A DNA stretch of 64,000 nucleotides from Xanthomonas indica (GTDB lineage Bacteria; Pseudomonadota; Gammaproteobacteria; Xanthomonadales; Xanthomonadaceae), in NCBI RefSeq assembly GCF_040529045.1, contig NZ_CP131914.1, positions 3,952,501 through 4,016,500 of the forward strand, written 5' to 3'. The position numbers and the translations under genes were made by a program. Position 1 is the first letter of the stretch. Each line of letters starts with the position of its first letter. Positions 1-64,000 of the stretch are shown here, one piece after another. The notes under the pieces were generated by a model, which worked only from the letters and a program-made list of their open reading frames with translations, was not told where the DNA came from and searched no databases.

Positions 1-149
1 GCCCGGAAGGCGGCTGGTCGCCGCGCGACCGCGCCACGCTGGAGGCGGCCGGCTTCGTCGGCCTGCGCCTGGGGCCGCGCATCCTGCGCACCGAAACCGC
101 CGGCCTGGCCGCGATCGCGGCGCTGCAGGCGCATCACGGCGACTTGTGA
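1..149 (+). CDS. rsmE: RsmE 16S rRNA m3U1498 methyltransferase, C-terminal fragment
   Basis: Only the last 48 residues and the stop codon are inside the window; the gene begins to the left. The readable part starts PEGGW, then LGPRILRTETAGLAAIAALQ, and ends GDL. This is the SPOUT-fold C-terminus of RsmE, where the GPEGG and LGxRILRxETA segments form the knotted S-adenosylmethionine pocket. The enzyme methylates N3 of U1498 in 16S rRNA. Nothing is unusual in the visible part. The identification rests on these two motifs, which are highly characteristic of the family. Confidence 0.85.
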   Translation, partial: PEGGWSPRDRATLEAAGFVGLRLGPRILRTETAGLAAIAALQAHHGDL

Positions 150-624
150 GTTCGCGCACGCCGCAATGTAGGCGGCGACGCCGCGCCGGAGGCGCCACAG
201 GCATTGGCGTGCCACCGGACGCGACGCGATGCCATCGGACCTCCGTCGGCGTCCTTCCTTCTTATATGTAGCGACACGGGCGCAGCCGCCCACCTGGACT
301 GCAGCCCACCCAGTCAAGAACGGCGAATCATCGGCTCATGCCGAAGCTAGCCTGCCCTGCGGGGCGATGCGTCGGGCGCCTTTCATCACCACGGCCAGCG
401 CACACACGTAGGAGCGGCTTCAGCCGCGACCAGGCTTCCCAGGAAGTCCGCCGCGGCTGAAGCCGCTCCTACAGGACACTTCCCGTTGCTGCCAGGCACG
501 CCCTGTAGGCGCGATGCGGCAGCGCAAGCGCCGGCATGCACTAGAGATCAAAGCCTGCGGGATGCACTCGCACGCACGCCGACCGCAGGACGCGGCCTGT
601 GCCGGCGCGACCGGACCCAGCGCC
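150..624. other. Intergenic stretch without a recognisable gene
   Basis: This is a convergent gap between rsmE and glk. Short open frames on both strands show no family motif and no convincing ribosome binding site. The only structured feature is an inverted pair of the common palindromic repeat at 408-472, which may serve as a shared terminator. Confidence 0.6.
408..472. repeat. Inverted pair of REP-like repeat, family A
   Basis: A copy containing GGAGCGGCTTCAGCCGC runs forward at 408-430 and its reverse complement lies at 451-472, about 20 bp apart. Each copy is itself a stem (GCGGC/GCCGC), and the pair can fold into one long hairpin. The same unit recurs at 13393, 19851, 20001, 27782 and 48899. 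Confidence 0.85.
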
Positions 625-1647
625 TCAGTCGCGCTGCTGCAGGAACCAGTTCGCCGCGCCGATCACCCCAAGCTGGCCGTGTTCGACCAGCTTCACCGGG
701 ATCTGCTCCAGCGCCGGCCGCATCGCACCCTTGTTCAAGTAGCGCTCGACGAAACTGCTCGCGGACAGGAACGCGCCGATCTGCGGCAGGAAGCCGCCGG
801 CCAGGTAGATGCCGCCCTGCACGCCGTACAGCAGCGCCATGTCGCCGACCACGCTGCCAAGCAGGCCGCAGAACGCCGACAGCGCCTCGTGCGCGAGCGG
901 ATCGTCGCCGGCCAGCGCCGCCGCGGTGATGTCGCTCGGCGCGGCATGCGTGGGCGTGGCACCACGCAGGTCGCACAGCACGCGATACAGATTGAGCAGA
1001 CCGGGGCCGGACAGGAAATGCTCCACCGGCACATAGGAACGGTCGCGCAACAAGCGCTGCGCCAACGCCAGTTCCAGATCGTTGCCGACCGGCAGCGCGG
1101 CATGGCCGGCCTCGGTGGCCAGCACCACCGCGCCGCCGTGGGTCGGAATCCACACCGCGGCACCGAGGCCGGTGCCCGGGCCGATCACCAAGGCCGGCCC
1201 ACGCTGCGCCTTGCGCGGCCCGGCCAGATGCAGCACTTCGCTGGCGTCCATCGACGCCGCCGCATACGCCACCGCTTCGAAATCGTTGACCAGGGGCAGC
1301 GCCGTCAGTCCCAGGCGTTCACGAATCTCCGGCGGCGACAGCGTCCACGGCAAATTGGTGGTGATGACGCGCCCGTCCTCGAGTGCATAACCGGCGCTGG
1401 CGATCACGCCGCGGGTCGGCTTCGGCCCCTGCACCTGATCGAGGAATTCGCCAATGATCTCGGCCAGACCGGGATAGTCGGCGCAGCGGTATTTGCGGTA
1501 GTCCAGTACATCGACGGCCGGCGCAGAGTCGGCGCCGGCAGCGCGTGCGACCAGGCCGATCCGGACATGGGTTCCGCCGACATCGGCAGCAATGAAAGGC
1601 TCGGCGCGCGGCACGGCCGCTGCCACTGATGAACTGCTTGCGGACAC
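625..1647 (-). CDS. glk: Glucokinase (Glk/PF02685 family)
   Basis: This 340-residue cytoplasmic kinase is predicted to phosphorylate glucose to glucose-6-phosphate. Family signs are the phosphate loop FIAADVGGTHVRIGL near residue 17, NLPWTLSP, VNDFEAVAYA, VIGPGTGLGAAVW, and EAGHAALPVG. A GTG start at 1647 is chosen because GGGAGAAG lies just upstream and the length then fits the ~335-residue family. The open frame runs on to 2079, but that extension has no homologous look and would cover the operator. The gene is divergent from the TonB receptor and shares its regulatory region, which suggests co-control with glycan uptake. A glucokinase gene next to nix genes fits a role in using released hexoses. 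Confidence 0.85.
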   Translation of the reverse strand: MSASSSSVAAAVPRAEPFIAADVGGTHVRIGLVARAAGADSAPAVDVLDYRKYRCADYPGLAEIIGEFLDQVQGPKPTRGVIASAGYALEDGRVITTNLPWTLSPPEIRERLGLTALPLVNDFEAVAYAAASMDASEVLHLAGPRKAQRGPALVIGPGTGLGAAVWIPTHGGAVVLATEAGHAALPVGNDLELALAQRLLRDRSYVPVEHFLSGPGLLNLYRVLCDLRGATPTHAAPSDITAAALAGDDPLAHEALSAFCGLLGSVVGDMALLYGVQGGIYLAGGFLPQIGAFLSASSFVERYLNKGAMRPALEQIPVKLVEHGQLGVIGAANWFLQQRD

Positions 1648-1713
1648 GTCTTCTCCCGTTGCGCCAGAGCAGGCGCGCGCCGATTCGGCCGATTGATCGA
1701 TCGAGTGTCCGAC

Positions 1714-1737
1714 CACCTTGACAACGTTGTCAAGGTG
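1714..1737. promoter_or_regulatory. Perfect 24-bp palindrome, LacI-type operator candidate
   Basis: Two exact 12-bp half-sites meet at a central CG; the core is TTGACAACGTTGTCAA. A central CpG palindrome is typical of LacI-family operators and similar in form to the NagQ boxes described for X. campestris GlcNAc genes (recalled from the literature, not compared here). It lies 67 bp upstream of the glk start, and its TTGACA could double as a -35 element on either strand. Confidence 0.65.
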
Positions 1738-2072
1738 AAATTCACCGGTTCGTCGTTTTGTCTTCACCACGTCGCTTTCTTGTGGGTGATCGCCTGGCGC
1801 TCCGGAGGGTCGGTCGCGTTGCCCGTTGCATGGGTGAACATCCGTCGCAAAATTTCGCCGCATCGCACAAATTTTTGCCACATGCGGGGCAAGCCCGCAG
1901 ACCTCGCCGCGCCGGGGCCTGTCGGCCACAACGACGGTGGCGCCACCAGCTTCCGGCATGTTTTCTTTTGTAGACAAGCACCTAGACCAGCCCGCGGACA
2001 CCCTGTGAAAGCCAGCAGAAAGATGCCGCGGCGAGCCTTGCTTGCAATCGTCAAAACCGCGTGAAACGGGTG

Positions 2073-2087
2073 TTGACAACGCTGTCA
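2073..2087. promoter_or_regulatory. Second LacI-type operator candidate overlapping a -35 box
   Basis: The core TGACAACGCTGTCA at 2074-2087 differs from the palindrome at 1714-1737 by one base. TTGACA at 2073-2078 could be a -35 for the receptor gene, though no good -10 follows. The rest of 1648-2520 holds no gene I can support; the receptor would then have a leader of about 400 bases. Confidence 0.5.
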
Positions 2088-2520
2088 GCGCTACGACAGA
2101 CTCGGCTCACACAAGTTTTACAACTTCAAGACATGCCACGTTCAGGGGATTCAGATACAGCGACGCATCGCCGCTCCTCCCGCGCCAAGTGGCAGGACGC
2201 GCGCTGACGCCGCAATCGGCATCCCCCGAATCGCGAGACCACGCCCGCGCCGGGCACGGACGCAGCCGCGCCCGGACCAGGCAGCAGGTGCACTGCTTCA
2301 TTGCTGGACTTGGTTGTTACCTGCAGGAACACAGGAAGAACCGGCGCCCTCGATGCCGCCGGTTGGCTACTTCCGCGTCAGCGACCGGACGACGCGCATC
2401 GAGATGCGATCCGCGCAGCGCCACCAGGCGCGGCGCCCATCCACAAGGCCGGGCAGCGGCCAGCACGCCGGAACATCGGTTGGCACCTCATGCCCAAGTA
2501 CTCACCCAGAGGTTTAGCCA

Positions 2521-5181
2521 ATGAATAGCCGCACCACGACCTTAGCCATCAGCATCATGGCCGCGCTGTACCTGTCCGGTAACGCCGCCGCGCAGGAAGC
2601 GCCCGCTCCCGCCAACGCGGATTCCAAGAACGTCCAGCAGTTGGATGCCATCACCGTCACCGGCTACCGCGCCTCGCTGGAGAAGAGCCAGTCGGTGAAG
2701 CGCTCGGCCAACTCCATCGTCGATGCGATCAGCGCCGAAGACATCGGCAAGTTCCCGGACACCAACGCCGCCGAGTCGCTGGCGCACCTGCCGGGCATCA
2801 GCGTGGACCGCCAGTTCGGCGAAGGCGAGAAGGTCAGCATCAACGGCACCGACCCGGCGCTGAACCGCGTGCTGCTCAATGGCCAGACCATCGCCTCGGG
2901 CGACTGGGGCGGCAACCCGACCGACACCAGCGGCCGTACCTTCAACTACACCCTGCTGTCGCCGGAAATCATCGGCCTGATGGAGGTCTACAAGACCCCG
3001 GAAGCGCGCATCGACGAAGGCTCGATCGGCGGCACCGTGATCGTGCACACCCGCAAGCCGCTGGACCTGCCGAAGAACACCATCCGCGGCTCGATCGGCT
3101 ACAACTACAACGACCGTTCGGAAGAAGGCAATCCGCGCGGCTCGGCGCTGTGGAGCTGGAAGAACGACGACGAGACCTTCGGCGCGTTGATCTCCGCCAC
3201 CCACGACAAGCAGGACCTGTCGCGCGCCGGCATCGAGTTCTTCGGCTACAACACCGGCTCGGGCATCTCGCCGACCGCCAACATCTCCGGCGACGGTGGT
3301 AACGTCGCGACCGCCAAGATCCCGGTCGGCATCAACAGCGCCTTCTTCCAGCAGACCCGCGAGCGCAACGGCCTGCAGGGCGCGCTGCAGTGGAAGCCGA
3401 ACGATCAGAACGAGTTCAACCTGACCGGCATCTACATCAAGGGCAAGTACAACAACTTCAGCGAATCGCGCTACGTCTGCCCGGGCTGCGGCGATCAGGA
3501 CAAGATCACCAGCGCCACGGTGCAGAACGGCTACATCACCCAGGCCACGGTCACCGATGGCGCCGGCAACGGCAAGCAGCCGTATGCGCAGCTGGATACC
3601 AACTACCGCGAAAGCACCGTCACCACCAAGAGCCTGAACCTGCGCCACGACTTCTATGGCGACAAGTGGGTGTTCACCACCCAGGCCGGCACCACCGAGG
3701 CCACCGGCGGCAAGAACCCCGAGTACCTGATGAAGTTCCTGCTGAAGGACGGTGGCTACAACTTCGGTTACGACGGCAGCCACACCGACGTCAACTACGA
3801 CAACGGCAGCGCCGCCAACTGGGGCCTGGTCGGTTCGCCGGCCGGCCTGGACGCCGGCTCCACCGATGCGTCGGCGATGCAGGCCGGCGGCATCTATTAC
3901 GCCAAGAGCACGGACAAGGAGAAGTACTTCCAGTTCGATGCCGCGCGCGATCTGGACTGGGGTCCGCTGAACAAGCTGCAGGTCGGCTACAAGTACATCA
4001 ACCACGACAACGGCGTCGACGCCCGCGGCAACCGCATCAACACCACCGATGCGATCTCGCTGACCGACTTCAGCCCCGGCACCACCCCGAGCGGCCTGTA
4101 CGACGGTCTGGGTGCCAGCGGCGACCTGACCAACTGGTCGACCGCCAACCTCAACTCGGTGATCAGCTACCTGCGCGGCCAGCCGCAGGGTCCATACAAG
4201 ATCGACTACGGCTCCTCGTTCGACGTCAAGGAAATCACCAGCGACCTGTACGCGCAGTTGAACTTCGAGTCGGGCGCGTGGCGCGGCAACCTGGGTGTGC
4301 GCTATGTGGACACCAAGGACAAGTCGCTGTACTGGCAGAGCAATGACGGCGGCGCCACCTACAATCAGACGCAGGTGACCAAGCAGTACTACAAGCCGCT
4401 GCCGAGCTTCAACCTGGCCTACGATCTGGACACCGACAAGGTGCTGCGCTTCTCCGTGGCCAAGGTGATGGCACGTCCGCGCTACGGCGACCTGGCCGGT
4501 TCGTTCACCATCAACAGCAGCAACGGCAACCTGACCGCCAGCGGCGGCAATCCGGACCTGAAGCCCTACGAGTCGACCAACTACGATCTGGCCGCCGAGT
4601 GGTACTTCGCGCCGTCCAGCATGCTGTCGGCGGAACTGTTCTACCGCGACATCAGCTCGTACATCGTCACCACCACCACGCAGCAGCAGCTGACCGACGC
4701 GGTGTCCGGGGTGAGCGGCCTGTACTCGGTGAGCTCGCCGATCAACGCTTCCGACGCCAAGGTCAAGGGCGCCTCGCTGAACTACCAGCAGGCGTTCGGC
4801 TACGGCTTCGGCCTGCAGGCGAACTACACCTACGCCACCGCCGACGCCAGCACCGGCCTGAACCTGCCGTACCTGTCGAAGAACACCTACAACGTGATCC
4901 CCTACTGGGAAAACGGTCCGTGGATGGTGCGCCTGAACTACAGCTACCGCTCCAAGTACTTCACCCAGGTCGGCCGCCTGAACTCGCAGGTGTTCACCGA
5001 CGAGTACAAGCAGTTGGATCTGACCGCCTCGTACGAGGTCAACGACTGGATGAGCGTGAGCTTCAGCGCGACCAACCTGCTCGACTCGACCTACTACTGG
5101 TACAACGAGGTCAAGTACGCGCCGATCGGCATGTACAAGAACGGCCGCGGCTACCAGGCGCAGCTGAACTTCAAGTTCTGA
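2521..5181 (+). CDS. TonB-dependent receptor for oligosaccharide uptake
   Basis: This 886-residue outer-membrane receptor has a Sec signal peptide (about residues 1-24, ending AAAQEAP). A TonB-box-like ITVTGYR follows near residue 45. The plug contains SIVDAISAEDIGKFPDTNAA, the hallmark of the proteobacterial TIGR01782 receptor group. A long beta-barrel ends in the terminal phenylalanine of LNFKF. Such receptors import oligosaccharides too large for porins, using TonB energy. The gene opens the N-glycan cluster and lies 99 bp upstream of the GH29 gene, with a stable hairpin between them. The substrate is inferred from context to be an N-glycan fragment. The start has AGAGG about 10 bases upstream. 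Confidence 0.9.
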   Translation: MNSRTTTLAISIMAALYLSGNAAAQEAPAPANADSKNVQQLDAITVTGYRASLEKSQSVKRSANSIVDAISAEDIGKFPDTNAAESLAHLPGISVDRQFGEGEKVSINGTDPALNRVLLNGQTIASGDWGGNPTDTSGRTFNYTLLSPEIIGLMEVYKTPEARIDEGSIGGTVIVHTRKPLDLPKNTIRGSIGYNYNDRSEEGNPRGSALWSWKNDDETFGALISATHDKQDLSRAGIEFFGYNTGSGISPTANISGDGGNVATAKIPVGINSAFFQQTRERNGLQGALQWKPNDQNEFNLTGIYIKGKYNNFSESRYVCPGCGDQDKITSATVQNGYITQATVTDGAGNGKQPYAQLDTNYRESTVTTKSLNLRHDFYGDKWVFTTQAGTTEATGGKNPEYLMKFLLKDGGYNFGYDGSHTDVNYDNGSAANWGLVGSPAGLDAGSTDASAMQAGGIYYAKSTDKEKYFQFDAARDLDWGPLNKLQVGYKYINHDNGVDARGNRINTTDAISLTDFSPGTTPSGLYDGLGASGDLTNWSTANLNSVISYLRGQPQGPYKIDYGSSFDVKEITSDLYAQLNFESGAWRGNLGVRYVDTKDKSLYWQSNDGGATYNQTQVTKQYYKPLPSFNLAYDLDTDKVLRFSVAKVMARPRYGDLAGSFTINSSNGNLTASGGNPDLKPYESTNYDLAAEWYFAPSSMLSAELFYRDISSYIVTTTTQQQLTDAVSGVSGLYSVSSPINASDAKVKGASLNYQQAFGYGFGLQANYTYATADASTGLNLPYLSKNTYNVIPYWENGPWMVRLNYSYRSKYFTQVGRLNSQVFTDEYKQLDLTASYEVNDWMSVSFSATNLLDSTYYWYNEVKYAPIGMYKNGRGYQAQLNFKF

Positions 5182-5191
5182 TGTAGCACCG

Positions 5192-5221
5192 GCGCGCCAC
5201 CGTCCCTCCACGGTGGCGCGC
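5192..5221 (+). terminator. Strong hairpin between receptor and nixE-like gene
   Basis: A perfect 11-bp stem (GCGCGCCACCG/CGGTGGCGCGC) with an 8-base loop is followed by TGTTT. The short T-run suggests a leaky terminator or a 3'-end stabiliser, which would leave the receptor mRNA more abundant than the downstream hydrolases. Confidence 0.6.
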
Positions 5222-5280
5222 TGTTTCGTGTCCGGCGCGGCGGCGCCGGCATCGTCTTCTGCAACAAGGAGTGCCGTTCC

Positions 5281-6975
5281 ATGACGACCGAGACCCGCCC
5301 CCGTGCGGACCGACCCCGCCACGCCGGAGCCGCACGCCAGACCCTGGCCAGCGCGCTGGCCCTCATTCTTGCGCTGACGGCCCTGCCCGCCGGCGCCGCG
5401 GACGCGCCGTCGCCAACCGCGCCCACCGCCACCACCCTCAGTCCGGAACAGATCGACCAGCAGTGGCTGCAGGCCACCGCCAAGTACGCGCCCGAACGCG
5501 CGCGCCTGGTGCGCGAAGCCAACGATGGCGCGCGCGGCGGACCGTTCCGACCCGACTGGACCTCGCTCAAGCAGTACCGCTCGCCGTCCTGGTACGACAA
5601 CGCCAAGTTCGGCATCTTCATCCATTGGGGCGTGTTCTCGGTGCCGGCCTTCGGCAACGAGTGGTACTCGCGCAACATGTACCAGCAGGGCAGCAAGGAC
5701 TACCTGCATCACCGCGAGACCTACGGCCCGCAGTCGCGCTTCGGCTACAAGGACCTGATCCCGCTGTTCACCGCGCCCAAGTTCGATCCGCAGGCCTGGG
5801 CCACGCTGTTCCGCGAATCCGGCGCCCGTTACGTGGTGCCGGTGGCCGAGCACCACGACGGCTTCGCGATGTACGACTCGCAGCTGTCGGACTGGACCGC
5901 GGTCAAGATGGGTCCCAAGCGCGACGTGATCGGCGAGCTGTCCAAGGCGATCCGCGCGCAGGGCCTGCATTTCGGCCTGTCCTCGCACCGCGCCGAGCAC
6001 GACTGGTTCTTCGACGGCGGTCGCCAGTTCGACTCCGACGTCAACGACCCGCGCTACGCCGGCCTGTACGGCCCGGCACAGGTCCGCCTGCCGGGCAAGG
6101 ACGACGCCGACGTCACCAACGACTGGACGCCGGTGTCGCAGGCCTGGCTGGACGACTGGCTGGCGCGCACCACCGAGCTGATCGACCGCTACGACCCGGA
6201 CCTGATCTATTTCGACTGGTGGATCGCGCACCCGACCTTCCGCGGCACGCTGCCGACCATGCTCTCGTACTACTACAACCATGGCGCCGCCAAGGGCGGC
6301 GTGGTGGTGAACTACAAGCTCGGTGCCTTCCCCGAAGGTGCCGGCACGCTCGATATCGAGCGCGGCCAGCTCACCGGCATCCATCCCACCCACTGGCAGA
6401 CCGATACCTCGGTCAGCAACGCCTCGTGGGGCTATGTCGAGAACGACACCTACAAGACGCCGACCTTCATCATCCACATGCTGGTGGACGTGGTCAGCAA
6501 GAACGGCAACCTGATGCTCAACATCGGGCCGCGCGCCGACGGTTCGATCCCGGACACCGAACGCGCGATCCTGCTGTCGATCGGCACGTGGCTCAAGACC
6601 AACGGCGAGGCGATCTACGACAGCACGCCGTGGCGCACCTACGGCGAAGGCCCCACCGAAGTGGTCGGCGGCACCTTCCAGGACACCAAGACCAAGCCCT
6701 ACACGCCCGAGGATTTCCGCTTCACCACCGGCCACGGCGCGCTGTATGCGATCGAGCTGGGCTGGCCGGCCGACGGCCAGGCCGTTATCCGCTCGCTCAA
6801 GCCGGCCGACGGCGTGCGTGGCGTCACCCTGCTCGCCAGCGGCAAGCCGGTGCCGTTCGAGCAGCGCGCCGACGGCCTGCACCTGCGCCTGCCGGCCAAG
6901 CCGGCAGGCGAACACGCCTACGTGTTCCGCATCGACCTGTCCTCCCCCACCCCGCCAACGGATCCCTCCCGATGA
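5281..6975 (+). CDS. nixE: GH29 alpha-L-fucosidase (NixE-like)
   Basis: This 564-residue protein has a long N-terminal signal region (hydrophobic segment about residues 22-39, cleavage near AGAADAP), so it is probably periplasmic. Family GH29 is indicated by WYDNAKFGIFIHWGVFSVP, EHHDGFAMYDS, and LIYFDWW. Asp312 in YFDWW is the likely nucleophile. The C-terminus carries a small beta-sandwich. It should remove core alpha-1,3-fucose from plant N-glycans; the linkage is inference. AAGGAG at 5266-5271 precedes the ATG. The stop overlaps the start of the GH18 gene by 4 bp (ATGA), which suggests translational coupling. The symbol rests on the family order matching the described nix cluster. Confidence 0.85.
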   Translation: MTTETRPRADRPRHAGAARQTLASALALILALTALPAGAADAPSPTAPTATTLSPEQIDQQWLQATAKYAPERARLVREANDGARGGPFRPDWTSLKQYRSPSWYDNAKFGIFIHWGVFSVPAFGNEWYSRNMYQQGSKDYLHHRETYGPQSRFGYKDLIPLFTAPKFDPQAWATLFRESGARYVVPVAEHHDGFAMYDSQLSDWTAVKMGPKRDVIGELSKAIRAQGLHFGLSSHRAEHDWFFDGGRQFDSDVNDPRYAGLYGPAQVRLPGKDDADVTNDWTPVSQAWLDDWLARTTELIDRYDPDLIYFDWWIAHPTFRGTLPTMLSYYYNHGAAKGGVVVNYKLGAFPEGAGTLDIERGQLTGIHPTHWQTDTSVSNASWGYVENDTYKTPTFIIHMLVDVVSKNGNLMLNIGPRADGSIPDTERAILLSIGTWLKTNGEAIYDSTPWRTYGEGPTEVVGGTFQDTKTKPYTPEDFRFTTGHGALYAIELGWPADGQAVIRSLKPADGVRGVTLLASGKPVPFEQRADGLHLRLPAKPAGEHAYVFRIDLSSPTPPTDPSR

Positions 6976-8027
6976 TGAAGCGTTTCGCAGGGCTGCTGTT
7001 CGCCCTCGCCCTGGCCTGCGCCCCGGCCATGGCCAAGAACCCGACTGCGCTGTTCTATCTGATGAACACGCAGAAATCGACCAATTCGTTCCTGGCCCAC
7101 CTCGACAAGATCGATGTGGTGGTGCCGACCTGGTACGGCGTGGACCAGAGCGGCCTGGTCAACGGCACCCCGAACCTGTACCTGTACGAGATCGCCAAGC
7201 AGCACAAGCTGCGGGTGATGCCGATCCTGTCGATGACCGCCGGCCGCGACGGCTTCCACAAGCTGCTGCACGACGAGGACGCCAAGCAGCGCATGATCGC
7301 CGCGCTGCTGATCCACGGCCGCAAGCACGGCTATTACGGCTTCCAGTTCGATTTCGAGAGCATCGCCTGGACCGACCGCGACGCCTACTCGCTGATGGTC
7401 AAGCAGACCGCCGAGGCGCTGCACAAGGCCGGTTTCAAGCTGTCGGTGGCGGTGGTGCCGAACGCACCGGGCTATGCCGAGGGCGGCGCATTCGCCAAGT
7501 GGATGTGGGAGTACTGGCGCGGCGCCTACGACCTCAAGGCGCTGAGCGCCTCGGCCGACCTGATCAGCCTGATGACCTACGACCAGCACACCCGCTGGAC
7601 CACGCCCGGCCCGGTGGACGGCATGGTGTGGATGAAGAAGCACCTGGACTACGCGCTGACCCAGGTGCCGAAGGACAAGCTGTCGCTGGGCATCGCCACC
7701 TATGGCTACCGCTGGTACACCGGCAATCCGGTCAAGCCCGACGGCACCGAAGCCTCCAACATCACCGCCGACTACATCGACGCCGACGAGTCGTTCCCGC
7801 TGGCGGTGGAGCAGAACGCCACCGTGCAATGGGATCCGGTGGAGCAGGAGTCGTGGTTCTATTTCTACCGCGACGACATGCGCGAATGGGTGTTCCGCCC
7901 GGACGCGCGCAGCTTCCGCGCCCGCTACGACCTGGTCAAACAGTACGGCCTGGAAGGCTTCAGTTGCTGGGTGCTGGGCGCCGAAGATCCCAAGGTCTGG
8001 GACGAACTGCCGACCGCGGCGCGCTGA
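6972..8027 (+). CDS. nixF: GH18 glycosidase, endo-beta-N-acetylglucosaminidase-like (NixF-like)
   Basis: This 351-residue exported protein has a clear signal peptide (MMKRFAGLLFALALACAPAMA). The GH18 barrel is shown by GYYGFQFDFESI, a variant of the DxxDxDxE motif, with Asp127 and Glu129 as the predicted catalytic pair. SLMTYDQHTRWTTPGP and the late GFSCWVLGAEDP also fit the fold. GH18 uses the substrate N-acetyl group in catalysis. In this setting it could cut the chitobiose core (GlcNAc-beta-1,4-GlcNAc), but activity cannot be read from sequence. The first Asp of the canonical motif is replaced by aromatic or Gln residues. The ATG at 6972 overlaps the GH29 stop. Confidence 0.82.
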   Translation: MMKRFAGLLFALALACAPAMAKNPTALFYLMNTQKSTNSFLAHLDKIDVVVPTWYGVDQSGLVNGTPNLYLYEIAKQHKLRVMPILSMTAGRDGFHKLLHDEDAKQRMIAALLIHGRKHGYYGFQFDFESIAWTDRDAYSLMVKQTAEALHKAGFKLSVAVVPNAPGYAEGGAFAKWMWEYWRGAYDLKALSASADLISLMTYDQHTRWTTPGPVDGMVWMKKHLDYALTQVPKDKLSLGIATYGYRWYTGNPVKPDGTEASNITADYIDADESFPLAVEQNATVQWDPVEQESWFYFYRDDMREWVFRPDARSFRARYDLVKQYGLEGFSCWVLGAEDPKVWDELPTAAR

Positions 8028-8146
8028 GCGGTCGCACGATCGCGATGCGACACAGGAGGCATGCGGCGCGCGCCGAACGCGCCGCGCTCACCTCAGGCTA
8101 CCCCGCAGCCTCTACGATACGCATCTCGATCGCTTGAGGTAGACCG

Positions 8147-10639
8147 ATGACTGCAGTGGGTGCACACCCCCGATTGCCGCACCGCCCGATGCTCGCCGCC
8201 GCGCGCATCGCGGCGGCCTCCCGCAACGCCTGGCTGGGGTTGTCCCTGCTCGCCTGTGGCAGCCTGCTCGGCGGCTGCGACCGCGCGCCGCCGCCGGCGC
8301 CTGCGCCCGCGGCCAAGCCCGCCGCGGCGCCGCCGCCGGCTCCCAAACACGATGACGACGACGACAAGACGCCGCTGCCGCTGATCCCGGCGCCGGCCAA
8401 GGCCGAGCGCGACGGCGGCACCCTGACCATCGGCACCGGCGCCGTGCTGTCGGTGCCCCTCGACGACCCCGGCGCGCAGCGCGTGGCCGAGCAACTGTCG
8501 CAATTGCTGAGCAAGACCCGCGGGCTGTCGCTGGAAGTGCGTGCGGAGACCATCCCCGCCGACGGCAGCATCCGCCTGCAGCTCAATCCCAATACCGAGG
8601 TGGCGCAGGCCGAGGGCTACACGCTGGACGTGGACCCGCGCACCATGCTGATCCAGGCGCGCGAGGAACGCGGCCTGTTCTACGGCGCGATCAGCGCCTG
8701 GCAGCTGATGACCCCCGATGCCGGCAAGGGCGAGGTGGACGTGCCGCAGGTGCACATCCGCGACTGGCCGCGCTTCGGCTGGCGTGGCGTGCTGCTCGAC
8801 GTGGCGCGGCACTTCCATGGCCCTGACACGGTCAAGCGCCTGCTCGACGCGATGGCCCAGCACAAGCTCAACGTGCTGCATCTGCACCTGACCGACGACC
8901 AGGGCTGGCGCATCGAGATCAAGCGCTATCCCAAGCTCACCGAGATCGGCGCCTGGCGCACCCCGCCCGGCGCCGGCACCCATGGCCTGCCCGATCGCTA
9001 CGGCGGCTTCTACACCCAAGACCAGATCCGCGACCTGGTGGCCTACGCCGCCGAGCGCCATATCACCATCGTGCCGGAGCTGGACATGCCCGGGCACGCG
9101 CAGGCCGCGGTGGCCGCGTACCCGGAACTGGTCGGGGTGACCCGGCAGCGGCCCAAGGTGTCGGTGGACTGGGGCGTCAATCCGTACCTGTTCAACACCA
9201 ACGACAAGAGCATGACCTTCATCCGCGGCGTGCTGGACGAAGTGCTGCAGCTGTTCCCCTCGCCGTACATCCACATCGGCGGCGACGAAGCGGTCAAGGA
9301 CCAGTGGGAACGCTCGCCGGCGGTGCGCGCGCAGATGCGCAAGCTCGGCATCAAGGATGCGCACGCGCTGCAGGGTTGGTTCAACCAGCAGCTGGCCGAC
9401 TACCTGACCCAGCACCAGCGGCGCCTGATCGGCTGGGACGAGATCCTGGAAGGCGGGCTGCCGGCCAGCGCGTCGGTGATGTCCTGGCGCGGTGTGGACG
9501 GCGCAGTCGCCGCCGCCAAGCAAGGCCACGACGTGGTGCTGGCGCCGGCCGGCTGGATGTACCTGGACAACCTGCAGAGCGCGCGCAACGACGAGCCCAA
9601 CGGCCGCCTGGCGACGCTGCCGCTGCAGAAGGTCTACGGCTTCGACCCGGTGCCGGCGGCGCTCAGCCCCGAAGAGAGCAAGCACGTGCTCGGCGTGCAG
9701 GCGGCGCTATGGAGCGAGTACATCCCCTCCGCCTGGCATATCGACCATGCGCTGTTCCCGCGGCTGAGCGCGGTGGCCGAGGCCGGCTGGTCGCCGATGG
9801 CCGCGCGCGACTGGAATAGCTTCCTGCAGCGCATGCCGGCGCAGCTGGACCGCTACCGCCTGCAGGGCATCGCCTACGGCGACGGCGCCTTCGCCCCGGA
9901 CATCGCGGTGCAGGGCGGCGACAACGCGGCGCTGGACAGCGGCCAGGCCACCGTGGTGCTGGGCAACCAGGCCAAGTTCGGCAGCTTCCGTTACACGACT
10001 GACGGCAGCGAGCCGAAGGCCGACTCGCCGCGCTACACCGCGCCGTTCGCGGTGACCCTGCCGGTCACCGTGCGTGCGGCCACCTTCGCCGACGACGGCC
10101 GCCTGCTGGCCGCGCCGCGCAGCCGCATCCTCGACCGCGCCAACCTGCTCAGCCGCGACACCCAGGGCCTGGCCTCGTGCGAAGGCGGCGAGCTGGGCCT
10201 GCGCGTGCCGCTGCTGCCGGACCTGGCTGACCAGGACACGCCGGTGTTCAACATCGACCTGTTCACCAGTTGCTGGCGCTACGCCGACGCGCGCCTGGAC
10301 GGCATCGACCGCATCCGCATCGACGCCGCCCGCCTGGCGCGCAACTACGGGCTGGCGCACGACCAGGCCAAGGTCAAGCGCTACCCGGCGCACAGCGCGC
10401 GCGGCGAGTTCGAGGTGCGGCTGGGCGACTGCAAGGGCAAGCTGCTGGCCCGGCTGCCAATGCCGGCCGGCAAGACCCTGGGCGACCAGTTCGCGCTGGA
10501 AGCGCGGCTGCCCAAGCAGACCGGCGTGCACGACCTGTGCCTGCGCTCCACCGCGCCCATCGCCGGGCCGTACTACGCCATCGGCGCCGTCCATCTGATC
10601 GACACCGCGGCGCAGGCGCCCCCCGCCGCCGCGCACTGA
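8147..10639 (+). CDS. nixG: GH20 beta-N-acetylhexosaminidase lipoprotein (NixG-like)
   Basis: This 830-residue protein should remove terminal beta-linked GlcNAc. The N-terminus carries a lipobox (LLGG before Cys44) followed by a Pro/Ala-rich linker, so it is probably a membrane-anchored lipoprotein. A GH20b domain spans about residues 70-200. The catalytic barrel starts at RFGWRGVLLDVARHF. HLHLTDDQGWRIEI and the catalytic pair Asp380-Glu381 in HIGGDEAV are intact. A chitobiase-type C-terminal sandwich (YTTDGSEPKADSPRYTAP) follows near residue 620. The start is supported by TTGAGG about 10 bases upstream. The GH2 gene follows after 16 bp. Confidence 0.9.
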   Translation: MTAVGAHPRLPHRPMLAAARIAAASRNAWLGLSLLACGSLLGGCDRAPPPAPAPAAKPAAAPPPAPKHDDDDDKTPLPLIPAPAKAERDGGTLTIGTGAVLSVPLDDPGAQRVAEQLSQLLSKTRGLSLEVRAETIPADGSIRLQLNPNTEVAQAEGYTLDVDPRTMLIQAREERGLFYGAISAWQLMTPDAGKGEVDVPQVHIRDWPRFGWRGVLLDVARHFHGPDTVKRLLDAMAQHKLNVLHLHLTDDQGWRIEIKRYPKLTEIGAWRTPPGAGTHGLPDRYGGFYTQDQIRDLVAYAAERHITIVPELDMPGHAQAAVAAYPELVGVTRQRPKVSVDWGVNPYLFNTNDKSMTFIRGVLDEVLQLFPSPYIHIGGDEAVKDQWERSPAVRAQMRKLGIKDAHALQGWFNQQLADYLTQHQRRLIGWDEILEGGLPASASVMSWRGVDGAVAAAKQGHDVVLAPAGWMYLDNLQSARNDEPNGRLATLPLQKVYGFDPVPAALSPEESKHVLGVQAALWSEYIPSAWHIDHALFPRLSAVAEAGWSPMAARDWNSFLQRMPAQLDRYRLQGIAYGDGAFAPDIAVQGGDNAALDSGQATVVLGNQAKFGSFRYTTDGSEPKADSPRYTAPFAVTLPVTVRAATFADDGRLLAAPRSRILDRANLLSRDTQGLASCEGGELGLRVPLLPDLADQDTPVFNIDLFTSCWRYADARLDGIDRIRIDAARLARNYGLAHDQAKVKRYPAHSARGEFEVRLGDCKGKLLARLPMPAGKTLGDQFALEARLPKQTGVHDLCLRSTAPIAGPYYAIGAVHLIDTAAQAPPAAAH

Positions 10640-10655
10640 CCACGGAGACCCTCGC

Positions 10656-13355
10656 ATGACCCAGCCGCCCCGCCGCCCCCGTTCCGCGTCGCACACGCGC
10701 CTTCCTGCCCGCCTCGGGCTGCTGCTGGCGCTGGCCTTGCCGGCGCTGGGGCAGGCGGCGGCGCCGACGACGCTGTCGCTGCAGCAAGGCTGGCAGGTGC
10801 GGCTGGCGCCGGGCGATGCCAACGCCAAGGCACATCCGAAGGCGGCGCAGTGGCTGCCGGCGCAGGTGCCGGGCACGGTGCAGACCGACCTGATCGCCGC
10901 CGGGGTCGTGCCCGATCCGTTCTATCGCGACAACGAAGCGCAGATCCAGTGGGCCGGGCTGAGCGACTGGCAGTACCAGACCCGGTTCCAGGTCGACGCG
11001 GCCCTGCTGGCGCGCCCGCACCTGGAGCTGGTGTTCGACGGCCTGGACACCTTCGCCGAGGTCTACCTCAACGGCAAGAAGCTGCTGGCCGCCGACAACA
11101 TGTTCCGGCAGTGGCGGGTCGACGCCAAACCGTTGCTCAAGCGCGGCGACAACGTGCTGGAAGTGCGCATCGCCTCGCCGATCAAGAAGATCCAGCCGTG
11201 GCTGTCCAAGCAGCCGTATGCGCTGCCCGGCGCCTACGACTCGGCATTCGGCGACGAGCCGGTGGCGCGGCACAGCTCCACCTACGTGCGCAAGGCCCCG
11301 TACAACTTCGGCTGGGACTGGGGCCCGCGCATCGTCACCGCCGGCATCTGGCAGGGCGTGCGCCTGGAGGCCTGGGACGACCTGCGCGTGGATGGCCTGC
11401 GCATCGCCCAGCAGCGCGTGGACGCCGACGCGGCGCAGTTGCTGGCGCAACTGCAGGTGCAGGCCGGCCGCAGCGGCGAGGTGCAACTGGACCTGGACGT
11501 GCTCGGCCCCGACGGCCAGCGCGTCGGCCAGTTCAGCCAGCGCGCGGTGCTCGACCCGGGCGCCAACACCCTGACCGTGCCGGTGCGCATCGCCAAGCCG
11601 CAGCGCTGGTTCCCGGCCGGCTACGGCCGCCAGGACCTGTACACGTTCAAGGCGCACCTGCGCGATGCTGCGGGCGAGCGCTTCGAGGCGCAGCGCATCA
11701 CCGGCCTGCGCAGCGTCGAACTGCGCCGCGAGAAGGACCAGTGGGGCAAGAGCTTCGCCCTGGTGGTCAACGGCATCCCGGTGTTCGCCAAGGGCGCCAA
11801 CCTGATTCCGTTCGACAGCTTCCCCACCCGCGTCGACGCCGCGCGCATGCGCGGCTTCCTGCAGTCCGCACGCGACGCCAACATGAACATGCTGCGCATG
11901 TGGGGCGGCGGCCACTACCAGCCGGACAGCTTCTACGAGGACGCCGACCGCCTGGGCATCATGATCTGGCAGGACTTCATGTTCGGCGGCGCGATCCCGC
12001 CCTACGACGTCGCCTTCCGCGAGAACACCCGCGCCGAGGCCGAGGAGCAGGTCCGGCGCCTCGGCGATCATCCCAGCATCGTGATCTGGTGCGGCAACAA
12101 CGAAGTACAGACCGGCTGGGAGAACTGGGGCGACCGCATCAAGTTCAAGCAGTCGATCGACCCGGAAGAGCGCGAGCGCATCGTCCGCGGCATGACCACG
12201 CTGTTCGGCACGGTGCTGCGCGAGGCGGTACAGAAGTACGACAGCGACACCCCGTACTGGGCGACCTCGCCGGGTACCGATTTCGACGGTGCCGCGGACC
12301 AGCCCGACGACGGCGACATGCATTACTGGAAGGTCTGGGGCGGCCCGGCATTGCCGGTCACCGAATACCTCAACGTGACCCCGCGCTTCATGTCCGAGTA
12401 CGGCCTGCAGTCGTTCCCGGAACTGCGCACCATCCGCGCCTTCGCCGAACCCGGCGACCTGCAGCCCGAATCGCCGGTGATGCGCGCGCACCAGAAGTTC
12501 GACAAGGGCAACGGCAACCAGCGCCTGCTGCTGTACATCCGTCGTGCGTTCGGCGAGCCCAAGGACTTCGCCAGCTTCGTCTACCTGAGCCAGATCATGC
12601 AGGCCGAAGGCATCACCCTGGCCGCCGAGCACCTGCGCGCGTCGCGGCCGCAGGCGATGGGCTCGCTGTACTGGCAGCTCAACGACGTGTGGCCCGGCGC
12701 CTCGTGGTCGAGCCTGGACTACTTCGGCCGCTGGAAGGCGCTGCAGTACCACGCGCGCCGCTTCTACGCGCCGGAACTGATCGCCGCGCTGCGCGACGAC
12801 CAGGGCCAGACCCAGGTGTCGCTGGTTTCCGACCGCACCACGCCGCTGGCCGCGCGCTGGCGCATGCGGGTGATGGACCTGTCCGGCAAGGTGCTGAGCA
12901 AGACCGAGAAGCCGGTGACCCTGGCGCCGCTGTCCAGCGTGCGCGTGGGCAACTTCAGCGATGCGCAGTTGCTGCGCCGCGCCGATCCGCGCCGCAGCGT
13001 GGCGGTGTTCGAACTGCTCGACGGCGAGCGCGTGCTGTCGCGCACCCTGGTGTACTTCGACGCGGCCAAGCGTCTGCAGTGGCCTCAGGCCGATATCCGC
13101 AGCGACCTGCGCGCCGATGGCGACGGCTACGCGCTGACCCTGAGCAGCGCCACGCTCGCGGCGCAGGTGTGGCTGAGCGTCGGCGACCTCGACGTGATCC
13201 TGTCCGACAACGCCTTCGACCTGCTGCCGGGCGAACCGTTGACTGTGCGCGTGCACAGCGGCGCGACGCTGGAGCAGGTGCGCGCGGCGCTGCAGGTGCG
13301 CGACCTGGGTGGGACCCTGGCCGGTGCGCCGGCCGAGCCGGCGGAGGTGAAGTGA
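10656..13355 (+). CDS. nixH: GH2 beta-mannosidase (NixH-like)
   Basis: This 899-residue exported enzyme has its signal peptide near residues 15-36 (LGLLLALALPALGQAAA). The GH2 layout is sandwich (LVFDGLDTFAEVYLNG), immunoglobulin-like domain, TIM barrel, and C-terminal sandwiches. YNFGWDWGPRIV and the WGGGHYQPDSFYEDAD block are typical of beta-mannosidases. Glu483 in WCGNNEVQ is the predicted acid/base and Glu581 in FMSEYGLQSFP the nucleophile. The enzyme would cleave the Man-beta-1,4-GlcNAc bond in the N-glycan core. Its stop TGA overlaps a possible ATG of the next gene at 13355. Confidence 0.9.
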   Translation: MTQPPRRPRSASHTRLPARLGLLLALALPALGQAAAPTTLSLQQGWQVRLAPGDANAKAHPKAAQWLPAQVPGTVQTDLIAAGVVPDPFYRDNEAQIQWAGLSDWQYQTRFQVDAALLARPHLELVFDGLDTFAEVYLNGKKLLAADNMFRQWRVDAKPLLKRGDNVLEVRIASPIKKIQPWLSKQPYALPGAYDSAFGDEPVARHSSTYVRKAPYNFGWDWGPRIVTAGIWQGVRLEAWDDLRVDGLRIAQQRVDADAAQLLAQLQVQAGRSGEVQLDLDVLGPDGQRVGQFSQRAVLDPGANTLTVPVRIAKPQRWFPAGYGRQDLYTFKAHLRDAAGERFEAQRITGLRSVELRREKDQWGKSFALVVNGIPVFAKGANLIPFDSFPTRVDAARMRGFLQSARDANMNMLRMWGGGHYQPDSFYEDADRLGIMIWQDFMFGGAIPPYDVAFRENTRAEAEEQVRRLGDHPSIVIWCGNNEVQTGWENWGDRIKFKQSIDPEERERIVRGMTTLFGTVLREAVQKYDSDTPYWATSPGTDFDGAADQPDDGDMHYWKVWGGPALPVTEYLNVTPRFMSEYGLQSFPELRTIRAFAEPGDLQPESPVMRAHQKFDKGNGNQRLLLYIRRAFGEPKDFASFVYLSQIMQAEGITLAAEHLRASRPQAMGSLYWQLNDVWPGASWSSLDYFGRWKALQYHARRFYAPELIAALRDDQGQTQVSLVSDRTTPLAARWRMRVMDLSGKVLSKTEKPVTLAPLSSVRVGNFSDAQLLRRADPRRSVAVFELLDGERVLSRTLVYFDAAKRLQWPQADIRSDLRADGDGYALTLSSATLAAQVWLSVGDLDVILSDNAFDLLPGEPLTVRVHSGATLEQVRAALQVRDLGGTLAGAPAEPAEVK

Positions 13356-13392
13356 TGGGCGGGGAGATGCTCCGTGGATCGGCCGGCGTGCG

Positions 13393-13415
13393 GTCGCGGC
13401 TGAAGCCGCTCCTAC
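13393..13415 (-). repeat. REP-like repeat, family A, at the nixH/nixI junction
   Basis: A reverse-oriented copy of the GGAGCGGCTTCAGCCGC repeat sits between the GH2 stop and the signal peptide of the GH3 protein. If translation began at the upstream ATG (13355), this repeat would be translated (RSRLKPLLQP). Confidence 0.85.
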
Positions 13416-13420
13416 AGCCG

Positions 13421-16042
13421 ATGGTGCAAGCGCTGTGCGCCATCGGCCTGCTCGCCGCCCCGCTCGCCCACGCCGACGAGGCCGAGGATCGCGCCGCCGC
13501 GCTGGTGGCGAAGATGACCCGCGCCGAGAAGATCGCGCAGGCGATGAACGATGCACCGGCGATTCCGCGCCTGGGCGTGCCCGCCTACGAGTGGTGGAGC
13601 GAGGGCCTGCACGGCATCGCCCGCAACGGCGAGGCCACGGTGTTCCCGCAGGCGATCGGCCTGGCCGCGACCTGGAACCCCGAGTTGCTGCACGACGTCG
13701 GCACCGTCACCTCCACCGAGGCGCGGGCCAAGTTCAACCTCGCCGGCGGGCCCGGCAAGGACCATCCGCGCTACGCCGGGCTGACCATCTGGTCGCCCAA
13801 CATCAACATCTTCCGCGACCCGCGTTGGGGCCGCGGCATGGAGACCTACGGCGAGGACCCCTACCTCACCGGACGGCTGGCGGTCGGCTTCATCCGCGGC
13901 CTGCAGGGCGACGATCCGGCGCACCCGCGCACCATCGCCACGCCCAAGCACCTGGCCGTGCACAGCGGGCCGGAACCGGGCCGCCACGGTTTCGACGTGG
14001 ACGTGTCGCCGCACGATTTCGAGGCCACCTACTCGCCCGCGTTCCGCGCCGCCATCGTCGACGGCCAGGCCGGCTCGGTGATGTGCGCGTACAACTCCCT
14101 GCACGGCACGCCGGCCTGCGCCGCCGACTGGCTGCTCAACGGCCGCGTGCGCGGCGACTGGGGCTTCAAGGGCTTCGTCGTGTCCGATTGCGATGCGATC
14201 GACGACATGACCCAGTTCCACTACTACCGCGCCGACAACGCGGGCTCGTCCGCCGCGGCGCTCAAGGCCGGGCACGATCTGAACTGCGGCTACGCCTACC
14301 GCGACCTCGGCATCGCCTTCGACCGCGGCGAAGCCGACGAAGCCCTGCTCGACCGCTCGCTGGTGCGCCTGTTCGCCGCCCGCTACCGGCTCGGCGAATT
14401 GCAGCCGCAGCGCAACGATCCGTATGCGCGGCTGGGCGCCAGGGACATCGACAGCGCCGCGCACCGCGCGCTGGCGCTGCAGGCCGCGCAGCAATCGCTG
14501 GTGCTGCTGAAGAACGCCAACGCCACCCTGCCGCTGCGCCCGGGCCTGCGCCTGGCCGTGCTCGGCCCCAACGCCGATGCGCTGGCCGCGCTGGAAGCCA
14601 ACTACCAGGGCACCTCGGTGCAACCGGTGACGCCGCTGCAAGGGCTGCGCACGCGCTTCGGCGCCGCCCAGGTCGCCTATGCGCAGGGCGCGCCGCTGGC
14701 CGCGGGCGTGCCCGGCATGATTCCCGAGACCGCGCTGCGCAGCGACGGCCAGCCCGGGCTGCGCGGCGAATACTTCGACAACCTGGACCTGGCCGGGACG
14801 CCGCGCGTGCAGCGCCAGGACCGCGTGGTCGGCTTCAACTGGGACCACGTGGCCCCGGCCAAGGGCGTGGACAAGGACCGTTATTCGGTGCGCTGGAGCG
14901 GCGAACTGCTGCCGCCCGGCCCGGGCGACTACACCCTCGCGGTGCGGGTGGCGCGCTGCTTTGATTGCGCCGGCCATGACCCGGTGCGCCTGTACATCGA
15001 CGACCAGTTGGTGATCGCCGGCAACGCCGAGGACAAGCACCTGCCGGCCGGCATGCACAACGCCGACGGCCGCAACGTCGAGACCGTGCTGCATTTCGAC
15101 GACGCGCGGCCGCGCCGCATCCGCCTGGAGCTGGAACACCGCGGCCAGGACCAGGGCCTGCGCCTGGAGTGGCTGGCGCCGCCGGCGCTGCAACTGGCCG
15201 AGGCCGAACGCGCGGTGGCGCAGGCCGACGCGGTGGTGGCCTTCGTCGGCCTGTCGCCGGACGTGGAAGGCGAGGAACTGCGCATCGACGTGCCCGGCTT
15301 CGACGGCGGCGACCGCAACGACCTGGCCCTGCCGGCCGCGCAGCAGGCCTTGCTGGAACGGGCCAAGGCCAGCGGCAAGCCGCTGGTCGTGGTGCTGATG
15401 AGCGGCAGCGCGGTGGCGTTGAACTGGGCCAAGCAGCACGCCGACGCGATCATCGCCGCGTGGTATCCGGGCCAGTCCGGCGGCACCGCCATCGCCCAGG
15501 CGCTGGCCGGCGACATCAATCCCGGCGGCCGCCTGCCGGTGACCTTCTACCGCTCGACCAAGGACCTGCCGCCCTACGTCAGCTACGACATGAAGGGCCG
15601 CACCTACCGCTACTTCAAGGGCGAGCCGCTGTTCCCGTTCGGCTACGGCCTCAGCTACACCCAGTTCGCCTACGACGCGCCACGGCTGTCGACCGCGACG
15701 CTGCAGGCCGGCCAGCCGCTGCAGGTGAGCACCACCGTGCGCAACACCGGCGCGCGCGCCGGCGACGAGGTGGTGCAGGTGTACCTGCAGTACCCACCGC
15801 GCGCGCAGTCGCCGCTGCGCAGCCTGGTCGGCTTCCAGCGGGTGCACCTGCAGCCGGGCGAGGCGCGCACGCTGACCGTCGCGCTGGATGCGCGCCAGCT
15901 CAGCGACGTCGACCGCAGCGGCCAGCGCGCGGTCGAGGCCGGCGACTACCGCCTGTTCGTTGGCGGCGGCCAGCCCGGTACCGGTGCGCCCGGCGAGGAC
16001 GCCGCCTTCTCGATCAGCGGACGCATGGCCCTGCCGAAGTGA
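13421..16042 (+). CDS. nixI: GH3 beta-xylosidase with PA14 domain (NixI-like)
   Basis: This 873-residue enzyme counts from the ATG at 13421, which gives a normal signal peptide (MVQALCAIGLLAAPLAHA). The alternative ATG at 13355 overlaps the GH2 stop but adds 22 residues partly encoded by a dispersed repeat. The GH3 barrel shows EWWSEGLHGIARNG and KHLAVHSGPEPGRH. Asp256 in VVSDCDAIDD is the predicted nucleophile. A PA14 insert (RGEYFDNLDLAG to RLEWLAPP) sits in the second domain, and a fibronectin-III-like domain closes the chain. In X. campestris the GH3 member NixI was reported to remove beta-1,2-xylose once alpha-1,3-mannose is gone; here that role is inferred. Confidence 0.87.
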   Translation: MVQALCAIGLLAAPLAHADEAEDRAAALVAKMTRAEKIAQAMNDAPAIPRLGVPAYEWWSEGLHGIARNGEATVFPQAIGLAATWNPELLHDVGTVTSTEARAKFNLAGGPGKDHPRYAGLTIWSPNINIFRDPRWGRGMETYGEDPYLTGRLAVGFIRGLQGDDPAHPRTIATPKHLAVHSGPEPGRHGFDVDVSPHDFEATYSPAFRAAIVDGQAGSVMCAYNSLHGTPACAADWLLNGRVRGDWGFKGFVVSDCDAIDDMTQFHYYRADNAGSSAAALKAGHDLNCGYAYRDLGIAFDRGEADEALLDRSLVRLFAARYRLGELQPQRNDPYARLGARDIDSAAHRALALQAAQQSLVLLKNANATLPLRPGLRLAVLGPNADALAALEANYQGTSVQPVTPLQGLRTRFGAAQVAYAQGAPLAAGVPGMIPETALRSDGQPGLRGEYFDNLDLAGTPRVQRQDRVVGFNWDHVAPAKGVDKDRYSVRWSGELLPPGPGDYTLAVRVARCFDCAGHDPVRLYIDDQLVIAGNAEDKHLPAGMHNADGRNVETVLHFDDARPRRIRLELEHRGQDQGLRLEWLAPPALQLAEAERAVAQADAVVAFVGLSPDVEGEELRIDVPGFDGGDRNDLALPAAQQALLERAKASGKPLVVVLMSGSAVALNWAKQHADAIIAAWYPGQSGGTAIAQALAGDINPGGRLPVTFYRSTKDLPPYVSYDMKGRTYRYFKGEPLFPFGYGLSYTQFAYDAPRLSTATLQAGQPLQVSTTVRNTGARAGDEVVQVYLQYPPRAQSPLRSLVGFQRVHLQPGEARTLTVALDARQLSDVDRSGQRAVEAGDYRLFVGGGQPGTGAPGEDAAFSISGRMALPK

Positions 16043-16182
16043 ACCATGGGGCCGCCTGGCCCCATGTCTACGAAATGCGCCGGCGCATGCGGCGGTGCAG
16101 CGTAACTGCCCGGCCCCGTTCGCGCCGCCGAGCCTGCCGACCGTCGTTCGCGGCGCCGGATGAATTTATTTTTCACAACCTA

Positions 16183-16211
16183 TTGACAGTCTTCCGGGAC
16201 AGCGGTATCGA
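16183..16211 (+). promoter_or_regulatory. Sigma-70-like promoter upstream of the second receptor
   Basis: TTGACA at 16183-16188, a 17-bp spacer, and TATCGA at 16206-16211 make a plausible promoter in an AT-richer patch. The -10 lies in an imperfect palindrome centred on TATCGATA. The gap 16043-16674 holds no other gene I can support. A new promoter here would split the locus into two transcription units. Confidence 0.5.
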
Positions 16212-16674
16212 TAACACGTCGGTGCCACGCGCCGACGATGCCAGACGCGCCGAACGCCGCAGCAACTGCGGCGTTTTCCAGGGCAGTTCCAGGGGTGATG
16301 TGCCATGTCATGCAGTCGTCGCAGCCAGGATCGATGCCTCGCCGGAGTTCCGGCGCCCTGCCTGTCGTCCGCGCACCACGCGGGCACGCACGGGGGCCGC
16401 TGCGCATGACCCGTCGCTACAAGCTGAGCGCGCTGCGTTCGCGCTCCAAGTGCATCGCCGGCTACTCGCCGCCACGCCACTGATCGCCGTCTAACGGTCC
16501 GCCCAGCCGGCAGACGCCACGCGTCGGTCGCCGTCCGCTTTGTCCTGCTTGCACGCCGCCCGGCGTGCGGTTCGAGCGCGCGCGCCTTCCGTCCACCGTG
16601 TCTGCCTTCCAGGAACGCAGCGGCGCGTCGCCTTCGGCGCGTGCCCGCACCGATCACGATCAGCGAGGTGTCAC

Positions 16675-19647
16675 GTGGCAACCCATCCGTATTGCAAGCG
16701 CAAGGCGCTGTGCGCCGCCATTCTGGCCATCACCGGCCTTGCCGCCACCGCCCCGGCGCTGGCCGGCACCGTGCAGGGCGAACTCAAGGAGCGCAGCAGC
16801 GGCAAGCCCGCCGCGCACGCCAAGGTCGCCATCGCCGGCACCGCGCTCAGCGCCGTCACCGACGCGCAGGGCCGCTTCGTCATCGCCGACGTGCCGGCCG
16901 GGCAGTACGCGCTGCAACTTGACTATCCCGGCTTCAGCGCCCCGGAAACCACCGTGCAGGTCGCCGACAGCGGCGCCGCCACGGTGTCGATCGCGCTGGA
17001 CGAGGCCAAGCAGTTGCAGACCATCAGCGTGGCGGCCAACCGCTACGACGCCAGCACGCTGAAGATGAATTCCTCGAACACGGTGGACGTACTGTCGGCC
17101 AACGACCTCGAGCACACCGCCGTGCACAACGTCGCCGAGGCGCTGGGTTTGATCGCCGGCATCAACATCACCTACAGCGGCTCGGGCTACTTCGGCGGCG
17201 TCGACGGCGCCGCGCGCGGCGAAGGCATGTTCGCCTCGGTGCGCGGCCTGCCCTCCGAGTACAACGTCAACCTGATCGACGGCGTCACCGTCGCCCAGGG
17301 CATGCCGTACAGCCGCAGCGTGCAGCTGAGCCTGCTGCCGCCCTCGGGCCTGCAGACCATCGTCGCCAACAAGACCTCCACCGCCGACATGGACGGCGAC
17401 GCGATCGGCGGCACCCTGGATTTCCGCACGCCCACCGCCTACGACTACAAGGACGCCACCAGCGGCAGCGTCACCGTCAGCGGCCGCGTCGAGAGCCGCG
17501 CGCGCGACTACGGCGGCGACGGCCTCGGCGGCGGCCTGGCCGGCGAGTTCCAGCACAAGTTCGGCGACGAGCAGCAGTTCGGCTTCTACGCCAGCGCCTA
17601 CTACGACTACCGCACCTCGACCAACAGCGAGGTGGCCGCGGCCACCAGCGCGCTCAACGACGGCTCCTGGGAATTCCTGCACGCCAATGCCGACGGCAGC
17701 AATGCGGCCGGCTACGCGCCGCAGGACAACCTGACCAGCACCGGCATGAACGTCGGCGTGGTCGCTGGCTGGGAGCGCCGCTACGGCGGCAATGCCGCCT
17801 TCGACTGGAACGTGGACGACACCCTGTCGGTGTACGCGCGCGCCACCTACGCCTACGCCAAGACCGACCAGGGCACCACCTTCGTGCAGTTGCTGCCGCA
17901 GGACGTCAGCTTCGTGCCGAGCGCCACGCCCGGCGTGTATTCGCCCAACATCAACCGCATCGCCGCGCGCTTCTGGTACGAGACCAACCCGGAAATCGCC
18001 GATCTGGCCACCTTCCAGGTGGGCGCGCGCAAGACCGCCGGCAACTGGACGCTGTCGCCGAACCTGTTCTACAGCTTCGGCGACAACGACCGCCCCGACC
18101 ATATCGAGATCGACGGGCGCGAGGACAAGTTCAGCCAGGCCAACTTCGCCTACTCCGGCAGCAGCCTGATGCAATACGGCAGCGGCGCCTTCCCCTACCC
18201 GCAGCTGACCCCGGCGCTGCTGGCCCAGGTCAACAACATTCCGTCGCTGTACGCCAGCAGCTACGGCGAATCGACCAAGATCTACTCCGGGCAGAAGAAA
18301 GGCGGCGCCAAGTTCGATGCGCGCTACGACTTTGCCGACGGCGCGCTGACCACGCTGCAGTTCGGCGTGAAGTACAGCAAGAGCAGCCGCCACTACAGCA
18401 ACCGCGACTGGTGGACCGGCCCGGTGCCCGACACCAGCACCCTGGGCGAGCTGGGCATCTTCAACGGCGGCTACGCGGCGATCTTCCCCGGCAAGTACCA
18501 CTGGGCCACGCCGCGGGTCAGCGAAGGCGCGGTGGCGCAGGTCATCGCCGACCACCTCACCGACGACGACCTGGACACCTGCGGCAGCGCGTTCTACGTC
18601 AACAACTACAACTGCAACACGATGCGCGGCACCGAAGCGGTCAGCGCCGCCTACGCGATGGCGACCTTCTCCTTCGGCAGCCTGGAAGTGGTGCCGGGCG
18701 TGCGCTTCGAGCACACCAGCATCCACAACACCTTCTGGACCACGCCCACCGACAGCGACGGCAACCAGCAGGTCGGCTACTTCGCCGCCAACAGCACGCA
18801 CTACGACCAGCCGCTGCCGAGCGTGTTCCTGACCTGGCGCCCTGACAGCGCCACCACCTACCGCGCCGCGCTGTGGACCAGCTATACGCGGCCGGCATTC
18901 GTGCAGCTGGGCGGCGGTACCCAGATCAACATCTCCAACGGCATCACCACCATCACCCAGGGCAATCCGGACCTGAAGGCGATCACCTCGACCAACCTGG
19001 ATCTGTCCGGCGAGTGGGCGACCGACCATGGCGGATTCTTCTCGGTGGCCGGCTTCTACAAGCGCCTGCACCACTACATCTACGATGCCGGTTCCGGCCA
19101 GGCCAATTCGGGCACCAGCGGCAGCGGCACGGTGTTCTACCAGATGCCGACCAACGGCGGCGACGGCCGCGTCTATGGCGTGGAAGTCAGCGCGCGGCAG
19201 CGCTTCCAGGATCTGCCGGCGCCGTTCGACGGGCTGGGCGTCAGCGCCAATGCCACGCGCCAGCATGCGCACGCGGATCTGGGCATGGTCGGCTTCGAAG
19301 ACGAGCAGATGCAATCGGCGCCGAATGCGATGGCCAATCTGGAGCTGTTCTACGAGCGCTCGAAGTTCTCGGTGAACCTGAGCTATCACTTCAGCAGTTC
19401 GTATCTGCTGAACTACGACTTCCTGCACCAGAACGCGCCGTGGGACGACCTGTGGGCGCGGCCGACGCGGCGGGTGGATCTGCATGCGGGCTATCGGTTC
19501 GACAATGGGGTGAATGTGGATCTGTCGATCTCCAATCTCACCAAGGAATACAGTTACTGGGGACACGTGGGCCGGCACAATCTGGCGGTGTCGGACATCG
19601 TCGATGCCGGCATGATGACGCTGTTGACCGTCAAGTACGCGTTCTAG
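16675..19647 (+). CDS. TonB-dependent receptor with carboxypeptidase-like N-terminal domain
   Basis: This 990-residue outer-membrane receptor is read from a GTG at 16675, preceded by GCGAGGTG. The open frame continues upstream, but those residues lack a signal peptide. From the GTG, a signal peptide (KALCAAILAITGLAATAPALA) is followed by a carboxypeptidase regulatory-like beta domain of about 75 residues (GKPAAHAKVAIAGTALSAVT). A TonB-box-like LQTISVAANRY, a plug (SSNTVDVLSANDLE), and a barrel ending VKYAF come next. The extra N-terminal domain resembles that of SusC-like and Oar-like transporters. It probably imports the substrate of the following GH35/permease/kinase/GH4 genes; this is inferred from position only. 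Confidence 0.87.
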   Translation: MATHPYCKRKALCAAILAITGLAATAPALAGTVQGELKERSSGKPAAHAKVAIAGTALSAVTDAQGRFVIADVPAGQYALQLDYPGFSAPETTVQVADSGAATVSIALDEAKQLQTISVAANRYDASTLKMNSSNTVDVLSANDLEHTAVHNVAEALGLIAGINITYSGSGYFGGVDGAARGEGMFASVRGLPSEYNVNLIDGVTVAQGMPYSRSVQLSLLPPSGLQTIVANKTSTADMDGDAIGGTLDFRTPTAYDYKDATSGSVTVSGRVESRARDYGGDGLGGGLAGEFQHKFGDEQQFGFYASAYYDYRTSTNSEVAAATSALNDGSWEFLHANADGSNAAGYAPQDNLTSTGMNVGVVAGWERRYGGNAAFDWNVDDTLSVYARATYAYAKTDQGTTFVQLLPQDVSFVPSATPGVYSPNINRIAARFWYETNPEIADLATFQVGARKTAGNWTLSPNLFYSFGDNDRPDHIEIDGREDKFSQANFAYSGSSLMQYGSGAFPYPQLTPALLAQVNNIPSLYASSYGESTKIYSGQKKGGAKFDARYDFADGALTTLQFGVKYSKSSRHYSNRDWWTGPVPDTSTLGELGIFNGGYAAIFPGKYHWATPRVSEGAVAQVIADHLTDDDLDTCGSAFYVNNYNCNTMRGTEAVSAAYAMATFSFGSLEVVPGVRFEHTSIHNTFWTTPTDSDGNQQVGYFAANSTHYDQPLPSVFLTWRPDSATTYRAALWTSYTRPAFVQLGGGTQINISNGITTITQGNPDLKAITSTNLDLSGEWATDHGGFFSVAGFYKRLHHYIYDAGSGQANSGTSGSGTVFYQMPTNGGDGRVYGVEVSARQRFQDLPAPFDGLGVSANATRQHAHADLGMVGFEDEQMQSAPNAMANLELFYERSKFSVNLSYHFSSSYLLNYDFLHQNAPWDDLWARPTRRVDLHAGYRFDNGVNVDLSISNLTKEYSYWGHVGRHNLAVSDIVDAGMMTLLTVKYAF

Positions 19648-19700
19648 GCCGCGGCGGCGTGCGCAATGGAATGCCATCGCGGAGAGGTGCCAGGATCTCT

Positions 19701-20080
19701 GTGGGAGCTTCTTCAGTCCCGACAGGCCTTACCGACTCCGCCTGGATCAGGCCTTTTGTGGGAGGGACTTCAGTCCCGACGGGCGTTACCGGTGCGGCCT
19801 GGCTCAGGCTGCATCGGGAGCCCACTCAAGCAGCGCGCGCCCCGCTTGTCGTAGGAGCGGCTTCAGCCGCGACAGACTCTACCGACACAGCCTGGACTAT
19901 GGCTCTTGTGGGAGGGACTTCAGTCCCGACGGGTTTTCCCGACGCTACTTACAGCATGCTGCATCGGTGGTCCGCTCGGGTGAGGCGCACTCCGGCTGTT
20001 GTAGGAGCGGCTTCAGCCGCGACAGGCCTTACCGACTTCGACTGCACCACGCTTTTTGTAGGAGGGACTTCAGTCCCGAC
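19701..20080 (+). repeat. Cluster of six alternating REP-like repeats, families A and B
   Basis: Family B units (core GGGAGGGACTTCAGTCCC) lie at 19758-19780, 19908-19930 and 20058-20080, with a degenerate copy at 19701-19723. Family A units lie at 19851-19873 and 20001-20023. They alternate with a spacing near 50 or 100 bp, and the short spacers (GGCCTTACCGACT-like) are also related. This is an ordered tandem array rather than chance scatter. Confidence 0.9.
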
Positions 20081-20140
20081 GGGCTTTACCGGTGTCGCCT
20101 GGGTTAGCCATCAAAAGCAACAGCTTTCGCCTGGCGGCGA

Positions 20141-20480
20141 GTTACTTTTCTTTGCTTGTGCAAAGAAAAGTAACCAAAAGAAGCCGCTTTACAGCAGCCG
20201 AATGGCTGATCAAGCACACCCCGCCGCAGCGCCCGCTACGCGGGTCCGCTCCGCTGACGGGATTTTCGGACGGGGCTTGTCTGCTTCGCAGCCAAGTCCG
20301 GGGCAGTCGCCTCACGGCGCCAGCCCGCCCGCCGGGGCGAAGCAGTGCTTCGCCTTTTCCCGGCGAGCCCTGCCCCGGCCGAAAACGGCGCACATCCTTG
20401 TGCGCCGCCCCCCTGCGGGGGGTTTTACCCGCCAGCTCCGCCGCTGCGGAGGGGACCCGGGAAAGGCAAAAGCTGAAAAG
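20141..20480 (+). repeat. Structured repeat-like element with internal terminator
   Basis: It opens with a perfect 15-bp inverted repeat (GTTACTTTTCTTTGC and its complement, loop TTGT, 20141-20174). Several GC-rich hairpins follow, including CCCCCC-TGC-GGGGGG-TTTT at 20408-20426, a Rho-independent terminator. I recall similar sequences between genes in many Xanthomonas genomes. It lies in the leader of the GH35 gene and should separate that gene from the receptor upstream. Confidence 0.6.
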
Positions 20481-20539
20481 CAACAGAAACAACCACGGCA
20501 ACTGCAACTACAACTGCAACGGTCCTGCTGGAGCGCGCA

Positions 20540-22449
20540 ATGAAACGCCGCGCCTTCTGCCGGTTCGGGTTGCTCGCGCCGTTAGGATTGGCGGCGATGC
20601 CGATGCTGCGCGCGGCGGTGCCGGCATCAGCGCCGTTGCCGGATGGACGGCCGCACGCGTTCGGTTTCGCACAGGGTCGCTTCACGCTGGACGGGCAGCC
20701 GTGGCAGATCCGCAGCGGGGAGCTGCATCCGCTGCGGATCGCGAAGGCGGATTGGCTGCATCGCATCCGCATGGCCAAGGCGATGGGGCTGAATACCATC
20801 GCGCTGTACCTGATGTGGAACGCGCTGGAAACGGCGCCCGGGCAGTTCGACCTGGACAGCGGCGAGCGCGATTTCGTCGGGTTCATCCGGCTGTGCCAGC
20901 AGGAGGGGCTGTGGGTATATCTGCGCCCAGGGCCGTACGTGTGCGCGGAATGGACGCTGGGCGGGTTGCCGCCGTATCTGCTGCGCGAGGCGAACATCCG
21001 CCTGCGCGATCGCCACGATGCGCGCTACATGGCGGCGGTGAAACGCTACATCGGGGCGATCGCGCCGCGCATCGCGCCGTTGATGGCCAGTGCCGGCGGG
21101 CCGGTGCTGATGGTGCAGATCGAGAACGAGTACTCGATGCACGGCAGCGACGTCGGCTATCTGCAGGCGCTGGCCGCGCTGTGGCGGGCGCATGGGGTCG
21201 ACGGGCCGTTCTCGCTGGCCGAAGGACTCAAGGATCTGCGTCGGCGCCAGGCGATGCTGCCCGGCGCCGCGCTGGGGCTCGATGGTCCCGATCTGCGCGA
21301 TCTGCAGGCGGCCACGGCCTTCGCCGGGCAGGCGCCGGTGTGGGTGTCCGAGGGCTACCCGGGCTGGCTCACGCACTGGGGCGAGCCGCGGTTCGCGCGC
21401 CGCGACTACGCGCCGCTGCTGCGCCGCATCGCCGCCGCCGGCTATTCGTTCAATCTGTACGTGGTGCACGGCGGCACCAACTTCGGCCTCAGCGCCGGCG
21501 CCAATGCCGAGGACGACGGCTCGCAGTTCCAGCCGGCGCTGACCAGCTACGACTACGGCGCGCCGATCGACGAGGCCGGCCGTGCGACGCCGGCGTACTT
21601 CGCGCTGCGCAAGATCATCGCCGCGCAGGCGGACACGCCCGCGCTACCGGTGCCCGCCGCACCGCGCCGCGCACACTTCGATGCGGTGCAGGCCAATCCC
21701 GTGGCCGCGCTGTGGGACAACCTCGGCCCCGCGCTGCAGACCGACACCCCCATCGACAACCAACGCCTGCTCGGCCAGGACCAGGGCCTGGTGCTGTATC
21801 GGCGGCGGATCGGCGCGGGCCAGGCGCTGCATCTGGGGCAGGTCCACGACTACGCGGTGGTGCATCTGGACGGCCGCGAACTGGACCACGTGTCGCGGAT
21901 GCGGCATCCGCGCCTGCACAGCGCGCTGCAACTGCGCTTGCCGGATGCCGAGCGGGACACGCGCGATCTGGAGGTGCTGGTCGACAGCTTCGGCCACATC
22001 AACTTCGGCCCGGCGTTGGGCGATCGCAAGGGGCTGCTCGGTCCGGTGCGGCTCGATGGGCAGGACATGCACGGTTGGGAGGTGCGCGGGATGGCGCTAG
22101 ACGCGGACCCGACGCCGTCGCTGCGCCCGCTGCAGGCGCCCCCGCAACGCCCGGGCCTGTTCTTCGCCACCGCGTTCACCCTGGACCAGCCCGGCGACGT
22201 GCACCTGGACATGCGCGACTGGCGCAAGGGCTATCTGTGGGTCAACGGGCGCCTGCTCGGGCGCTATTGGGACATCGGCCCGCAGCAGTGCCTCTATTGC
22301 CCCGGCGTCTGGCTGCGCGCCGGCGCCAACCAGGTGCTGATCCTCGATCTGCATCGCCTGCAGCCGGGCCTGGTGCGCTGCGCCGACGGCCTGGTACCCG
22401 CGCCTGCCACGCAAGCCTTCGCTCCCCTTCCCTCCCCGCAGGATCGCGC

Positions 22450-22459
<10 letters not shown>
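20540..22459 (+). CDS. GH35 beta-galactosidase-type enzyme, first copy
   Basis: This 639-residue protein has a twin-arginine-like signal (KRRAFCRFGLLAPLGLAA). GH35 signatures are IRSGELHPLRI, GLNTIALYLMWNALE, YLRPGPYVCAEW, and VHGGTNFG. Glu197 in QIENEYS is the predicted acid/base and Glu271 in VSEGYPGWLTHWGE the nucleophile. The usual EYW around the nucleophile is EGY here, unlike the second GH35 gene in this window, so specificity may differ. The C-terminal galactose-binding-like domain ends near PGVWLRAGANQV. GGAG precedes the ATG. The stop overlaps the permease start, and the two genes are probably one unit with the kinase and GH4 genes. Confidence 0.85.
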
Positions 22460-23822
<1,363 letters not shown>

Positions 23823-23826
<4 letters not shown>

Positions 23827-24758
23827 AAACCCATGACGTCGCGGTGGTCGGCGAGGTCTACCTCGACCACATCTTCAGCGGCTTCACCGCCTGGCCCGGG
23901 CCGGGCGAGGAAGCGATGGCGCGGCACTACCACCGCGACCTCGGCGGCGGCACCGTCAACACCGCCTGCGGGCTGGCCCGGCTCGGGCGCAAGGTCACGC
24001 TGATCGGCGCGATCGGCGCCGGCGACCGCGCCTGGTTCGCGCAGCGCCTGGGCGTGTTCGGCGTCGGCACCGAGGGCCTGGTCGATCATCCCGCCGGTAC
24101 CGGCGTCACCGCCAGCGTGTCGCTGCACGACGACCGCTCGTTCTTCACCTACCCCGGCGCCAATGCCGCGCTGGAGCCGCTGCTGCGCAGCGCGGCCGCG
24201 CTGGAGGCCATGTGCGCCGCGCGCCATGTGCACTTCGCCCTGCCGCTGCCGGCGACGCTGGCGCGCACGCTGCTGCCGGCGTTGCGCGTTGCCGGTTGCA
24301 GCACCTCGCTGGACGTGGGCTTCAACCCGGCCTGGCTGGCCGATCCGGACAACCACGCCACCTGCCGCGCGGTCGATCATTTCCTGCCCAACCAGAAGGA
24401 AGCGGCCCTGGCCGGCTGCGCCGGCGACGACGCCGCGTCCTGCGCCGCCTGGGCGCAGGCGCTGGGCCTGGCGCAGGTGACGATCAAGCTCGGTGGCGCC
24501 GGCGCCTGCGTGGTGGATGCCACCGGCGCGCGGCGGGTCGCCGCGCCCACGGTCGCCGTGCAGGACACCACCGGCGCCGGCGACGCCTTCGATGCCGGCT
24601 TCATCGACGCGCTGCTGGACCACGCCTCCCTCGATGCCTGCGCGCAGCGCGGCTGCCTGTGCGGCGCCGCCTGCTGCACCGCGCTCGGCGCGCTCGACGG
24701 CCTTCCCGATCCCCCACGTCTCAGGAGTCTCCATGAGCAGTTCCTCTCCCAACCGTAA
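23823..24758 (+). CDS. PfkB-family sugar kinase
   Basis: This 311-residue cytoplasmic kinase belongs to the ribokinase/PfkB fold. The N-terminal GGGTVNTACGLARLG is the first PfkB signature. DTTGAGDAFDAGFIDALL near residue 245 is the second, with the GAGD anion hole and catalytic Asp. It should phosphorylate a sugar or sugar derivative with ATP; the substrate cannot be read. The C-terminal third is rich in cysteine (RGCLCGAACC). The gene overlaps the permease by 4 bp and the GH4 gene by 26 bp, a tight operon. A kinase directly ahead of a GH4 enzyme suggests that it makes the phosphorylated substrate GH4 enzymes usually need. Confidence 0.85.
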
Positions 24759-26175
24759 ACTCGCCCTGATCGGCGGTGGCGGCGTGCGCGCGCCGCTGGT
24801 GGTGTACGGCGTCAACGATGCCGCCGAAGCGCTCGGCGCGCGCGAGATCGTGCTCTACGATCCGGACCAGGATCGGCTGGCGTTGATGGTCGCGCTGGGC
24901 CGCGCGGTGGTCGCCGAGTTCGGCGGCGAGCTGCAGGTCAACGCGGCCAGTTCGGCGGAAGCGGCGATCGACGGCGCGCACTTCGTGCTCAACAGCATCC
25001 GCATCGGCGGCATCCATCAGCGCGCCACCGACGAGCACACCATCATCCGCCACGGCTACGCCGGGCAGGAGACCACCGGCCCCGGCGGCGTCGCCAAGGC
25101 GCTGCGCACGGTGCCGGTGGCGATCGAGCAGGCGCGGATGGTGGAGCGGCTCAGCCCCGAGGCCTGGCTGGTCAGCTTCACCAACCCGGCCGGGCTGATC
25201 ACCCAGGCCATCAGCCGCCACACCCGCGCGCGCGTGGTCGGCATCTGCGACACGCCGGTGGAGCTGTTCCACAACATCGCCCGCGCGCTCGGCGAGCCGC
25301 CCGCGGACGTGGACTGCGAATACGTCGGCCTCAACCACCTGGGCTGGATCCGCGCGGTGCGCGTGCGCGGCGAGGACGTGCTCGACCGCATCCTGGCCGA
25401 CGATGCGATCCTGCGCCAGCTGTACCTGGCGCCGCTGTTCGACTTCGACATGCTGCGCACGCTGCGGCTGATCCCCACCGAATACCTGTACTTCTACTAC
25501 GAGCGTAGTCGCGCCCTGGAGAACCAGCGCGCCAGCGGCGCCAGCCGCGGCAGCGAGATCGAACGGCTCAACCACACCCTGATCGCCGACCTGCGCAGCC
25601 GCCTCAACGCCGGCGACGGCAGCGGCGCGGTGCAGACCTACGCCGCCTACCTGCAGCAGCGCTCCGGCTCGTACATGCGGCTGGAGGCCGAGGCCGGCTC
25701 GGCCTTCGCCGACGACCTCGCGCCGCAGCCGGACCCGTTCCGCGCCAGCACCGGCTACCACCGCATCGCCGTGGACGTGATGAGCGCGCTGACCGGCGCG
25801 CTGCCGGGGCGGCACGTGGTCAACGTGCGCAACCAGGGCCGCATGCCGGAGCTGGCCGACGACGACATCGTCGAGATCTCCTCGACCATCGAGCGCGACC
25901 GCATCACCCCGCTGCCGGCGCGGCCCATGCCCGAGGCGATCCAGGGCCTGGTGCGCACGGTCAAGGCCTACGAGCACGCCGCCATCGACGCCGCGCTCAG
26001 CGGCAGCCACCTGGAGGCCTGCAAGGCGATGCTGATCCACCCGGCCATCGGCGAGTGGAGCCCGTCGCGGCGGCTGCTGGAGGCCCTGTTCGGCCATGCC
26101 GGCAACGGCGACGACGACGGCGAGTGCGTGTGCTCGGGACCGATGCACTGGCATGGCGCGCACCACCACCACTGA
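24733..26175 (+). CDS. GH4 NAD-dependent 6-phospho-glycosidase-like enzyme
   Basis: This 480-residue cytoplasmic enzyme has an N-terminal Rossmann motif (KLALIGGGGVRAPLVV). The GH4 metal and substrate motifs are present: VSFTNPAGLI, VGICDTPVELF with Cys172, and EYVGLNHLGW with His202. GH4 enzymes act by NAD+-assisted oxidation and elimination, and most act on 6-phospho-glycosides. The closest family look is 6-phospho-beta-glucosidase. CAGGAG lies before the ATG inside the kinase gene. The C-terminus is odd: CVCSGPMHWHGAHHHH, a natural Cys/His-rich tail. It could bind metal or be a neutral extension. Confidence 0.85.
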   Translation: MSSSSPNRKLALIGGGGVRAPLVVYGVNDAAEALGAREIVLYDPDQDRLALMVALGRAVVAEFGGELQVNAASSAEAAIDGAHFVLNSIRIGGIHQRATDEHTIIRHGYAGQETTGPGGVAKALRTVPVAIEQARMVERLSPEAWLVSFTNPAGLITQAISRHTRARVVGICDTPVELFHNIARALGEPPADVDCEYVGLNHLGWIRAVRVRGEDVLDRILADDAILRQLYLAPLFDFDMLRTLRLIPTEYLYFYYERSRALENQRASGASRGSEIERLNHTLIADLRSRLNAGDGSGAVQTYAAYLQQRSGSYMRLEAEAGSAFADDLAPQPDPFRASTGYHRIAVDVMSALTGALPGRHVVNVRNQGRMPELADDDIVEISSTIERDRITPLPARPMPEAIQGLVRTVKAYEHAAIDAALSGSHLEACKAMLIHPAIGEWSPSRRLLEALFGHAGNGDDDGECVCSGPMHWHGAHHHH

Positions 26176-26237
26176 GCCGGCAGCGTGTGCGGTCGCAGGA
26201 TGCATCGGACGGCCACACGTTGTAAGGTCGTCGCAAA

Positions 26238-26258
26238 TTGGTCCGTTATAGGTACCAT
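26238..26258 (+). promoter_or_regulatory. GntR/NagR-like operator candidate before nixJ
   Basis: TTGGT at 26238-26242 and ACCAT at 26254-26258 form an inverted TGGT...ACCA pair around an AT-rich centre (CCGTTATAGGT). The form resembles the TGGT-N-ACCA sites of NagR-type GntR regulators. It lies about 90 bp upstream of the GH125 ATG in an otherwise GC-rich gap. Confidence 0.35.
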
Positions 26259-26345
26259 CAACCTGCCCTCCCGGCCGCGGCCGGCGCCTCCCGGTGCCGG
26301 CCGCGCGCGGGGAGCGTTCGTCGATTCCACGGAGCGTTCCAGGCC

Positions 26346-27785
26346 ATGCCCACCCGCCGCGACATCCTCCACTTCCTCGGCGCCAGCGCCGGCGCCGCAC
26401 TGCTGAGCGGAGCGCTGCCGGCCGCCGCCGCGGCATCGGCCTCCGCCGCCCTGCCCAGCAAGCGGCCGCCGCCGGGCAAGCGCCGCTTCGTCAGCGCCGC
26501 GGTCGAGCGCCAGTTGCGCACGGTCAAGGCCGGCATCGGCGATCCGCGCCTGGCCTGGCTGTTCGAGAACTGCTACCCCAACACCCTCGACACCACCGTC
26601 GAGACCGGCACCCGCAACGGCAAGCCGGACACCTTCGTCATCACCGGCGACATCGAGGCGATGTGGCTGCGCGATTCCTCCGCGCAGGTGCATCCCTACG
26701 TGCCGCTGGCCAAGCGCGACCCGGCGCTGCGGCGCATGTACCACGGGCTGATCCAGCGCCAGGCCGCCTGCATCCGCCTGGATCCCTACGCCAACGCGTT
26801 CCTGCCCGACGGCACCAGCCAGCGCCTGAAGTGGTCGGTGGCCGACATCACCGAGATGAAGCCCGGCGTCGGCGAGCGCAAGTGGGAAGTGGATTCGCTG
26901 TGCTATCCGATCCGCCTGGCGCACGAGTACTGGCGCGCCAGCGGCGATGCCGCACCGTTCGACGACGACTGGCGCGCCGCCATGCACGTGGTGGTGCGCA
27001 CCTTCCGCGAACAGCAGCGCCTGCACGGCCGCGGCCCGTACAGTTTCCAGCGACCCTCGCCGCTGGCCACCGAAACCCTGGTGCTGGACGGCTACGGGCA
27101 GCCGACCCGGCCCAACGGCATGATCCATTCGATGTTCCGCCCGTCCGACGATGCCTGCCTGTACCCGCTGTTCGTCCCCGCCAACCTGTTCGCGGTGACC
27201 TCGCTGCGGCAACTGGCGACGATGAGCGAGGCGCTGCACCACGACGCCGCCTTCGCCGGCGAGTGCCGCGCCCTGGCCGATCAGGTCGAGACCGCCACCC
27301 GTCAGTTCGGGCAGATGCGCGACGCCGACGGCCAGCCGTTCTGGGCCTATGAGGTGGACGGCTACGGCAACCAGTTGTTTATCGACGACGCCAACGCGCC
27401 CGGCCTGCTGAGCCTGGCCTACCTGGGCTGCTGCGATCGCCGCGATCCGGTGTTCCTGCGCACGCGGCAACTGGCCTGGAGCGAGCGCAACCCGTACTTC
27501 TATCGCGGCCGCGCCGCCGAGGGCGTGGGCAGCCCGCACAGCGGCCTGGGCACGATCTGGCCGATGTCGCTGATGCAGTACGCGCTGGCCAGCGACGACG
27601 ACGCGCAGATCCGCCAGTGCCTGCAGTGGCTCAAGACCACCGACGCCGACAGCGGCTTCATGCACGAAGCCTTCGACAAGGACAACCCGAGCACCTTCAC
27701 CCGCCCCTGGTTCGCCTGGGCCAACACCTTGTTCGGCGAACTGATCATCGATTTGCATCAGCGCAAGCCGCACCTGTTGTCGTAG
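26346..27785 (+). CDS. nixJ: GH125 exo-alpha-1,6-mannosidase (NixJ-like)
   Basis: This 479-residue protein has a twin-arginine leader (TRRDILHFLGASAG), so folded export to the periplasm is likely. GH125 hallmarks are FVITGDIEAMWLRDSSAQV, RQAACIRLDPYANAFL, KWEVDSLCYPIRLAHEYW, and MFRPSDDACLYPLFVPAN. GFMHEAFDKDNPSTFTRPWFAWAN comes near the end. The Asp pair in RPSDDA and the Glu in FMHEAF are the likely acid and base by analogy with characterised members. It should remove alpha-1,6-mannose after xylose removal, as reported for NixJ. The TAG stop is formed by the first bases of the adjacent palindromic repeat. Confidence 0.9.
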   Translation: MPTRRDILHFLGASAGAALLSGALPAAAAASASAALPSKRPPPGKRRFVSAAVERQLRTVKAGIGDPRLAWLFENCYPNTLDTTVETGTRNGKPDTFVITGDIEAMWLRDSSAQVHPYVPLAKRDPALRRMYHGLIQRQAACIRLDPYANAFLPDGTSQRLKWSVADITEMKPGVGERKWEVDSLCYPIRLAHEYWRASGDAAPFDDDWRAAMHVVVRTFREQQRLHGRGPYSFQRPSPLATETLVLDGYGQPTRPNGMIHSMFRPSDDACLYPLFVPANLFAVTSLRQLATMSEALHHDAAFAGECRALADQVETATRQFGQMRDADGQPFWAYEVDGYGNQLFIDDANAPGLLSLAYLGCCDRRDPVFLRTRQLAWSERNPYFYRGRAAEGVGSPHSGLGTIWPMSLMQYALASDDDAQIRQCLQWLKTTDADSGFMHEAFDKDNPSTFTRPWFAWANTLFGELIIDLHQRKPHLLS

Positions 27786-27849
27786 GAGCGGCTTCAGCCG
27801 CGACCGGGCGTTTTCGGTCATGCCCCATCACGGCTGAAGCCGCTCCTAC
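27782..27849. repeat. Inverted pair of REP-like repeat, family A, between nixJ and nixK
   Basis: A forward copy at 27782-27804 and a reverse copy at about 27829-27849 can fold into a long hairpin. It fills most of the 113-bp gap and probably protects the upstream mRNA or damps read-through. The nixJ stop codon lies within the first copy. Confidence 0.85.
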
Positions 27850-27898
27850 AAAAAACCGAACCCCCACCGCACCGCCGCACACCCCCGAGGACAGCACC

Positions 27899-30241
27899 AT
27901 GGCCACACGACGCGGTTTCCTGCAGGGCGCCATCGCCCTGGCCCTGTTCGGCAGCAGCGGCATCGCGCGCCTGGCGCAGGCACGCGCCGGCAGCTACGCG
28001 CTGCCGGCCGACGCGCGCGCCAAGGCCGAGCTCACCCGCAACGTCGACGTGTTCATCGGCACCGGCGGCCACGGCCACACCTTCCCCGGCGCCACGCTGC
28101 CGTTCGGCATGGTGCAACTGAGCCCGGATACCTCCAACGCCGACTGGGACGCCTGCTCGGGCTACCACGCCGACAACGGCTCGATCATGGGCTTCTCGCA
28201 CACCCACCTGTCCGGCACCGGCGTCGGCGACATGCTCGATTTCCTGGTGGTGCCGGCCGTGGGCGAGGTGAAACTGCAGCCGGGCCCGCTCGACGACCCC
28301 GACGCCGGCTACCGCTCGCGCTTCGACCACGCCGACGAAGCGGCCTCGCCCGGCTACTACCGCGTGCGCCTGAAGGACAGCGGCGTGCATGCCGAGCTCA
28401 CCGCCACCGCGCGCGCCGGCCTGCACCGCTACCACTTCCCCAAGGGCAAGCCGGCGCACCTGCTGCTGGACCTGTGCCACGGCATGCAGGACAAGCCCGA
28501 CATCCCCACCCGCGTCGAGGACGCCAGCCTGCGCCTGGTCGACGCGCAGACCGTCACCGGCGGCCGCCGCGTCTACCAATGGGCCAAGGGCCGCTACCTC
28601 TACTTCGCCATGCGCCTGTCGCGGCCGTTCGCCAGCGCGCAGTTGTATGCCGACGACCAGCCGCTGGCCGCGAGCGCGCGCAGCGCCGACGGCAACCGCC
28701 TGAAACTGGCCCTGCACTACCCCGATGCCGCGCAAGCGCCGCTGTTGGTCAAGGTCGGCATTTCCGCGGTCAGCGCCGAGAACGCCCTGGCCAACCTCGA
28801 CGCGGAACTGCCCGACTTCGACTTCGCCCGCGTGCATGCCGCCGCCGTGGCCGAATGGGAAAAGGAACTGGGGCGCGTGCGCATCGACAGCGACGACGAG
28901 GCGCAGCGCCGCATCTTCTACACCGCGCTGTACCACAGCCTGATCGCGCCGACCCTGTTCAGCGACACCGACGGCCGCTACCGCGGCATGGACCTGCAGG
29001 TGCACCAGGCGCCGGCCGGCTACCACAACTACAGCACCTACTCGCTGTGGGACACCTACCGCGCCCTGCATCCCTTGCTGACCCTGGTGCAGCCCGAGCG
29101 CGTGCCCGACCTGGTGCAGTGCCTGGTGCGCGGCGCCCACGAATCCCCGCAAGGCGTCGCCATCTGGCCGCTGCAGGGCGTGGAGACCGACTGCATGATC
29201 GGCTACCACTCTGCCGTGGTGCTGGCCGAAGCGCACGCCAAGGGCTTCACCGGCATCGACTGGAAGGCCGCGTATCCGGCGTGGCGCAAGCGCGCGATGG
29301 ACGACGACGTGCACGGCCTGGGGCTGTACCGCAAGATGGGCTACATCCCCTGCGACAAGGTCGACGAATCGGTCAGCCGCACCCTGGAATTCGCCTACGA
29401 CGACTGGGCGGTGGCGCACCTGGCGCAGGCGGTCGGCGCCGAGGACGATGCCAAGCACCTGCGCGAACGTTCGCGCCAGTACCGCAACGTGTTCAACCGC
29501 GAAAGCACCTTCGTGCAGCCGCGCCTGAGCGACGGCCAGTGGGCCACCCCGTTCGATCCGCGCGCGATGGGCCACAGCGCGCAGTGGCGCGACTTCACCG
29601 AGTCCAACGCCTGGCAGGCCACCTTCCTCAACCAGCACGACCTGTACGGCTACATGGACCTGTTCGGCGGCCGCGACCACTTCGTCGCCAAGCTCGACGA
29701 ACTGTTCACCACCAGCTCCGAACTGCCGGCGGACGCACCGCCGGACATCGACGGCATGGTCGGCCAGTACGCGCACGGCAACGAACCCAGCCACCACGTC
29801 GCCTACCTCTACGCCTACGCCGGGCAGCCGTACAAGACCCAGGCGATGGTGCGGCGGCTGCTGCGCGAGCAGTACCACGACGCGCGCAACGGCCTGTCCG
29901 GCAACGAGGACTGCGGGCAGATGAGCGCCTGGTTCGTGCTCAGCGCACTGGGCCTGTATGCGGTGGACCCGGTCAGCGCCAACTACGTGCTGGGCAGCCC
30001 GCTGTTCAAGCGCGCCGAACTCGACGTGGGCAATGGCCGCACCCTGCGCATCGTCGCCCACGGCAACAGCGCGACCAACGTCTACATCCAACGCGCCCGC
30101 TGGAACGGCAAGCCGTACACCCGCAGCTGGCTGCGCCACGCAGACCTCGCCGCCGGCGGCACGCTGGAACTGGAGATGGGGCCCAAGCCCAACATCGCGT
30201 TCGGTGCGGGCAAGGACGATCTGCCGCCGTCGTTCGTTTGA
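27899..30241 (+). CDS. nixK: GH92 alpha-mannosidase (NixK-like)
   Basis: This 780-residue protein has a Tat leader (TRRGFLQGAIALALFG). GH92 signatures are VDVFIGTGGHGHTFPGATLPFGM, SGYHADNGSIMGFSHTHLSGTG, YHNYSTYSLWDTYR, and DWAVAHLAQAVG. GNEPSHHVAYLYAYAGQP and NEDCGQMSAWFVLSALGLY follow. GH92 enzymes are calcium-dependent exo-alpha-mannosidases. NixK in X. campestris was reported to remove alpha-1,3-mannose first, which opens the glycan to the xylosidase. Length and motif order are normal. The start at 27899 gives an intact Tat motif; the open frame upstream reads through the repeat and is not used. Confidence 0.92.
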   Translation: MATRRGFLQGAIALALFGSSGIARLAQARAGSYALPADARAKAELTRNVDVFIGTGGHGHTFPGATLPFGMVQLSPDTSNADWDACSGYHADNGSIMGFSHTHLSGTGVGDMLDFLVVPAVGEVKLQPGPLDDPDAGYRSRFDHADEAASPGYYRVRLKDSGVHAELTATARAGLHRYHFPKGKPAHLLLDLCHGMQDKPDIPTRVEDASLRLVDAQTVTGGRRVYQWAKGRYLYFAMRLSRPFASAQLYADDQPLAASARSADGNRLKLALHYPDAAQAPLLVKVGISAVSAENALANLDAELPDFDFARVHAAAVAEWEKELGRVRIDSDDEAQRRIFYTALYHSLIAPTLFSDTDGRYRGMDLQVHQAPAGYHNYSTYSLWDTYRALHPLLTLVQPERVPDLVQCLVRGAHESPQGVAIWPLQGVETDCMIGYHSAVVLAEAHAKGFTGIDWKAAYPAWRKRAMDDDVHGLGLYRKMGYIPCDKVDESVSRTLEFAYDDWAVAHLAQAVGAEDDAKHLRERSRQYRNVFNRESTFVQPRLSDGQWATPFDPRAMGHSAQWRDFTESNAWQATFLNQHDLYGYMDLFGGRDHFVAKLDELFTTSSELPADAPPDIDGMVGQYAHGNEPSHHVAYLYAYAGQPYKTQAMVRRLLREQYHDARNGLSGNEDCGQMSAWFVLSALGLYAVDPVSANYVLGSPLFKRAELDVGNGRTLRIVAHGNSATNVYIQRARWNGKPYTRSWLRHADLAAGGTLELEMGPKPNIAFGAGKDDLPPSFV

Positions 30242-30379
30242 GAGCCGGGATTAGGGATTGGGGAATCGGGATTGGGTGATTCCCCACCGCCGCCCTTCTG
30301 CGTGCGACCGGTTGCATTGCGGCGCGCGCTTCCTGTTGTCTGTTGCGTTGCACCCGCATCGCCTCTTCCGAGATCCCTC

Positions 30380-32230
30380 ATGCCTCGTACGACCCTCGCC
30401 GCCCTTGCCCTCGCCCTGGCGTTCGCCCTGCCCGCCACCCACGTGCGCGCGGCCGAAGGCGGCACCGCCTGGCCCGCCTTCGCCACCCAGGGCGATCACT
30501 TCATCCGCGACGGCAAGCCGTACCTGGTCATTTCCGGCGCCATCCACTTTCAGCGCATTCCCCGCGCCTACTGGAAAGACCGCCTGCAGAAAGCGCGCGC
30601 GATGGGCCTGAACACGGTGGAGACCTACGTGTTCTGGAACCTGGTGGAACCGCACCAGGGCCAGTTCGACTTCAGCGGCAACAACGACATCGCCGCCTTC
30701 GTCGACGAAGCCGCCGCACAAGGCCTCAACGTGATCCTGCGCCCCGGCCCCTACGTGTGCGCCGAGTGGGAAGCCGGCGGCTATCCGGCGTGGCTGTTCG
30801 CCGAACCCGGCATGCGCGTACGCAGCCAGGACCCGCGCTTCCTCGCCGCCAGCCAGGCCTACCTGGACGCACTGGCCGCCCAGGTCAAACCGCAACTCAA
30901 CGGCAACGGCGGCCCGATCGTCGCCGTGCAGGTGGAGAACGAATACGGCTCCTACGGCGACGACCATGCCTACATGCGCCGCAACCGCGACATGTTCGTC
31001 AAAGCCGGCTTCGACAAGGCGCTGCTGTTCACCGCCGACGGCCCTGACGTACTCGCCAACGGCACCCTGCCCGACACCCTGGCAGTGGTGAACTTCGCCC
31101 CCGGCGACGCCAAGAACGCCTTCGAGACCCTGGCCAAGTTCCGCCCCGGGCAACCGCAGATGGTCGGCGAATACTGGGCCGGCTGGTTCGACCAATGGGG
31201 CGAGAAGCACGCGGCCACCGATGCCACCAAGCAGGCCAGCGAATTCGAATGGATCCTGCGTCAGGGCCATTCCGCGAACCTCTACATGTTCGTCGGCGGC
31301 ACCAGTTTCGGCTTCATGAATGGCGCCAACTTCCAGAAGAACCCCAGCGACCACTACGCGCCGCAGACCACCAGCTACGACTACGACGCCGTGCTCGACG
31401 AAGCCGGCCGCCCCACCCCCAAGTTCACCCTGTTCCGCGACGCCATCCAGCGCGTCACCGGCACAACGCCGCCGGCCCTGCCCAAGCCGATCCCCTTCGC
31501 CGAACTGCCGGCCACGCCGCTGCGCGAATCCGCGTCGCTGTGGGACAACCTGCCCGCCCCGGCCGCCACCACCGACACCCCGCAGCCGATGGAGCGCTAC
31601 GGCCAGGCCTACGGCTACATCCTCTACCGCATCACCGTCACCGGCCCGCGCAAGGGCAGCCTGTACCTGGGCGAGGTACGCGACTACGCCCGCGTCTACG
31701 TCGACCGCACACTGGCCGGCAGCGCCGAGCGCCGCCTGCAGCAAGTCGCGGTGGACGTGGACATCCCCGCCGGCCCCCACACCCTCGACGTGCTGGTGGA
31801 GAACACCGGCCGCATCAACTATGGCGCCCACCTCCCCGACGGCCACGCCGGCTTGGTCGACCCCGTGCTGCTCGACGGCAAACCCCTCACCGGCTGGCAG
31901 ACCTTCCCCCTGCCGATGGACGATCCCAGCAAACTCACCGGCTGGACCACCGCCAAGATCGACGGCCCCGCCTTCCACCGCGGCACGGTGAAGATCGCCA
32001 CGCCTGCCGATACGTTCCTGGACATGCGCGCCTTCGGCAAAGGCTTCGCCTGGGCCAATGGCCATAACCTGGGCCGGCATTGGAACATCGGGCCGCAGCG
32101 GGCGTTGTATTTTCCGGCGCCTTGGCAGCGGAAGGGGGACAACAGTGTGATTGTGTTTGATTTGGATAGTGCGCCTGATGCGAGCGTGCGGGGAGTTACG
32201 GGGCAGGTTTGGAGTACGCCCAGTAATTGA
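30380..32230 (+). CDS. nixL: GH35 beta-galactosidase (NixL-like), second copy
   Basis: This 616-residue exported enzyme has a Sec signal peptide (MPRTTLAALALALAFALPATHVRA). GH35 motifs are VISGAIHFQRIPRAYW, VETYVFWNLVEP, LRPGPYVCAEWEAGGYPAWL, and MFVGGTSFGFMNGANF. Glu188 in QVENEYGSYGDD is the predicted acid/base and Glu264 in GEYWAGWFDQWGEKH the nucleophile. The C-terminal jelly-roll ends FGKGFAWANGHNLGRHWNIGP. It should remove beta-galactose, for example from Lewis-a type antennae of plant N-glycans. The ATG at 30380 is preferred because only it gives a signal peptide. Codon use near the 3' end turns AT-richer as the island begins. Confidence 0.9.
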   Translation: MPRTTLAALALALAFALPATHVRAAEGGTAWPAFATQGDHFIRDGKPYLVISGAIHFQRIPRAYWKDRLQKARAMGLNTVETYVFWNLVEPHQGQFDFSGNNDIAAFVDEAAAQGLNVILRPGPYVCAEWEAGGYPAWLFAEPGMRVRSQDPRFLAASQAYLDALAAQVKPQLNGNGGPIVAVQVENEYGSYGDDHAYMRRNRDMFVKAGFDKALLFTADGPDVLANGTLPDTLAVVNFAPGDAKNAFETLAKFRPGQPQMVGEYWAGWFDQWGEKHAATDATKQASEFEWILRQGHSANLYMFVGGTSFGFMNGANFQKNPSDHYAPQTTSYDYDAVLDEAGRPTPKFTLFRDAIQRVTGTTPPALPKPIPFAELPATPLRESASLWDNLPAPAATTDTPQPMERYGQAYGYILYRITVTGPRKGSLYLGEVRDYARVYVDRTLAGSAERRLQQVAVDVDIPAGPHTLDVLVENTGRINYGAHLPDGHAGLVDPVLLDGKPLTGWQTFPLPMDDPSKLTGWTTAKIDGPAFHRGTVKIATPADTFLDMRAFGKGFAWANGHNLGRHWNIGPQRALYFPAPWQRKGDNSVIVFDLDSAPDASVRGVTGQVWSTPSN

Positions 32231-32550
32231 CCTATCCACGGAGCGTGCCGTCCGGTAAATCCGGATGGCGCGGGAAGAAACAACTTGTCTACAAATTAAG
32301 GCCGCCGGCGGTTTCGCCGAGCGGCCTTCAACTTGTGACGACCGTCAACAAGTGATAGCGTCGGCCTTGTGCGGGGATGCACTTGGGAATGCCGTGGGTT
32401 AGACGCAAGGATTATGCGATAGCGCGACTGGCGAGAGATCGAATATGGGATGCGTACTGCCCAAAATGGGAGCAGTATCGGCGCGCTACAGACCTGTTTT
32501 TACACACCATTTTTTCGCCAAATAGTAGTTGAGCCTTAGGGGAGGAAATC
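32231..32550. other. Junction between the nix locus and the accessory island
   Basis: No gene is visible. A hairpin (AAGGCCGC...GCGGCCTT, 32298-32328) is flanked by two direct copies of CAACTTGT. It lacks a T-run, so it is not a classical terminator. GTTAGAC at 32398-32404 fits the GTTRRRY core of an integron recombination site and may mark the left end of the first cassette. Confidence 0.4.
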
Positions 32551-32832
32551 ATGGCGCGCTACACAATCAGAATCGAACTGCATGGTGCGACGTGGGATGA
32601 CTACGTGGAGATGTACAATTACCTAGCTGCACAAGGCATCACCGACATCATCACATCGGACGACGGCACTCGCTACAAGATGCCGCCTGCCGAATACAAC
32701 TACGAAGGCGATGCCACACGGGATCAAGTGCTAGCTTCTGCCAAAGCGTGCGCAGCAAAGGTTGTGCACTCGTATGCAGTTCTTGTCACTGAGGCATTAA
32801 CTCGGTCATGGCATGGCCTGGCTAAGGCCTAA
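32551..32832 (+). CDS. Integron cassette 1: small protein of unknown function
   Basis: This 93-residue soluble protein starts MARYTIRIELHGATWDDYVEMYN and contains a TSDDGTRYKMPPAEYNY segment. It has an excellent ribosome binding site (GGGGAGGAAATC). The stop TAA lies inside the first bases of the adjacent attC site, as is usual for cassette genes. The pattern reminds me of DUF2622-type short proteins, a family later linked to GhoS-like antitoxins, but the resemblance is weak and unverified. There is no signal peptide or membrane segment. Base composition is clearly lower in GC than in the nix genes. Confidence 0.7.
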   Translation: MARYTIRIELHGATWDDYVEMYNYLAAQGITDIITSDDGTRYKMPPAEYNYEGDATRDQVLASAKACAAKVVHSYAVLVTEALTRSWHGLAKA

Positions 32833-32888
32833 AAATTTATTCAAGCCGACGTCGCTTCGCGGTGCGGCTTAATTCAGGCGTCAGGGGC
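32827..32888 (+). repeat. attC site 1 (degenerate)
   Basis: The R'' side is GCCTAA and the inner arm pair AAGCCG...CGGCTT is present with a TTC loop. The R' side reads GTCAGGGGC instead of GTTAGGC, and the middle stem has mismatches. It is probably a weakened recombination site. Confidence 0.75.
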
Positions 32889-32892
32889 CGCG

Positions 32893-33413
32893 ATGAAGAG
32901 TATCGATAACCTTGTAGAAAGCTCTATTCAGAGACAGACTTTGCACGCAGCATTGCAACGTCCCTGGCCGGCGGCGTCGGTCTCGGCCTCTACTTGTGGC
33001 AACGCGACTGGGCCATTGCTGCCTTTTCCGCAATCATCGCCTTCCCGATTCTTCGACTGGCTTCTCGCGCCTTACACGATCTGCGCAAACGTGCCCAAGC
33101 CCATCGCTTTCGGGCACGGGATGCATCTGAGCTGTATGCCCGGCTCAGCGACGAGGAGCAGAAGGTCGTAGATGCATTCGCTAAGGTTGGCGGGGCCGTT
33201 TTGACATGGTCGCAGGTCAACGATTTGGAGCTAAGCGCTCCAGCCGTTGAATCACTCATGCAACGCGAAATGCTCACTACCTCAATGACAGCAGATCTCA
33301 TGCGTGAGACTTTCGTTCTGAATCACGCGCTATTCGAGGTTGGCATCGCAAGGATTCGTGGCGCGCGCCCTAACAATTCGTTCAAGCCGAACCCGCTTCG
33401 CGGGTCGGCTTAA
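32893..33413 (+). pseudogene. Integron cassette 2: small membrane protein gene with a frameshift
   Basis: The ATG at 32893 opens MKSIDNLVE, then the frame degrades. The frame one base over continues as LYSETDFARSIATSLAGGVGLGLYLWQ... and stays coding-like to 33413. Adding one A in the GAAAG run at about 32917-32921 would join them into one protein of about 173 residues. That protein would have one or two hydrophobic segments (GGVGLGLYLW and AIAAFSAIIAFPILRL) and a soluble tail. The frame ends inside attC2, as cassette genes often do. Function is unknown. A natural start at TTG 32994 with a shorter product cannot be ruled out. Confidence 0.55.
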
Positions 33414-33427
33414 CTCAGGTGTTAGGC
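33368..33427 (+). repeat. attC site 2
   Basis: A 60-bp site runs from CCCTAAC (R'') to GTTAGGC (R'). The inner stem AAGCCG/CGGCTT, one unpaired A, then ACCCGC/GCGGGT with loop TTC give the folded shape that integron integrases recognise. It is close in sequence to the site at 33843-33902. Confidence 0.9.
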
Positions 33428-33471
33428 AGCACACCAGCGTCATCGCTCTTTCAAAACCCGAAGGGGGACAT

Positions 33472-33837
33472 ATGCCGACATCATTAGTTGTCACTGCCGC
33501 GACAAAGATTCCGTGGAAGCAAATTCTTTTCTATCTGCCGGACGTGGCTAAAGCAGCTAAAGGTATTTGGAAAACTTTCGATTCGAAGCCGAAGCCCGTC
33601 CCTATTGATCCGCATGGATCTGCTTCAGCCCAGGTCAAAGCCATCGCTGAGCGCATTCAGACATTAGAAACCCACCAGAAGAATGAGTCGGAAGTAGTGA
33701 TGCGCATTGCTGAGCAACTTGAGGGAATTGCTGCGGGCTTAAAGGAGACCGCTGCAAGGCAAGCTGTGGCTCTAAAGATCGCTGTAGGATCTTCAGTTCT
33801 CGCGATCATCGCCCTAGTCGTCGTACTCGCCACCTGA
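33472..33837 (+). CDS. Integron cassette 3: tail-anchored coiled-coil protein
   Basis: This 121-residue protein starts at an ATG with AAGGGGG seven bases upstream. Residues about 50-95 (VKAIAERIQTLETHQKNESE and on) have a heptad-like pattern. The last 20 residues (VGSSVLAIIALVVVLAT) form a single membrane anchor at the very C-terminus. No enzyme motif is visible. The gene lies between attC2 and attC3, 44 bases after the R' core. Its job is unknown; anchored coiled-coils in cassettes can be accessory parts of toxin or stress proteins, but nothing here proves that. Confidence 0.75.
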   Translation: MPTSLVVTAATKIPWKQILFYLPDVAKAAKGIWKTFDSKPKPVPIDPHGSASAQVKAIAERIQTLETHQKNESEVVMRIAEQLEGIAAGLKETAARQAVALKIAVGSSVLAIIALVVVLAT

Positions 33838-33842
33838 GCGCG

Positions 33843-33902
33843 GCCTAACAATTCGTGCGAGCCGACGCCACTTCGTGGCGCGGCTTAACTCAGGTGTTAG
33901 TC
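33843..33902 (+). repeat. attC site 3
   Basis: A 60-bp site runs from GCCTAAC (R'') to GTTAGTC (R'). The inner arms GAGCCG/CGGCTT and CGCCAC/GTGGCG with loop TTC pair fully, with one extra A on one strand. It is the best folded of the three sites. Confidence 0.92.
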
Positions 33903-33919
33903 TGCTAGGAGACAATGAC

Positions 33920-34657
33920 GTGAAAGCCAGCGCTCTCCATAAGAAGGTCGGATCTCTTAGATCTATCCTGCAGCGTGGACTCAACAACACTTACATATGG
34001 ACGCAGTTTTCCATAAGCGCGTTGAACGCGGCCAAGAGCGACGACAAATTTTTATCTCAAAAACGCTTTAGGGTCCCTTCGAAAACTAGGGATAAGGAAA
34101 TTGAGCGCACTGAGGACGAGCTTCGGTCGATAGCCGAGGGGGCAGTAACTCAAGAAATATATTTCTCAGTATTTGTCTACGCTGTAGCGCAAGTTGAGGC
34201 TTTTGTCGGCGACCTCCTATATGAACTACTGAAGTTTGACAACAGGAGAATTCAGACAAAGGTTAAAGGAATCGATCACACCATGAAAGTAGATGTGTCT
34301 GAAGTCCTAGAGTGCAGTTCGCGCGACGAGCTAATCGACAAAATCATCAAGAAGGACTTAGTGTCACTTTTCTATGCTTCACCGGCTCTCCAGATGGAGT
34401 ACTTTCAAGCCGTGACAGGCGTGAAACTCGACGATGAAATACTTCAGAAGTGGATTGAAATTAAGGCTACGCGAGACATCGTTGTGCACAACTCTGGCGT
34501 CTCAAACTCAACTTACGTGCGCAAGGCAGGCGAGCAAGCGCGAGCGGGCGAAGGCGAGATTCTGCCGCTGGACGACGCATATTTCGCAGAAGCCTTATCT
34601 GTAATGAAGTCCTTCGTGGGGAGAGTTTCGAGCGCAATCCAGAAGGACCTAAAGTAG
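33920..34657 (+). CDS. Integron cassette 4: HEPN-like domain protein
   Basis: This 245-residue soluble protein is read from a GTG at 33920, with AGGAG at 33907-33911; the longer frame runs backward through attC3 and is rejected. YAVAQVEAFVGDLLYELLKF and the late RDIVVHNSG fit the all-helical HEPN fold of the RiboL-PSP/MAE_28990 type. Arg185-x4-His190 is the R-x4-6-H motif that forms the RNase centre in HEPN toxins. Such proteins are common in toxin-antitoxin and abortive-infection systems. No antitoxin gene lies beside it. The cassette's own 3' attC is missing: a different repeat begins 17 bp after the stop. Composition is about half GC. Confidence 0.72.
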   Translation: MKASALHKKVGSLRSILQRGLNNTYIWTQFSISALNAAKSDDKFLSQKRFRVPSKTRDKEIERTEDELRSIAEGAVTQEIYFSVFVYAVAQVEAFVGDLLYELLKFDNRRIQTKVKGIDHTMKVDVSEVLECSSRDELIDKIIKKDLVSLFYASPALQMEYFQAVTGVKLDDEILQKWIEIKATRDIVVHNSGVSNSTYVRKAGEQARAGEGEILPLDDAYFAEALSVMKSFVGRVSSAIQKDLK

Positions 34658-34673
34658 ATCGCAATCCAGAAGC

Positions 34674-34798
34674 GGGGCCAGGCTCACTTCCTAACCCGTT
34701 ACAAGGTCCCAGCCAAGACTCAGTGCTTCGCAGGCATCAGGCCCGCATGCCGCCCCGCGTAAAGCATCCAACTCAACAAATAAGTGAACCTGACCCTG
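34674..34798 (+). repeat. Island repeat R1 (~125 bp, MITE-like)
   Basis: The first of three related elements. It starts GGGGCCAGGCTCACTTCC and ends GTGAACCTGACCC, so its ends are near-inverted. The middle holds TGCTTCGCAGGCAT and AAAGCATCCAACTCA, shared with the copy at 37450. It follows the HEPN gene directly and precedes the ATPase gene. Confidence 0.8.
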
Positions 34799-34813
34799 AA
34801 ATTCAGAAGAACA

Positions 34814-37422
34814 ATGGCAAACGTCCTTCAAGAGATTCAAACATGGTCGGCAGACCGTCCGACATGGCAACGTGATGCGCTCCGCCGTCTCGTCGTGAAC
34901 GGCGAGCTGGGCGCAGAGGATATCGAGGCCCTGACGGCGATTTGCAAGGGCGGACACGGGTTGACGGAGAAGGTTGCGGCGCAACCGCTTGCCAAGGAAC
35001 ACGTGCCCAAGCGCGGGGGAGCGGAGCAGGCGGTTTCGCTGGACTCCATCTTCCACCACAAGGGTGTCAATGCCCTGGCCGAGAACCAGACCCTCAAGTT
35101 CGCCTCCGGCCTCACCATCGTCTACGGCGATAATGGTGCGGGAAAGACCGGATATACTCGCATCCTCAAACAAGCCTGCCGCGCGCGCCGGCAGGAGACG
35201 ATTCTCAGCAACGTCGTGATAACTGGCGTGGCTCCGCCCAAGCCGACTGTCGCCATCAAATACAAGGTCGGAACCGATGCCGCCGCCCGCGAGTGGACGG
35301 GCGGCGACGCGGATGAGTTCGTCTCCCGCGTCAGCATCTTCGACACGCACTGCGCCGCCGTTTATTTGAATGAGCGAACGGACGTAGCGTTTCTACCCTT
35401 CGGCCTCGACCTTTTTGACAAGCTCGTCCGCGCGCATGCAAAGCCGTTCGCGCAAGACTGGAAACCGAACAACGCGCGTTGGACACCAATGCCCTGACGA
35501 GCGTCATCGCGCAGATTCCGCAGGGAACGGCGGCGGCGAAGCTGGTGAACGGCATCACCCTGTTTACCAAGCCGGAGGACGTGCAGGCCATTGCACGCCT
35601 CAAGCCTGAGGAACAGGAGCGGCTTACCTTTCTGGAAAAGGCCCTCCAAGACCTGCAAGCCAACGACCCGCAGAAGCTTATGGCTCAACTGACCCTGCGT
35701 GCAAGCCGCGTCCGCGCGCTTGCCGACCATCTGCGAGGGTTGGAAACGGCTCTGGCGGACGAGGAAGTGATCGCCGTGTTCGACACGCGGAAGGAAGGAC
35801 GCCGCAAAAGCGAAGAAGCGAAGCGGTTGCGCGAAGCGACCTTTCCGCAAGGTTTGCTTACCGGAACCGGCGAAGAACAGTGGAAGGCCATGTGGGAGGC
35901 GGCGCGGCTGTTCTCGGAACAACAGGCGTATCAGGGCCAAGGCTTTCCCGTCACGGACGGTGGCGCGAGATGCGTCCTTTGCCAGCAAGACCTCGGCCAT
36001 ACCGCTACCCACCGGCTCAAGCACTTCGAGGAGTTCGTGGTCTCGACGACGGAGAAGGAGCTTCGGCTGATGCGCGACGAATTCGCGCGCAGGCGCAACG
36101 CCTTTGCCAATCTCAAGACGTCCACGGATGCGACAGAAGAAACCCTAAAGGAACTGCGCCTGGAGCATGATACCAAGGCCGAAGCCATCAGCGCCGCCAT
36201 ATCCCACAGCGAAAGGCGCCGCGTCGCTATCATTGCGGCGCTCGCCGAGAACAAGGACCTCGGCGAAGACTTTCAAGCACTCGTAGCATCTTCGACCCAA
36301 GCCAAATCTATCGGCGATGAAATCGATGCCCGCCTCAAGTCGCTGCGCGAGGCCGGAGCCGCCGACGCCAAGAAAAAGATGAGCGACGAGGCGCAGGAAT
36401 TGCGTGCGCGGCTCGTGCTCGGCAAGCATGAGAAGGCGATTCTTGATGAAATTGAGAACAAGAAAAAAATCGCCGCCTACGCACAGTGCCTCGATGAGAC
36501 CAAGCCGAACGCCATCACGCAGAAAAGCTCCGCCGTTACGAAGGCGGTCGTATCAGAAAGCCTCAAGAAGAGATTCAAGGACGAGTTGGAGGCATTGGAA
36601 TTTAACCACGTCGAAGTCGAGCTAAAAGAGCAAGGCGGCGCGGAAGGCGTCTTCTATCACAAGCTCGTCCTCACCAGAAACCCGACCGTCAACGTTCCCA
36701 AGGTAGTGAGCGAGGGGGAGCAGCGATGCATTTCCATAGCGGCTTTCTTCGCCGAACTTAGCACAGCCGACGACCGCTCCGGCATGGTGTTCGACGACCC
36801 CGTGTCGTCGCTCGACTTCCAGTGGCGGAGCGCCGTCGCGCGGCGGCTGGTGGAAGAATCAAAACGAAGACAGGTCATCGTCTTTACGCACGATGTCGTC
36901 TTTCTGCTGGCACTCAAGCAATTTGCCGAGCAGATGGACGTTCAACCTCTTGACCAACACATCCGCAGACAGGTCAACGGCGCAGGCGTGTGCCGCGAGG
37001 AACTGCCTTGGCTCGCGATGCGCGTGAGGGACAAGATTGGGTTCCTCAAGAACGCGTGGCAAGCCGTAAATAAGAAGCACCGCAACGGGGAGCAGGACGC
37101 CTACGAGCGGGAGGCCAAGGAACTCTACGGTCTCCTGCGCGAGGCGTGGGAGCGCGCGGTAGAGGAGGTTCTGTTGGGCGGCATCGTCGAACGATTCAGA
37201 CCCAGCGTCGAAACCCAACGGCTCGCTCCTCTCTCCGACATCACCGACGACGACTGCAAGACCGTCAAGGAAGGGATGACCAAGTCCTCGGCATGGCTCA
37301 CGGGACACGACCACGCGGCTGCGGCGCGGTCACCCGTGCCTGCACCGGGCGAGTTGAAAAAGGACATCGAGACATTGGAGACGTGGGTGACGGGCATCAA
37401 CGTCCGCCGGCGCAACAAGTAG
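34814..37422 (+). pseudogene. Zinc-hook ABC-type ATPase (RloC/AAA_13-like), split by a frameshift
   Basis: Two overlapping frames, 34814-35497 and 35479-37422, together encode one protein of about 870 residues. The first has WQRDALRRL near the start and a Walker A (GDNGAGKT, residues 105-112). The second has long coiled coils around CVLCQ (bases 35971-35985), a CxxC zinc-hook-like turn. It then shows EGEQRCISIA (ABC signature), MVFDDPVSSLD (Walker B, 36784-36816), and VFTHDVVFL (H-loop). The frames join if CGCGCGCA at about 35430-35437 is read as CGCGCA, so a GC dinucleotide has been gained. SMC-like ATPases of this layout occur in phage defence (RloC, AAA_13). The C-terminal region ends TGHDHAAAA; a nuclease triad is not certain. 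It is probably inactive unless the shift is bypassed. Confidence 0.7.
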
Positions 37423-37449
37423 CCCTGCATTAATGCATCGGGCAGGAAC

Positions 37450-37580
37450 GGGGTCAGGTTGACTTCCTAAGTGAAACACGCGGTCCAGCCAAGACCCGTT
37501 GCTTCGCAGGCATAGGCCCGCACGCCACCCACGCAAAGGATCCAACTCATTCGATAAGTGAACCTAGCCCCGTTAGTCCC
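37450..37580 (+). repeat. Island repeat R2 (~130 bp, MITE-like)
   Basis: It starts GGGGTCAGGTTGACTTCC and ends AAGTGAACCTAGCCCCGTTAG; the outer 16 bases are near-perfect inverted ends. The internal TGCTTCGCAGGCAT and GATCCAACTCA match R1. The remaining gap to the methyltransferase gene (37581-37799) shows no gene I can support. Confidence 0.82.
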
Positions 37581-37799
37581 GTCATCGGCACCGCCCGAAT
37601 GGCGTGGCGGGCACCAAGGCAGAATCAACAACAGCCGAGCCGACCGCTTGCTAAGCACTTGTTCCTCAAAGACTTTTTTGAAAGGCATAGAGCCCACCCT
37701 TCCCTACCTGACCATCCAGTGGCCTAATAAGGCAAATGGCATACGCCAGCGTTCTCTAGGGATGAGACAAGGAAGCTGAACAATGCCGCCCCCCGCCTT

Positions 37800-38750
37800 A
37801 TGAAGAAACAAATGGCTACCGCTACTCGTTCCAGAGGAGTTGCCCCAAGCAAGGCAACCGAGCCACTGCGCATGCAGTTCCCTAGCAACTCTCCGACCAA
37901 GCACACAGAACTCTACTTGGCCGATGCGATCCAATGGATGTCCGAGCGCGAGGAGTGCTCCATCCATGCCATTGTCACCGACCCTCCTTACGGCTTGGTC
38001 GAGTTCGACGAGAAACATGTGGACAAGATGCGAGGGGGCTCGGGTGGGGTGTGGCGCATTCCGCCCTCGTTTGACGGAGCCAAGAGGGCACCGCTCCCAC
38101 GCTTTACCACTCTCACAGCGAAGGACCGCGAGAGGCTCACTACCTTCTTCAAAGCGTTTGCCTATCAGGCCGGGCGCATTCTTGTGCCTGGCGGCCACAT
38201 TGTCATGGCATCCAATCCACTTGTATCGACAACTACATTTGCATCCATTGAGACGGCAGGCTTTGAAAAGCGTGGAGAACTGATTCGCGTCGTTAAGACT
38301 CTACGCGGAGGAGACAGGCCGAAGGGTTCTGAAGAAGAATATCCTAACGTATCCGTCATGCCTCGATCATGCTGGGAACCTTGGGGGATTTTCCGCAAGC
38401 CCATTGACCAAAACACCGTCGCGGCTAATCTGCGCAAATGGGGTACTGGCGGTTTCCGCAGGGTTTCCGACGATGAGCCTTTCCGAGATCTCATAGAGGT
38501 GGCACCTGCTCGAGACCCTGAGCGAGCCTTAGCGCCCCACCCATCCATCAAGCCGCAACGCCTGATGCGCTACATCGTTCGTGGCGTGCTGCCTGTGGGC
38601 GAAGGCATCATTTATGACCCATTTTCGGGCAGCGGCTCGACCCTTGCTGCTGCTAGCCATCTTGGGCTGAAAGCAATCGGGACGGAGCGCGACCCCATTT
38701 ATTACACAATGGCATCGCAAGCCATTCCTAGGCTGGCAAAAATCGCGTGA
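37800..38750 (+). CDS. DNA methyltransferase, beta-type (N6-adenine or N4-cytosine)
   Basis: This 316-residue enzyme has motif IV DPPYG at residues 61-65 ahead of motif I DPFSGSGSTLAAA at residues 273-285. That order defines the beta class of amino-methyltransferases. GRILVPGGHIVMAS and HPSIKPQRLMRYIVRGV fit motifs between them. It should methylate adenine N6 or cytosine N4 at a specific site and protect against the nuclease encoded next. The start is uncertain: in-frame ATG codons exist at 37800, 37812 and 37872, and none has a strong ribosome binding site. The stop TGA overlaps the GTG start of the nuclease gene. Confidence 0.85.
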   Translation: MKKQMATATRSRGVAPSKATEPLRMQFPSNSPTKHTELYLADAIQWMSEREECSIHAIVTDPPYGLVEFDEKHVDKMRGGSGGVWRIPPSFDGAKRAPLPRFTTLTAKDRERLTTFFKAFAYQAGRILVPGGHIVMASNPLVSTTTFASIETAGFEKRGELIRVVKTLRGGDRPKGSEEEYPNVSVMPRSCWEPWGIFRKPIDQNTVAANLRKWGTGGFRRVSDDEPFRDLIEVAPARDPERALAPHPSIKPQRLMRYIVRGVLPVGEGIIYDPFSGSGSTLAAASHLGLKAIGTERDPIYYTMASQAIPRLAKIA

Positions 38751-39865
38751 ATAGCTCGCAGTCAATTACACCGAAAAAAATTCTTGAAGATGTCAAGGCA
38801 AACTTCTTTGGCGGACAGAGGCGAAAGTTTCTTCCAGGCCTACTAATTGCTCTTATTCGCTTTCTTCGCAACCTGAAAGCAACTGGCGGCAAATACGCTT
38901 CGCTGGAAGAATTCCATAAAGATTTTCCGCTGGTGACCGTCACAAGCAAGGGCGGGGGCGTTAACACTTTTACCGTGCTAGTGAATGGCAAGAGTTCGGC
39001 AATCCGGAAAGAGTATGACAAGATTGCCGACTTCTTCCGAAACGAAAAGCATCGCTACGATTTCCCCAGTTCGGCTCCCCATGCCACCCAAGCGTGGAGA
39101 GACTACATTTCCTGGATCGAGGCAATTCTCTCTTTTGATGACCCATCTCTAGACGCTTTGGAAAAGGATGTCATTGATTATGTCCTAGACTCTCTTCCCT
39201 CCCAAGCGATTGATCCATCGACTGTTAAACGCGAGCCGCCACTCTTCTTGCTCTACCTTCAAAACTTTGATTTGACCAGCAAGGCGGGAGAACCGACAGG
39301 GGCCGCTTATCAGGGAACTGTTTTTGGCTATATACGTGCCGACGCGCCTCACCTCCAAGTAGAGGTTGGTAAAGTTCGGACGGGCTCGAAGCGTGAGAAG
39401 AGAGTCGGAGACATCGACGCAAGGGATGGCGAGAAGCTAGTTCTCTCAGCTGAGGTCAAACAATATGTGGTAGGCGACAAGGACCTCGGTGAATTCGGTG
39501 AATTTTCCCAGCTCATTGCCCAGCACCAAGCGCTAGGGTTGGTGGTTGCACTTGGCTTTAAAGACGACGCTTCCAAGAAAATTGCCGAGATGGGACTCGA
39601 GCCGCTTTCTCGCGATGACCTTATTGAGCGCGTTAGAATCTGGGATCCACTCAAACAGAGGATCGCCATTAGCGCAATTATGTACTACGCCAACTTCAGA
39701 GAGCAAAATTCCGTCCTTTACGAGCGCATACAAAATTTTATTGCAGAAGCTGAAGTCGCCAATACGGCTAAATTGGCAATAGAATCTATTTCCCCCAAGG
39801 AGATCGAAGTCGATGATCAAGAATATCCAGATTCGGGGACCGGTGAAGGGGCCAAGCTCACTTAA
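38747..39865 (+). CDS. Restriction endonuclease candidate, PD-(D/E)XK type
   Basis: This 372-residue protein starts at a GTG that overlaps the methyltransferase stop (GTGA). The middle holds VGDIDARDGEKLVLSAEVKQ. Asp222/Asp224 followed by Glu236-Val-Lys238 fits the D-(x)n-E-x-K active site of PD-(D/E)XK nucleases. The N-terminal half (FLPGLLIALIRFLRNLKATGG) looks helical and may bind DNA. No ATPase or helicase motifs are present, so a Type II enzyme is most likely. Pairing with the methyltransferase through an overlap supports a restriction-modification system. I do not recognise a named isoschizomer. Composition is lower in GC than the flanks. Confidence 0.7.
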   Translation: MNSSQSITPKKILEDVKANFFGGQRRKFLPGLLIALIRFLRNLKATGGKYASLEEFHKDFPLVTVTSKGGGVNTFTVLVNGKSSAIRKEYDKIADFFRNEKHRYDFPSSAPHATQAWRDYISWIEAILSFDDPSLDALEKDVIDYVLDSLPSQAIDPSTVKREPPLFLLYLQNFDLTSKAGEPTGAAYQGTVFGYIRADAPHLQVEVGKVRTGSKREKRVGDIDARDGEKLVLSAEVKQYVVGDKDLGEFGEFSQLIAQHQALGLVVALGFKDDASKKIAEMGLEPLSRDDLIERVRIWDPLKQRIAISAIMYYANFREQNSVLYERIQNFIAEAEVANTAKLAIESISPKEIEVDDQEYPDSGTGEGAKLT

Positions 39866-39953
39866 GCTTGTTACAGCCAAAAGCAGTTGACACCCCCAAA
39901 AACCAGTAGCACCATCCCCTCTAAGGAGCGTAGAAACTCCTCTCATAGCGGCC

Positions 39954-40000
39954 CCCACCTCCGTCAAACCGGTGGGTTTTTTGTGCCTGTTCGCAGGCAC
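39954..40000 (+). terminator. Terminator followed by a second stem-loop in the symE leader
   Basis: CCCACC...GGTGGG followed by six Ts (39954-39982) is a Rho-independent terminator for the restriction genes. Next to it GTGCCTG-TTCG-CAGGCAC (39983-40000) is a perfect 7-bp stem with a UUCG tetraloop. More small hairpins follow up to 40120, so the gap 39866-40143 looks like a structured RNA leader. Confidence 0.7.
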
Positions 40001-40143
40001 ACTCCGATGCGCTGTCTGCGTCGGGAGGGCGGCGAATACAACACCCTTCGGGGAAATAAGCCCGCCGTCTATGAGGGGTTTCTAACCTCCCGACATCCCG
40101 TCGCCCTTCGGCGCGGGTTTCTGTCTGCCAAGGAGGCTGTGCC

Positions 40144-40503
40144 ATGCGTCAACCGTCACCCCGCCCCGCCGCTCCCTGCAAGCGCATGTCGCACAAGCAT
40201 CGCCACTGCCCGCAGTGGACGATCGTCGAGTCGTCGCTCATCCCCATGCTGACACCCGAACAGGTCGCCGCCGCCAACGCCGCCGATCTTGCCCGCGCCT
40301 CGCGACCGCCCCGCCGCCCACGCCCGCCACAGCAGTGCACCGTCGGCTGCGGCCACTCCGCCAACGGCAAGCGCACGCCCGCGCTGCGCCTGGGTGGCCG
40401 CTGGATGGAAGAACTGGGCTTCACCATCGGCAGTACGCTGCGCGTGCAGGTGCGCGACGGCGAACTGGTGGTGAGCGTGGCCAGAGAAACGGGGTCAGAT
40501 TGA
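40144..40503 (+). CDS. symE: SymE-family toxin-like protein
   Basis: This 119-residue protein has a variable, Pro/Arg-rich N-terminal half and ends with PALRLGGRWMEELGFTIGS, then RVQVRDGELVVSV. That segment is the SymE domain (AbrB-like swapped-hairpin fold), found in the E. coli SOS-induced type I toxin SymE. AAGGAGGCTGTGCC precedes the ATG. The reading frame runs into island repeat R3, and the last residues (ETGSD) and stop come from it, so the original C-terminus may have differed. Regulation by an antisense RNA, as for SymR, is possible but not visible. It follows the restriction genes, and symE genes often neighbour restriction loci. Confidence 0.75.
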   Translation: MRQPSPRPAAPCKRMSHKHRHCPQWTIVESSLIPMLTPEQVAAANAADLARASRPPRRPRPPQQCTVGCGHSANGKRTPALRLGGRWMEELGFTIGSTLRVQVRDGELVVSVARETGSD

Positions 40504-40624
40504 CTTCCCGCGTAGAGCTGACCGGTTACAAGATCCAAGCGAAGACAAGGTACTTAGTAAGTATTAGGCCCACATACAGCCCCGCAAAACATCCAACTCA
40601 ACGGAACCTGACCCCGTTAGTCCA
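40491..40624 (+). repeat. Island repeat R3 (~134 bp, MITE-like)
   Basis: It starts GGGGTCAGATTGACTTCC and ends GGAACCTGACCCCGTTAG. It shares ACATCCAACTCA and the GTTAGTCC right flank with R2, but the middle has diverged more. It overlaps the 3' end of symE. A leader region without a gene follows to 40751. Confidence 0.8.
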
Positions 40625-40751
40625 GGGCTGAGATCTCGCTCTGGTCTAGCTGAACGGCTTATCTTGTAGACAAATGTCACCAGGTGTTGTGGCTGGTTAG
40701 GGATGGGAATAGCGTGTTGGTGTAAGCGCCTATCCGCCATGGAAGATCACC

Positions 40752-41207
40752 ATGAACCTCGCAAAGAACCTGCTGAAAGTTGTATTCGCGGCTCAGCTTC
40801 TCTTTGCCCCGTTTTTCGCCGGCGCTGCCCCCTCGTCGCCATTCATCATCACGACCACGGCAACCTATGCCGACAAGTCTCCTGAGCAGCAGGCGGTTGT
40901 GGCTTGGCTTCGGCAGCATGCTCAGTATGTAAACGGGCATCTGATCGGGGAGTTCGATAAGCTGCAGGACGTTACCGTCACATATACCCGTACAACGGAC
41001 GGTCGTGTACGCCCGCAGTCGCCTGGGGATGGCCCGCCGGGCCCGCTACCGCCCGGACAGCCCGGAGACACGTATTCGGTCTCGAACTGCAGTGGTGGCG
41101 TCTCCCAGTCGTGGAGCTACAAGTTCGTTTCTGGCTCGAACGGAGGCACTTGGGTGTTGGTCGACTACAAGTACGCTAGGAAAGCCTGCGGCTCCGAAGG
41201 GGCTTGA
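40752..41207 (+). CDS. Small exported protein of unknown function
   Basis: This 151-residue protein has a clear Sec signal peptide (KNLLKVVFAAQLLFAPFFAGA). The mature part contains a Pro/Gly-rich stretch (GDGPPGPLPPGQPGD) and two cysteines (SNCSGG and KACGSEG) that could form a disulfide. GGAAG lies before the ATG. No family is recognised. It stands alone and is closed by a strong terminator, so it is probably monocistronic. Its composition is intermediate between the island and the core genome. Confidence 0.75.
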   Translation: MNLAKNLLKVVFAAQLLFAPFFAGAAPSSPFIITTTATYADKSPEQQAVVAWLRQHAQYVNGHLIGEFDKLQDVTVTYTRTTDGRVRPQSPGDGPPGPLPPGQPGDTYSVSNCSGGVSQSWSYKFVSGSNGGTWVLVDYKYARKACGSEGA

Positions 41208-41251
41208 GCTAAGCGTAGGTCGACATCTGCGGCAAGTATCTGCGAACAAGA

Positions 41252-41275
41252 AAAACGGGCCTAAGGGCCCGTTTT
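41252..41275. terminator. Bidirectional Rho-independent terminator
   Basis: AAAACGGGCC and GGCCCGTTTT form a perfect 10-bp stem with a 4-base loop, A-rich on the left and T-rich on the right. It ends the exported-protein gene and can also serve the opposing strand. Confidence 0.85.
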
Positions 41276-41430
41276 CTTTGCTGAAATCTTAGCCTGACAG
41301 GCAACCTGTCGGTCCAGATCACCGGCACTACCTCCCAGGCTGCCTACCAACGAAGCGGCCGGTCGCCGTTCGAATTGCTCCAACAGCTGCCGCGGTCGGT
41401 AGAACAGCACCGATCGCTCGGGCATCTCCG

Positions 41431-42438
41431 TCAGATCGACAAGCACAGCTTCCCAAAATGCTTCCCCGCCGCCTGATGCGCGAACGCATCGGCGATGTCT
41501 TCCAGTGAAAAGGTCTGATCGACCACCGGCTTGATGCCGGTCGCGTCGAGGGCGCGGACCATGTCGCGCTGGTGGCTGCGGCTGCCGACGATCAGGCCCT
41601 GCAGGGTCTGGTGGCGTTGCATCAGCGCCACCGTCGGCACCTGGCCGGCAATGCCGGTCAGCACGCCGATCAGGGCGATGTGGCCGCCGATGCGGCAGGC
41701 CTGGATGGATTGCCCCAGGGTGTCGGGGCCGCCCACTTCGATCACCACGTCGACGCCGCGGCCGTTGGTGTAGTCGAGCACCTTGGCCGCCCAGTCGGTG
41801 TCGCGCCGGTAATTGATGGTGAAATCGGCGCCCAGCGCCTGCGCACGCGCCAGCTTCTCGTCGGAGGACGAGGTGGCGATCACCGTGGCGCCCATGTGCT
41901 TGGCGAACTGCAGGGCGAAGATCGACACGCCGCCGGTGCCGAGCACCAGCACGGTGTCGCCGGCCTTCAGGTGCGCGTCCACCACCAGTGCGCGCCAGGC
42001 GGTGAGCCCCGCGGTGGTCAGCGTCGCCGCTTCGGCGTGGCTGTAGCCGCGCGGTGCGTGCGTGAACCAGTGCGCGGGACGAACGACGTATTCGCGTGCA
42101 TAGCCGTCGACGCCATCGCCGGGCACGGTGGCGAAATCGGCGATGGTCGGCCCGCCATCCAGCCAGGTCGGGAAGAACGTCGAGACGACCGCGTCGCCCA
42201 CGGCAAACTCGTCCACGCCTTCGCCCACCGCCTCCACCACGCCGGCACCGTCGGACATCGGGATGCGGCCGTCGGCGCTGGGCATGCGGCCGGTCACCAC
42301 GCCCAGGTCGTGGAAGTTGAGCGAGCTGGCATGCACGCGCACGCGGAGTTCGCCGGCGCTCGGCTGGCCGGGATCGGGCAGATCGACGAGGCGGAGGTTC
42401 TCGAGGCCAGCGGGCTGGCGCAAGGTAATGGCTTTCAT
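41431..42438 (-). CDS. Medium-chain dehydrogenase, quinone oxidoreductase type
   Basis: This 335-residue cytoplasmic enzyme is of the MDR superfamily. Motifs are SSLNFHDLGVVTGRMP, PMSDGAGVVEAVGEGVDEFAVGD, and TAGLTAWRALV. VLVLGTGGVSIFALQFAKHMGA is the NAD(P) Rossmann loop, and EVGGPDTLGQSIQACRIGGHIALIGVL follows. The structural zinc cysteine cluster is absent, so it is closer to NADPH:quinone reductases than to classical zinc alcohol dehydrogenases. The start at 42438 is preceded by GAAGGA. It is divergent from an HxlR-type regulator, which probably controls it in response to an electrophile or quinone. Confidence 0.85.
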   Translation of the reverse strand: MKAITLRQPAGLENLRLVDLPDPGQPSAGELRVRVHASSLNFHDLGVVTGRMPSADGRIPMSDGAGVVEAVGEGVDEFAVGDAVVSTFFPTWLDGGPTIADFATVPGDGVDGYAREYVVRPAHWFTHAPRGYSHAEAATLTTAGLTAWRALVVDAHLKAGDTVLVLGTGGVSIFALQFAKHMGATVIATSSSDEKLARAQALGADFTINYRRDTDWAAKVLDYTNGRGVDVVIEVGGPDTLGQSIQACRIGGHIALIGVLTGIAGQVPTVALMQRHQTLQGLIVGSRSHQRDMVRALDATGIKPVVDQTFSLEDIADAFAHQAAGKHFGKLCLSI

Positions 42439-42542
42439 GGGCACGACATCCTTCGAAAAAGTGGCGAGGGGCGGCGCCGCATCGGTTGCAGCGAAGCCGC
42501 GTTGCAGGCATTGTCGGGATGCACTTCCTGCATCGCAAGAAC

Positions 42543-42580
42543 GTACAATTTTCGCAGGTACTATCAATTCTGTAGGTATA
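42543..42580. promoter_or_regulatory. Divergent promoter/operator region of dehydrogenase and HxlR gene
   Basis: In an AT-rich patch between the two genes, GTAC repeats at 42543 and 42558 and two GTAGGTA/GCAGGTA-like words at 42554 and 42572 recur about 15-18 bp apart. HxlR-type regulators often bind GTAC-containing repeats. No clear -35/-10 pair can be assigned. Confidence 0.4.
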
Positions 42581-42586
42581 AAGACC

Positions 42587-42973
42587 ATGCGTCTGAAACG
42601 TCTGGATGGCAAGAGCGGCTGCGCGGTCGAAGTCACGCTTTCGGTGATCGGCGGGGTGTGGAAGCCGGTGATCCTGTTCCACCTGCTCTCCGGCAAGAAG
42701 CGCTTCATGGAACTGACGCGCCTGATTCCCAATGCCACGCAGCGCATGCTGACCCTGCAGTTGCGCGAGCTCGAGGAGGACGGCGTCATCGTGCGGCACG
42801 TCTATCCGCAGGTGCCGCCCAAGGTCGAATATGCGCTGACACCGCTCGGCGCATCCCTCGCGCCGGTGCTGATCAGCCTGCGCGAATGGGGCGAGTCGTA
42901 CCGCAGCAGCGAGATGTCGCGCGCGCCGGCCGACGCGCCGGAATGCGTGCGCGGCGTAGCGACGGCTACTTGA
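42587..42973 (+). CDS. HxlR-family transcriptional regulator
   Basis: This 128-residue winged-helix protein has the HxlR pattern: Cys12 near the N-terminus, then VIGGVWKPVILFHLLSGKKRF, LTRLIPNATQRMLTLQLRELEEDGVI, and VEYALTPLGASL. Members with a conserved N-terminal Cys sense quinones, aldehydes or oxidants (YodB, HypR). The divergent dehydrogenase is the natural target. The start at ATG 42587 is chosen because the longer frame overlaps the dehydrogenase gene and lacks homologous sequence. Confidence 0.87.
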   Translation: MRLKRLDGKSGCAVEVTLSVIGGVWKPVILFHLLSGKKRFMELTRLIPNATQRMLTLQLRELEEDGVIVRHVYPQVPPKVEYALTPLGASLAPVLISLREWGESYRSSEMSRAPADAPECVRGVATAT

Positions 42974-43203
42974 TTCGGGCAGAAGCTTCCAGAAAACGGG
43001 CGCACGCTTCACGAGGCGACGTCGGCGTGGGCAGGAAGCACGCCGTGACGTAGCGAATCGCCGCTTGTGGAGAGCGACACCGCTGCAGATGCAAGATCAA
43101 GCGACGCTAGTGAGCCTTCAATCGCGAAGGGCTGCCTATTGGCAGACGTCAACGATCATGCGCTGCGATCAACGAGGTCTCCCGACTACCGAGCTTGGAA
43201 GGC
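42974..43203. other. Gap without a gene
   Basis: No open frame with a family motif and no clear terminator is visible on either strand between the HxlR gene and the repeat at 43204. Confidence 0.5.
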
Positions 43204-43226
43204 GTCGGGACTGAAGTCCCTCCCAC
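43204..43226 (-). repeat. REP-like repeat, family B, fused to a decayed rebB copy
   Basis: A reverse-oriented GGGAGGGACTTCAGTCCC unit. It lies exactly where similarity of the neighbouring remnant to RebB stops. Confidence 0.85.
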
Positions 43227-43436
43227 AAGGGGCATAGCAAACACACCGCAAGTCGCCTGCGCCAGCGTGGCCGGCAGCGGTGGGGCTGACACAGCATCCT
43301 CGAATAGCGTGCCGACCGAATGCGCCAAGCTCTTGTCGAGGGACGTCATCGCCTGTACCGGCGCTTCGCCAATGCCCTTGGCGTTGGGCAGGGTGACGGC
43401 GTCGGCGACCTGGTTATTGACTGCAGTGGATAGGCC
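43227..43436 (-). pseudogene. Decayed RebB-like R-body gene
   Basis: Read on the minus strand, STAVNNQVADAVTLPNAKGI, GEAPVQAM, LAHSVGTLFEDAVSA and TLAQA align with the intact RebB gene beside it. A TAG lies directly upstream in frame and no start codon remains. The 3' part is replaced by a palindromic repeat. It is therefore a dead paralogue, which shows that rebB was duplicated here. Confidence 0.7.
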
Positions 43437-43507
43437 CTAGAACGGTCCTAGTCAGTCAGGAAACTGCATCGCTACCGCCGTCTTGCGACGGCGTTAGCGT
43501 GCATGGT

Positions 43508-43834
43508 TTACGGCTGCTTGAACGCGTTGAGCACGGTCAGCAGGCTGGTGAGGTTGTCGGACACGCCGGTCTGCGCGACCTTCTCGGTGGCGCCGGCGGC
43601 GGCGGTCGAGTCGAGACTGTAGATCTGCATGACGCCCTGGTTGGCCACGGCCTGCGCCAAGGTGTTCCGTTGCTGCTGCGCGGAGACCGCGTTCCCGAAC
43701 AGGATACCCGTCGAGTGCGCCATGCTCTGGTAAATCGACGCCATCGCGAAGGCCGGTGCCTCGCCGATGACCTTCACATTCGACTGGGTGACCGCATCGG
43801 TGATCTGGTCGTTGACCGCGGTGGGAAATGCCAT
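43508..43834 (-). CDS. rebB: RebB-family R-body protein
   Basis: This 108-residue protein starts MAFPTAVNDQITDAVTQSNV and continues KVIGEAPAFAMASIYQSMAH and AVSAQQQRNTLAQA. That is the core pattern of RebB, the structural subunit of refractile bodies. R-bodies are rolled protein ribbons that unroll on a trigger and can break membranes; in Caedibacter they deliver toxicity, and in Azorhizobium they affect the plant host. The start has AGGAGCGAC upstream, the same form as for the gene at 45449. Length fits the family. Two more genes upstream on the same strand probably belong to the cluster. Confidence 0.85.
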   Translation of the reverse strand: MAFPTAVNDQITDAVTQSNVKVIGEAPAFAMASIYQSMAHSTGILFGNAVSAQQQRNTLAQAVANQGVMQIYSLDSTAAAGATEKVAQTGVSDNLTSLLTVLNAFKQP

Positions 43835-44209
43835 GTAGTCGCTCCTGGGTTGGGGTACGGCCCACGCCGTACGATCTCTGAAAACGGGACAGTGCAAAAA
43901 CTGCGGAACCATGTGCGGCGTTTGACTCACCAACCACGTCGCGATATGGGCGCGACGAAGGAACATCGGCCACGATGCGCCGCCACAGCAGCCGGTGCGT
44001 ATTGCTACCGCTGCGGGGTGTATCCCCTGGCGGCATCCGCTGCCACGCAATGCGATCCACCAAAACGGCAGACGAACGAGCTACTGTCCGCGACGTGGCG
44101 CCAGGCTGGATCGCTGCTGGCACGCAGCCATGTGCATCGCGCGCCGTGGCGCAAGGCCTTGGCGCACGCCGCAAAGCACACCATGCCTGTGAAAAAACAC
44201 ACGCACGGC
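43835..44209. other. Gap within the R-body cluster with a hairpin
   Basis: No gene is supported. GTACGGC-CCAC-GCCGTAC (43855-43872) is a perfect stem-loop just upstream of the rebB ribosome binding site on the minus strand. It may mark an mRNA processing point or a separate promoter region. Confidence 0.5.
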
Positions 44210-44773
44210 TCAGGCAGCGGGAGGCGGCGATGGCGCCCCCGGATCCACCGCCGGCGCGTCCGCGATGAGCCCCTGCGCACGCGCCGCCTCGACCACCGCC
44301 TGCATCTGCTGGGCCAAGGTCGCGAACTCGCGCTCGAAGCACGCGCGCACTTCGGCCTGCACGAGATTGGCCAAGCGATCGGCGATCTGCGACATCACAA
44401 TGTGGTTGCTACCACCCTCGCCGCTCTGCGGTGGACGCAACTGGCCCGGTCGTAACTGGTCTAGCGAATTGGCCGACTGGACCGCCTTGAGCACCGCCGC
44501 TTCGCTGGCCGCGGTGGCGCCGTCAAGCGCGCTCCTGCTGTTCTGCATCGTCTGCTGCATCTGCTGGATCAACCCTTTCACGCGCTCGCGCTCCGCATCG
44601 ATCAGCGACGACGACGCGCTGGCCGTTTCGGCGGCAGGCGCTACCGGCGGTGCGGACGATTCTGATGCGAAGCGCCGCAGTTGCTCCTCCTCGAGAGGAA
44701 GTAGCGGACGACGCAACCAGCTCTCGGTGAGCTGGCGCAGCGTGGCGAAATCGGATGCTTGGTTGTCTTGCAT
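44210..44773 (-). CDS. R-body cluster protein of unknown function
   Basis: This 187-residue protein starts MQDNQASDFATLRQLTESWL and is rich in Ala, Gln and Glu. Long helical stretches (RERVKGLIQQMQQTMQNSRS, then RLANLVQAEVRACFEREFATLAQQMQAVV) suggest a coiled coil. It has no signal peptide or known domain. GGGGAG lies before the ATG. Position between two Reb-like genes and the same strand suggest a role in R-body assembly, as an accessory or RebC/RebD-like protein, but sequence alone does not show it. It ends with a Pro/Ala tail. Confidence 0.65.
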   Translation of the reverse strand: MQDNQASDFATLRQLTESWLRRPLLPLEEEQLRRFASESSAPPVAPAAETASASSSLIDAERERVKGLIQQMQQTMQNSRSALDGATAASEAAVLKAVQSANSLDQLRPGQLRPPQSGEGGSNHIVMSQIADRLANLVQAEVRACFEREFATLAQQMQAVVEAARAQGLIADAPAVDPGAPSPPPAA

Positions 44774-44843
44774 GGTGCTCCCCTGCGTGTGGTGAAACCG
44801 GTGGTGCGAACGGCCTAGGTGGACGCGGACTTGCGGCCGCGCA

Positions 44844-45449
44844 TCAGGTCCGTGTGCTTGGCGATGCGCTGGTCGATCTTGTCGATGGCGAAGTCGCGGA
44901 CTCGGTCTCCAGCGCGCCGGCAGCGGCCGCGACCGCCGCGGCGGCGCCGACCAGCACGTCGGTGGCCAGCACGCCCAGCGCATCCTCGGCGGCCTGCTCC
45001 ATCCTGTTCTCGGCCAGGTTTTTGAGCAGCACGCTCTGGCTGGCCAGCGCCGTCTTGCTGACGCCGTCGAAATAGACCGCCGCCGATTGCGCGACCAGGC
45101 CTGGCGCCTGTCTGATCAGCGTGTTCGAGCCGCCCTCAACCTGCGTCGGTGCATAGGCCATGGTTTCGGCATTGCTGCGCTCGATCTTGCTGTCGAGCGC
45201 GTCGCAGGCCAGCCCTGCCGCCTCGGGCTGCGCGAGCAGGTGTGCATCGAGCGTCTTCAGCATGGATGGCGGCGTTGGCGACACGGGCGCCGATGCGGCG
45301 GCTGCCGCGTCGGCCCGCTCGCCGACCTCGCCGCGATCGGTCGCCGTTGCAACCGGTGTCGTGGCAGAGGCTCCGGTGGACGCCGCCGGTGGCGCGGACA
45401 CCGTCGCCGCTTCGATGATCTGTGCATTGGCGCCGTTGGGAACTGCCAT
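44844..45449 (-). CDS. R-body-related protein, probable C-terminal frameshift
   Basis: This 201-residue protein starts MAVPNGANAQIIEAATVSAP, echoing the RebB N-terminus, and has AGGAGCG upstream. After an Ala/Pro-rich linker comes an Ala-rich helical part (LVAQSAAVYFDGVSKTALAS and LATDVLVGAAAAVAAAAG). The annotated end (SATSPSTRSTSASPSTRT) looks out of frame. The frame one base over gives DRVRDFAIDKIDQRIAKHTD, then LMRGRKSAST, with a stop at 44815-44817, and looks coding. A single lost base near 44905-44910 would explain this. Function is inferred from position in the cluster. Confidence 0.6.
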   Translation of the reverse strand: MAVPNGANAQIIEAATVSAPPAASTGASATTPVATATDRGEVGERADAAAAASAPVSPTPPSMLKTLDAHLLAQPEAAGLACDALDSKIERSNAETMAYAPTQVEGGSNTLIRQAPGLVAQSAAVYFDGVSKTALASQSVLLKNLAENRMEQAAEDALGVLATDVLVGAAAAVAAAAGALETESATSPSTRSTSASPSTRT

Positions 45450-45523
45450 GGTTCGCTCCTGAGAGAGGAATGGCCAATGCCGTGAGCCCTGCGCATCGGA
45501 TCAGACGGCCAAGGTCGGTATCG

Positions 45524-45844
45524 CTACGTGCGACGACGACCGTAGAAGCCGAGCGGGCCGGCACCATCGAGGAGGCAACGCCCCGAAACGGCGGCGACCA
45601 AGACGTCGCTGCGGCGCATGACATAGCGACGGCAGCTATCCCTCAGATGCTTTGCCTGTGCCACGCGATGTTGCAACGCCCGCCTCTGGTGATCGGCTGC
45701 AATGCGTAGTTCCTGCATAGCTCGCGCAGCAGGCTGCAGGTTTTGTCCATATTCGTAGACATCCTCCAGGCACTCCTCGCACCTTGCATGCGGGCAATGG
45801 CAACACACACATTCTGGAGGTAGCCACCGCTCGCTCCGGCGCAC
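45524..45844 (-). CDS. Possible small Cys-rich protein upstream of the R-body genes
   Basis: A 106-residue frame starts with a GTG at 45844 and contains ECVCCHCPHARCEECL, then a helical AARAMQELRIAADHQRRALQ segment. The clustered cysteines could bind zinc, and the helix is coding-like. No ribosome binding site is convincing and no family is recognised. It may be real, since it lies in line with the R-body genes, or chance. The rest of 45450-46239 shows no other gene; a GC-rich hairpin lies at 46058-46079. Confidence 0.3.
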   Translation of the reverse strand: MRRSERWLPPECVCCHCPHARCEECLEDVYEYGQNLQPAARAMQELRIAADHQRRALQHRVAQAKHLRDSCRRYVMRRSDVLVAAVSGRCLLDGAGPLGFYGRRRT

Positions 45845-46057
45845 ACGTGATGGCGTTCGGCTCGGACAACACGCGCTCCAAGCATCGAGGACGACGTCGC
45901 AAAAGGCTCCGACTCAAGGTCCGCGCTTGGTGCTTGCATCGCGGCGCCGACCAAACACGGGTCTGCCTTGCAGAGTCAGGGGCGGACGCACGCATCGTCG
46001 ACTGCCAATCACGAATCGCGAGGAGGGGCTGCGCTTGCGTCGTACCCTCACCCCCGA

Positions 46058-46079
46058 CCCCTCTCCCGGGGGAGAGGGG
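46058..46079. repeat. Palindromic CCCCTCTCCC/GGGAGAGGGG element
   Basis: A 10-bp perfect inverted repeat with a GG loop, in the middle of a gene-free stretch. I recall this motif as common between genes in Xanthomonas; it may act as a terminator or mRNA end. Confidence 0.7.
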
Positions 46080-46239
46080 AGTTTGCACTGTCGCGCGCGC
46101 CATCCTATTCGCAGCGATGTTGGAACCACTGTGCCTGCGGACAGTCACCCTCACCACAAACGCCGCGCCACAACTCCAACGAAAAAGCCGCACCCGGCTT
46201 CACGCCGGGCACGGCTTCGTTCGTACGCCGCGGGCAGAT

Positions 46240-47616
46240 TCAACGCGTCGCGGAGGCTCCCACGTTGAACAACTGGAACTCGCGGATATGTGCGGCATCG
46301 ACGCTGGACAGGATGTTCAGGCGCACGCGCGAGGCGGTGACCGCGGGGAAGTGGTCGATCTTCATGTGACCGATCGCCTGCGCCTGCGCCACCTTGACCC
46401 AGGCGCCGTCGCGGAACACTTCCACCGCGTACTTCTGCACCAGTTGGCCGTCGTTGAGCCATTCCATCGACATTGCCGTGTCGAAGGTCACCGGCTGCTT
46501 GAACTGCAGTTCCAGCGTGGCGTGGTGCGTGCCGTCCGGCGCGCTCCAGAACGTATCGCGGTCGCCGTCCACCGCCGCGGCAATGCCGTCGTCGTTCTTG
46601 AGCCGGCCACGCACCAGGTTGCGGTCGGCGCCGTAGCGCGCCTGCAGCGCCTGGCCCATTTCCTCCAGCCGCTTCACGTCGGCCTCGGGCAGCAGGCCGC
46701 GCTTGTCCGGGGCGATGCCCAGCACCAGCTGACCGCCGCGGCCGACGCTGTCTTCCCAGATCTGCACCAGCTCGTCGACGCTCTTCAGCGTCTGGTCGCT
46801 GTTCGGGTGCCAGAACCACTGCAGCTTGTGCAGCGGCGTGTCCACCTCGACCGGGCGCCAGCGCAGGTAGCCGTGGCGGTCGATGGTGTTCCAGTTCTCG
46901 CCCTCGATCACGCCCGCCTCGTTGCCGACCCAGCGCACGTCGCCGTACTCGAACAGCGCGGTGTCGGCGAAGACCATGGCGTTGGGCTGGTAGGTGCGCA
47001 GCTCCTCCATGTACTTGTCGAAGTTGTACACGTGGCCGGCGCTGCCGGCGCCGTCCAGCCACCACTCGGTGAGCGGGCCGTAGTGCGAGGCCAGGTCCAC
47101 CAGTTGCGCGGCGTAGAACTTGTCGTAGGCCTTGGGATCAGCGTACTTGGGCTCGTGGCGATCCCACGGCGACAGGTAGATGCCGAAGCCCATGCCTTCC
47201 TTGCGCACGGCCTCGCTGGTCATCTTCACCAGGTCGCCCTTGCCGCCGAGCCACGGGCTGTTCTTCACCGAATAGGCGCTGTCCTCGGTGGGCCACAGCG
47301 CGAAGCCGTCATGGTGCTTGGCGACCAGGATCAGGTACTTGGCGCCGGCCGCCTTGGAGGCGCGCGCCCACTGCGCCGGGTCCACCTGGTCGGGCGCGAA
47401 CACCTTGGGACTGGCGGTGCCGTCGCCCCACTCGCGATCCAGGAAGGTGTTGGTGCCGAAATGCACGATCACCCCGAATTCCAGGTCCTGCCAGGCCACC
47501 TGCTGCGGCGACGGTTTGACCTCGGCGAAGTTCTCGGCGAGCAGCGGCGGCGCGGCCAGGGCGGTCAGGCCGAGCGCGGCCAGCCAGCGGAGCGGAGAGA
47601 GCGGGCGGTTCGGCAT
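46240..47616 (-). CDS. GH29 alpha-L-fucosidase with C-terminal discoidin-like domain
   Basis: This 458-residue exported enzyme has a signal peptide (LRWLAALGLTALAAPPLLA). GH29 motifs are LEFGVIVHFGTNTF, YLILVAKHHDGFALWPT, YLSPWDRHEP, and TEWWLDGAGSAG with the predicted nucleophile Asp in WLDG. A discoidin (F5/8 type C) sandwich of about 120 residues follows (DGDRDTFWSAPDGTHHATLE). It differs from the GH29 in the nix cluster and looks like the alpha-1,3/4 type that acts on branched Lewis-like ends; this is inference. The start at 47616 is chosen for its spacing from GAGGA. Confidence 0.87.
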   Translation of the reverse strand: MPNRPLSPLRWLAALGLTALAAPPLLAENFAEVKPSPQQVAWQDLEFGVIVHFGTNTFLDREWGDGTASPKVFAPDQVDPAQWARASKAAGAKYLILVAKHHDGFALWPTEDSAYSVKNSPWLGGKGDLVKMTSEAVRKEGMGFGIYLSPWDRHEPKYADPKAYDKFYAAQLVDLASHYGPLTEWWLDGAGSAGHVYNFDKYMEELRTYQPNAMVFADTALFEYGDVRWVGNEAGVIEGENWNTIDRHGYLRWRPVEVDTPLHKLQWFWHPNSDQTLKSVDELVQIWEDSVGRGGQLVLGIAPDKRGLLPEADVKRLEEMGQALQARYGADRNLVRGRLKNDDGIAAAVDGDRDTFWSAPDGTHHATLELQFKQPVTFDTAMSMEWLNDGQLVQKYAVEVFRDGAWVKVAQAQAIGHMKIDHFPAVTASRVRLNILSSVDAAHIREFQLFNVGASATR

Positions 47617-47674
47617 GGCGGATCCTCGCAATCGTCGGTCGGGGCAGGCGGCGCTGCCGGTGGTGTCAGCATAT

Positions 47675-47701
47675 GGTATTTAATTGATGATAAATAGGTA
47701 T
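47675..47701. promoter_or_regulatory. AT-rich operator candidate between fucosidase and sialidase-like genes
   Basis: TATTTA (47677-47682) and TAAATA (47691-47696) are inverted, and GGTAT occurs at both edges (47675 and 47697). In such GC-rich DNA this symmetric AT-rich block in a 113-bp divergent gap is a likely shared regulator site. Confidence 0.45.
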
Positions 47702-47729
47702 CCCCTTTTGCGGGACAGGACCGGACCAC

Positions 47730-48818
47730 ATGATGTCGCCTTCGCTGTTTCCCCTGCTGTCGCTGTTCGCCGTGCGCGCCATCGCCGGTCCGGCCGCCGT
47801 CGCCCCGCCGCAGGTGCCGCCCTCGCCCATCGTCTACAGCGAATTCGTCAACGCGCAGGCGCCGACCGCGCAATGCCACGCCTCCACCCTGGTGGAAACC
47901 CGCGATGGCCTGCTCGCGGCGTGGTTCGGCGGCCGCCACGAGGGCGCCGACGATGTCGGCATCTGGGTGGCGCGCCGCGACGCCAACGGCTGGCAACCGG
48001 CACAGCGCGTGGCCGATGGCGCACAGGCGCAGGGCGCGCCGCTGCCGACCTGGAACCCGGTGCTGTTCCAGCCCGCGCAAGGGCCGCTGCGGCTGTTCTA
48101 CAAGGTGGGCCCCGACCCGAAACGCTGGTGGGGCATGCAGACCACTTCCAGCGACGGCGGCCACCACTGGTCCACGCCCGAGCGCCTGCCCGCCGGCATC
48201 CTCGGCCCGATCAAGAACAAGCCGGTGCAGTTGCCCAGCGGGCGCATCCTCAGCCCCAGCAGCAGCGAGGACGCCGGCTGGGTCGCGCACATGGAATGGT
48301 CCGACGACAACGGCGCGCACTGGACCCGCGGCCCGGCGATGAACGACCCGGCCAGGATCGGCGCGATCCAGCCCAGCGTGCTGCTGCACAAGGACGGCCG
48401 CCTGCAGGCGGTGGGCCGCAGCCAGCAGAACCACGTGTTCAGCACCTGGTCGCGCGACCAGGGCCGCACCTGGGAACCGATGACCCTGCTCGACCTGGCC
48501 AATCCCAATTCCGGCACCGACGCGGTGGTCCTGGCCGACGGCCGTTCCCTGCTGGTCTACAACCCCACCGAGGCCGGCAAGGACTGGTGGGACGGCCGCG
48601 GCATCCTCGCCGTCGCCCTGTCCGACGACGGCCTGCACTGGACCCGCGTGCTGACCCTGGAAGACAGCCCCAAGGACGAGTTCTCCTACCCCGCGGCGAT
48701 CCAGACCCGCGACGGCAAGGTGCACATCAGCTACACCTGGAAGCGCACGCGCATCAAGCATGTGGTGCTGGATCCGAAGCGGTTGAGCGGCACGCCCGCA
48801 GCGGGCGAGTCGCGCTGA
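47730..48818 (+). CDS. Sialidase-fold (BNR repeat) exported protein
   Basis: This 362-residue protein has a short signal peptide (LFPLLSLFAVRAIAG). Four Asp-box-like turns (SSDGGHHWS, SDDNGAHWT, SRDQGRTWE, SDDGLHWT) and YPAAIQTRDGKVHISYTW mark the six-bladed BNR_2 propeller. The family name is exo-alpha-sialidase, but plants lack abundant sialic acid. Related BNR_2 enzymes cleave other acidic sugars, for example rhamnose-glucuronate lyases. The paired fucosidase suggests action on a fucosylated plant glycan such as arabinogalactan. I cannot assign catalytic residues with confidence. Confidence 0.75.
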   Translation: MMSPSLFPLLSLFAVRAIAGPAAVAPPQVPPSPIVYSEFVNAQAPTAQCHASTLVETRDGLLAAWFGGRHEGADDVGIWVARRDANGWQPAQRVADGAQAQGAPLPTWNPVLFQPAQGPLRLFYKVGPDPKRWWGMQTTSSDGGHHWSTPERLPAGILGPIKNKPVQLPSGRILSPSSSEDAGWVAHMEWSDDNGAHWTRGPAMNDPARIGAIQPSVLLHKDGRLQAVGRSQQNHVFSTWSRDQGRTWEPMTLLDLANPNSGTDAVVLADGRSLLVYNPTEAGKDWWDGRGILAVALSDDGLHWTRVLTLEDSPKDEFSYPAAIQTRDGKVHISYTWKRTRIKHVVLDPKRLSGTPAAGESR

Positions 48819-48898
48819 CCGCGGTGCGGTAGCGCGCCGCGCGTCACCCATCAGCGGTGGTCTGCGCGGTGCAGTCTCCGTCCAAATCGCCGCCCCTC

Positions 48899-49015
48899 GT
48901 AGGAGCGGCTTCAGCCGCGACCGAAGTACCCACCAGCACCCAACAACGCAACCGTTGAAACACGCGGCCCGCCAGCCGCCACCGCAGCCTCGTGTGGGAG
49001 CGGCGTCAGCCGCGA
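48899..49015 (+). repeat. Two REP-like repeats, family A
   Basis: A perfect copy lies at 48899-48921 and a variant (GGAGCGGCGTCAGCCGC) at 48993-49015. They occupy the convergent gap between the sialidase-like gene and cutC (48819-49081), where no gene is visible. Confidence 0.85.
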
Positions 49016-49081
49016 TGCGCGAATCTCGTCACCATCCGCCGCGCCGCTGCGATCCGATGCTCACCACGCATCGGCGACGCC

Positions 49082-49819
49082 CTACTCCGCCAACAACGCC
49101 ACCATCCGCCGCACGCGCGCCACATCGGTCTGCATGCGATCGCCGCCGAGGCTGCGCACATGTGGATGCGGCGCCAACGCCCGCGACGCCAGCGGTCCAC
49201 GCGCCGAGCCATGGAACTCCCGCGCCCCGGTGCGCGCACGCAACTGCGCCAGGTTGGCCTCGGTGACGCCGGATCCCGGCATCACGCTCAAACGCGCGCC
49301 GGCCTGCTGCACCAACGCGGCGATCATGTCGGCGCCCTCTTCGGCAGTCTCGCGCGCACCGGAGGTCAGCACCCGCTCGCAGCCCAGCGCGATCACGTCC
49401 TCCAACGCACGCCGCGGATCGGCACTGACATCGAAGGCGCGATGGAAGGTGACGCCGAGCGAACCGGCCGCAGCGATCAGCTCGCGCATCGTCGCCATGT
49501 CCACCTCGCCAGCCGCGGTCAGCGCACCGAGTACCACCCCGTCGCAGCCCAGGCGCACGCATTGCTCCACGTCGCGGCGCATCGCCTCCACTTCCGCAGC
49601 GTCGAACACGAAATCACCGACACGCGGACGGATCAGCACATACAGCGGAATGCGCAACCGATCGCGCACCGCCGCCAGCGTGCCGAACGACGGCGTCAGC
49701 CCACCGCCATCCAGGCCGCCGCACAACTCCACCCGCATTGCACCGCCCTCCTGCGCGGCCAGCGCCGAGCCGATCGCATCGGCCGCCACTTCCAGGCCCA
49801 TCGGTACGCTCCCGCTCAT
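49082..49819 (-). CDS. cutC: CutC family protein (PF03932)
   Basis: This 245-residue cytoplasmic TIM-barrel protein has CutC motifs: RVELCGGLDGGGLTPSFG, IPLYVLIRPRVGDFVF, DGVVLGALTAAGEVD, VTFHRAFDVSADP, and REFHGSARGP. CutC was first tied to copper homeostasis in E. coli, but its biochemical role is unsettled. The ATG overlaps the glycosylasparaginase stop by 4 bp (ATGA), so the two are co-translated. That link hints at a role in glycoside or amino-sugar metabolism rather than copper, but this is inference. Confidence 0.88.
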   Translation of the reverse strand: MSGSVPMGLEVAADAIGSALAAQEGGAMRVELCGGLDGGGLTPSFGTLAAVRDRLRIPLYVLIRPRVGDFVFDAAEVEAMRRDVEQCVRLGCDGVVLGALTAAGEVDMATMRELIAAAGSLGVTFHRAFDVSADPRRALEDVIALGCERVLTSGARETAEEGADMIAALVQQAGARLSVMPGSGVTEANLAQLRARTGAREFHGSARGPLASRALAPHPHVRSLGGDRMQTDVARVRRMVALLAE

Positions 49820-50880
49820 GCCGCCGGCGCCGCGAAATGGCTCTGTCCGGGCAGCAACAGATCCTGCCGCTGCGCATCGCAGACCGCATAACTGAAACCG
49901 GGCTGGATCGCGAACGCACCGACCTCGCCGAGCTTGTTCATCGCCAGGAATCCGACCTGCAGGTCGCGGGTGAGCTGCGGCTTGCGCAGCACGATGCGCA
50001 TCACCACCTCGCGGCAGGCCTCGGCCGGACTCTTGCCCTGCCGCATCATCTCCACCACCGCGAAACTGCCGACGTTGCGGATCACCTCCTCGCCGACACC
50101 GGTGGAGGTCGCCCCGCCCACCTCGTTATCCACGTACAACCCCGCGCCGATGATCGGGCTGTCGCCGACCCGCCCGTGCATCTTCCAGGCCATGCCGCTG
50201 GTGGTGCAGGCGCCGGACAGATTGCCGTGCGCATCCAGCGCCAGCATGCCGATGGTGTCGTGGTTGTCCTTGCCGCCGGGCAGCGTGCCGCGGCGATAGG
50301 CGCGGTTCTCGATATTGGCTTCCGGCGCGTAGTGCGACGTCTTCAACCACTCCTTCCATGCCTGTTCCGACTCAGGCGTGAGCAGCTTGGTGCGCTCGAA
50401 GCCCTGCGCCAGCGCGAACTGCAGCGCACCATCGCCGACCAGCATCACATGCGGCGTCTTCTCCATCACCCGCCGCGCCACCGAGATCGCATGCACGATG
50501 TCCTCCAGCGCCGCGACCGACCCGCAGCCACCGGTGTGATCCATGATGCAGGCATCCAACGTGACCCGCCCATCCCGGTCCGGATATCCGCCCAGCCCCA
50601 CCGTGTGATTGTCCGGATCCGCCTCCGGCACCCGCACCCCGGCCTCCACCGCATCCAGCGCCGCGCCACCGCGCGACAGCACCTGCCATGCCGCCTGGTT
50701 GGCGGCAACGCCGAAGTCCCAGGTGGAGATCACCCGTGCTGCGCCGCGCGGCAAGGGGCCGACGCCGGCCTTGGCTTGCGCCTTGGCCACGGCGGCGTGT
50801 GCGCCAGGAAGCACACCGCCTAACCCGGCGGCCAGGGCGCTGAAGGCGGCGGTTTTCAGGAAGTAGCGGCGTTGCGGCAT
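49816..50880 (-). CDS. N4-(beta-N-acetylglucosaminyl)-L-asparaginase (glycosylasparaginase)
   Basis: This 354-residue Ntn-hydrolase has a Tat leader (RRYFLKTAAFSALAAGLGG), so it is probably periplasmic. Family motifs are STWDFGVAANQAAW, DACIMDHTGGCGSVAAL, and NHDTIGMLALDAHGN. Self-cleavage before Thr209 in HDT-IGM would expose the nucleophile. GCTTSGMAWKMHGRVGDSPIIGAG-type sequence (about residues 223-246) forms the substrate pocket. The enzyme splits the GlcNAc-Asn bond, the last link between glycan and peptide. It therefore complements the nix hydrolases 20-45 kb away. It is in an operon with cutC. Confidence 0.9.
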   Translation of the reverse strand: MPQRRYFLKTAAFSALAAGLGGVLPGAHAAVAKAQAKAGVGPLPRGAARVISTWDFGVAANQAAWQVLSRGGAALDAVEAGVRVPEADPDNHTVGLGGYPDRDGRVTLDACIMDHTGGCGSVAALEDIVHAISVARRVMEKTPHVMLVGDGALQFALAQGFERTKLLTPESEQAWKEWLKTSHYAPEANIENRAYRRGTLPGGKDNHDTIGMLALDAHGNLSGACTTSGMAWKMHGRVGDSPIIGAGLYVDNEVGGATSTGVGEEVIRNVGSFAVVEMMRQGKSPAEACREVVMRIVLRKPQLTRDLQVGFLAMNKLGEVGAFAIQPGFSYAVCDAQRQDLLLPGQSHFAAPAA

Positions 50881-51182
50881 GGGAAGGCTCCGGCGTTGGG
50901 AGGGCGCGCGGGAGGGCGTGCGCGTGGCCTTACATCATGCGGCAGAGTGGGATCGGATTAAACGGTCTGCTCGGCGTTACAGAGTTGGCTTGGCAGCTTG
51001 CTCCGCCAGGATTGCATCGAAGCATGTCTGAACGTTTATCAAGCTCATCGCGCACTTAGAAGAGTGTCAACGCTAGAGGTCAATCATCCAGCCACTACAA
51101 CCTAGTTCGCACTTTGCATAAAACTTCAAGCCCGCCACTAGAAACCGGCTCAATATAATAGAATTTTTTTCATCGCGCGCTT
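50881..51182. other. Gap without a gene
   Basis: The likely promoter of the glycosylasparaginase operon lies here, but no clear -35/-10 pair can be named. The left part of the AT-rich RHS toxin region starts at about 51050. No gene is visible. Confidence 0.5.
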
Positions 51183-51548
51183 TCAGCAGACCGAGCCCTC
51201 TCCACCACACCTATAATAATAACGATTCGCTCCCTGAGGATAGTTTGCAGGCGAGCGCACCAAAGAAAAGGCTTCTTCAGCAGATGTAAAATACGAATGA
51301 TCAAGTGTAGAAAAGTCCTTGAGGAAGTTGTCGCTGGGCGCAGAAAAGATAACCGCAACCCCACCAGCATCAACGCTATGCCGCTCATAGATGTCTGTAG
51401 CATTCTGCGGCAAAAAATCTGGCACCCACCCTTTTGCAATAGCGTCATCCGCCACCGCATCACCATAGGTCCCATAGAACTTTGAAGAGTTGCCCGCACA
51501 CCCTGAGACAAAAAAAATTACCACAAGAAATACAATAAATATTTTCAT
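51183..51548 (-). CDS. Small lipoprotein, immunity candidate for the orphan RHS tip
   Basis: This 121-residue protein has a lipoprotein signal (IFIVFLVVIFFVSGC) with the lipid-bearing Cys at residue 17. The mature part has no known domain and ends with two cysteines (YRCGGEGSVC). Its start overlaps the stop of the RHS tip gene by 4 bp (ATGA), the usual layout of toxin and immunity genes. A periplasm-facing immunity protein would fit a toxin active in the periplasm. Low GC matches the tip and not the genome. Confidence 0.65.
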   Translation of the reverse strand: MKIFIVFLVVIFFVSGCAGNSSKFYGTYGDAVADDAIAKGWVPDFLPQNATDIYERHSVDAGGVAVIFSAPSDNFLKDFSTLDHSYFTSAEEAFSLVRSPANYPQGANRYYYRCGGEGSVC

Positions 51549-52321
51549 GGACTACTCCAGTCAGGCCTATACTCAAGCATGAACGGTCGGCGACTAGCCG
51601 GCAAATTATCTAAAAGATGAGAGCATCTAGCCCCGCATTCCACATTTGATGGACAGGACGCACCCACCCTATTGACCGCCATGTCTACAGCATTATTCTT
51701 CAACATCTCTGGTATCGGCAACTTTTTATCGCCATACCTACCAGCCAATTTTAAAACAAAATCCCGAATCTCCTTATTTTGCATTTGATCAATAACCAGT
51801 TGAGGATTACCAGATGCTTTTGCCGCGCGACACGCAGCCAAGCAATGGGAAAACTGATCGGTTCCTCTAACATTTTTTCTGAGCATTTCTTGATACGTCT
51901 GCGTCAATTGAGACATCGACTTCTGCCGCTGACGTGGATATTCGATCTCAGCTTGAATTTGCTGCTGACTAGGCAATTGATTGTCATTAATCAACCCAAG
52001 AGGATCAATTGACGCAAGAATGCTACTTCCACCGTAAGAATATGCTGCCACTCCTCCTTGTAACCCAATCGGATCACTCTGCACATACCGCCCAGTGCCC
52101 GGCTCGTAGTCGCGGAAGTAGTTCTGGTTGAGCCCGCTCAGCGCATCATAACGCTGCCCCGGGAACCGCATATCGAACACGAAGGCAGTGCCGTCCTTGT
52201 CCGGATCCTGATCCGGAGCGGTGGCGCCGAAGGCCTCGCCCTTCAGGTTCCAGCGCCAGATCGCCACGTCGCGGACCGGGTCGATCACCGCGCGTGGCGA
52301 GCCCAGGTGATCAGGCTGCAC
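51545..52321 (-). pseudogene. Orphan RHS C-terminal tip with RHS core remnant
   Basis: The frame (about 258 residues from a GTG at 52321) begins inside an RHS core (QPDHLGSPRAVIDP to GRYVQSDPIGLQGG). It then turns into a unique tip of about 150 residues (NDNQLPSQQQIQAEIEYPRQ, DQFSHCLAACRAAKASGN, ASCPSNVECGARCSHLL). A stop lies a few codons upstream, so no full RHS protein is made from it. The unique part is presumably a former toxin domain; six cysteines are notable, and the activity is unknown. It lies downstream of the intact RHS gene and shares about 286 bp with it. It can serve as a donor for tip exchange. Confidence 0.75.
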
Positions 52322-52347
52322 ATAACGCAGCTTGGTCTTGGCCAGCA
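52062..52347 (-). repeat. RHS core 3' end, displaced copy
   Basis: Nearly identical to 53636-53921 (offset 1574 bp, a handful of substitutions). The shared block is the conserved RHS core before the variable tip. The two copies are in the same orientation, so recombination between them would swap tips and delete the segment in between. Confidence 0.9.
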
Positions 52348-52693
52348 GTGACGGGGATCAAGTGCATGCATGTCGCGCATGCCGAATCCTGGAACGCGGT
52401 TTGAGCGTTCGGTTCTTTCGCCCGCATGAGTTTGCGCGCAGAGGGAAGATGCAGCAGTGCCAACGATAGGAAGCAGATGGCCGTCGTATCGATTTGAACG
52501 CAAATCGTGATAACTGCCAACAAACAGCGCATAACCGCCAGCTTGCGGTGCGTAGACGGTCGCATGAGGGATTCGCACGTCTGCACAGGTTCGATATGTC
52601 AGCTCCTTGCGGCTGCTGTATGCCAAGGTCTCGCTGCTGGCGCTTGCAGTGTTCTTAGCTGGCTAGTCTTGCAGTGAAGTCCGACACAACGAT
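52348..52693 (-). other. Unrecognised remnant between the two RHS tip modules
   Basis: A minus-strand frame reads MAYSSRKELTYRTCADVRIP, then HATVYAPQAGGYALFVGSYH, and is coding-like in its first 60 residues. It then runs out of frame into the RHS core copy. I recognise no family. It may be the 3' end of a lost immunity gene or an older tip. Confidence 0.35.
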
Positions 52694-53125
52694 CTATATT
52701 TTGATTGATCTTTCGGTTCTAAACTTATTGGTTACCAGTGTCGCAACTATGCCCAAAAGCCAGCCACACAGCAGGAGAGAAATAAACATGTGAAATAAGA
52801 CATGATTTATCCATCCAAATCTGGACGCAGTAGCAAAAAACATCTCGTAGCCGGAGGACTCCACTACTGCCACAATCAGGGAAATAAAACTGGCCAAATA
52901 CCCAAGAGCCGCTCCACCCGCAAAAGCTGCAAATTTACCTTTTAATTTTTCGATGCAAATCGGTAGAATCAGACTAATTAACGCAAAAGTCACCATGTAG
53001 GTTGTTTGCATTGAATTATCCCGAATGAATGGTCGAAATGGCCCAAGGAATGCAAGCTTTATTATAAGGAAATTAAAAAATGATAGAAAAACACCCGCCA
53101 AAATCAATTTAATATTTTTATTCAC
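52694..53125 (-). CDS. Four-helix membrane protein, immunity candidate for the RHS toxin
   Basis: This 143-residue protein has four predicted membrane helices (LILAGVFLSFFNFLIIKLAF, VTFALISLILPICI, FAAFAGGAALGYLASFISLI, HVLFHMFISLLLCGWLLGIV). Its start overlaps the RHS stop by 4 bp (ATGA). Small membrane proteins directly after an RHS tip are commonly immunity proteins. There is no family match that I can name. AT-rich composition matches the RHS tip. Confidence 0.65.
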   Translation of the reverse strand: MNKNIKLILAGVFLSFFNFLIIKLAFLGPFRPFIRDNSMQTTYMVTFALISLILPICIEKLKGKFAAFAGGAALGYLASFISLIVAVVESSGYEMFFATASRFGWINHVLFHMFISLLLCGWLLGIVATLVTNKFRTERSIKI

Positions 53126-56100
53126 TTTGATTCTCCAACCGGACAGGCATTAGCAGACTGCGCTTTTCTTGCATCTTCTACCATATCAGCCAATTTTCCA
53201 GGAAAATAAGTATGGCTGATGGCACCGCAATAGCCATCCAAAACAGAAGACACCGAACTCGCGCAGTTCAAGCCGCGAGGGTCCCCGATCTCCTCCGCAT
53301 CGAGCTTGAATTTGCTTTCAACTTCTTTAGATGTATCTAGCTTTATAACTCTCACTTGGCTACCTGTACCTTGCTGGTAGCTGATATAAGATTTCAGGTC
53401 TGCTCCGTTTTCCTTGCCCTCAAAGAGGCCGCCACTACCTCGCTGCATGTTCATGTAGCTGCCGGAGGGATCATATAGAAAGGGATCTGCGCCGTTTTTT
53501 GTATCTATGAAAAGCGCAGCGTGAGAGCCTATACCCCAATCATAAGTAATAATGATGTATGTCGATAGCCCTGATGCATCTGCCCTCAAGAGCGGGCTGG
53601 ATAGAGAATACTGATAAGACGATATCCCTCCTTTCAACCCAATCGGATCACTCTGCACATACCGCCCAGTGCCCGGCTCGTAGTCGCGGAAGTAGTTCTG
53701 GTTGAGCCCACTTAGCGCATCATAACGCTGCCCCGGGAACCGCATATCGAACACGAAGGCGGTGCCATCCTTGTCCGGATCCTGGTCCGGCGCGGTGGCA
53801 CCGAAGGCTTCGCCCTTCATGTCCCAGCGCCAGATCGCCACGTCGCGGGTCGGGTCGATCACCGCGCGCGGCGTGCCCAGGTGATCCGGCTGCACATAGC
53901 GCAGCGTGGTCTTGGCCAGCACGCCGACCGGCAGATCGTCCAGCCAGATCGCCTGCTGCACGACGGCGCCGTTGTTGTCGTAGTCGCCCAGCCAGTGACC
54001 GCTCTCGTCGTACAGCGTGTAGACATTGGTCTTGCCCACCCGCCGCACCTGCTCGCCACGGCCGTTGTAGGCATAGTTCGCCACGGTGGTGCTGCTGCGC
54101 TTGACCTGTGTCAGCCGGCCATTGGCGCCATACACGTACTGCACGGCCGTGCCGCCGATCGCGGTGGTGTTGCCGGCCGCGTCGTAGCTACGTGCGGTGC
54201 CGGCCACGCTGCTCAGGCGGTGACTGGTGCTCGGATAGCTGTAGGTCTGCGTACTGGTATTGACCTTGGCGCTGAGGCGGTTGCCGGTGGCGTCGTAGGT
54301 ATAGCCGTCGATCACCGTATCGGTCGGGCCGTCCTTGAACGCGGTCAGCCGGCCCAGCGGGTCGTAGTCCAGCTTGATGACCGGCGCGGTATTGCCGGGC
54401 GCGGTCAGCGCGCTGAGATTACCGACCGGGTCGAAGGCGAAGCCCACCGCCAGGCCATCGCTGCGGGTGTCGTTGACCGCCAGCGGGCGATAGTCCTGGT
54501 CCAGCACGCGCTGCATCGGACGGCCGTTGCCGTAGGTCCACCCGGCGACCGGGCCGAACGGGTAGTAGGTCGCCTGGTTCAGCAGCACCTGTCGCGTGCC
54601 GCCGGGCGGAGTCACGCCGACCTCGGTGGTCTGGCCCTGGGCGTTGCGCACGTAGTCCACCACCGCCCCATCCGGGTAGGTCAGGCGGCTCAGCTGCCCG
54701 GCCTTGGTGTAGGCATAGCGGACCACGAACACCTTGCCGTTGGTGGTCTGCACCTTGCGCACCAACTCGCCGAAGCGGTCGTAACAGTAGTCGGTGCTGC
54801 CGCTGCCGTCCTGCATCCGGGTCAGCCGGCCGACGCCATAGGTCTCGCCGCTGGCGCAGCTGCTCTGGCTGACGTCGTAGGTATAGCTGACGTTGAGGCT
54901 GGTGGTCGGATAGGTGACCTGGGTCAGCCGGTTCAGCGCGTCGTAGCCGTAGCTGGTCTTGATGTTGCGCGCATCGGTCTGCGTCGCGCGGTTGCCGGCA
55001 CTGTCGTAGGTGTATGTGGTGCTACCGGTGTCCGGGCTGGTGAGCTTGGTCAGGTCGCCCAGGCCGTTGTAGGCGTAGGTGGTGTCCAGGCCCTTGGGGT
55101 CGGTGACCTTGGTCAGGTTGTCCAGGGCGTCGTAGCCGAACTTGGTCTCGGCGGCGATGCCACCCACGTCCTGCAGGGTGCGCGCCAGGCGGTTGAGCGG
55201 GTCGTAGTCGTTCTGGGTGGCATGCCCGAGCGCGTCGGTGATGGTCTTGGTGTTGCCGTTGCCGTCGTAACCGAAGTCGGTCGGATCGCCTTGGGCGGTG
55301 GCCTGCGTCGCCAGTTGGCCGAGCTGGTTGTACACGCGCGAAAGCGTGCGCTTGAGCGCGCCCGATGCGTCCTTGGTGTCTTCCTTGAGCCGGTTGCCGG
55401 CATTGTCCAGGGTGTAGTGGATGGTGTTGCCGGCGTTGTCGGCGATATCGGTCAACCGATGCGCCGCGTCGTAGGTGAAGCGGGTGAACGCGCCATCGGG
55501 TTGCGTCACCTGTTTGACCAGCCCGGTCGGCCAATAGTCGATCGCGGTGATGCGGTCGTCGCTCTCGCTGCTGTCGTCGGCTCCGCGCACCTTGCTGGCG
55601 GTCAGCCAACCGCGTGGGTGATACGAATAGTCGGTGACCACGCCATTGGCGTTCTTCGCCGACAGCACGCGGCCGGCGCCGTCATAGGCCAGGTACTCGG
55701 TGACCTGGCCCAGCGCATTGGTCACCTTCCACAGGTCGCCCTTGCGGTGCGGGCAGGTGGTCGGGGAGATGGCGCAGGCGCTGTCGTCGGTTGCGTAGTA
55801 AGTGAAGCTAGTGGTGTCGCTGACGTCGGTGCGCGCGCCATCGACCGTCTTGGGTAGGCCCAGGATCGGACAGGTACTGTCGGTCGCGGCTACGTCGGAC
55901 GCTTCGCAGTAGCTGTAGGTGATAGTGCGCTGCTTGCCTGAAGCCGTGTCGCTGCTCGTCATCTGCACTGGCTGCAGACGATCGTTGTAGCTGTAGGACA
56001 CGGTGCGCCCGCCCGTCTGCACCGACAGTAGGCGATTGCTGCCAGCCGCGGTACGCGTCGTCGTCGTGCGCTCCTGCGGTTGCCCGACCGCCTCGCGCAC

Positions 56101-57786
56101 GGTGTGGATATTCACCGCAACACCGTTCTCGGTCGCTTCGGCGTAGGTGTGCTGGGTCTGGACGCCACGGCGATCGGTGACGCTGCTGAGCCGGCGGCGG
56201 AAGTCGCTGGACTGATCGTTGTAGCTGTACTGCAAGGTGCCGTCGTTCCGGGCCACGGCGCCGACCTTCGGCGACGCGCCGCCGGCGTTGGTCAGCGTGT
56301 AGTCGCTGATGTCGCCCAACGCATCGGTGACGCGGGTGCCGGCGTCGGAGTACGCCAGGGTGACGCCGTCGATGCCACCGGCGTGCTGGCTGGAGATTGC
56401 ACGCCCGATCTCGTCGTAGGCGAAGGTGCTGAAGCGCTGGCCATCTTCCGTGGTCACGCCGGTCAGATGGCGCGGGAAGCGCGTGTCCTCGTAGTGATAG
56501 ATCCGGCTGTTGCCGTCGGCATAGGTGACGCTCGTCAGGCGCTGCTGGTCGTAGACGTAGCTGGCCAATTGCACCCCACCTGAGACGATGCCGGTGATCA
56601 GCGCGTCGTCGTTGTCGTCGGCATACACCAGTTCGATGGAGCGCCCCTGCAGCGACGCAATGCTTTGCAAGCGTCCACGCGCGTTGTAGCCGTACACCCA
56701 CCCACTGCCATCCTCGGCCATGCGCGAGACCAGCTTGCCCTTGGCATCGAAGGTGTAGATCGCATCCTGGCGATACAGGACCCACTGGTCGCCGTTGGCG
56801 ACGATGCGTTCGCCCGAGGCATTGGCTGCGCGATATTCAGAACCCATCTTGCGGAACGGCACGGCATAGCCGCTACCCTCCACTAGGCCAAGCGCGTCGC
56901 CCTGGATCGTCAGGCGCAGGCTGTGCGAAAAGGTCCAGCCAGGGCCGAATCCACCCGTGTTCAGTGCGATACCCGAGTGGTAGTAACGCGTCAGGGTGAT
57001 CCAGCCCAGATCGAGGTCGCGCTCGGCCTGGAATTTCTCGCCGGTCTTGACGTCGCAGGGGTTGCCGACCATGCCAGAGTTACCGCTACCTGGACTACCA
57101 CTCTGATCCCCATCACACTGCGGCTGAATCGTCGTAATCGTAGCCGTAATGACTTCATTCACACACGCATTTTGCTCTGGCTCCCAGTTCAAATAGGGGT
57201 TTGGACAGATCGATATTCGTTGCATTTCAAGCAAATCAGCATCAGGCTCGCACGTGCCGTCACGACTATCGAATCTTGAAGATGTGTATTGAAAATCAGC
57301 GACCTCCAAGTACTTGTATTCCTGAGAATACACATGCCAATCACTGGCCCTTACAAATGTTGAGGAGACGCACGGAGGGCTATTACCATCATTCAATAAA
57401 TTAATTGTCTTTACAATAAAGTCATCTTCATTGTCCGAAGTAATTCCGTTAACCCCCCAGTATTGGAGCTTCCGATCTTTTTTACCCATCCAATACGTTA
57501 CAGAAGTTTCGCCCTTTTCAGAAAGGAATGTCGATTTTATTTCTGTCACGTATTGATACGCATCGGGTGCATCAGATGGTCCTGGGATGGTCCGAATAGC
57601 CGCTTCCGCCTGAGATTGCGTGTCGTAGGGTCCATATGAATTCCCCGTTGCATCGCGCACCAGGAATTGCTGCTTCTTCCCTTCGGTCGCGGCGAACGCC
57701 GAACTCGCGAACAAAGCGAGCAGCGTCAGAACCATCGCAAAGCGTAGCGCGCCAGAAGAGTTGCGAGTGCGGTGCAGCGTGATCAT
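53122..57786 (-). CDS. Secreted RHS/YD-repeat polymorphic toxin
   Basis: This 1554-residue protein has a Sec signal peptide (FAMVLTLLALFASSAFA). Residues about 200-240 hold a Gly/Ser-rich segment. GNPCDVKTGEKFQAERDLDL starts the DUF6531 region, followed by many YD repeats (YxYxxxGR, TYTYDSAGNR). The RHS core (PDHLGTPRAVIDPTRDVAIW to RYVQSDPIGLKGG) lies near residue 1380. The unique tip of about 150 residues has GSHAALFIDTKNG and later LNCASSVSSVLDGYC. A His before a Cys, with this spacing, resembles permuted NlpC/P60-papain folds, so a peptidase or amidase effector is possible. No VgrG or TssI neighbour is present, so export is probably by Sec plus an outer-membrane step. Confidence 0.85.
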   Translation of the reverse strand: MITLHRTRNSSGALRFAMVLTLLALFASSAFAATEGKKQQFLVRDATGNSYGPYDTQSQAEAAIRTIPGPSDAPDAYQYVTEIKSTFLSEKGETSVTYWMGKKDRKLQYWGVNGITSDNEDDFIVKTINLLNDGNSPPCVSSTFVRASDWHVYSQEYKYLEVADFQYTSSRFDSRDGTCEPDADLLEMQRISICPNPYLNWEPEQNACVNEVITATITTIQPQCDGDQSGSPGSGNSGMVGNPCDVKTGEKFQAERDLDLGWITLTRYYHSGIALNTGGFGPGWTFSHSLRLTIQGDALGLVEGSGYAVPFRKMGSEYRAANASGERIVANGDQWVLYRQDAIYTFDAKGKLVSRMAEDGSGWVYGYNARGRLQSIASLQGRSIELVYADDNDDALITGIVSGGVQLASYVYDQQRLTSVTYADGNSRIYHYEDTRFPRHLTGVTTEDGQRFSTFAYDEIGRAISSQHAGGIDGVTLAYSDAGTRVTDALGDISDYTLTNAGGASPKVGAVARNDGTLQYSYNDQSSDFRRRLSSVTDRRGVQTQHTYAEATENGVAVNIHTVREAVGQPQERTTTTRTAAGSNRLLSVQTGGRTVSYSYNDRLQPVQMTSSDTASGKQRTITYSYCEASDVAATDSTCPILGLPKTVDGARTDVSDTTSFTYYATDDSACAISPTTCPHRKGDLWKVTNALGQVTEYLAYDGAGRVLSAKNANGVVTDYSYHPRGWLTASKVRGADDSSESDDRITAIDYWPTGLVKQVTQPDGAFTRFTYDAAHRLTDIADNAGNTIHYTLDNAGNRLKEDTKDASGALKRTLSRVYNQLGQLATQATAQGDPTDFGYDGNGNTKTITDALGHATQNDYDPLNRLARTLQDVGGIAAETKFGYDALDNLTKVTDPKGLDTTYAYNGLGDLTKLTSPDTGSTTYTYDSAGNRATQTDARNIKTSYGYDALNRLTQVTYPTTSLNVSYTYDVSQSSCASGETYGVGRLTRMQDGSGSTDYCYDRFGELVRKVQTTNGKVFVVRYAYTKAGQLSRLTYPDGAVVDYVRNAQGQTTEVGVTPPGGTRQVLLNQATYYPFGPVAGWTYGNGRPMQRVLDQDYRPLAVNDTRSDGLAVGFAFDPVGNLSALTAPGNTAPVIKLDYDPLGRLTAFKDGPTDTVIDGYTYDATGNRLSAKVNTSTQTYSYPSTSHRLSSVAGTARSYDAAGNTTAIGGTAVQYVYGANGRLTQVKRSSTTVANYAYNGRGEQVRRVGKTNVYTLYDESGHWLGDYDNNGAVVQQAIWLDDLPVGVLAKTTLRYVQPDHLGTPRAVIDPTRDVAIWRWDMKGEAFGATAPDQDPDKDGTAFVFDMRFPGQRYDALSGLNQNYFRDYEPGTGRYVQSDPIGLKGGISSYQYSLSSPLLRADASGLSTYIIITYDWGIGSHAALFIDTKNGADPFLYDPSGSYMNMQRGSGGLFEGKENGADLKSYISYQQGTGSQVRVIKLDTSKEVESKFKLDAEEIGDPRGLNCASSVSSVLDGYCGAISHTYFPGKLADMVEDARKAQSANACPVGESK

Positions 57787-58157
57787 TGTGCGTCCTTGCG
57801 TAAGTCCATTGACTCAGCCGAGTCAGGATTGGGCGGCTGCGCGTCCAGCCAGATGCCGATCGGCACGCAACAGAGCGCAGCCGGCGGCAACCAGAGAGGC
57901 GGCGAAGAACATCGGGGAAGTCATACGGGTGGGTGCCCGGCATAGGACAGATCGCCTCATCCCTGAGCGAAGCAGCACAGCGAACGGAAACCACACGTTG
58001 CGCATACGACAATCCTTGTCATGACGATCGATGATGCTAGACGAAGCCAATTACCCTGGCAACGGGCTGAAACGCGCTCTGCTCAAGCAGGCAGACCATC
58101 GGCGATGGAAGTTGCAGCGTGCAGTCAGAAGCAAGACGGCCGCAAGACTGATCGACC
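57787..58157. other. Upstream region of the RHS gene
   Basis: No gene is supported. TGACTC-AGCC-GAGTCA (57810-57825) is a perfect 6-bp stem just upstream of the RHS start on the minus strand and could be an operator or an mRNA structure over the leader. Composition returns to core GC here. Confidence 0.5.
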
Positions 58158-58634
58158 CTACTCTGCCACCGCAAACCGCTCCACCACCATCCCCTCGATC
58201 GCCTCCAGATCCGGCAGCAACGCGCTCTGCTCGCCCAGCAGCACGCGCATGTGCACGCCGGGCGGGAGGGTTTCTTCGGAGGCGTCGGCGAGCAGGCCGT
58301 CGCGGGGGACGGAGATCAGCTGCGGGAAGGATTGGGTCAGCAGGGCGACGTACGGCAGGTCGGGGTTGCCGCCCAGGGCCTTGAGCACGACGATCTTGTT
58401 GTTGGCGGCGACGATCTCGGCGCCCAGCCCGGTTAGGCGGGCAAAAGAGACCAGGGGGACTTTCCAGCCGTACCAGGCGATCTGGCCGAGCAGCCAGTGC
58501 GGGGCGTCGGGCAGCGGCTCGACCGGCACGCGCGACATCACTTCGGCGATGGTGGCGTTGGGCAGCAGCACGCGCTCGCTGCCGGCCAGGATGAGGACAC
58601 CGCGGATTTCGTCGTTGCTGGCGTAGCTGCTCAT
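58158..58634 (-). CDS. chpC: CheW-like adaptor (ChpC)
   Basis: This 158-residue single-domain CheW-like protein shows RVLLPNATIAEVMSRVPVEP, WLLGQIAWYGWKVPLVSFARL, and KIVVLKALGGNPDLPYVALL. CheW proteins couple receptors to the histidine kinase. It is the last gene of a row with chpB and chpA on the same strand, which matches the Chp system of Pseudomonas and Xanthomonas that controls twitching motility and cAMP. The name ChpC rests on this gene order. Confidence 0.82.
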   Translation of the reverse strand: MSSYASNDEIRGVLILAGSERVLLPNATIAEVMSRVPVEPLPDAPHWLLGQIAWYGWKVPLVSFARLTGLGAEIVAANNKIVVLKALGGNPDLPYVALLTQSFPQLISVPRDGLLADASEETLPPGVHMRVLLGEQSALLPDLEAIEGMVVERFAVAE

Positions 58635-58707
58635 GGAGTGACTTCGTCCTGAAAGCGGAAAAAACGCGCGATGCGGGCGCAGCGGTGAATGGCGTGTGCC
58701 GCCTCGC

Positions 58708-60048
58708 TCAGCCGCTCCACCGCGCGGTCAAGGCCTGGGCCAACTGCGCCGGATCGCCGCCGGGATGGCCCTGCAGGATCAGTTGCGCGCCGGCGGCGGG
58801 GTCGTAGCAGCCGTCGCCGGATTGCCCGGCTACCCAGGCGCCCTGCGCGGCCAGCGCCAGCACGGCCTCCACCTGCTGCGGGTCGCTGCCGCTGAGCAAC
58901 AGCACCGCGCTATGTGCGGCCGGCAGGCCGGCGACCACGGAGGCGCCGGCGTCCTGGGCGACGAAGCGCAGGCCGGCGGTGCCCTGTACGCCGACGTCGT
59001 CGGGCAGGATGTAGACGTTGCCGGGGGCGACCGGCTCGCCGGCCTCGGCCAGCAGCACCGGCAGCGCGGACACGCGCGCGATCTGCTTGACCAGGTTGCC
59101 GTAGCGGCCGCCATCCAGGCGCAACTGCACCAGCAGCGGCAGCGGGAAGCGTTCCGGCAGTGCGGCAAGCAGGCGGCGGATCGCGTCGGGGCCGCCGATG
59201 CCGGCCATCACCAGCACCGCCCCACGCGCGACGTCGGCGCGGGTGCCGGCGCCGCTGGTGGCCGTGGGCTCTTCCGACTCCAGCGCAACCAGCGACAGGC
59301 CTTCGGTGGAGAACTGCGGGACCGGTTGCGGCGCACGCGGCGCGGCGGCAAGCAAGGGGGCGTCGTCGTCGACCAGCGACCAGGCACTGGCCGGCAAAGC
59401 CGCGGGTGCGGATGCGGGTGCAGCCGGTGGGGCATCGGCATGCGGTGCAGCCGGCACCGCAGATGCTTCGCTGGCAGCGGCCTCGGCGCGCGCGAACTGC
59501 AGTTCCTCGAAACCGGGGGCGACGTCGGCCGGCGGCTGCCAGGTGTACATGCCGTCTTGCGGCGCGGCCTCGGCGAAGCTGGTGGCTTCGTCGACGTGCA
59601 GGCCGATCGGCGCGTCGTCGTGCAATTGCGCCGGCGTCGCCGGCAGGCCCGGCTCCGGCTGCAGGCCGGTTTCGGTCTCGCGGCCGGGCGGCAGCACGTC
59701 CTGGTGGCCTTGCAGCTTGGCCGCCAGGTGCCGCGCCCAGCGCTGCGCTTCCCAGCCTTCGCGGCGCGCGGCCAGCTCGGCCTCGTCGAAGATCACGGTG
59801 ACGCCGGGCAGCGCCAGCGCCGCATCCAGCCGCTCCAGCGCGTCCTCGATCGCCGGCTCCAGCGCGATCAGCACCGCACTGGGGCCGGCATCGGCCAGGG
59901 TCTGCGCGTCGATCGCACCGGGGTCGTCCTCCAGCACGATCGCGGCGCCGACCAGATGCAGCGCTTCGCGCAGGCGCTCGCGCGCCTTGCCGGGACGGGC
60001 CAGCAACGCAACCGGCGTGGCAGTGGCGTCGCCGTCATTCGCGAACAC
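58708..60048 (-). CDS. chpB: ChpB-type CheB homologue lacking the methylesterase triad
   Basis: This 446-residue protein has a pseudo-receiver at the N-terminus (TPVALLARPGKARERLREAL) without a clear phospho-acceptor. A linker rich in Ala, Pro and Glu (about residues 140-260) follows. The C-terminal domain resembles CheB methylesterase (GAVLVMAGIGGPDAIRRLLA, SALPVLLAEAGEPVAPGNVY, HSAVLLLSGSDPQQVEAVLA). The expected catalytic Ser in the IGxSxGG loop reads AGIGGPD, and the usual His after VQ is VQLRLDGG. The Ser-His-Asp triad therefore appears lost and the protein is probably a scaffold or regulator. It overlaps the chpA 3' end by 14 bp. Confidence 0.75.
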   Translation of the reverse strand: MFANDGDATATPVALLARPGKARERLREALHLVGAAIVLEDDPGAIDAQTLADAGPSAVLIALEPAIEDALERLDAALALPGVTVIFDEAELAARREGWEAQRWARHLAAKLQGHQDVLPPGRETETGLQPEPGLPATPAQLHDDAPIGLHVDEATSFAEAAPQDGMYTWQPPADVAPGFEELQFARAEAAASEASAVPAAPHADAPPAAPASAPAALPASAWSLVDDDAPLLAAAPRAPQPVPQFSTEGLSLVALESEEPTATSGAGTRADVARGAVLVMAGIGGPDAIRRLLAALPERFPLPLLVQLRLDGGRYGNLVKQIARVSALPVLLAEAGEPVAPGNVYILPDDVGVQGTAGLRFVAQDAGASVVAGLPAAHSAVLLLSGSDPQQVEAVLALAAQGAWVAGQSGDGCYDPAAGAQLILQGHPGGDPAQLAQALTARWSG

Positions 60049-63000
60049 GGGCGATCCCCAGCAGGTCGTAAACGTTGCGCATCAGATCCAACTCTTGATA
60101 AGGCTTGCCGAGGTAGCGCTGCACGCCCAGTTCGAAGGCGCGCTGGCGGTGCTTTTCGCCGCTGCGCGAGGTGATCATCACGATCGGCACGGCGGTGTAG
60201 CGCTGGTCGGCGCGCATCGCGGTCGCCAGTTCGTAGCCGTCCATGCGCGGCATCTCGATGTCCAGCAGCATCAGGTCGGGCACGCGCTCTTCCAGGCGTT
60301 CCAGCGCCTCGACGCCGTCGCGCGCGGACACTACGTCGAAGTTGTGCCGTTCCAGCACGCGGCCGGTGACCTTGCGCATGGTCAGCGAGTCGTCGACCAC
60401 CATCACCAGCGGCACGCGGCGCTGTTCGGTCGGCACCGCCTCCACCACCGGCCGCTGCGGCTGCGCCAGGTAGCGGCGCACCAGCGGGGCGATGTCGAGG
60501 ATCACCACCACGCGGCCGTCGCCGGTGATGGTGGCGCCGTAGATGCCGGGCACCGAGGCGATCTGCAGGCCGACCGGCTTGACCACGATTTCGCGGTTGC
60601 CGAGCACCTGGTCGATCGCCACCGCCGCACGCAGATCGCCCGCGCGCACCAGCAGCAGCGGCACCTGCGCCTGGCCTTCAGCGCGCGCCGGCGCCTGCCC
60701 GACCAGCGAGCCGAGGTCGTATAGCGCGTACTCCTCGCCGCTGTAGCGGTAGCCGCCGGTGCCGGCCTCGAAGCGTTCGCGGCCGATGCGGCCGATACCG
60801 CTGACCGACGCCACCGGCACCGCGAAGGTGGTGTCGCCGATCTGCACGAACACCGCCTGGGTCACCGCCAGGGTCTGCGGCAGGCGCAGGGTGAAGGTCA
60901 CGCCCTGGCCGCGTACCGAGTGGATGTCCACCGAGCCGCCGAGCTGGCGCACTTCGTTGCGCACCACGTCCATGCCCACGCCGCGGCCGGCCAGCTGGCT
61001 GACCTGGTCGTAGGTGCTGAACCCGGGCGCGAAGATCAGCGCATCCAGTTCGTCGTCGGACAGCGCCGCGTCGGCGGCGACCAGCCCGCGCTGCTCGGCG
61101 CGGCGACGGATCGCCTCGCGGTCGAGCCCGGCGCCGTCGTCGGCCACTTCCAGCACGATTTCCGAACCCTCGCGGCGCAGGCGGATGGCGATGTTGCCCT
61201 CCTCCGCCTTGCCCGCGGCGCGGCGCTGTTCCGGCGCTTCCAGGCCGTGCGCGACCGAGTTGCGCAGCATGTGCTCCAGCGGCGCGACCATGCGATCGAG
61301 CACGTTGCGGTCGAGTTCGCCATGGGTGCCTTCCAGGCTCAGGTGCACCTGCTTGCCGGTTTCGCTGGCGGCCTGGCGCACCACGCGCCGCAGCCGCGGC
61401 ACCAGGCCGTCGAACGGCACCATGCGCGCGCGCATCAGCCCGTCCTGCAGCTCCGAACTGACGCGCGACTGTTGTTGCAGCAGGCCGTCGTACTGCCGCG
61501 CCAGGTCGTCGAGCACGCCCTGCAGGCCGCCCAGGTCGGCCGCGGACTCGTTGAGCGCGCGGCTGAGCTGCTGCAGCGTGGAGAAGCGGTCCAGCTCCAG
61601 CGGGTCGAAGCTCTGCTCGGCCTGGTCCTGCTCGCGCTGGTAGCGGGCGACGATCTGCGCCTCGGTTTCCAGGTCCAGACGCCGCAGCTGGTCGCGCAGA
61701 CGCGCGTTGGTGCGGTCCAGTTCGGCCATCGCGCCACGGAATGCGCCCAACTGCTGCTCCAGCCGCGAGCGGTAGATCGCCACTTCGCCGGCGTGGTTGA
61801 CCAGGCGGTCGAGCAGGTCGGCGCGCACGCGCACCTGTTCCTGCATCGGCCGCGCGATCGTCGACTCGTCGTCGAGCGCGCCCTCCACCGGCAGCGGGGC
61901 CGACAGCGGCGCCGCCACGGCGGCCAGTGCCGCCGTGGTCAGCGCGGCGTCGGCCATCGCGACCGGCGGGGCGGCATCGGCCTCGGCATCGCCAGCGACG
62001 GCAGGCACCTGCCCGTGCGTGCGTGCATCGAACGCGCCGATCAGGTCCTGCGGCATCGCCACCGCGCGGTGGTTGCCGGTCAGGGTCAACAACTGGTGCA
62101 GGCGATCGAAGCCGCGTTCCAGCAGTTGCACGTCCTGGCGGTCGAGCTCGGTGCGATGGGCGGCGACTGCCTCCAGCAAGGACTCGATGCCATGGCCGAG
62201 GTCGCCGATGGCGTTGATGCCGGCCATGCGCGCGCCGCCCTTGAGCGTGTGCAGGTCGCGCTGCAGGCCGCCGAGCACGTCGCGGTCCTGCGGCGCGGCG
62301 CGCAGCTCGGCGATCAGGCGATCGCAGTGGTCGAGCAGATCCTTGCCTTCGTCGACGAAGATATCGACCAGTTCGCGATCGAGGTCGGCGAAGTCCAGCG
62401 GGCCGAGATCGGCGGCCGACAGATCGATCCTCGCGCCATCGGCCGCGGCATGCGCGGCGTCGACCTCGGACGGCGCGGATGCGGCCGCCTCCGACCCGTG
62501 CTGATGGGTGTCTTCGTGGAGGTCGTCGGCAGACGCTGCCGCGCCGGCATCGGCCGCCGTGGTCGTGTCGTCCTGAGCGGTGTCGGCCTGAGGCGCATGG
62601 TGCGCTTCGTCGGACGCCGCGTGATGCGTGTCCGCCGCCTCTGCAGTATCGGACGGCGGTACGTGCGTGGCATGGTCCGCTGCAAGGGCTGCGTCCTGCG
62701 GCGCGCCATCGCGTGCGCCGTCGATCGGCTCGACGTGCTCTGCCTGCGCTTCGGCGTCGGTGTGCGCGCCCGCCGCGTCCGCGGCGAGGGAAGCTGCACC
62801 GTCCGCGTCCGTCACCTCGTCCGGATGCGATGCGCCATCCGGCGTGGCATCGCCATGCTCGGCGGCGGCCTCGGTATCGTCGTTGGCCGAGGCTGTGCCG
62901 TCGTGGCGCCAGCCGCTCGACGATGCCGACGGCTGCTGCCGCAGACCGATTGCGGGAGCCTCCTCATTGAGTTGCTGCTCGTGCGCTTCGGCGGCGTCGT

Positions 63001-64000
63001 CGGTGGGCGCATCGGCGTCGCGGTGCGCGGCGTCGTGATCCGGTCCCTGCGTCGCTTCCGCGTGTGCGGACGCATCCTGGCTGTCGTTCGCCTGCGCGTC
63101 GGTTGCCTGGTCCTCGCCATCGCGGTCTGCTGCCGTGTGGTCGAACGCCTGCGCATCCTGCGCGTGGACGGCTGCGCCCTGGGTGTCCTCCGCCTGTGCG
63201 TCGATCGCGTGAGCCTGGGCATCACCGTCCGCCGCCGCGTGATCGAGTACCTGCGCATCCTGCGCGTGCGCGGCTGCGTCCTGGGTCTCCTCGGTTTGCG
63301 CATCGGTCGCGCGATCCTCGGAACCCTGCGCCTCGCCATCGTGTTCCGGCGCTTGCAGTTCCTGCGCATCGACTTGGGTGCCGGTGGCAGCATCGGCGGC
63401 GATCGCATCCGCGGTCGCGTCCGGCTCCGCGCCCGGGTCCAGCGCCTCCGGCGCCGACTCGGCCGGCACCTGCTCGGCGCTCAATGGCGCCTCGACCGTC
63501 AGCTCGTCGAGCTGGCCCTCCTGCGCCAATGCCGCCTGTTCGTCGGCCTCGCGGTCGTCGTGCGTCGTCGCGTCGACCGATGCCGTGTCGTGGCTCGGTG
63601 GCTGGTCCTGCGCGGACGCCTCTGCCGCAGGCGACGCGTGCTCGCTCGCCGATGCCGGCACGGCCGCCTCAGCATCAGCATCAGCATCGAGCGTGGCCCC
63701 GGCTTCAGCCTGCGTGGACTCCGTTATCGCGTCCGCGGAGACGTCGACAGCACGCTGGTCGGAGGCGCGTTCGTCGGCCTGCCCGGCCGCGTCGTCCGCC
63801 GGCAGCGTCTCGTGCAGATGCGCGGCATCGCCCACGAACGCCGACAGGTCGTCGGCCGCGGTGAGTTCCACCGCCTGCACAGCCTGTGCATCCAGGCCGG
63901 CGTCGGCCGGTGCCGACGCGGACAGGTCTTCCTCGTCCTCGTCGTACGCGATCGGCGGCCACTGCACTTCCGGCAGCGTGTCCACCAGCGCACGCAGGCG
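60035..64000 (-). CDS. chpA: ChpA/PilL-type hybrid histidine kinase, C-terminal two-thirds
   Basis: The gene runs off the right edge; about 1320 residues are visible, and the true start lies outside the window. From left to right in protein order there is a long acidic Ala/Asp/Glu linker that contains three 34-residue tandem units (bases 63005-63310). An HPt domain follows (phospho-His codon at 62249-62251 in LHTLKGGARM). The kinase core has HMLRNSVAHGLE (N-box) and a CheW-like domain. A C-terminal receiver has its Asp codon at 60260-60262 in LLDIEMPRMDG. The protein phosphorylates PilG/PilH-type response regulators and controls type IV pilus behaviour. The HPt number is incomplete because of the edge. 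Confidence 0.9.
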   Translation of the reverse strand, partial: RLRALVDTLPEVQWPPIAYDEDEEDLSASAPADAGLDAQAVQAVELTAADDLSAFVGDAAHLHETLPADDAAGQADERASDQRAVDVSADAITESTQAEAGATLDADADAEAAVPASASEHASPAAEASAQDQPPSHDTASVDATTHDDREADEQAALAQEGQLDELTVEAPLSAEQVPAESAPEALDPGAEPDATADAIAADAATGTQVDAQELQAPEHDGEAQGSEDRATDAQTEETQDAAAHAQDAQVLDHAAADGDAQAHAIDAQAEDTQGAAVHAQDAQAFDHTAADRDGEDQATDAQANDSQDASAHAEATQGPDHDAAHRDADAPTDDAAEAHEQQLNEEAPAIGLRQQPSASSSGWRHDGTASANDDTEAAAEHGDATPDGASHPDEVTDADGAASLAADAAGAHTDAEAQAEHVEPIDGARDGAPQDAALAADHATHVPPSDTAEAADTHHAASDEAHHAPQADTAQDDTTTAADAGAAASADDLHEDTHQHGSEAAASAPSEVDAAHAAADGARIDLSAADLGPLDFADLDRELVDIFVDEGKDLLDHCDRLIAELRAAPQDRDVLGGLQRDLHTLKGGARMAGINAIGDLGHGIESLLEAVAAHRTELDRQDVQLLERGFDRLHQLLTLTGNHRAVAMPQDLIGAFDARTHGQVPAVAGDAEADAAPPVAMADAALTTAALAAVAAPLSAPLPVEGALDDESTIARPMQEQVRVRADLLDRLVNHAGEVAIYRSRLEQQLGAFRGAMAELDRTNARLRDQLRRLDLETEAQIVARYQREQDQAEQSFDPLELDRFSTLQQLSRALNESAADLGGLQGVLDDLARQYDGLLQQQSRVSSELQDGLMRARMVPFDGLVPRLRRVVRQAASETGKQVHLSLEGTHGELDRNVLDRMVAPLEHMLRNSVAHGLEAPEQRRAAGKAEEGNIAIRLRREGSEIVLEVADDGAGLDREAIRRRAEQRGLVAADAALSDDELDALIFAPGFSTYDQVSQLAGRGVGMDVVRNEVRQLGGSVDIHSVRGQGVTFTLRLPQTLAVTQAVFVQIGDTTFAVPVASVSGIGRIGRERFEAGTGGYRYSGEEYALYDLGSLVGQAPARAEGQAQVPLLLVRAGDLRAAVAIDQVLGNREIVVKPVGLQIASVPGIYGATITGDGRVVVILDIAPLVRRYLAQPQRPVVEAVPTEQRRVPLVMVVDDSLTMRKVTGRVLERHNFDVVSARDGVEALERLEERVPDLMLLDIEMPRMDGYELATAMRADQRYTAVPIVMITSRSGEKHRQRAFELGVQRYLGKPYQELDLMRNVYDLLGIARVRE

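Follow-up and report, generated by a model that had tools for sequence, protein, structure and literature searches.

Repeats between defence genes in a Xanthomonas hotspot as probable remnants of a tyrosine-transposase element

Three similar elements, which we call R1, R2 and R3, stand among defence genes in a 64,000-nucleotide stretch of Xanthomonas indica DNA (the window). Are they borders at which such genes are gained, lost or swapped, or do they lie there for a plainer reason? A sequence-only reading had likened the pattern to a cassette array and described three co-directional elements of about 130 bp with common ends and inner blocks. The elements are real, 122 to 125 bp long, on a common strand and with shared inner blocks; their inverted ends are imperfect. 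R1 has GGGGCCAGGCTCACTT on the left and AAGTGAACCTGACCCT on the right, R3 has GGGGTCAGATTGACTT and AACGGAACCTGACCCC, and the right end of R2 is AAGTGAACCTAGCCCC. Ends are degenerate in R1 and R3, and both terminal repeats are kept without a complete transposase gene. Pairwise identity is 82.6% for R1 and R2, 75.7% for R1 and R3, and 72.8% for R2 and R3. With R2 as the query against the whole 4.8-Mb genome, the hits include R1 (E = 2.7e-18) and R3 (E = 0.014), while R3 aligns with R1 at 77% over 87 bp (E = 4e-11); these values argue that the family is not a product of chance.

Table 1. Features of the window discussed in the text
Feature	Position	Strand	Remark
GH35 beta-galactosidase	30272..32230	+	left hotspot flank
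attC-like integron site 1	32822..32889	+	core 32830-32884
attC-like integron site 2	33363..33430	+	core 33371-33425
attC-like integron site 3	33838..33905	+	core 33846-33900
260-aa ORF	33875..34657	+	no Pfam hit
R1, long-form MITE-like remnant	34674..34797	+	
PDC-S06/AAA_13-type ATPase	34784..37422	+	two overlapping frames
R2, long-form MITE-like remnant	37450..37571	+	query of genome searches
Type II DNA methyltransferase	37800..38750	+	
Type II restriction enzyme	38747..39865	+	
Fourth, degenerate R end, right-end type	39848..39863	-	faces the other way; just 5′ of sRNA-Xcc1
sRNA-Xcc1 (RF02221)	40020..40102	+	
symE (SymE_toxin family)	40144..40503	+	last codons run into R3
R3, long-form MITE-like remnant	40491..40615	+	inside symE 3′ end; orthologous copy in G006
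Zinc-type alcohol dehydrogenase	41431..42789	-	right hotspot flank

The first description of the genes between the repeats needs some corrections. The single ATPase gene placed between R1 and R2 matches one PADLOC family; it consists of two overlapping frames, 34784-35497 and 35479-37422. Since these match successive parts of PDC-S06, they look like one frameshifted gene, and the break near 35479-35497 may be a genuine frameshift, a sequencing error or a programmed shift. Between R2 and R3 the methyltransferase, nuclease and symE genes are present, but the module is split by a fourth R end, detected with three mismatches allowed, and R3 lies in the last symE codons. The restriction gene has its stop codon inside this fourth end, which sets that gene apart from the sRNA-Xcc1/symE unit. 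The 260-aa ORF before R1, which looks HEPN-like by a motif, shares 43.6% over 101 aa with a 284-aa ORF of G006; each of the two ORFs stands just before an R.

Transposase origin of the repeats

The inner block of R corresponds to the last 75 bp or so of a Y1 (IS200-like/RAYT) transposase gene. The key is an intact element in G014 that sits in the same hotspot and reads, from left to right, an R-type left end, a 234-aa Y1 transposase whose gene ends, on the 3′ side, in the R inner block, and an R-type right end. The protein matches Y1_Tnp at E = 6.7e-14. Its score against the NCBIfam RAYT model REP_Tyr_transpos, 62.5 bits, is under the cut-off of 80, which we counted against a transposon reading; a search of PDB sequences gave no match for the transposase. 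Intact transposase genes, each with at least one clear R-type end, were found in G010 and G007 as well. Of the 20 Xanthomonas genomes searched, 18 have Y1 transposase genes (PF01797); G019 has 31 Y1_Tnp matches, 21 of them near-identical and each with one in-frame TAG.

Beyond the genus, the 90-bp matches to R2 are transposase genes or pieces of them at eight of eight loci. Exact matches to AAC plus the left end were found in 20 genome-contig stretches, mostly from the order containing Xanthomonas, and a transposase or pieces of one are also present in seven of these. The link of R to the intact element rests on matching ends and a matching inner block, and it bears out the earlier suggestion of a MITE or an IS200/RAYT-linked sequence.

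Which element is it? Passages of two papers (PMC3733652, PMC6006769) describe TIRYT elements, or TIRtrons, as RAYT-like Y1 transposases with terminal inverted repeats and the motif GGGGWSAS. The string GGGGTCAG in R2 and R3 fits this motif, and GGGGCCAG in R1 is one base off. R shares with TIRYTs the arrangement of a Y1 transposase gene between GGGGWSAS inverted repeats, with ends moderately repeated elsewhere in genomes; it differs in having lost most of the transposase gene and in that its detected long form is found in one hotspot only. REPs, and REPINs with their RAYT, likewise tie a short palindrome to a Y1 transposase. The published REP head is GT(A/G)G in the part of PMC2817692 that deals with it, whereas GAAGC, GGAAC and GAAAC precede R1, R2 and R3, with no GT(A/G)G head, and R copies are few. 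Judged by its sequence, R is best described as MITE-like and as derived from a terminal-inverted-repeat tyrosine-transposase (TIRYT) element.

R occurs in two forms, a short one of 35 bp that holds both ends with 3 bp between them, and a long one of 122 to 137 bp. The long copies of G017 and G008_1 contain the short form plus a transposase tail, which suggests a composite origin. As single-stranded DNA the short form folds strongly (z -7.0; none of 200 shuffles as good) and R3 moderately (z -2.75). For R1 and R2, shuffled sequences fold as well as the whole DNA strand does (z -0.01 and -1.05), and this was counted against a transposon reading.

Distribution and the integron sites

We then looked at where R occurs. 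At E 0.01, with all candidates scored, the R2 query has a match in 14 of 20 Xanthomonas genomes; this threshold misses R3-like copies, and R3 and its G006 copy were found by pattern scans. Ten long copies were detected: three in G000 (the genome of the window), two each in G008 and G006, and one each in G011, G017 and G010. All ten lie in the hotspot beside the GH35 gene and point in one direction, although diverged long copies may escape detection and the stretches around R half-sites outside the hotspot were inspected for part of these. In a count of full R elements, with R1 taken by its inner block and half ends left aside, 20 of 20 in 10 hotspots are co-directional, a total that includes the intact G014 element. 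The opposite orientation is seen for R ends 5′ of sRNA-Xcc1. When two candidates were scored in each of 395 genomes of the family, only Xanthomonas had matches covering most of R2. No plasmid copies were found at E 1e-5.

The R2 query found no further full copy in its own genome beyond the window, unlike an actively spreading family, and no empty site of R was seen among the loci examined; both were counted against a transposon reading. A dispersed MITE in this genome was considered and rejected, since a search with R2 recovers, besides the three copies of the window, a single partial match. That match is at 660 kb (E = 0.014), beside a transposase relic and an attC-like site. Flanks of the long copies hardly match one another, except in one orthologous pair. 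Free transposition does not explain why the long copies detected are all in one hotspot.

The hotspot itself is of a known kind. Just 5′ of R1 are three attC-like sites with small ORFs, which the sequence-only reading did not mention, and a search of the genome with the integron-integrase model TIGR02249 gave nothing over the cut-off. By these predicted sites, 32822-33905 is an integrase-less cassette cluster directly before R1. GH35 and alcohol dehydrogenase genes both flank the R-bearing stretch in G006, G008, G009, G010, G011, G013 and G016, and the stretches retrieved for G014 and G017 cover the GH35 side. By pattern, attC sites are present in four of these nine other hotspot loci (G006, G014, G016 and G017) besides the window; the loci had been chosen because they hold R. 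Passages of PMC12444791 report integrase-less attC clusters away from ilvD in about half of Xanthomonas genomes, with the sRNA-Xcc1/symE cassette as the most widespread; a word search of its main text gave no occurrence of "palindrom". That the locus is an integrase-less attC hotspot helps to explain its cassette look.

Of the 52 R half-sites in 11 single-contig genomes, 23 have an attC no more than 5 kb away, with 0.43 expected; for clusters of half-sites the figure is 9 of 29, with 0.24 expected. The count leaves out the other 9 of the 20 genomes, which had several contigs, no attC or R match, or an incomplete attC list.

Could R itself be an aberrant attC site? It stands in line with attC sites and in one direction, and many copies are bounded by AAC/GTT triplets. 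The attC box consensus is RYYYAAC ... GTTRRRY. The boxes of R1-R3 do not fit it: the right flanks are GAAATTC in R1 and GTTAGTC in R2 and R3, and the left flanks have no RYYY. The inner block, moreover, is the 3′ end of a transposase gene, and no R lies within 5 kb of the largest attC clusters in five genomes (G003, G004, G007, G014 and G016). We regard the attC reading as scarcely credible. R resembles the attC sites and CALINs of Xanthomonas, as passages of PMC12444791 present them, in the kind of locus, in being palindromic and in lying in line after genes; it differs in sequence, in its lack of attC boxes and in its transposase-derived core.

Targeting of attC by R was rejected as well. 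Within 90 bp, an attC half was found for 4 of 107 R sites, versus 32 of 3000 random positions; of the four, one is a complete neighbouring attC 54 bp away and one has five mismatches. IS1111-attC insertion sequences are mobile elements found in integron arrays. R has this setting in common with them but shows no attC targeting (4/107). At two loci (L042 at 6254, with GH35 turned to +, and L043 at 8022), R ends lie beside a half attC, as though they had entered it or the DNA next to it.

Borders of modules or remnants between genes

In the cassette reading R is a recombination border, with modules gained, lost or swapped between copies. Some observations fit. G000 and G008 each have an R, one ATPase gene and a second R, and the two ATPases are different (24% identity over 373 aa). 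R2-subtype copies of four genomes have no flank homology within 600 bp, and the ten detected long copies share one hotspot and one direction. Against this, three loci of other genera carry related modules with no R end in the flanking DNA covered, 1.5 kb at most: a relative of the ATPase in G175 (65%) and relatives of the restriction-modification genes in G384 (78%) and G102 (69%). R1-R3 differ from one another by 17 to 27%, with identical runs of at most 14 bp.

Further evidence comes from G000 and G006, the sole pair marked as the same species. Their DNA after 39873 is shared (96% over 1559 bp), whereas the R copies are the only parts to align from 32530 to 39873 (hits of at least 80 bp). 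R2 and its G006 counterpart differ by 16%, and R3 and its counterpart by 3%. The pair shows replacement of a whole block, not a single module and a single repeat gained or lost together, and we counted this difference for an explanation by hotspot turnover.

We also asked how close R lies to gene ends. In 6 of 20 cases the start of R is no more than 50 bp from a stop codon of the same direction, which is not significant against random intergenic positions (p = 0.135); the ORF rule missed the symE stop, and by hand the count is 8 of 20, two of these being one orthologous pair. This bears on a further proposal, that R is retained as a 3′-end or terminator element of the preceding gene. Several R copies contain a stop codon of their own direction or begin no more than 40 bp from one, and REPs are mostly downstream of genes according to passages of PMC3733652. 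Yet the excess near gene ends is not significant and the whole-strand folds of R1 and R2 are ordinary, so we hold a terminator role to be very unlikely.

The claim that recombination between R copies moves or pools defence genes found no support, given related modules with no R in the flanks covered, no empty site among the loci examined, block replacement and a closeness to gene ends that is not significant; as an account of the locus we consider it improbable. The confinement of the long copies detected to one hotspot leaves room for a weaker version, in which a transposon-derived repeat resident there was copied or reshuffled locally with incoming defence modules, and R forms the shared borders of swapped single-gene modules, the R-ATPase-R layouts of G000 and G008 with their different ATPases being examples. 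This, too, we think unlikely. A literature search over titles and the starts of abstracts gave no description of this repeat in Xanthomonas arrays.

Our preferred reading is that R1-R3 are very probably old, non-coding, TIRYT-derived, MITE-like remnants in a hotspot of known kind, where the cassette look is most simply that of intergenic remnants amid gene turnover. A composite copy, the 35-bp short form plus a transposase tail, would have entered an integrase-less attC hotspot. R copies may then have spread inside it by single-strand transposition or, alternatively, have been duplicated locally when strains exchanged blocks of hotspot DNA. We propose that gene turnover at the locus, rather than any movement by R, has placed defence modules between R copies. 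The cassette-like pattern would then have a plain origin, and palindromes aligned between defence genes need not be recombination borders. The remnant reading would also tie a TIRYT-type element to the attC hotspots of Xanthomonas, with the oddity that a single hotspot holds all the long copies detected.

Some smaller observations concern single units. We considered, and rejected, a mobile symE unit bordered by R ends, since such ends lie 3′ of symE in G000 and G006 only; in the other six of eight units symE reads on to its own stop with no R end 3′. An R end lies 5′ of sRNA-Xcc1 in five of the eight symE units with a complete left part. Five loci (L099, L100, L104, L114 and L044) match the sRNA-Xcc1 part of the unit over about 200 bp (83-86%), a few kb from R ends and with the symE part absent from the same hit. 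In G008 (L034, GH35 on +), positions 7311-10624 hold a DUF6988 gene, an R, an AAA_13 ATPase gene and a second R, a layout like that of the window with a different ATPase; the stop codon of this ATPase gene lies inside the second R.
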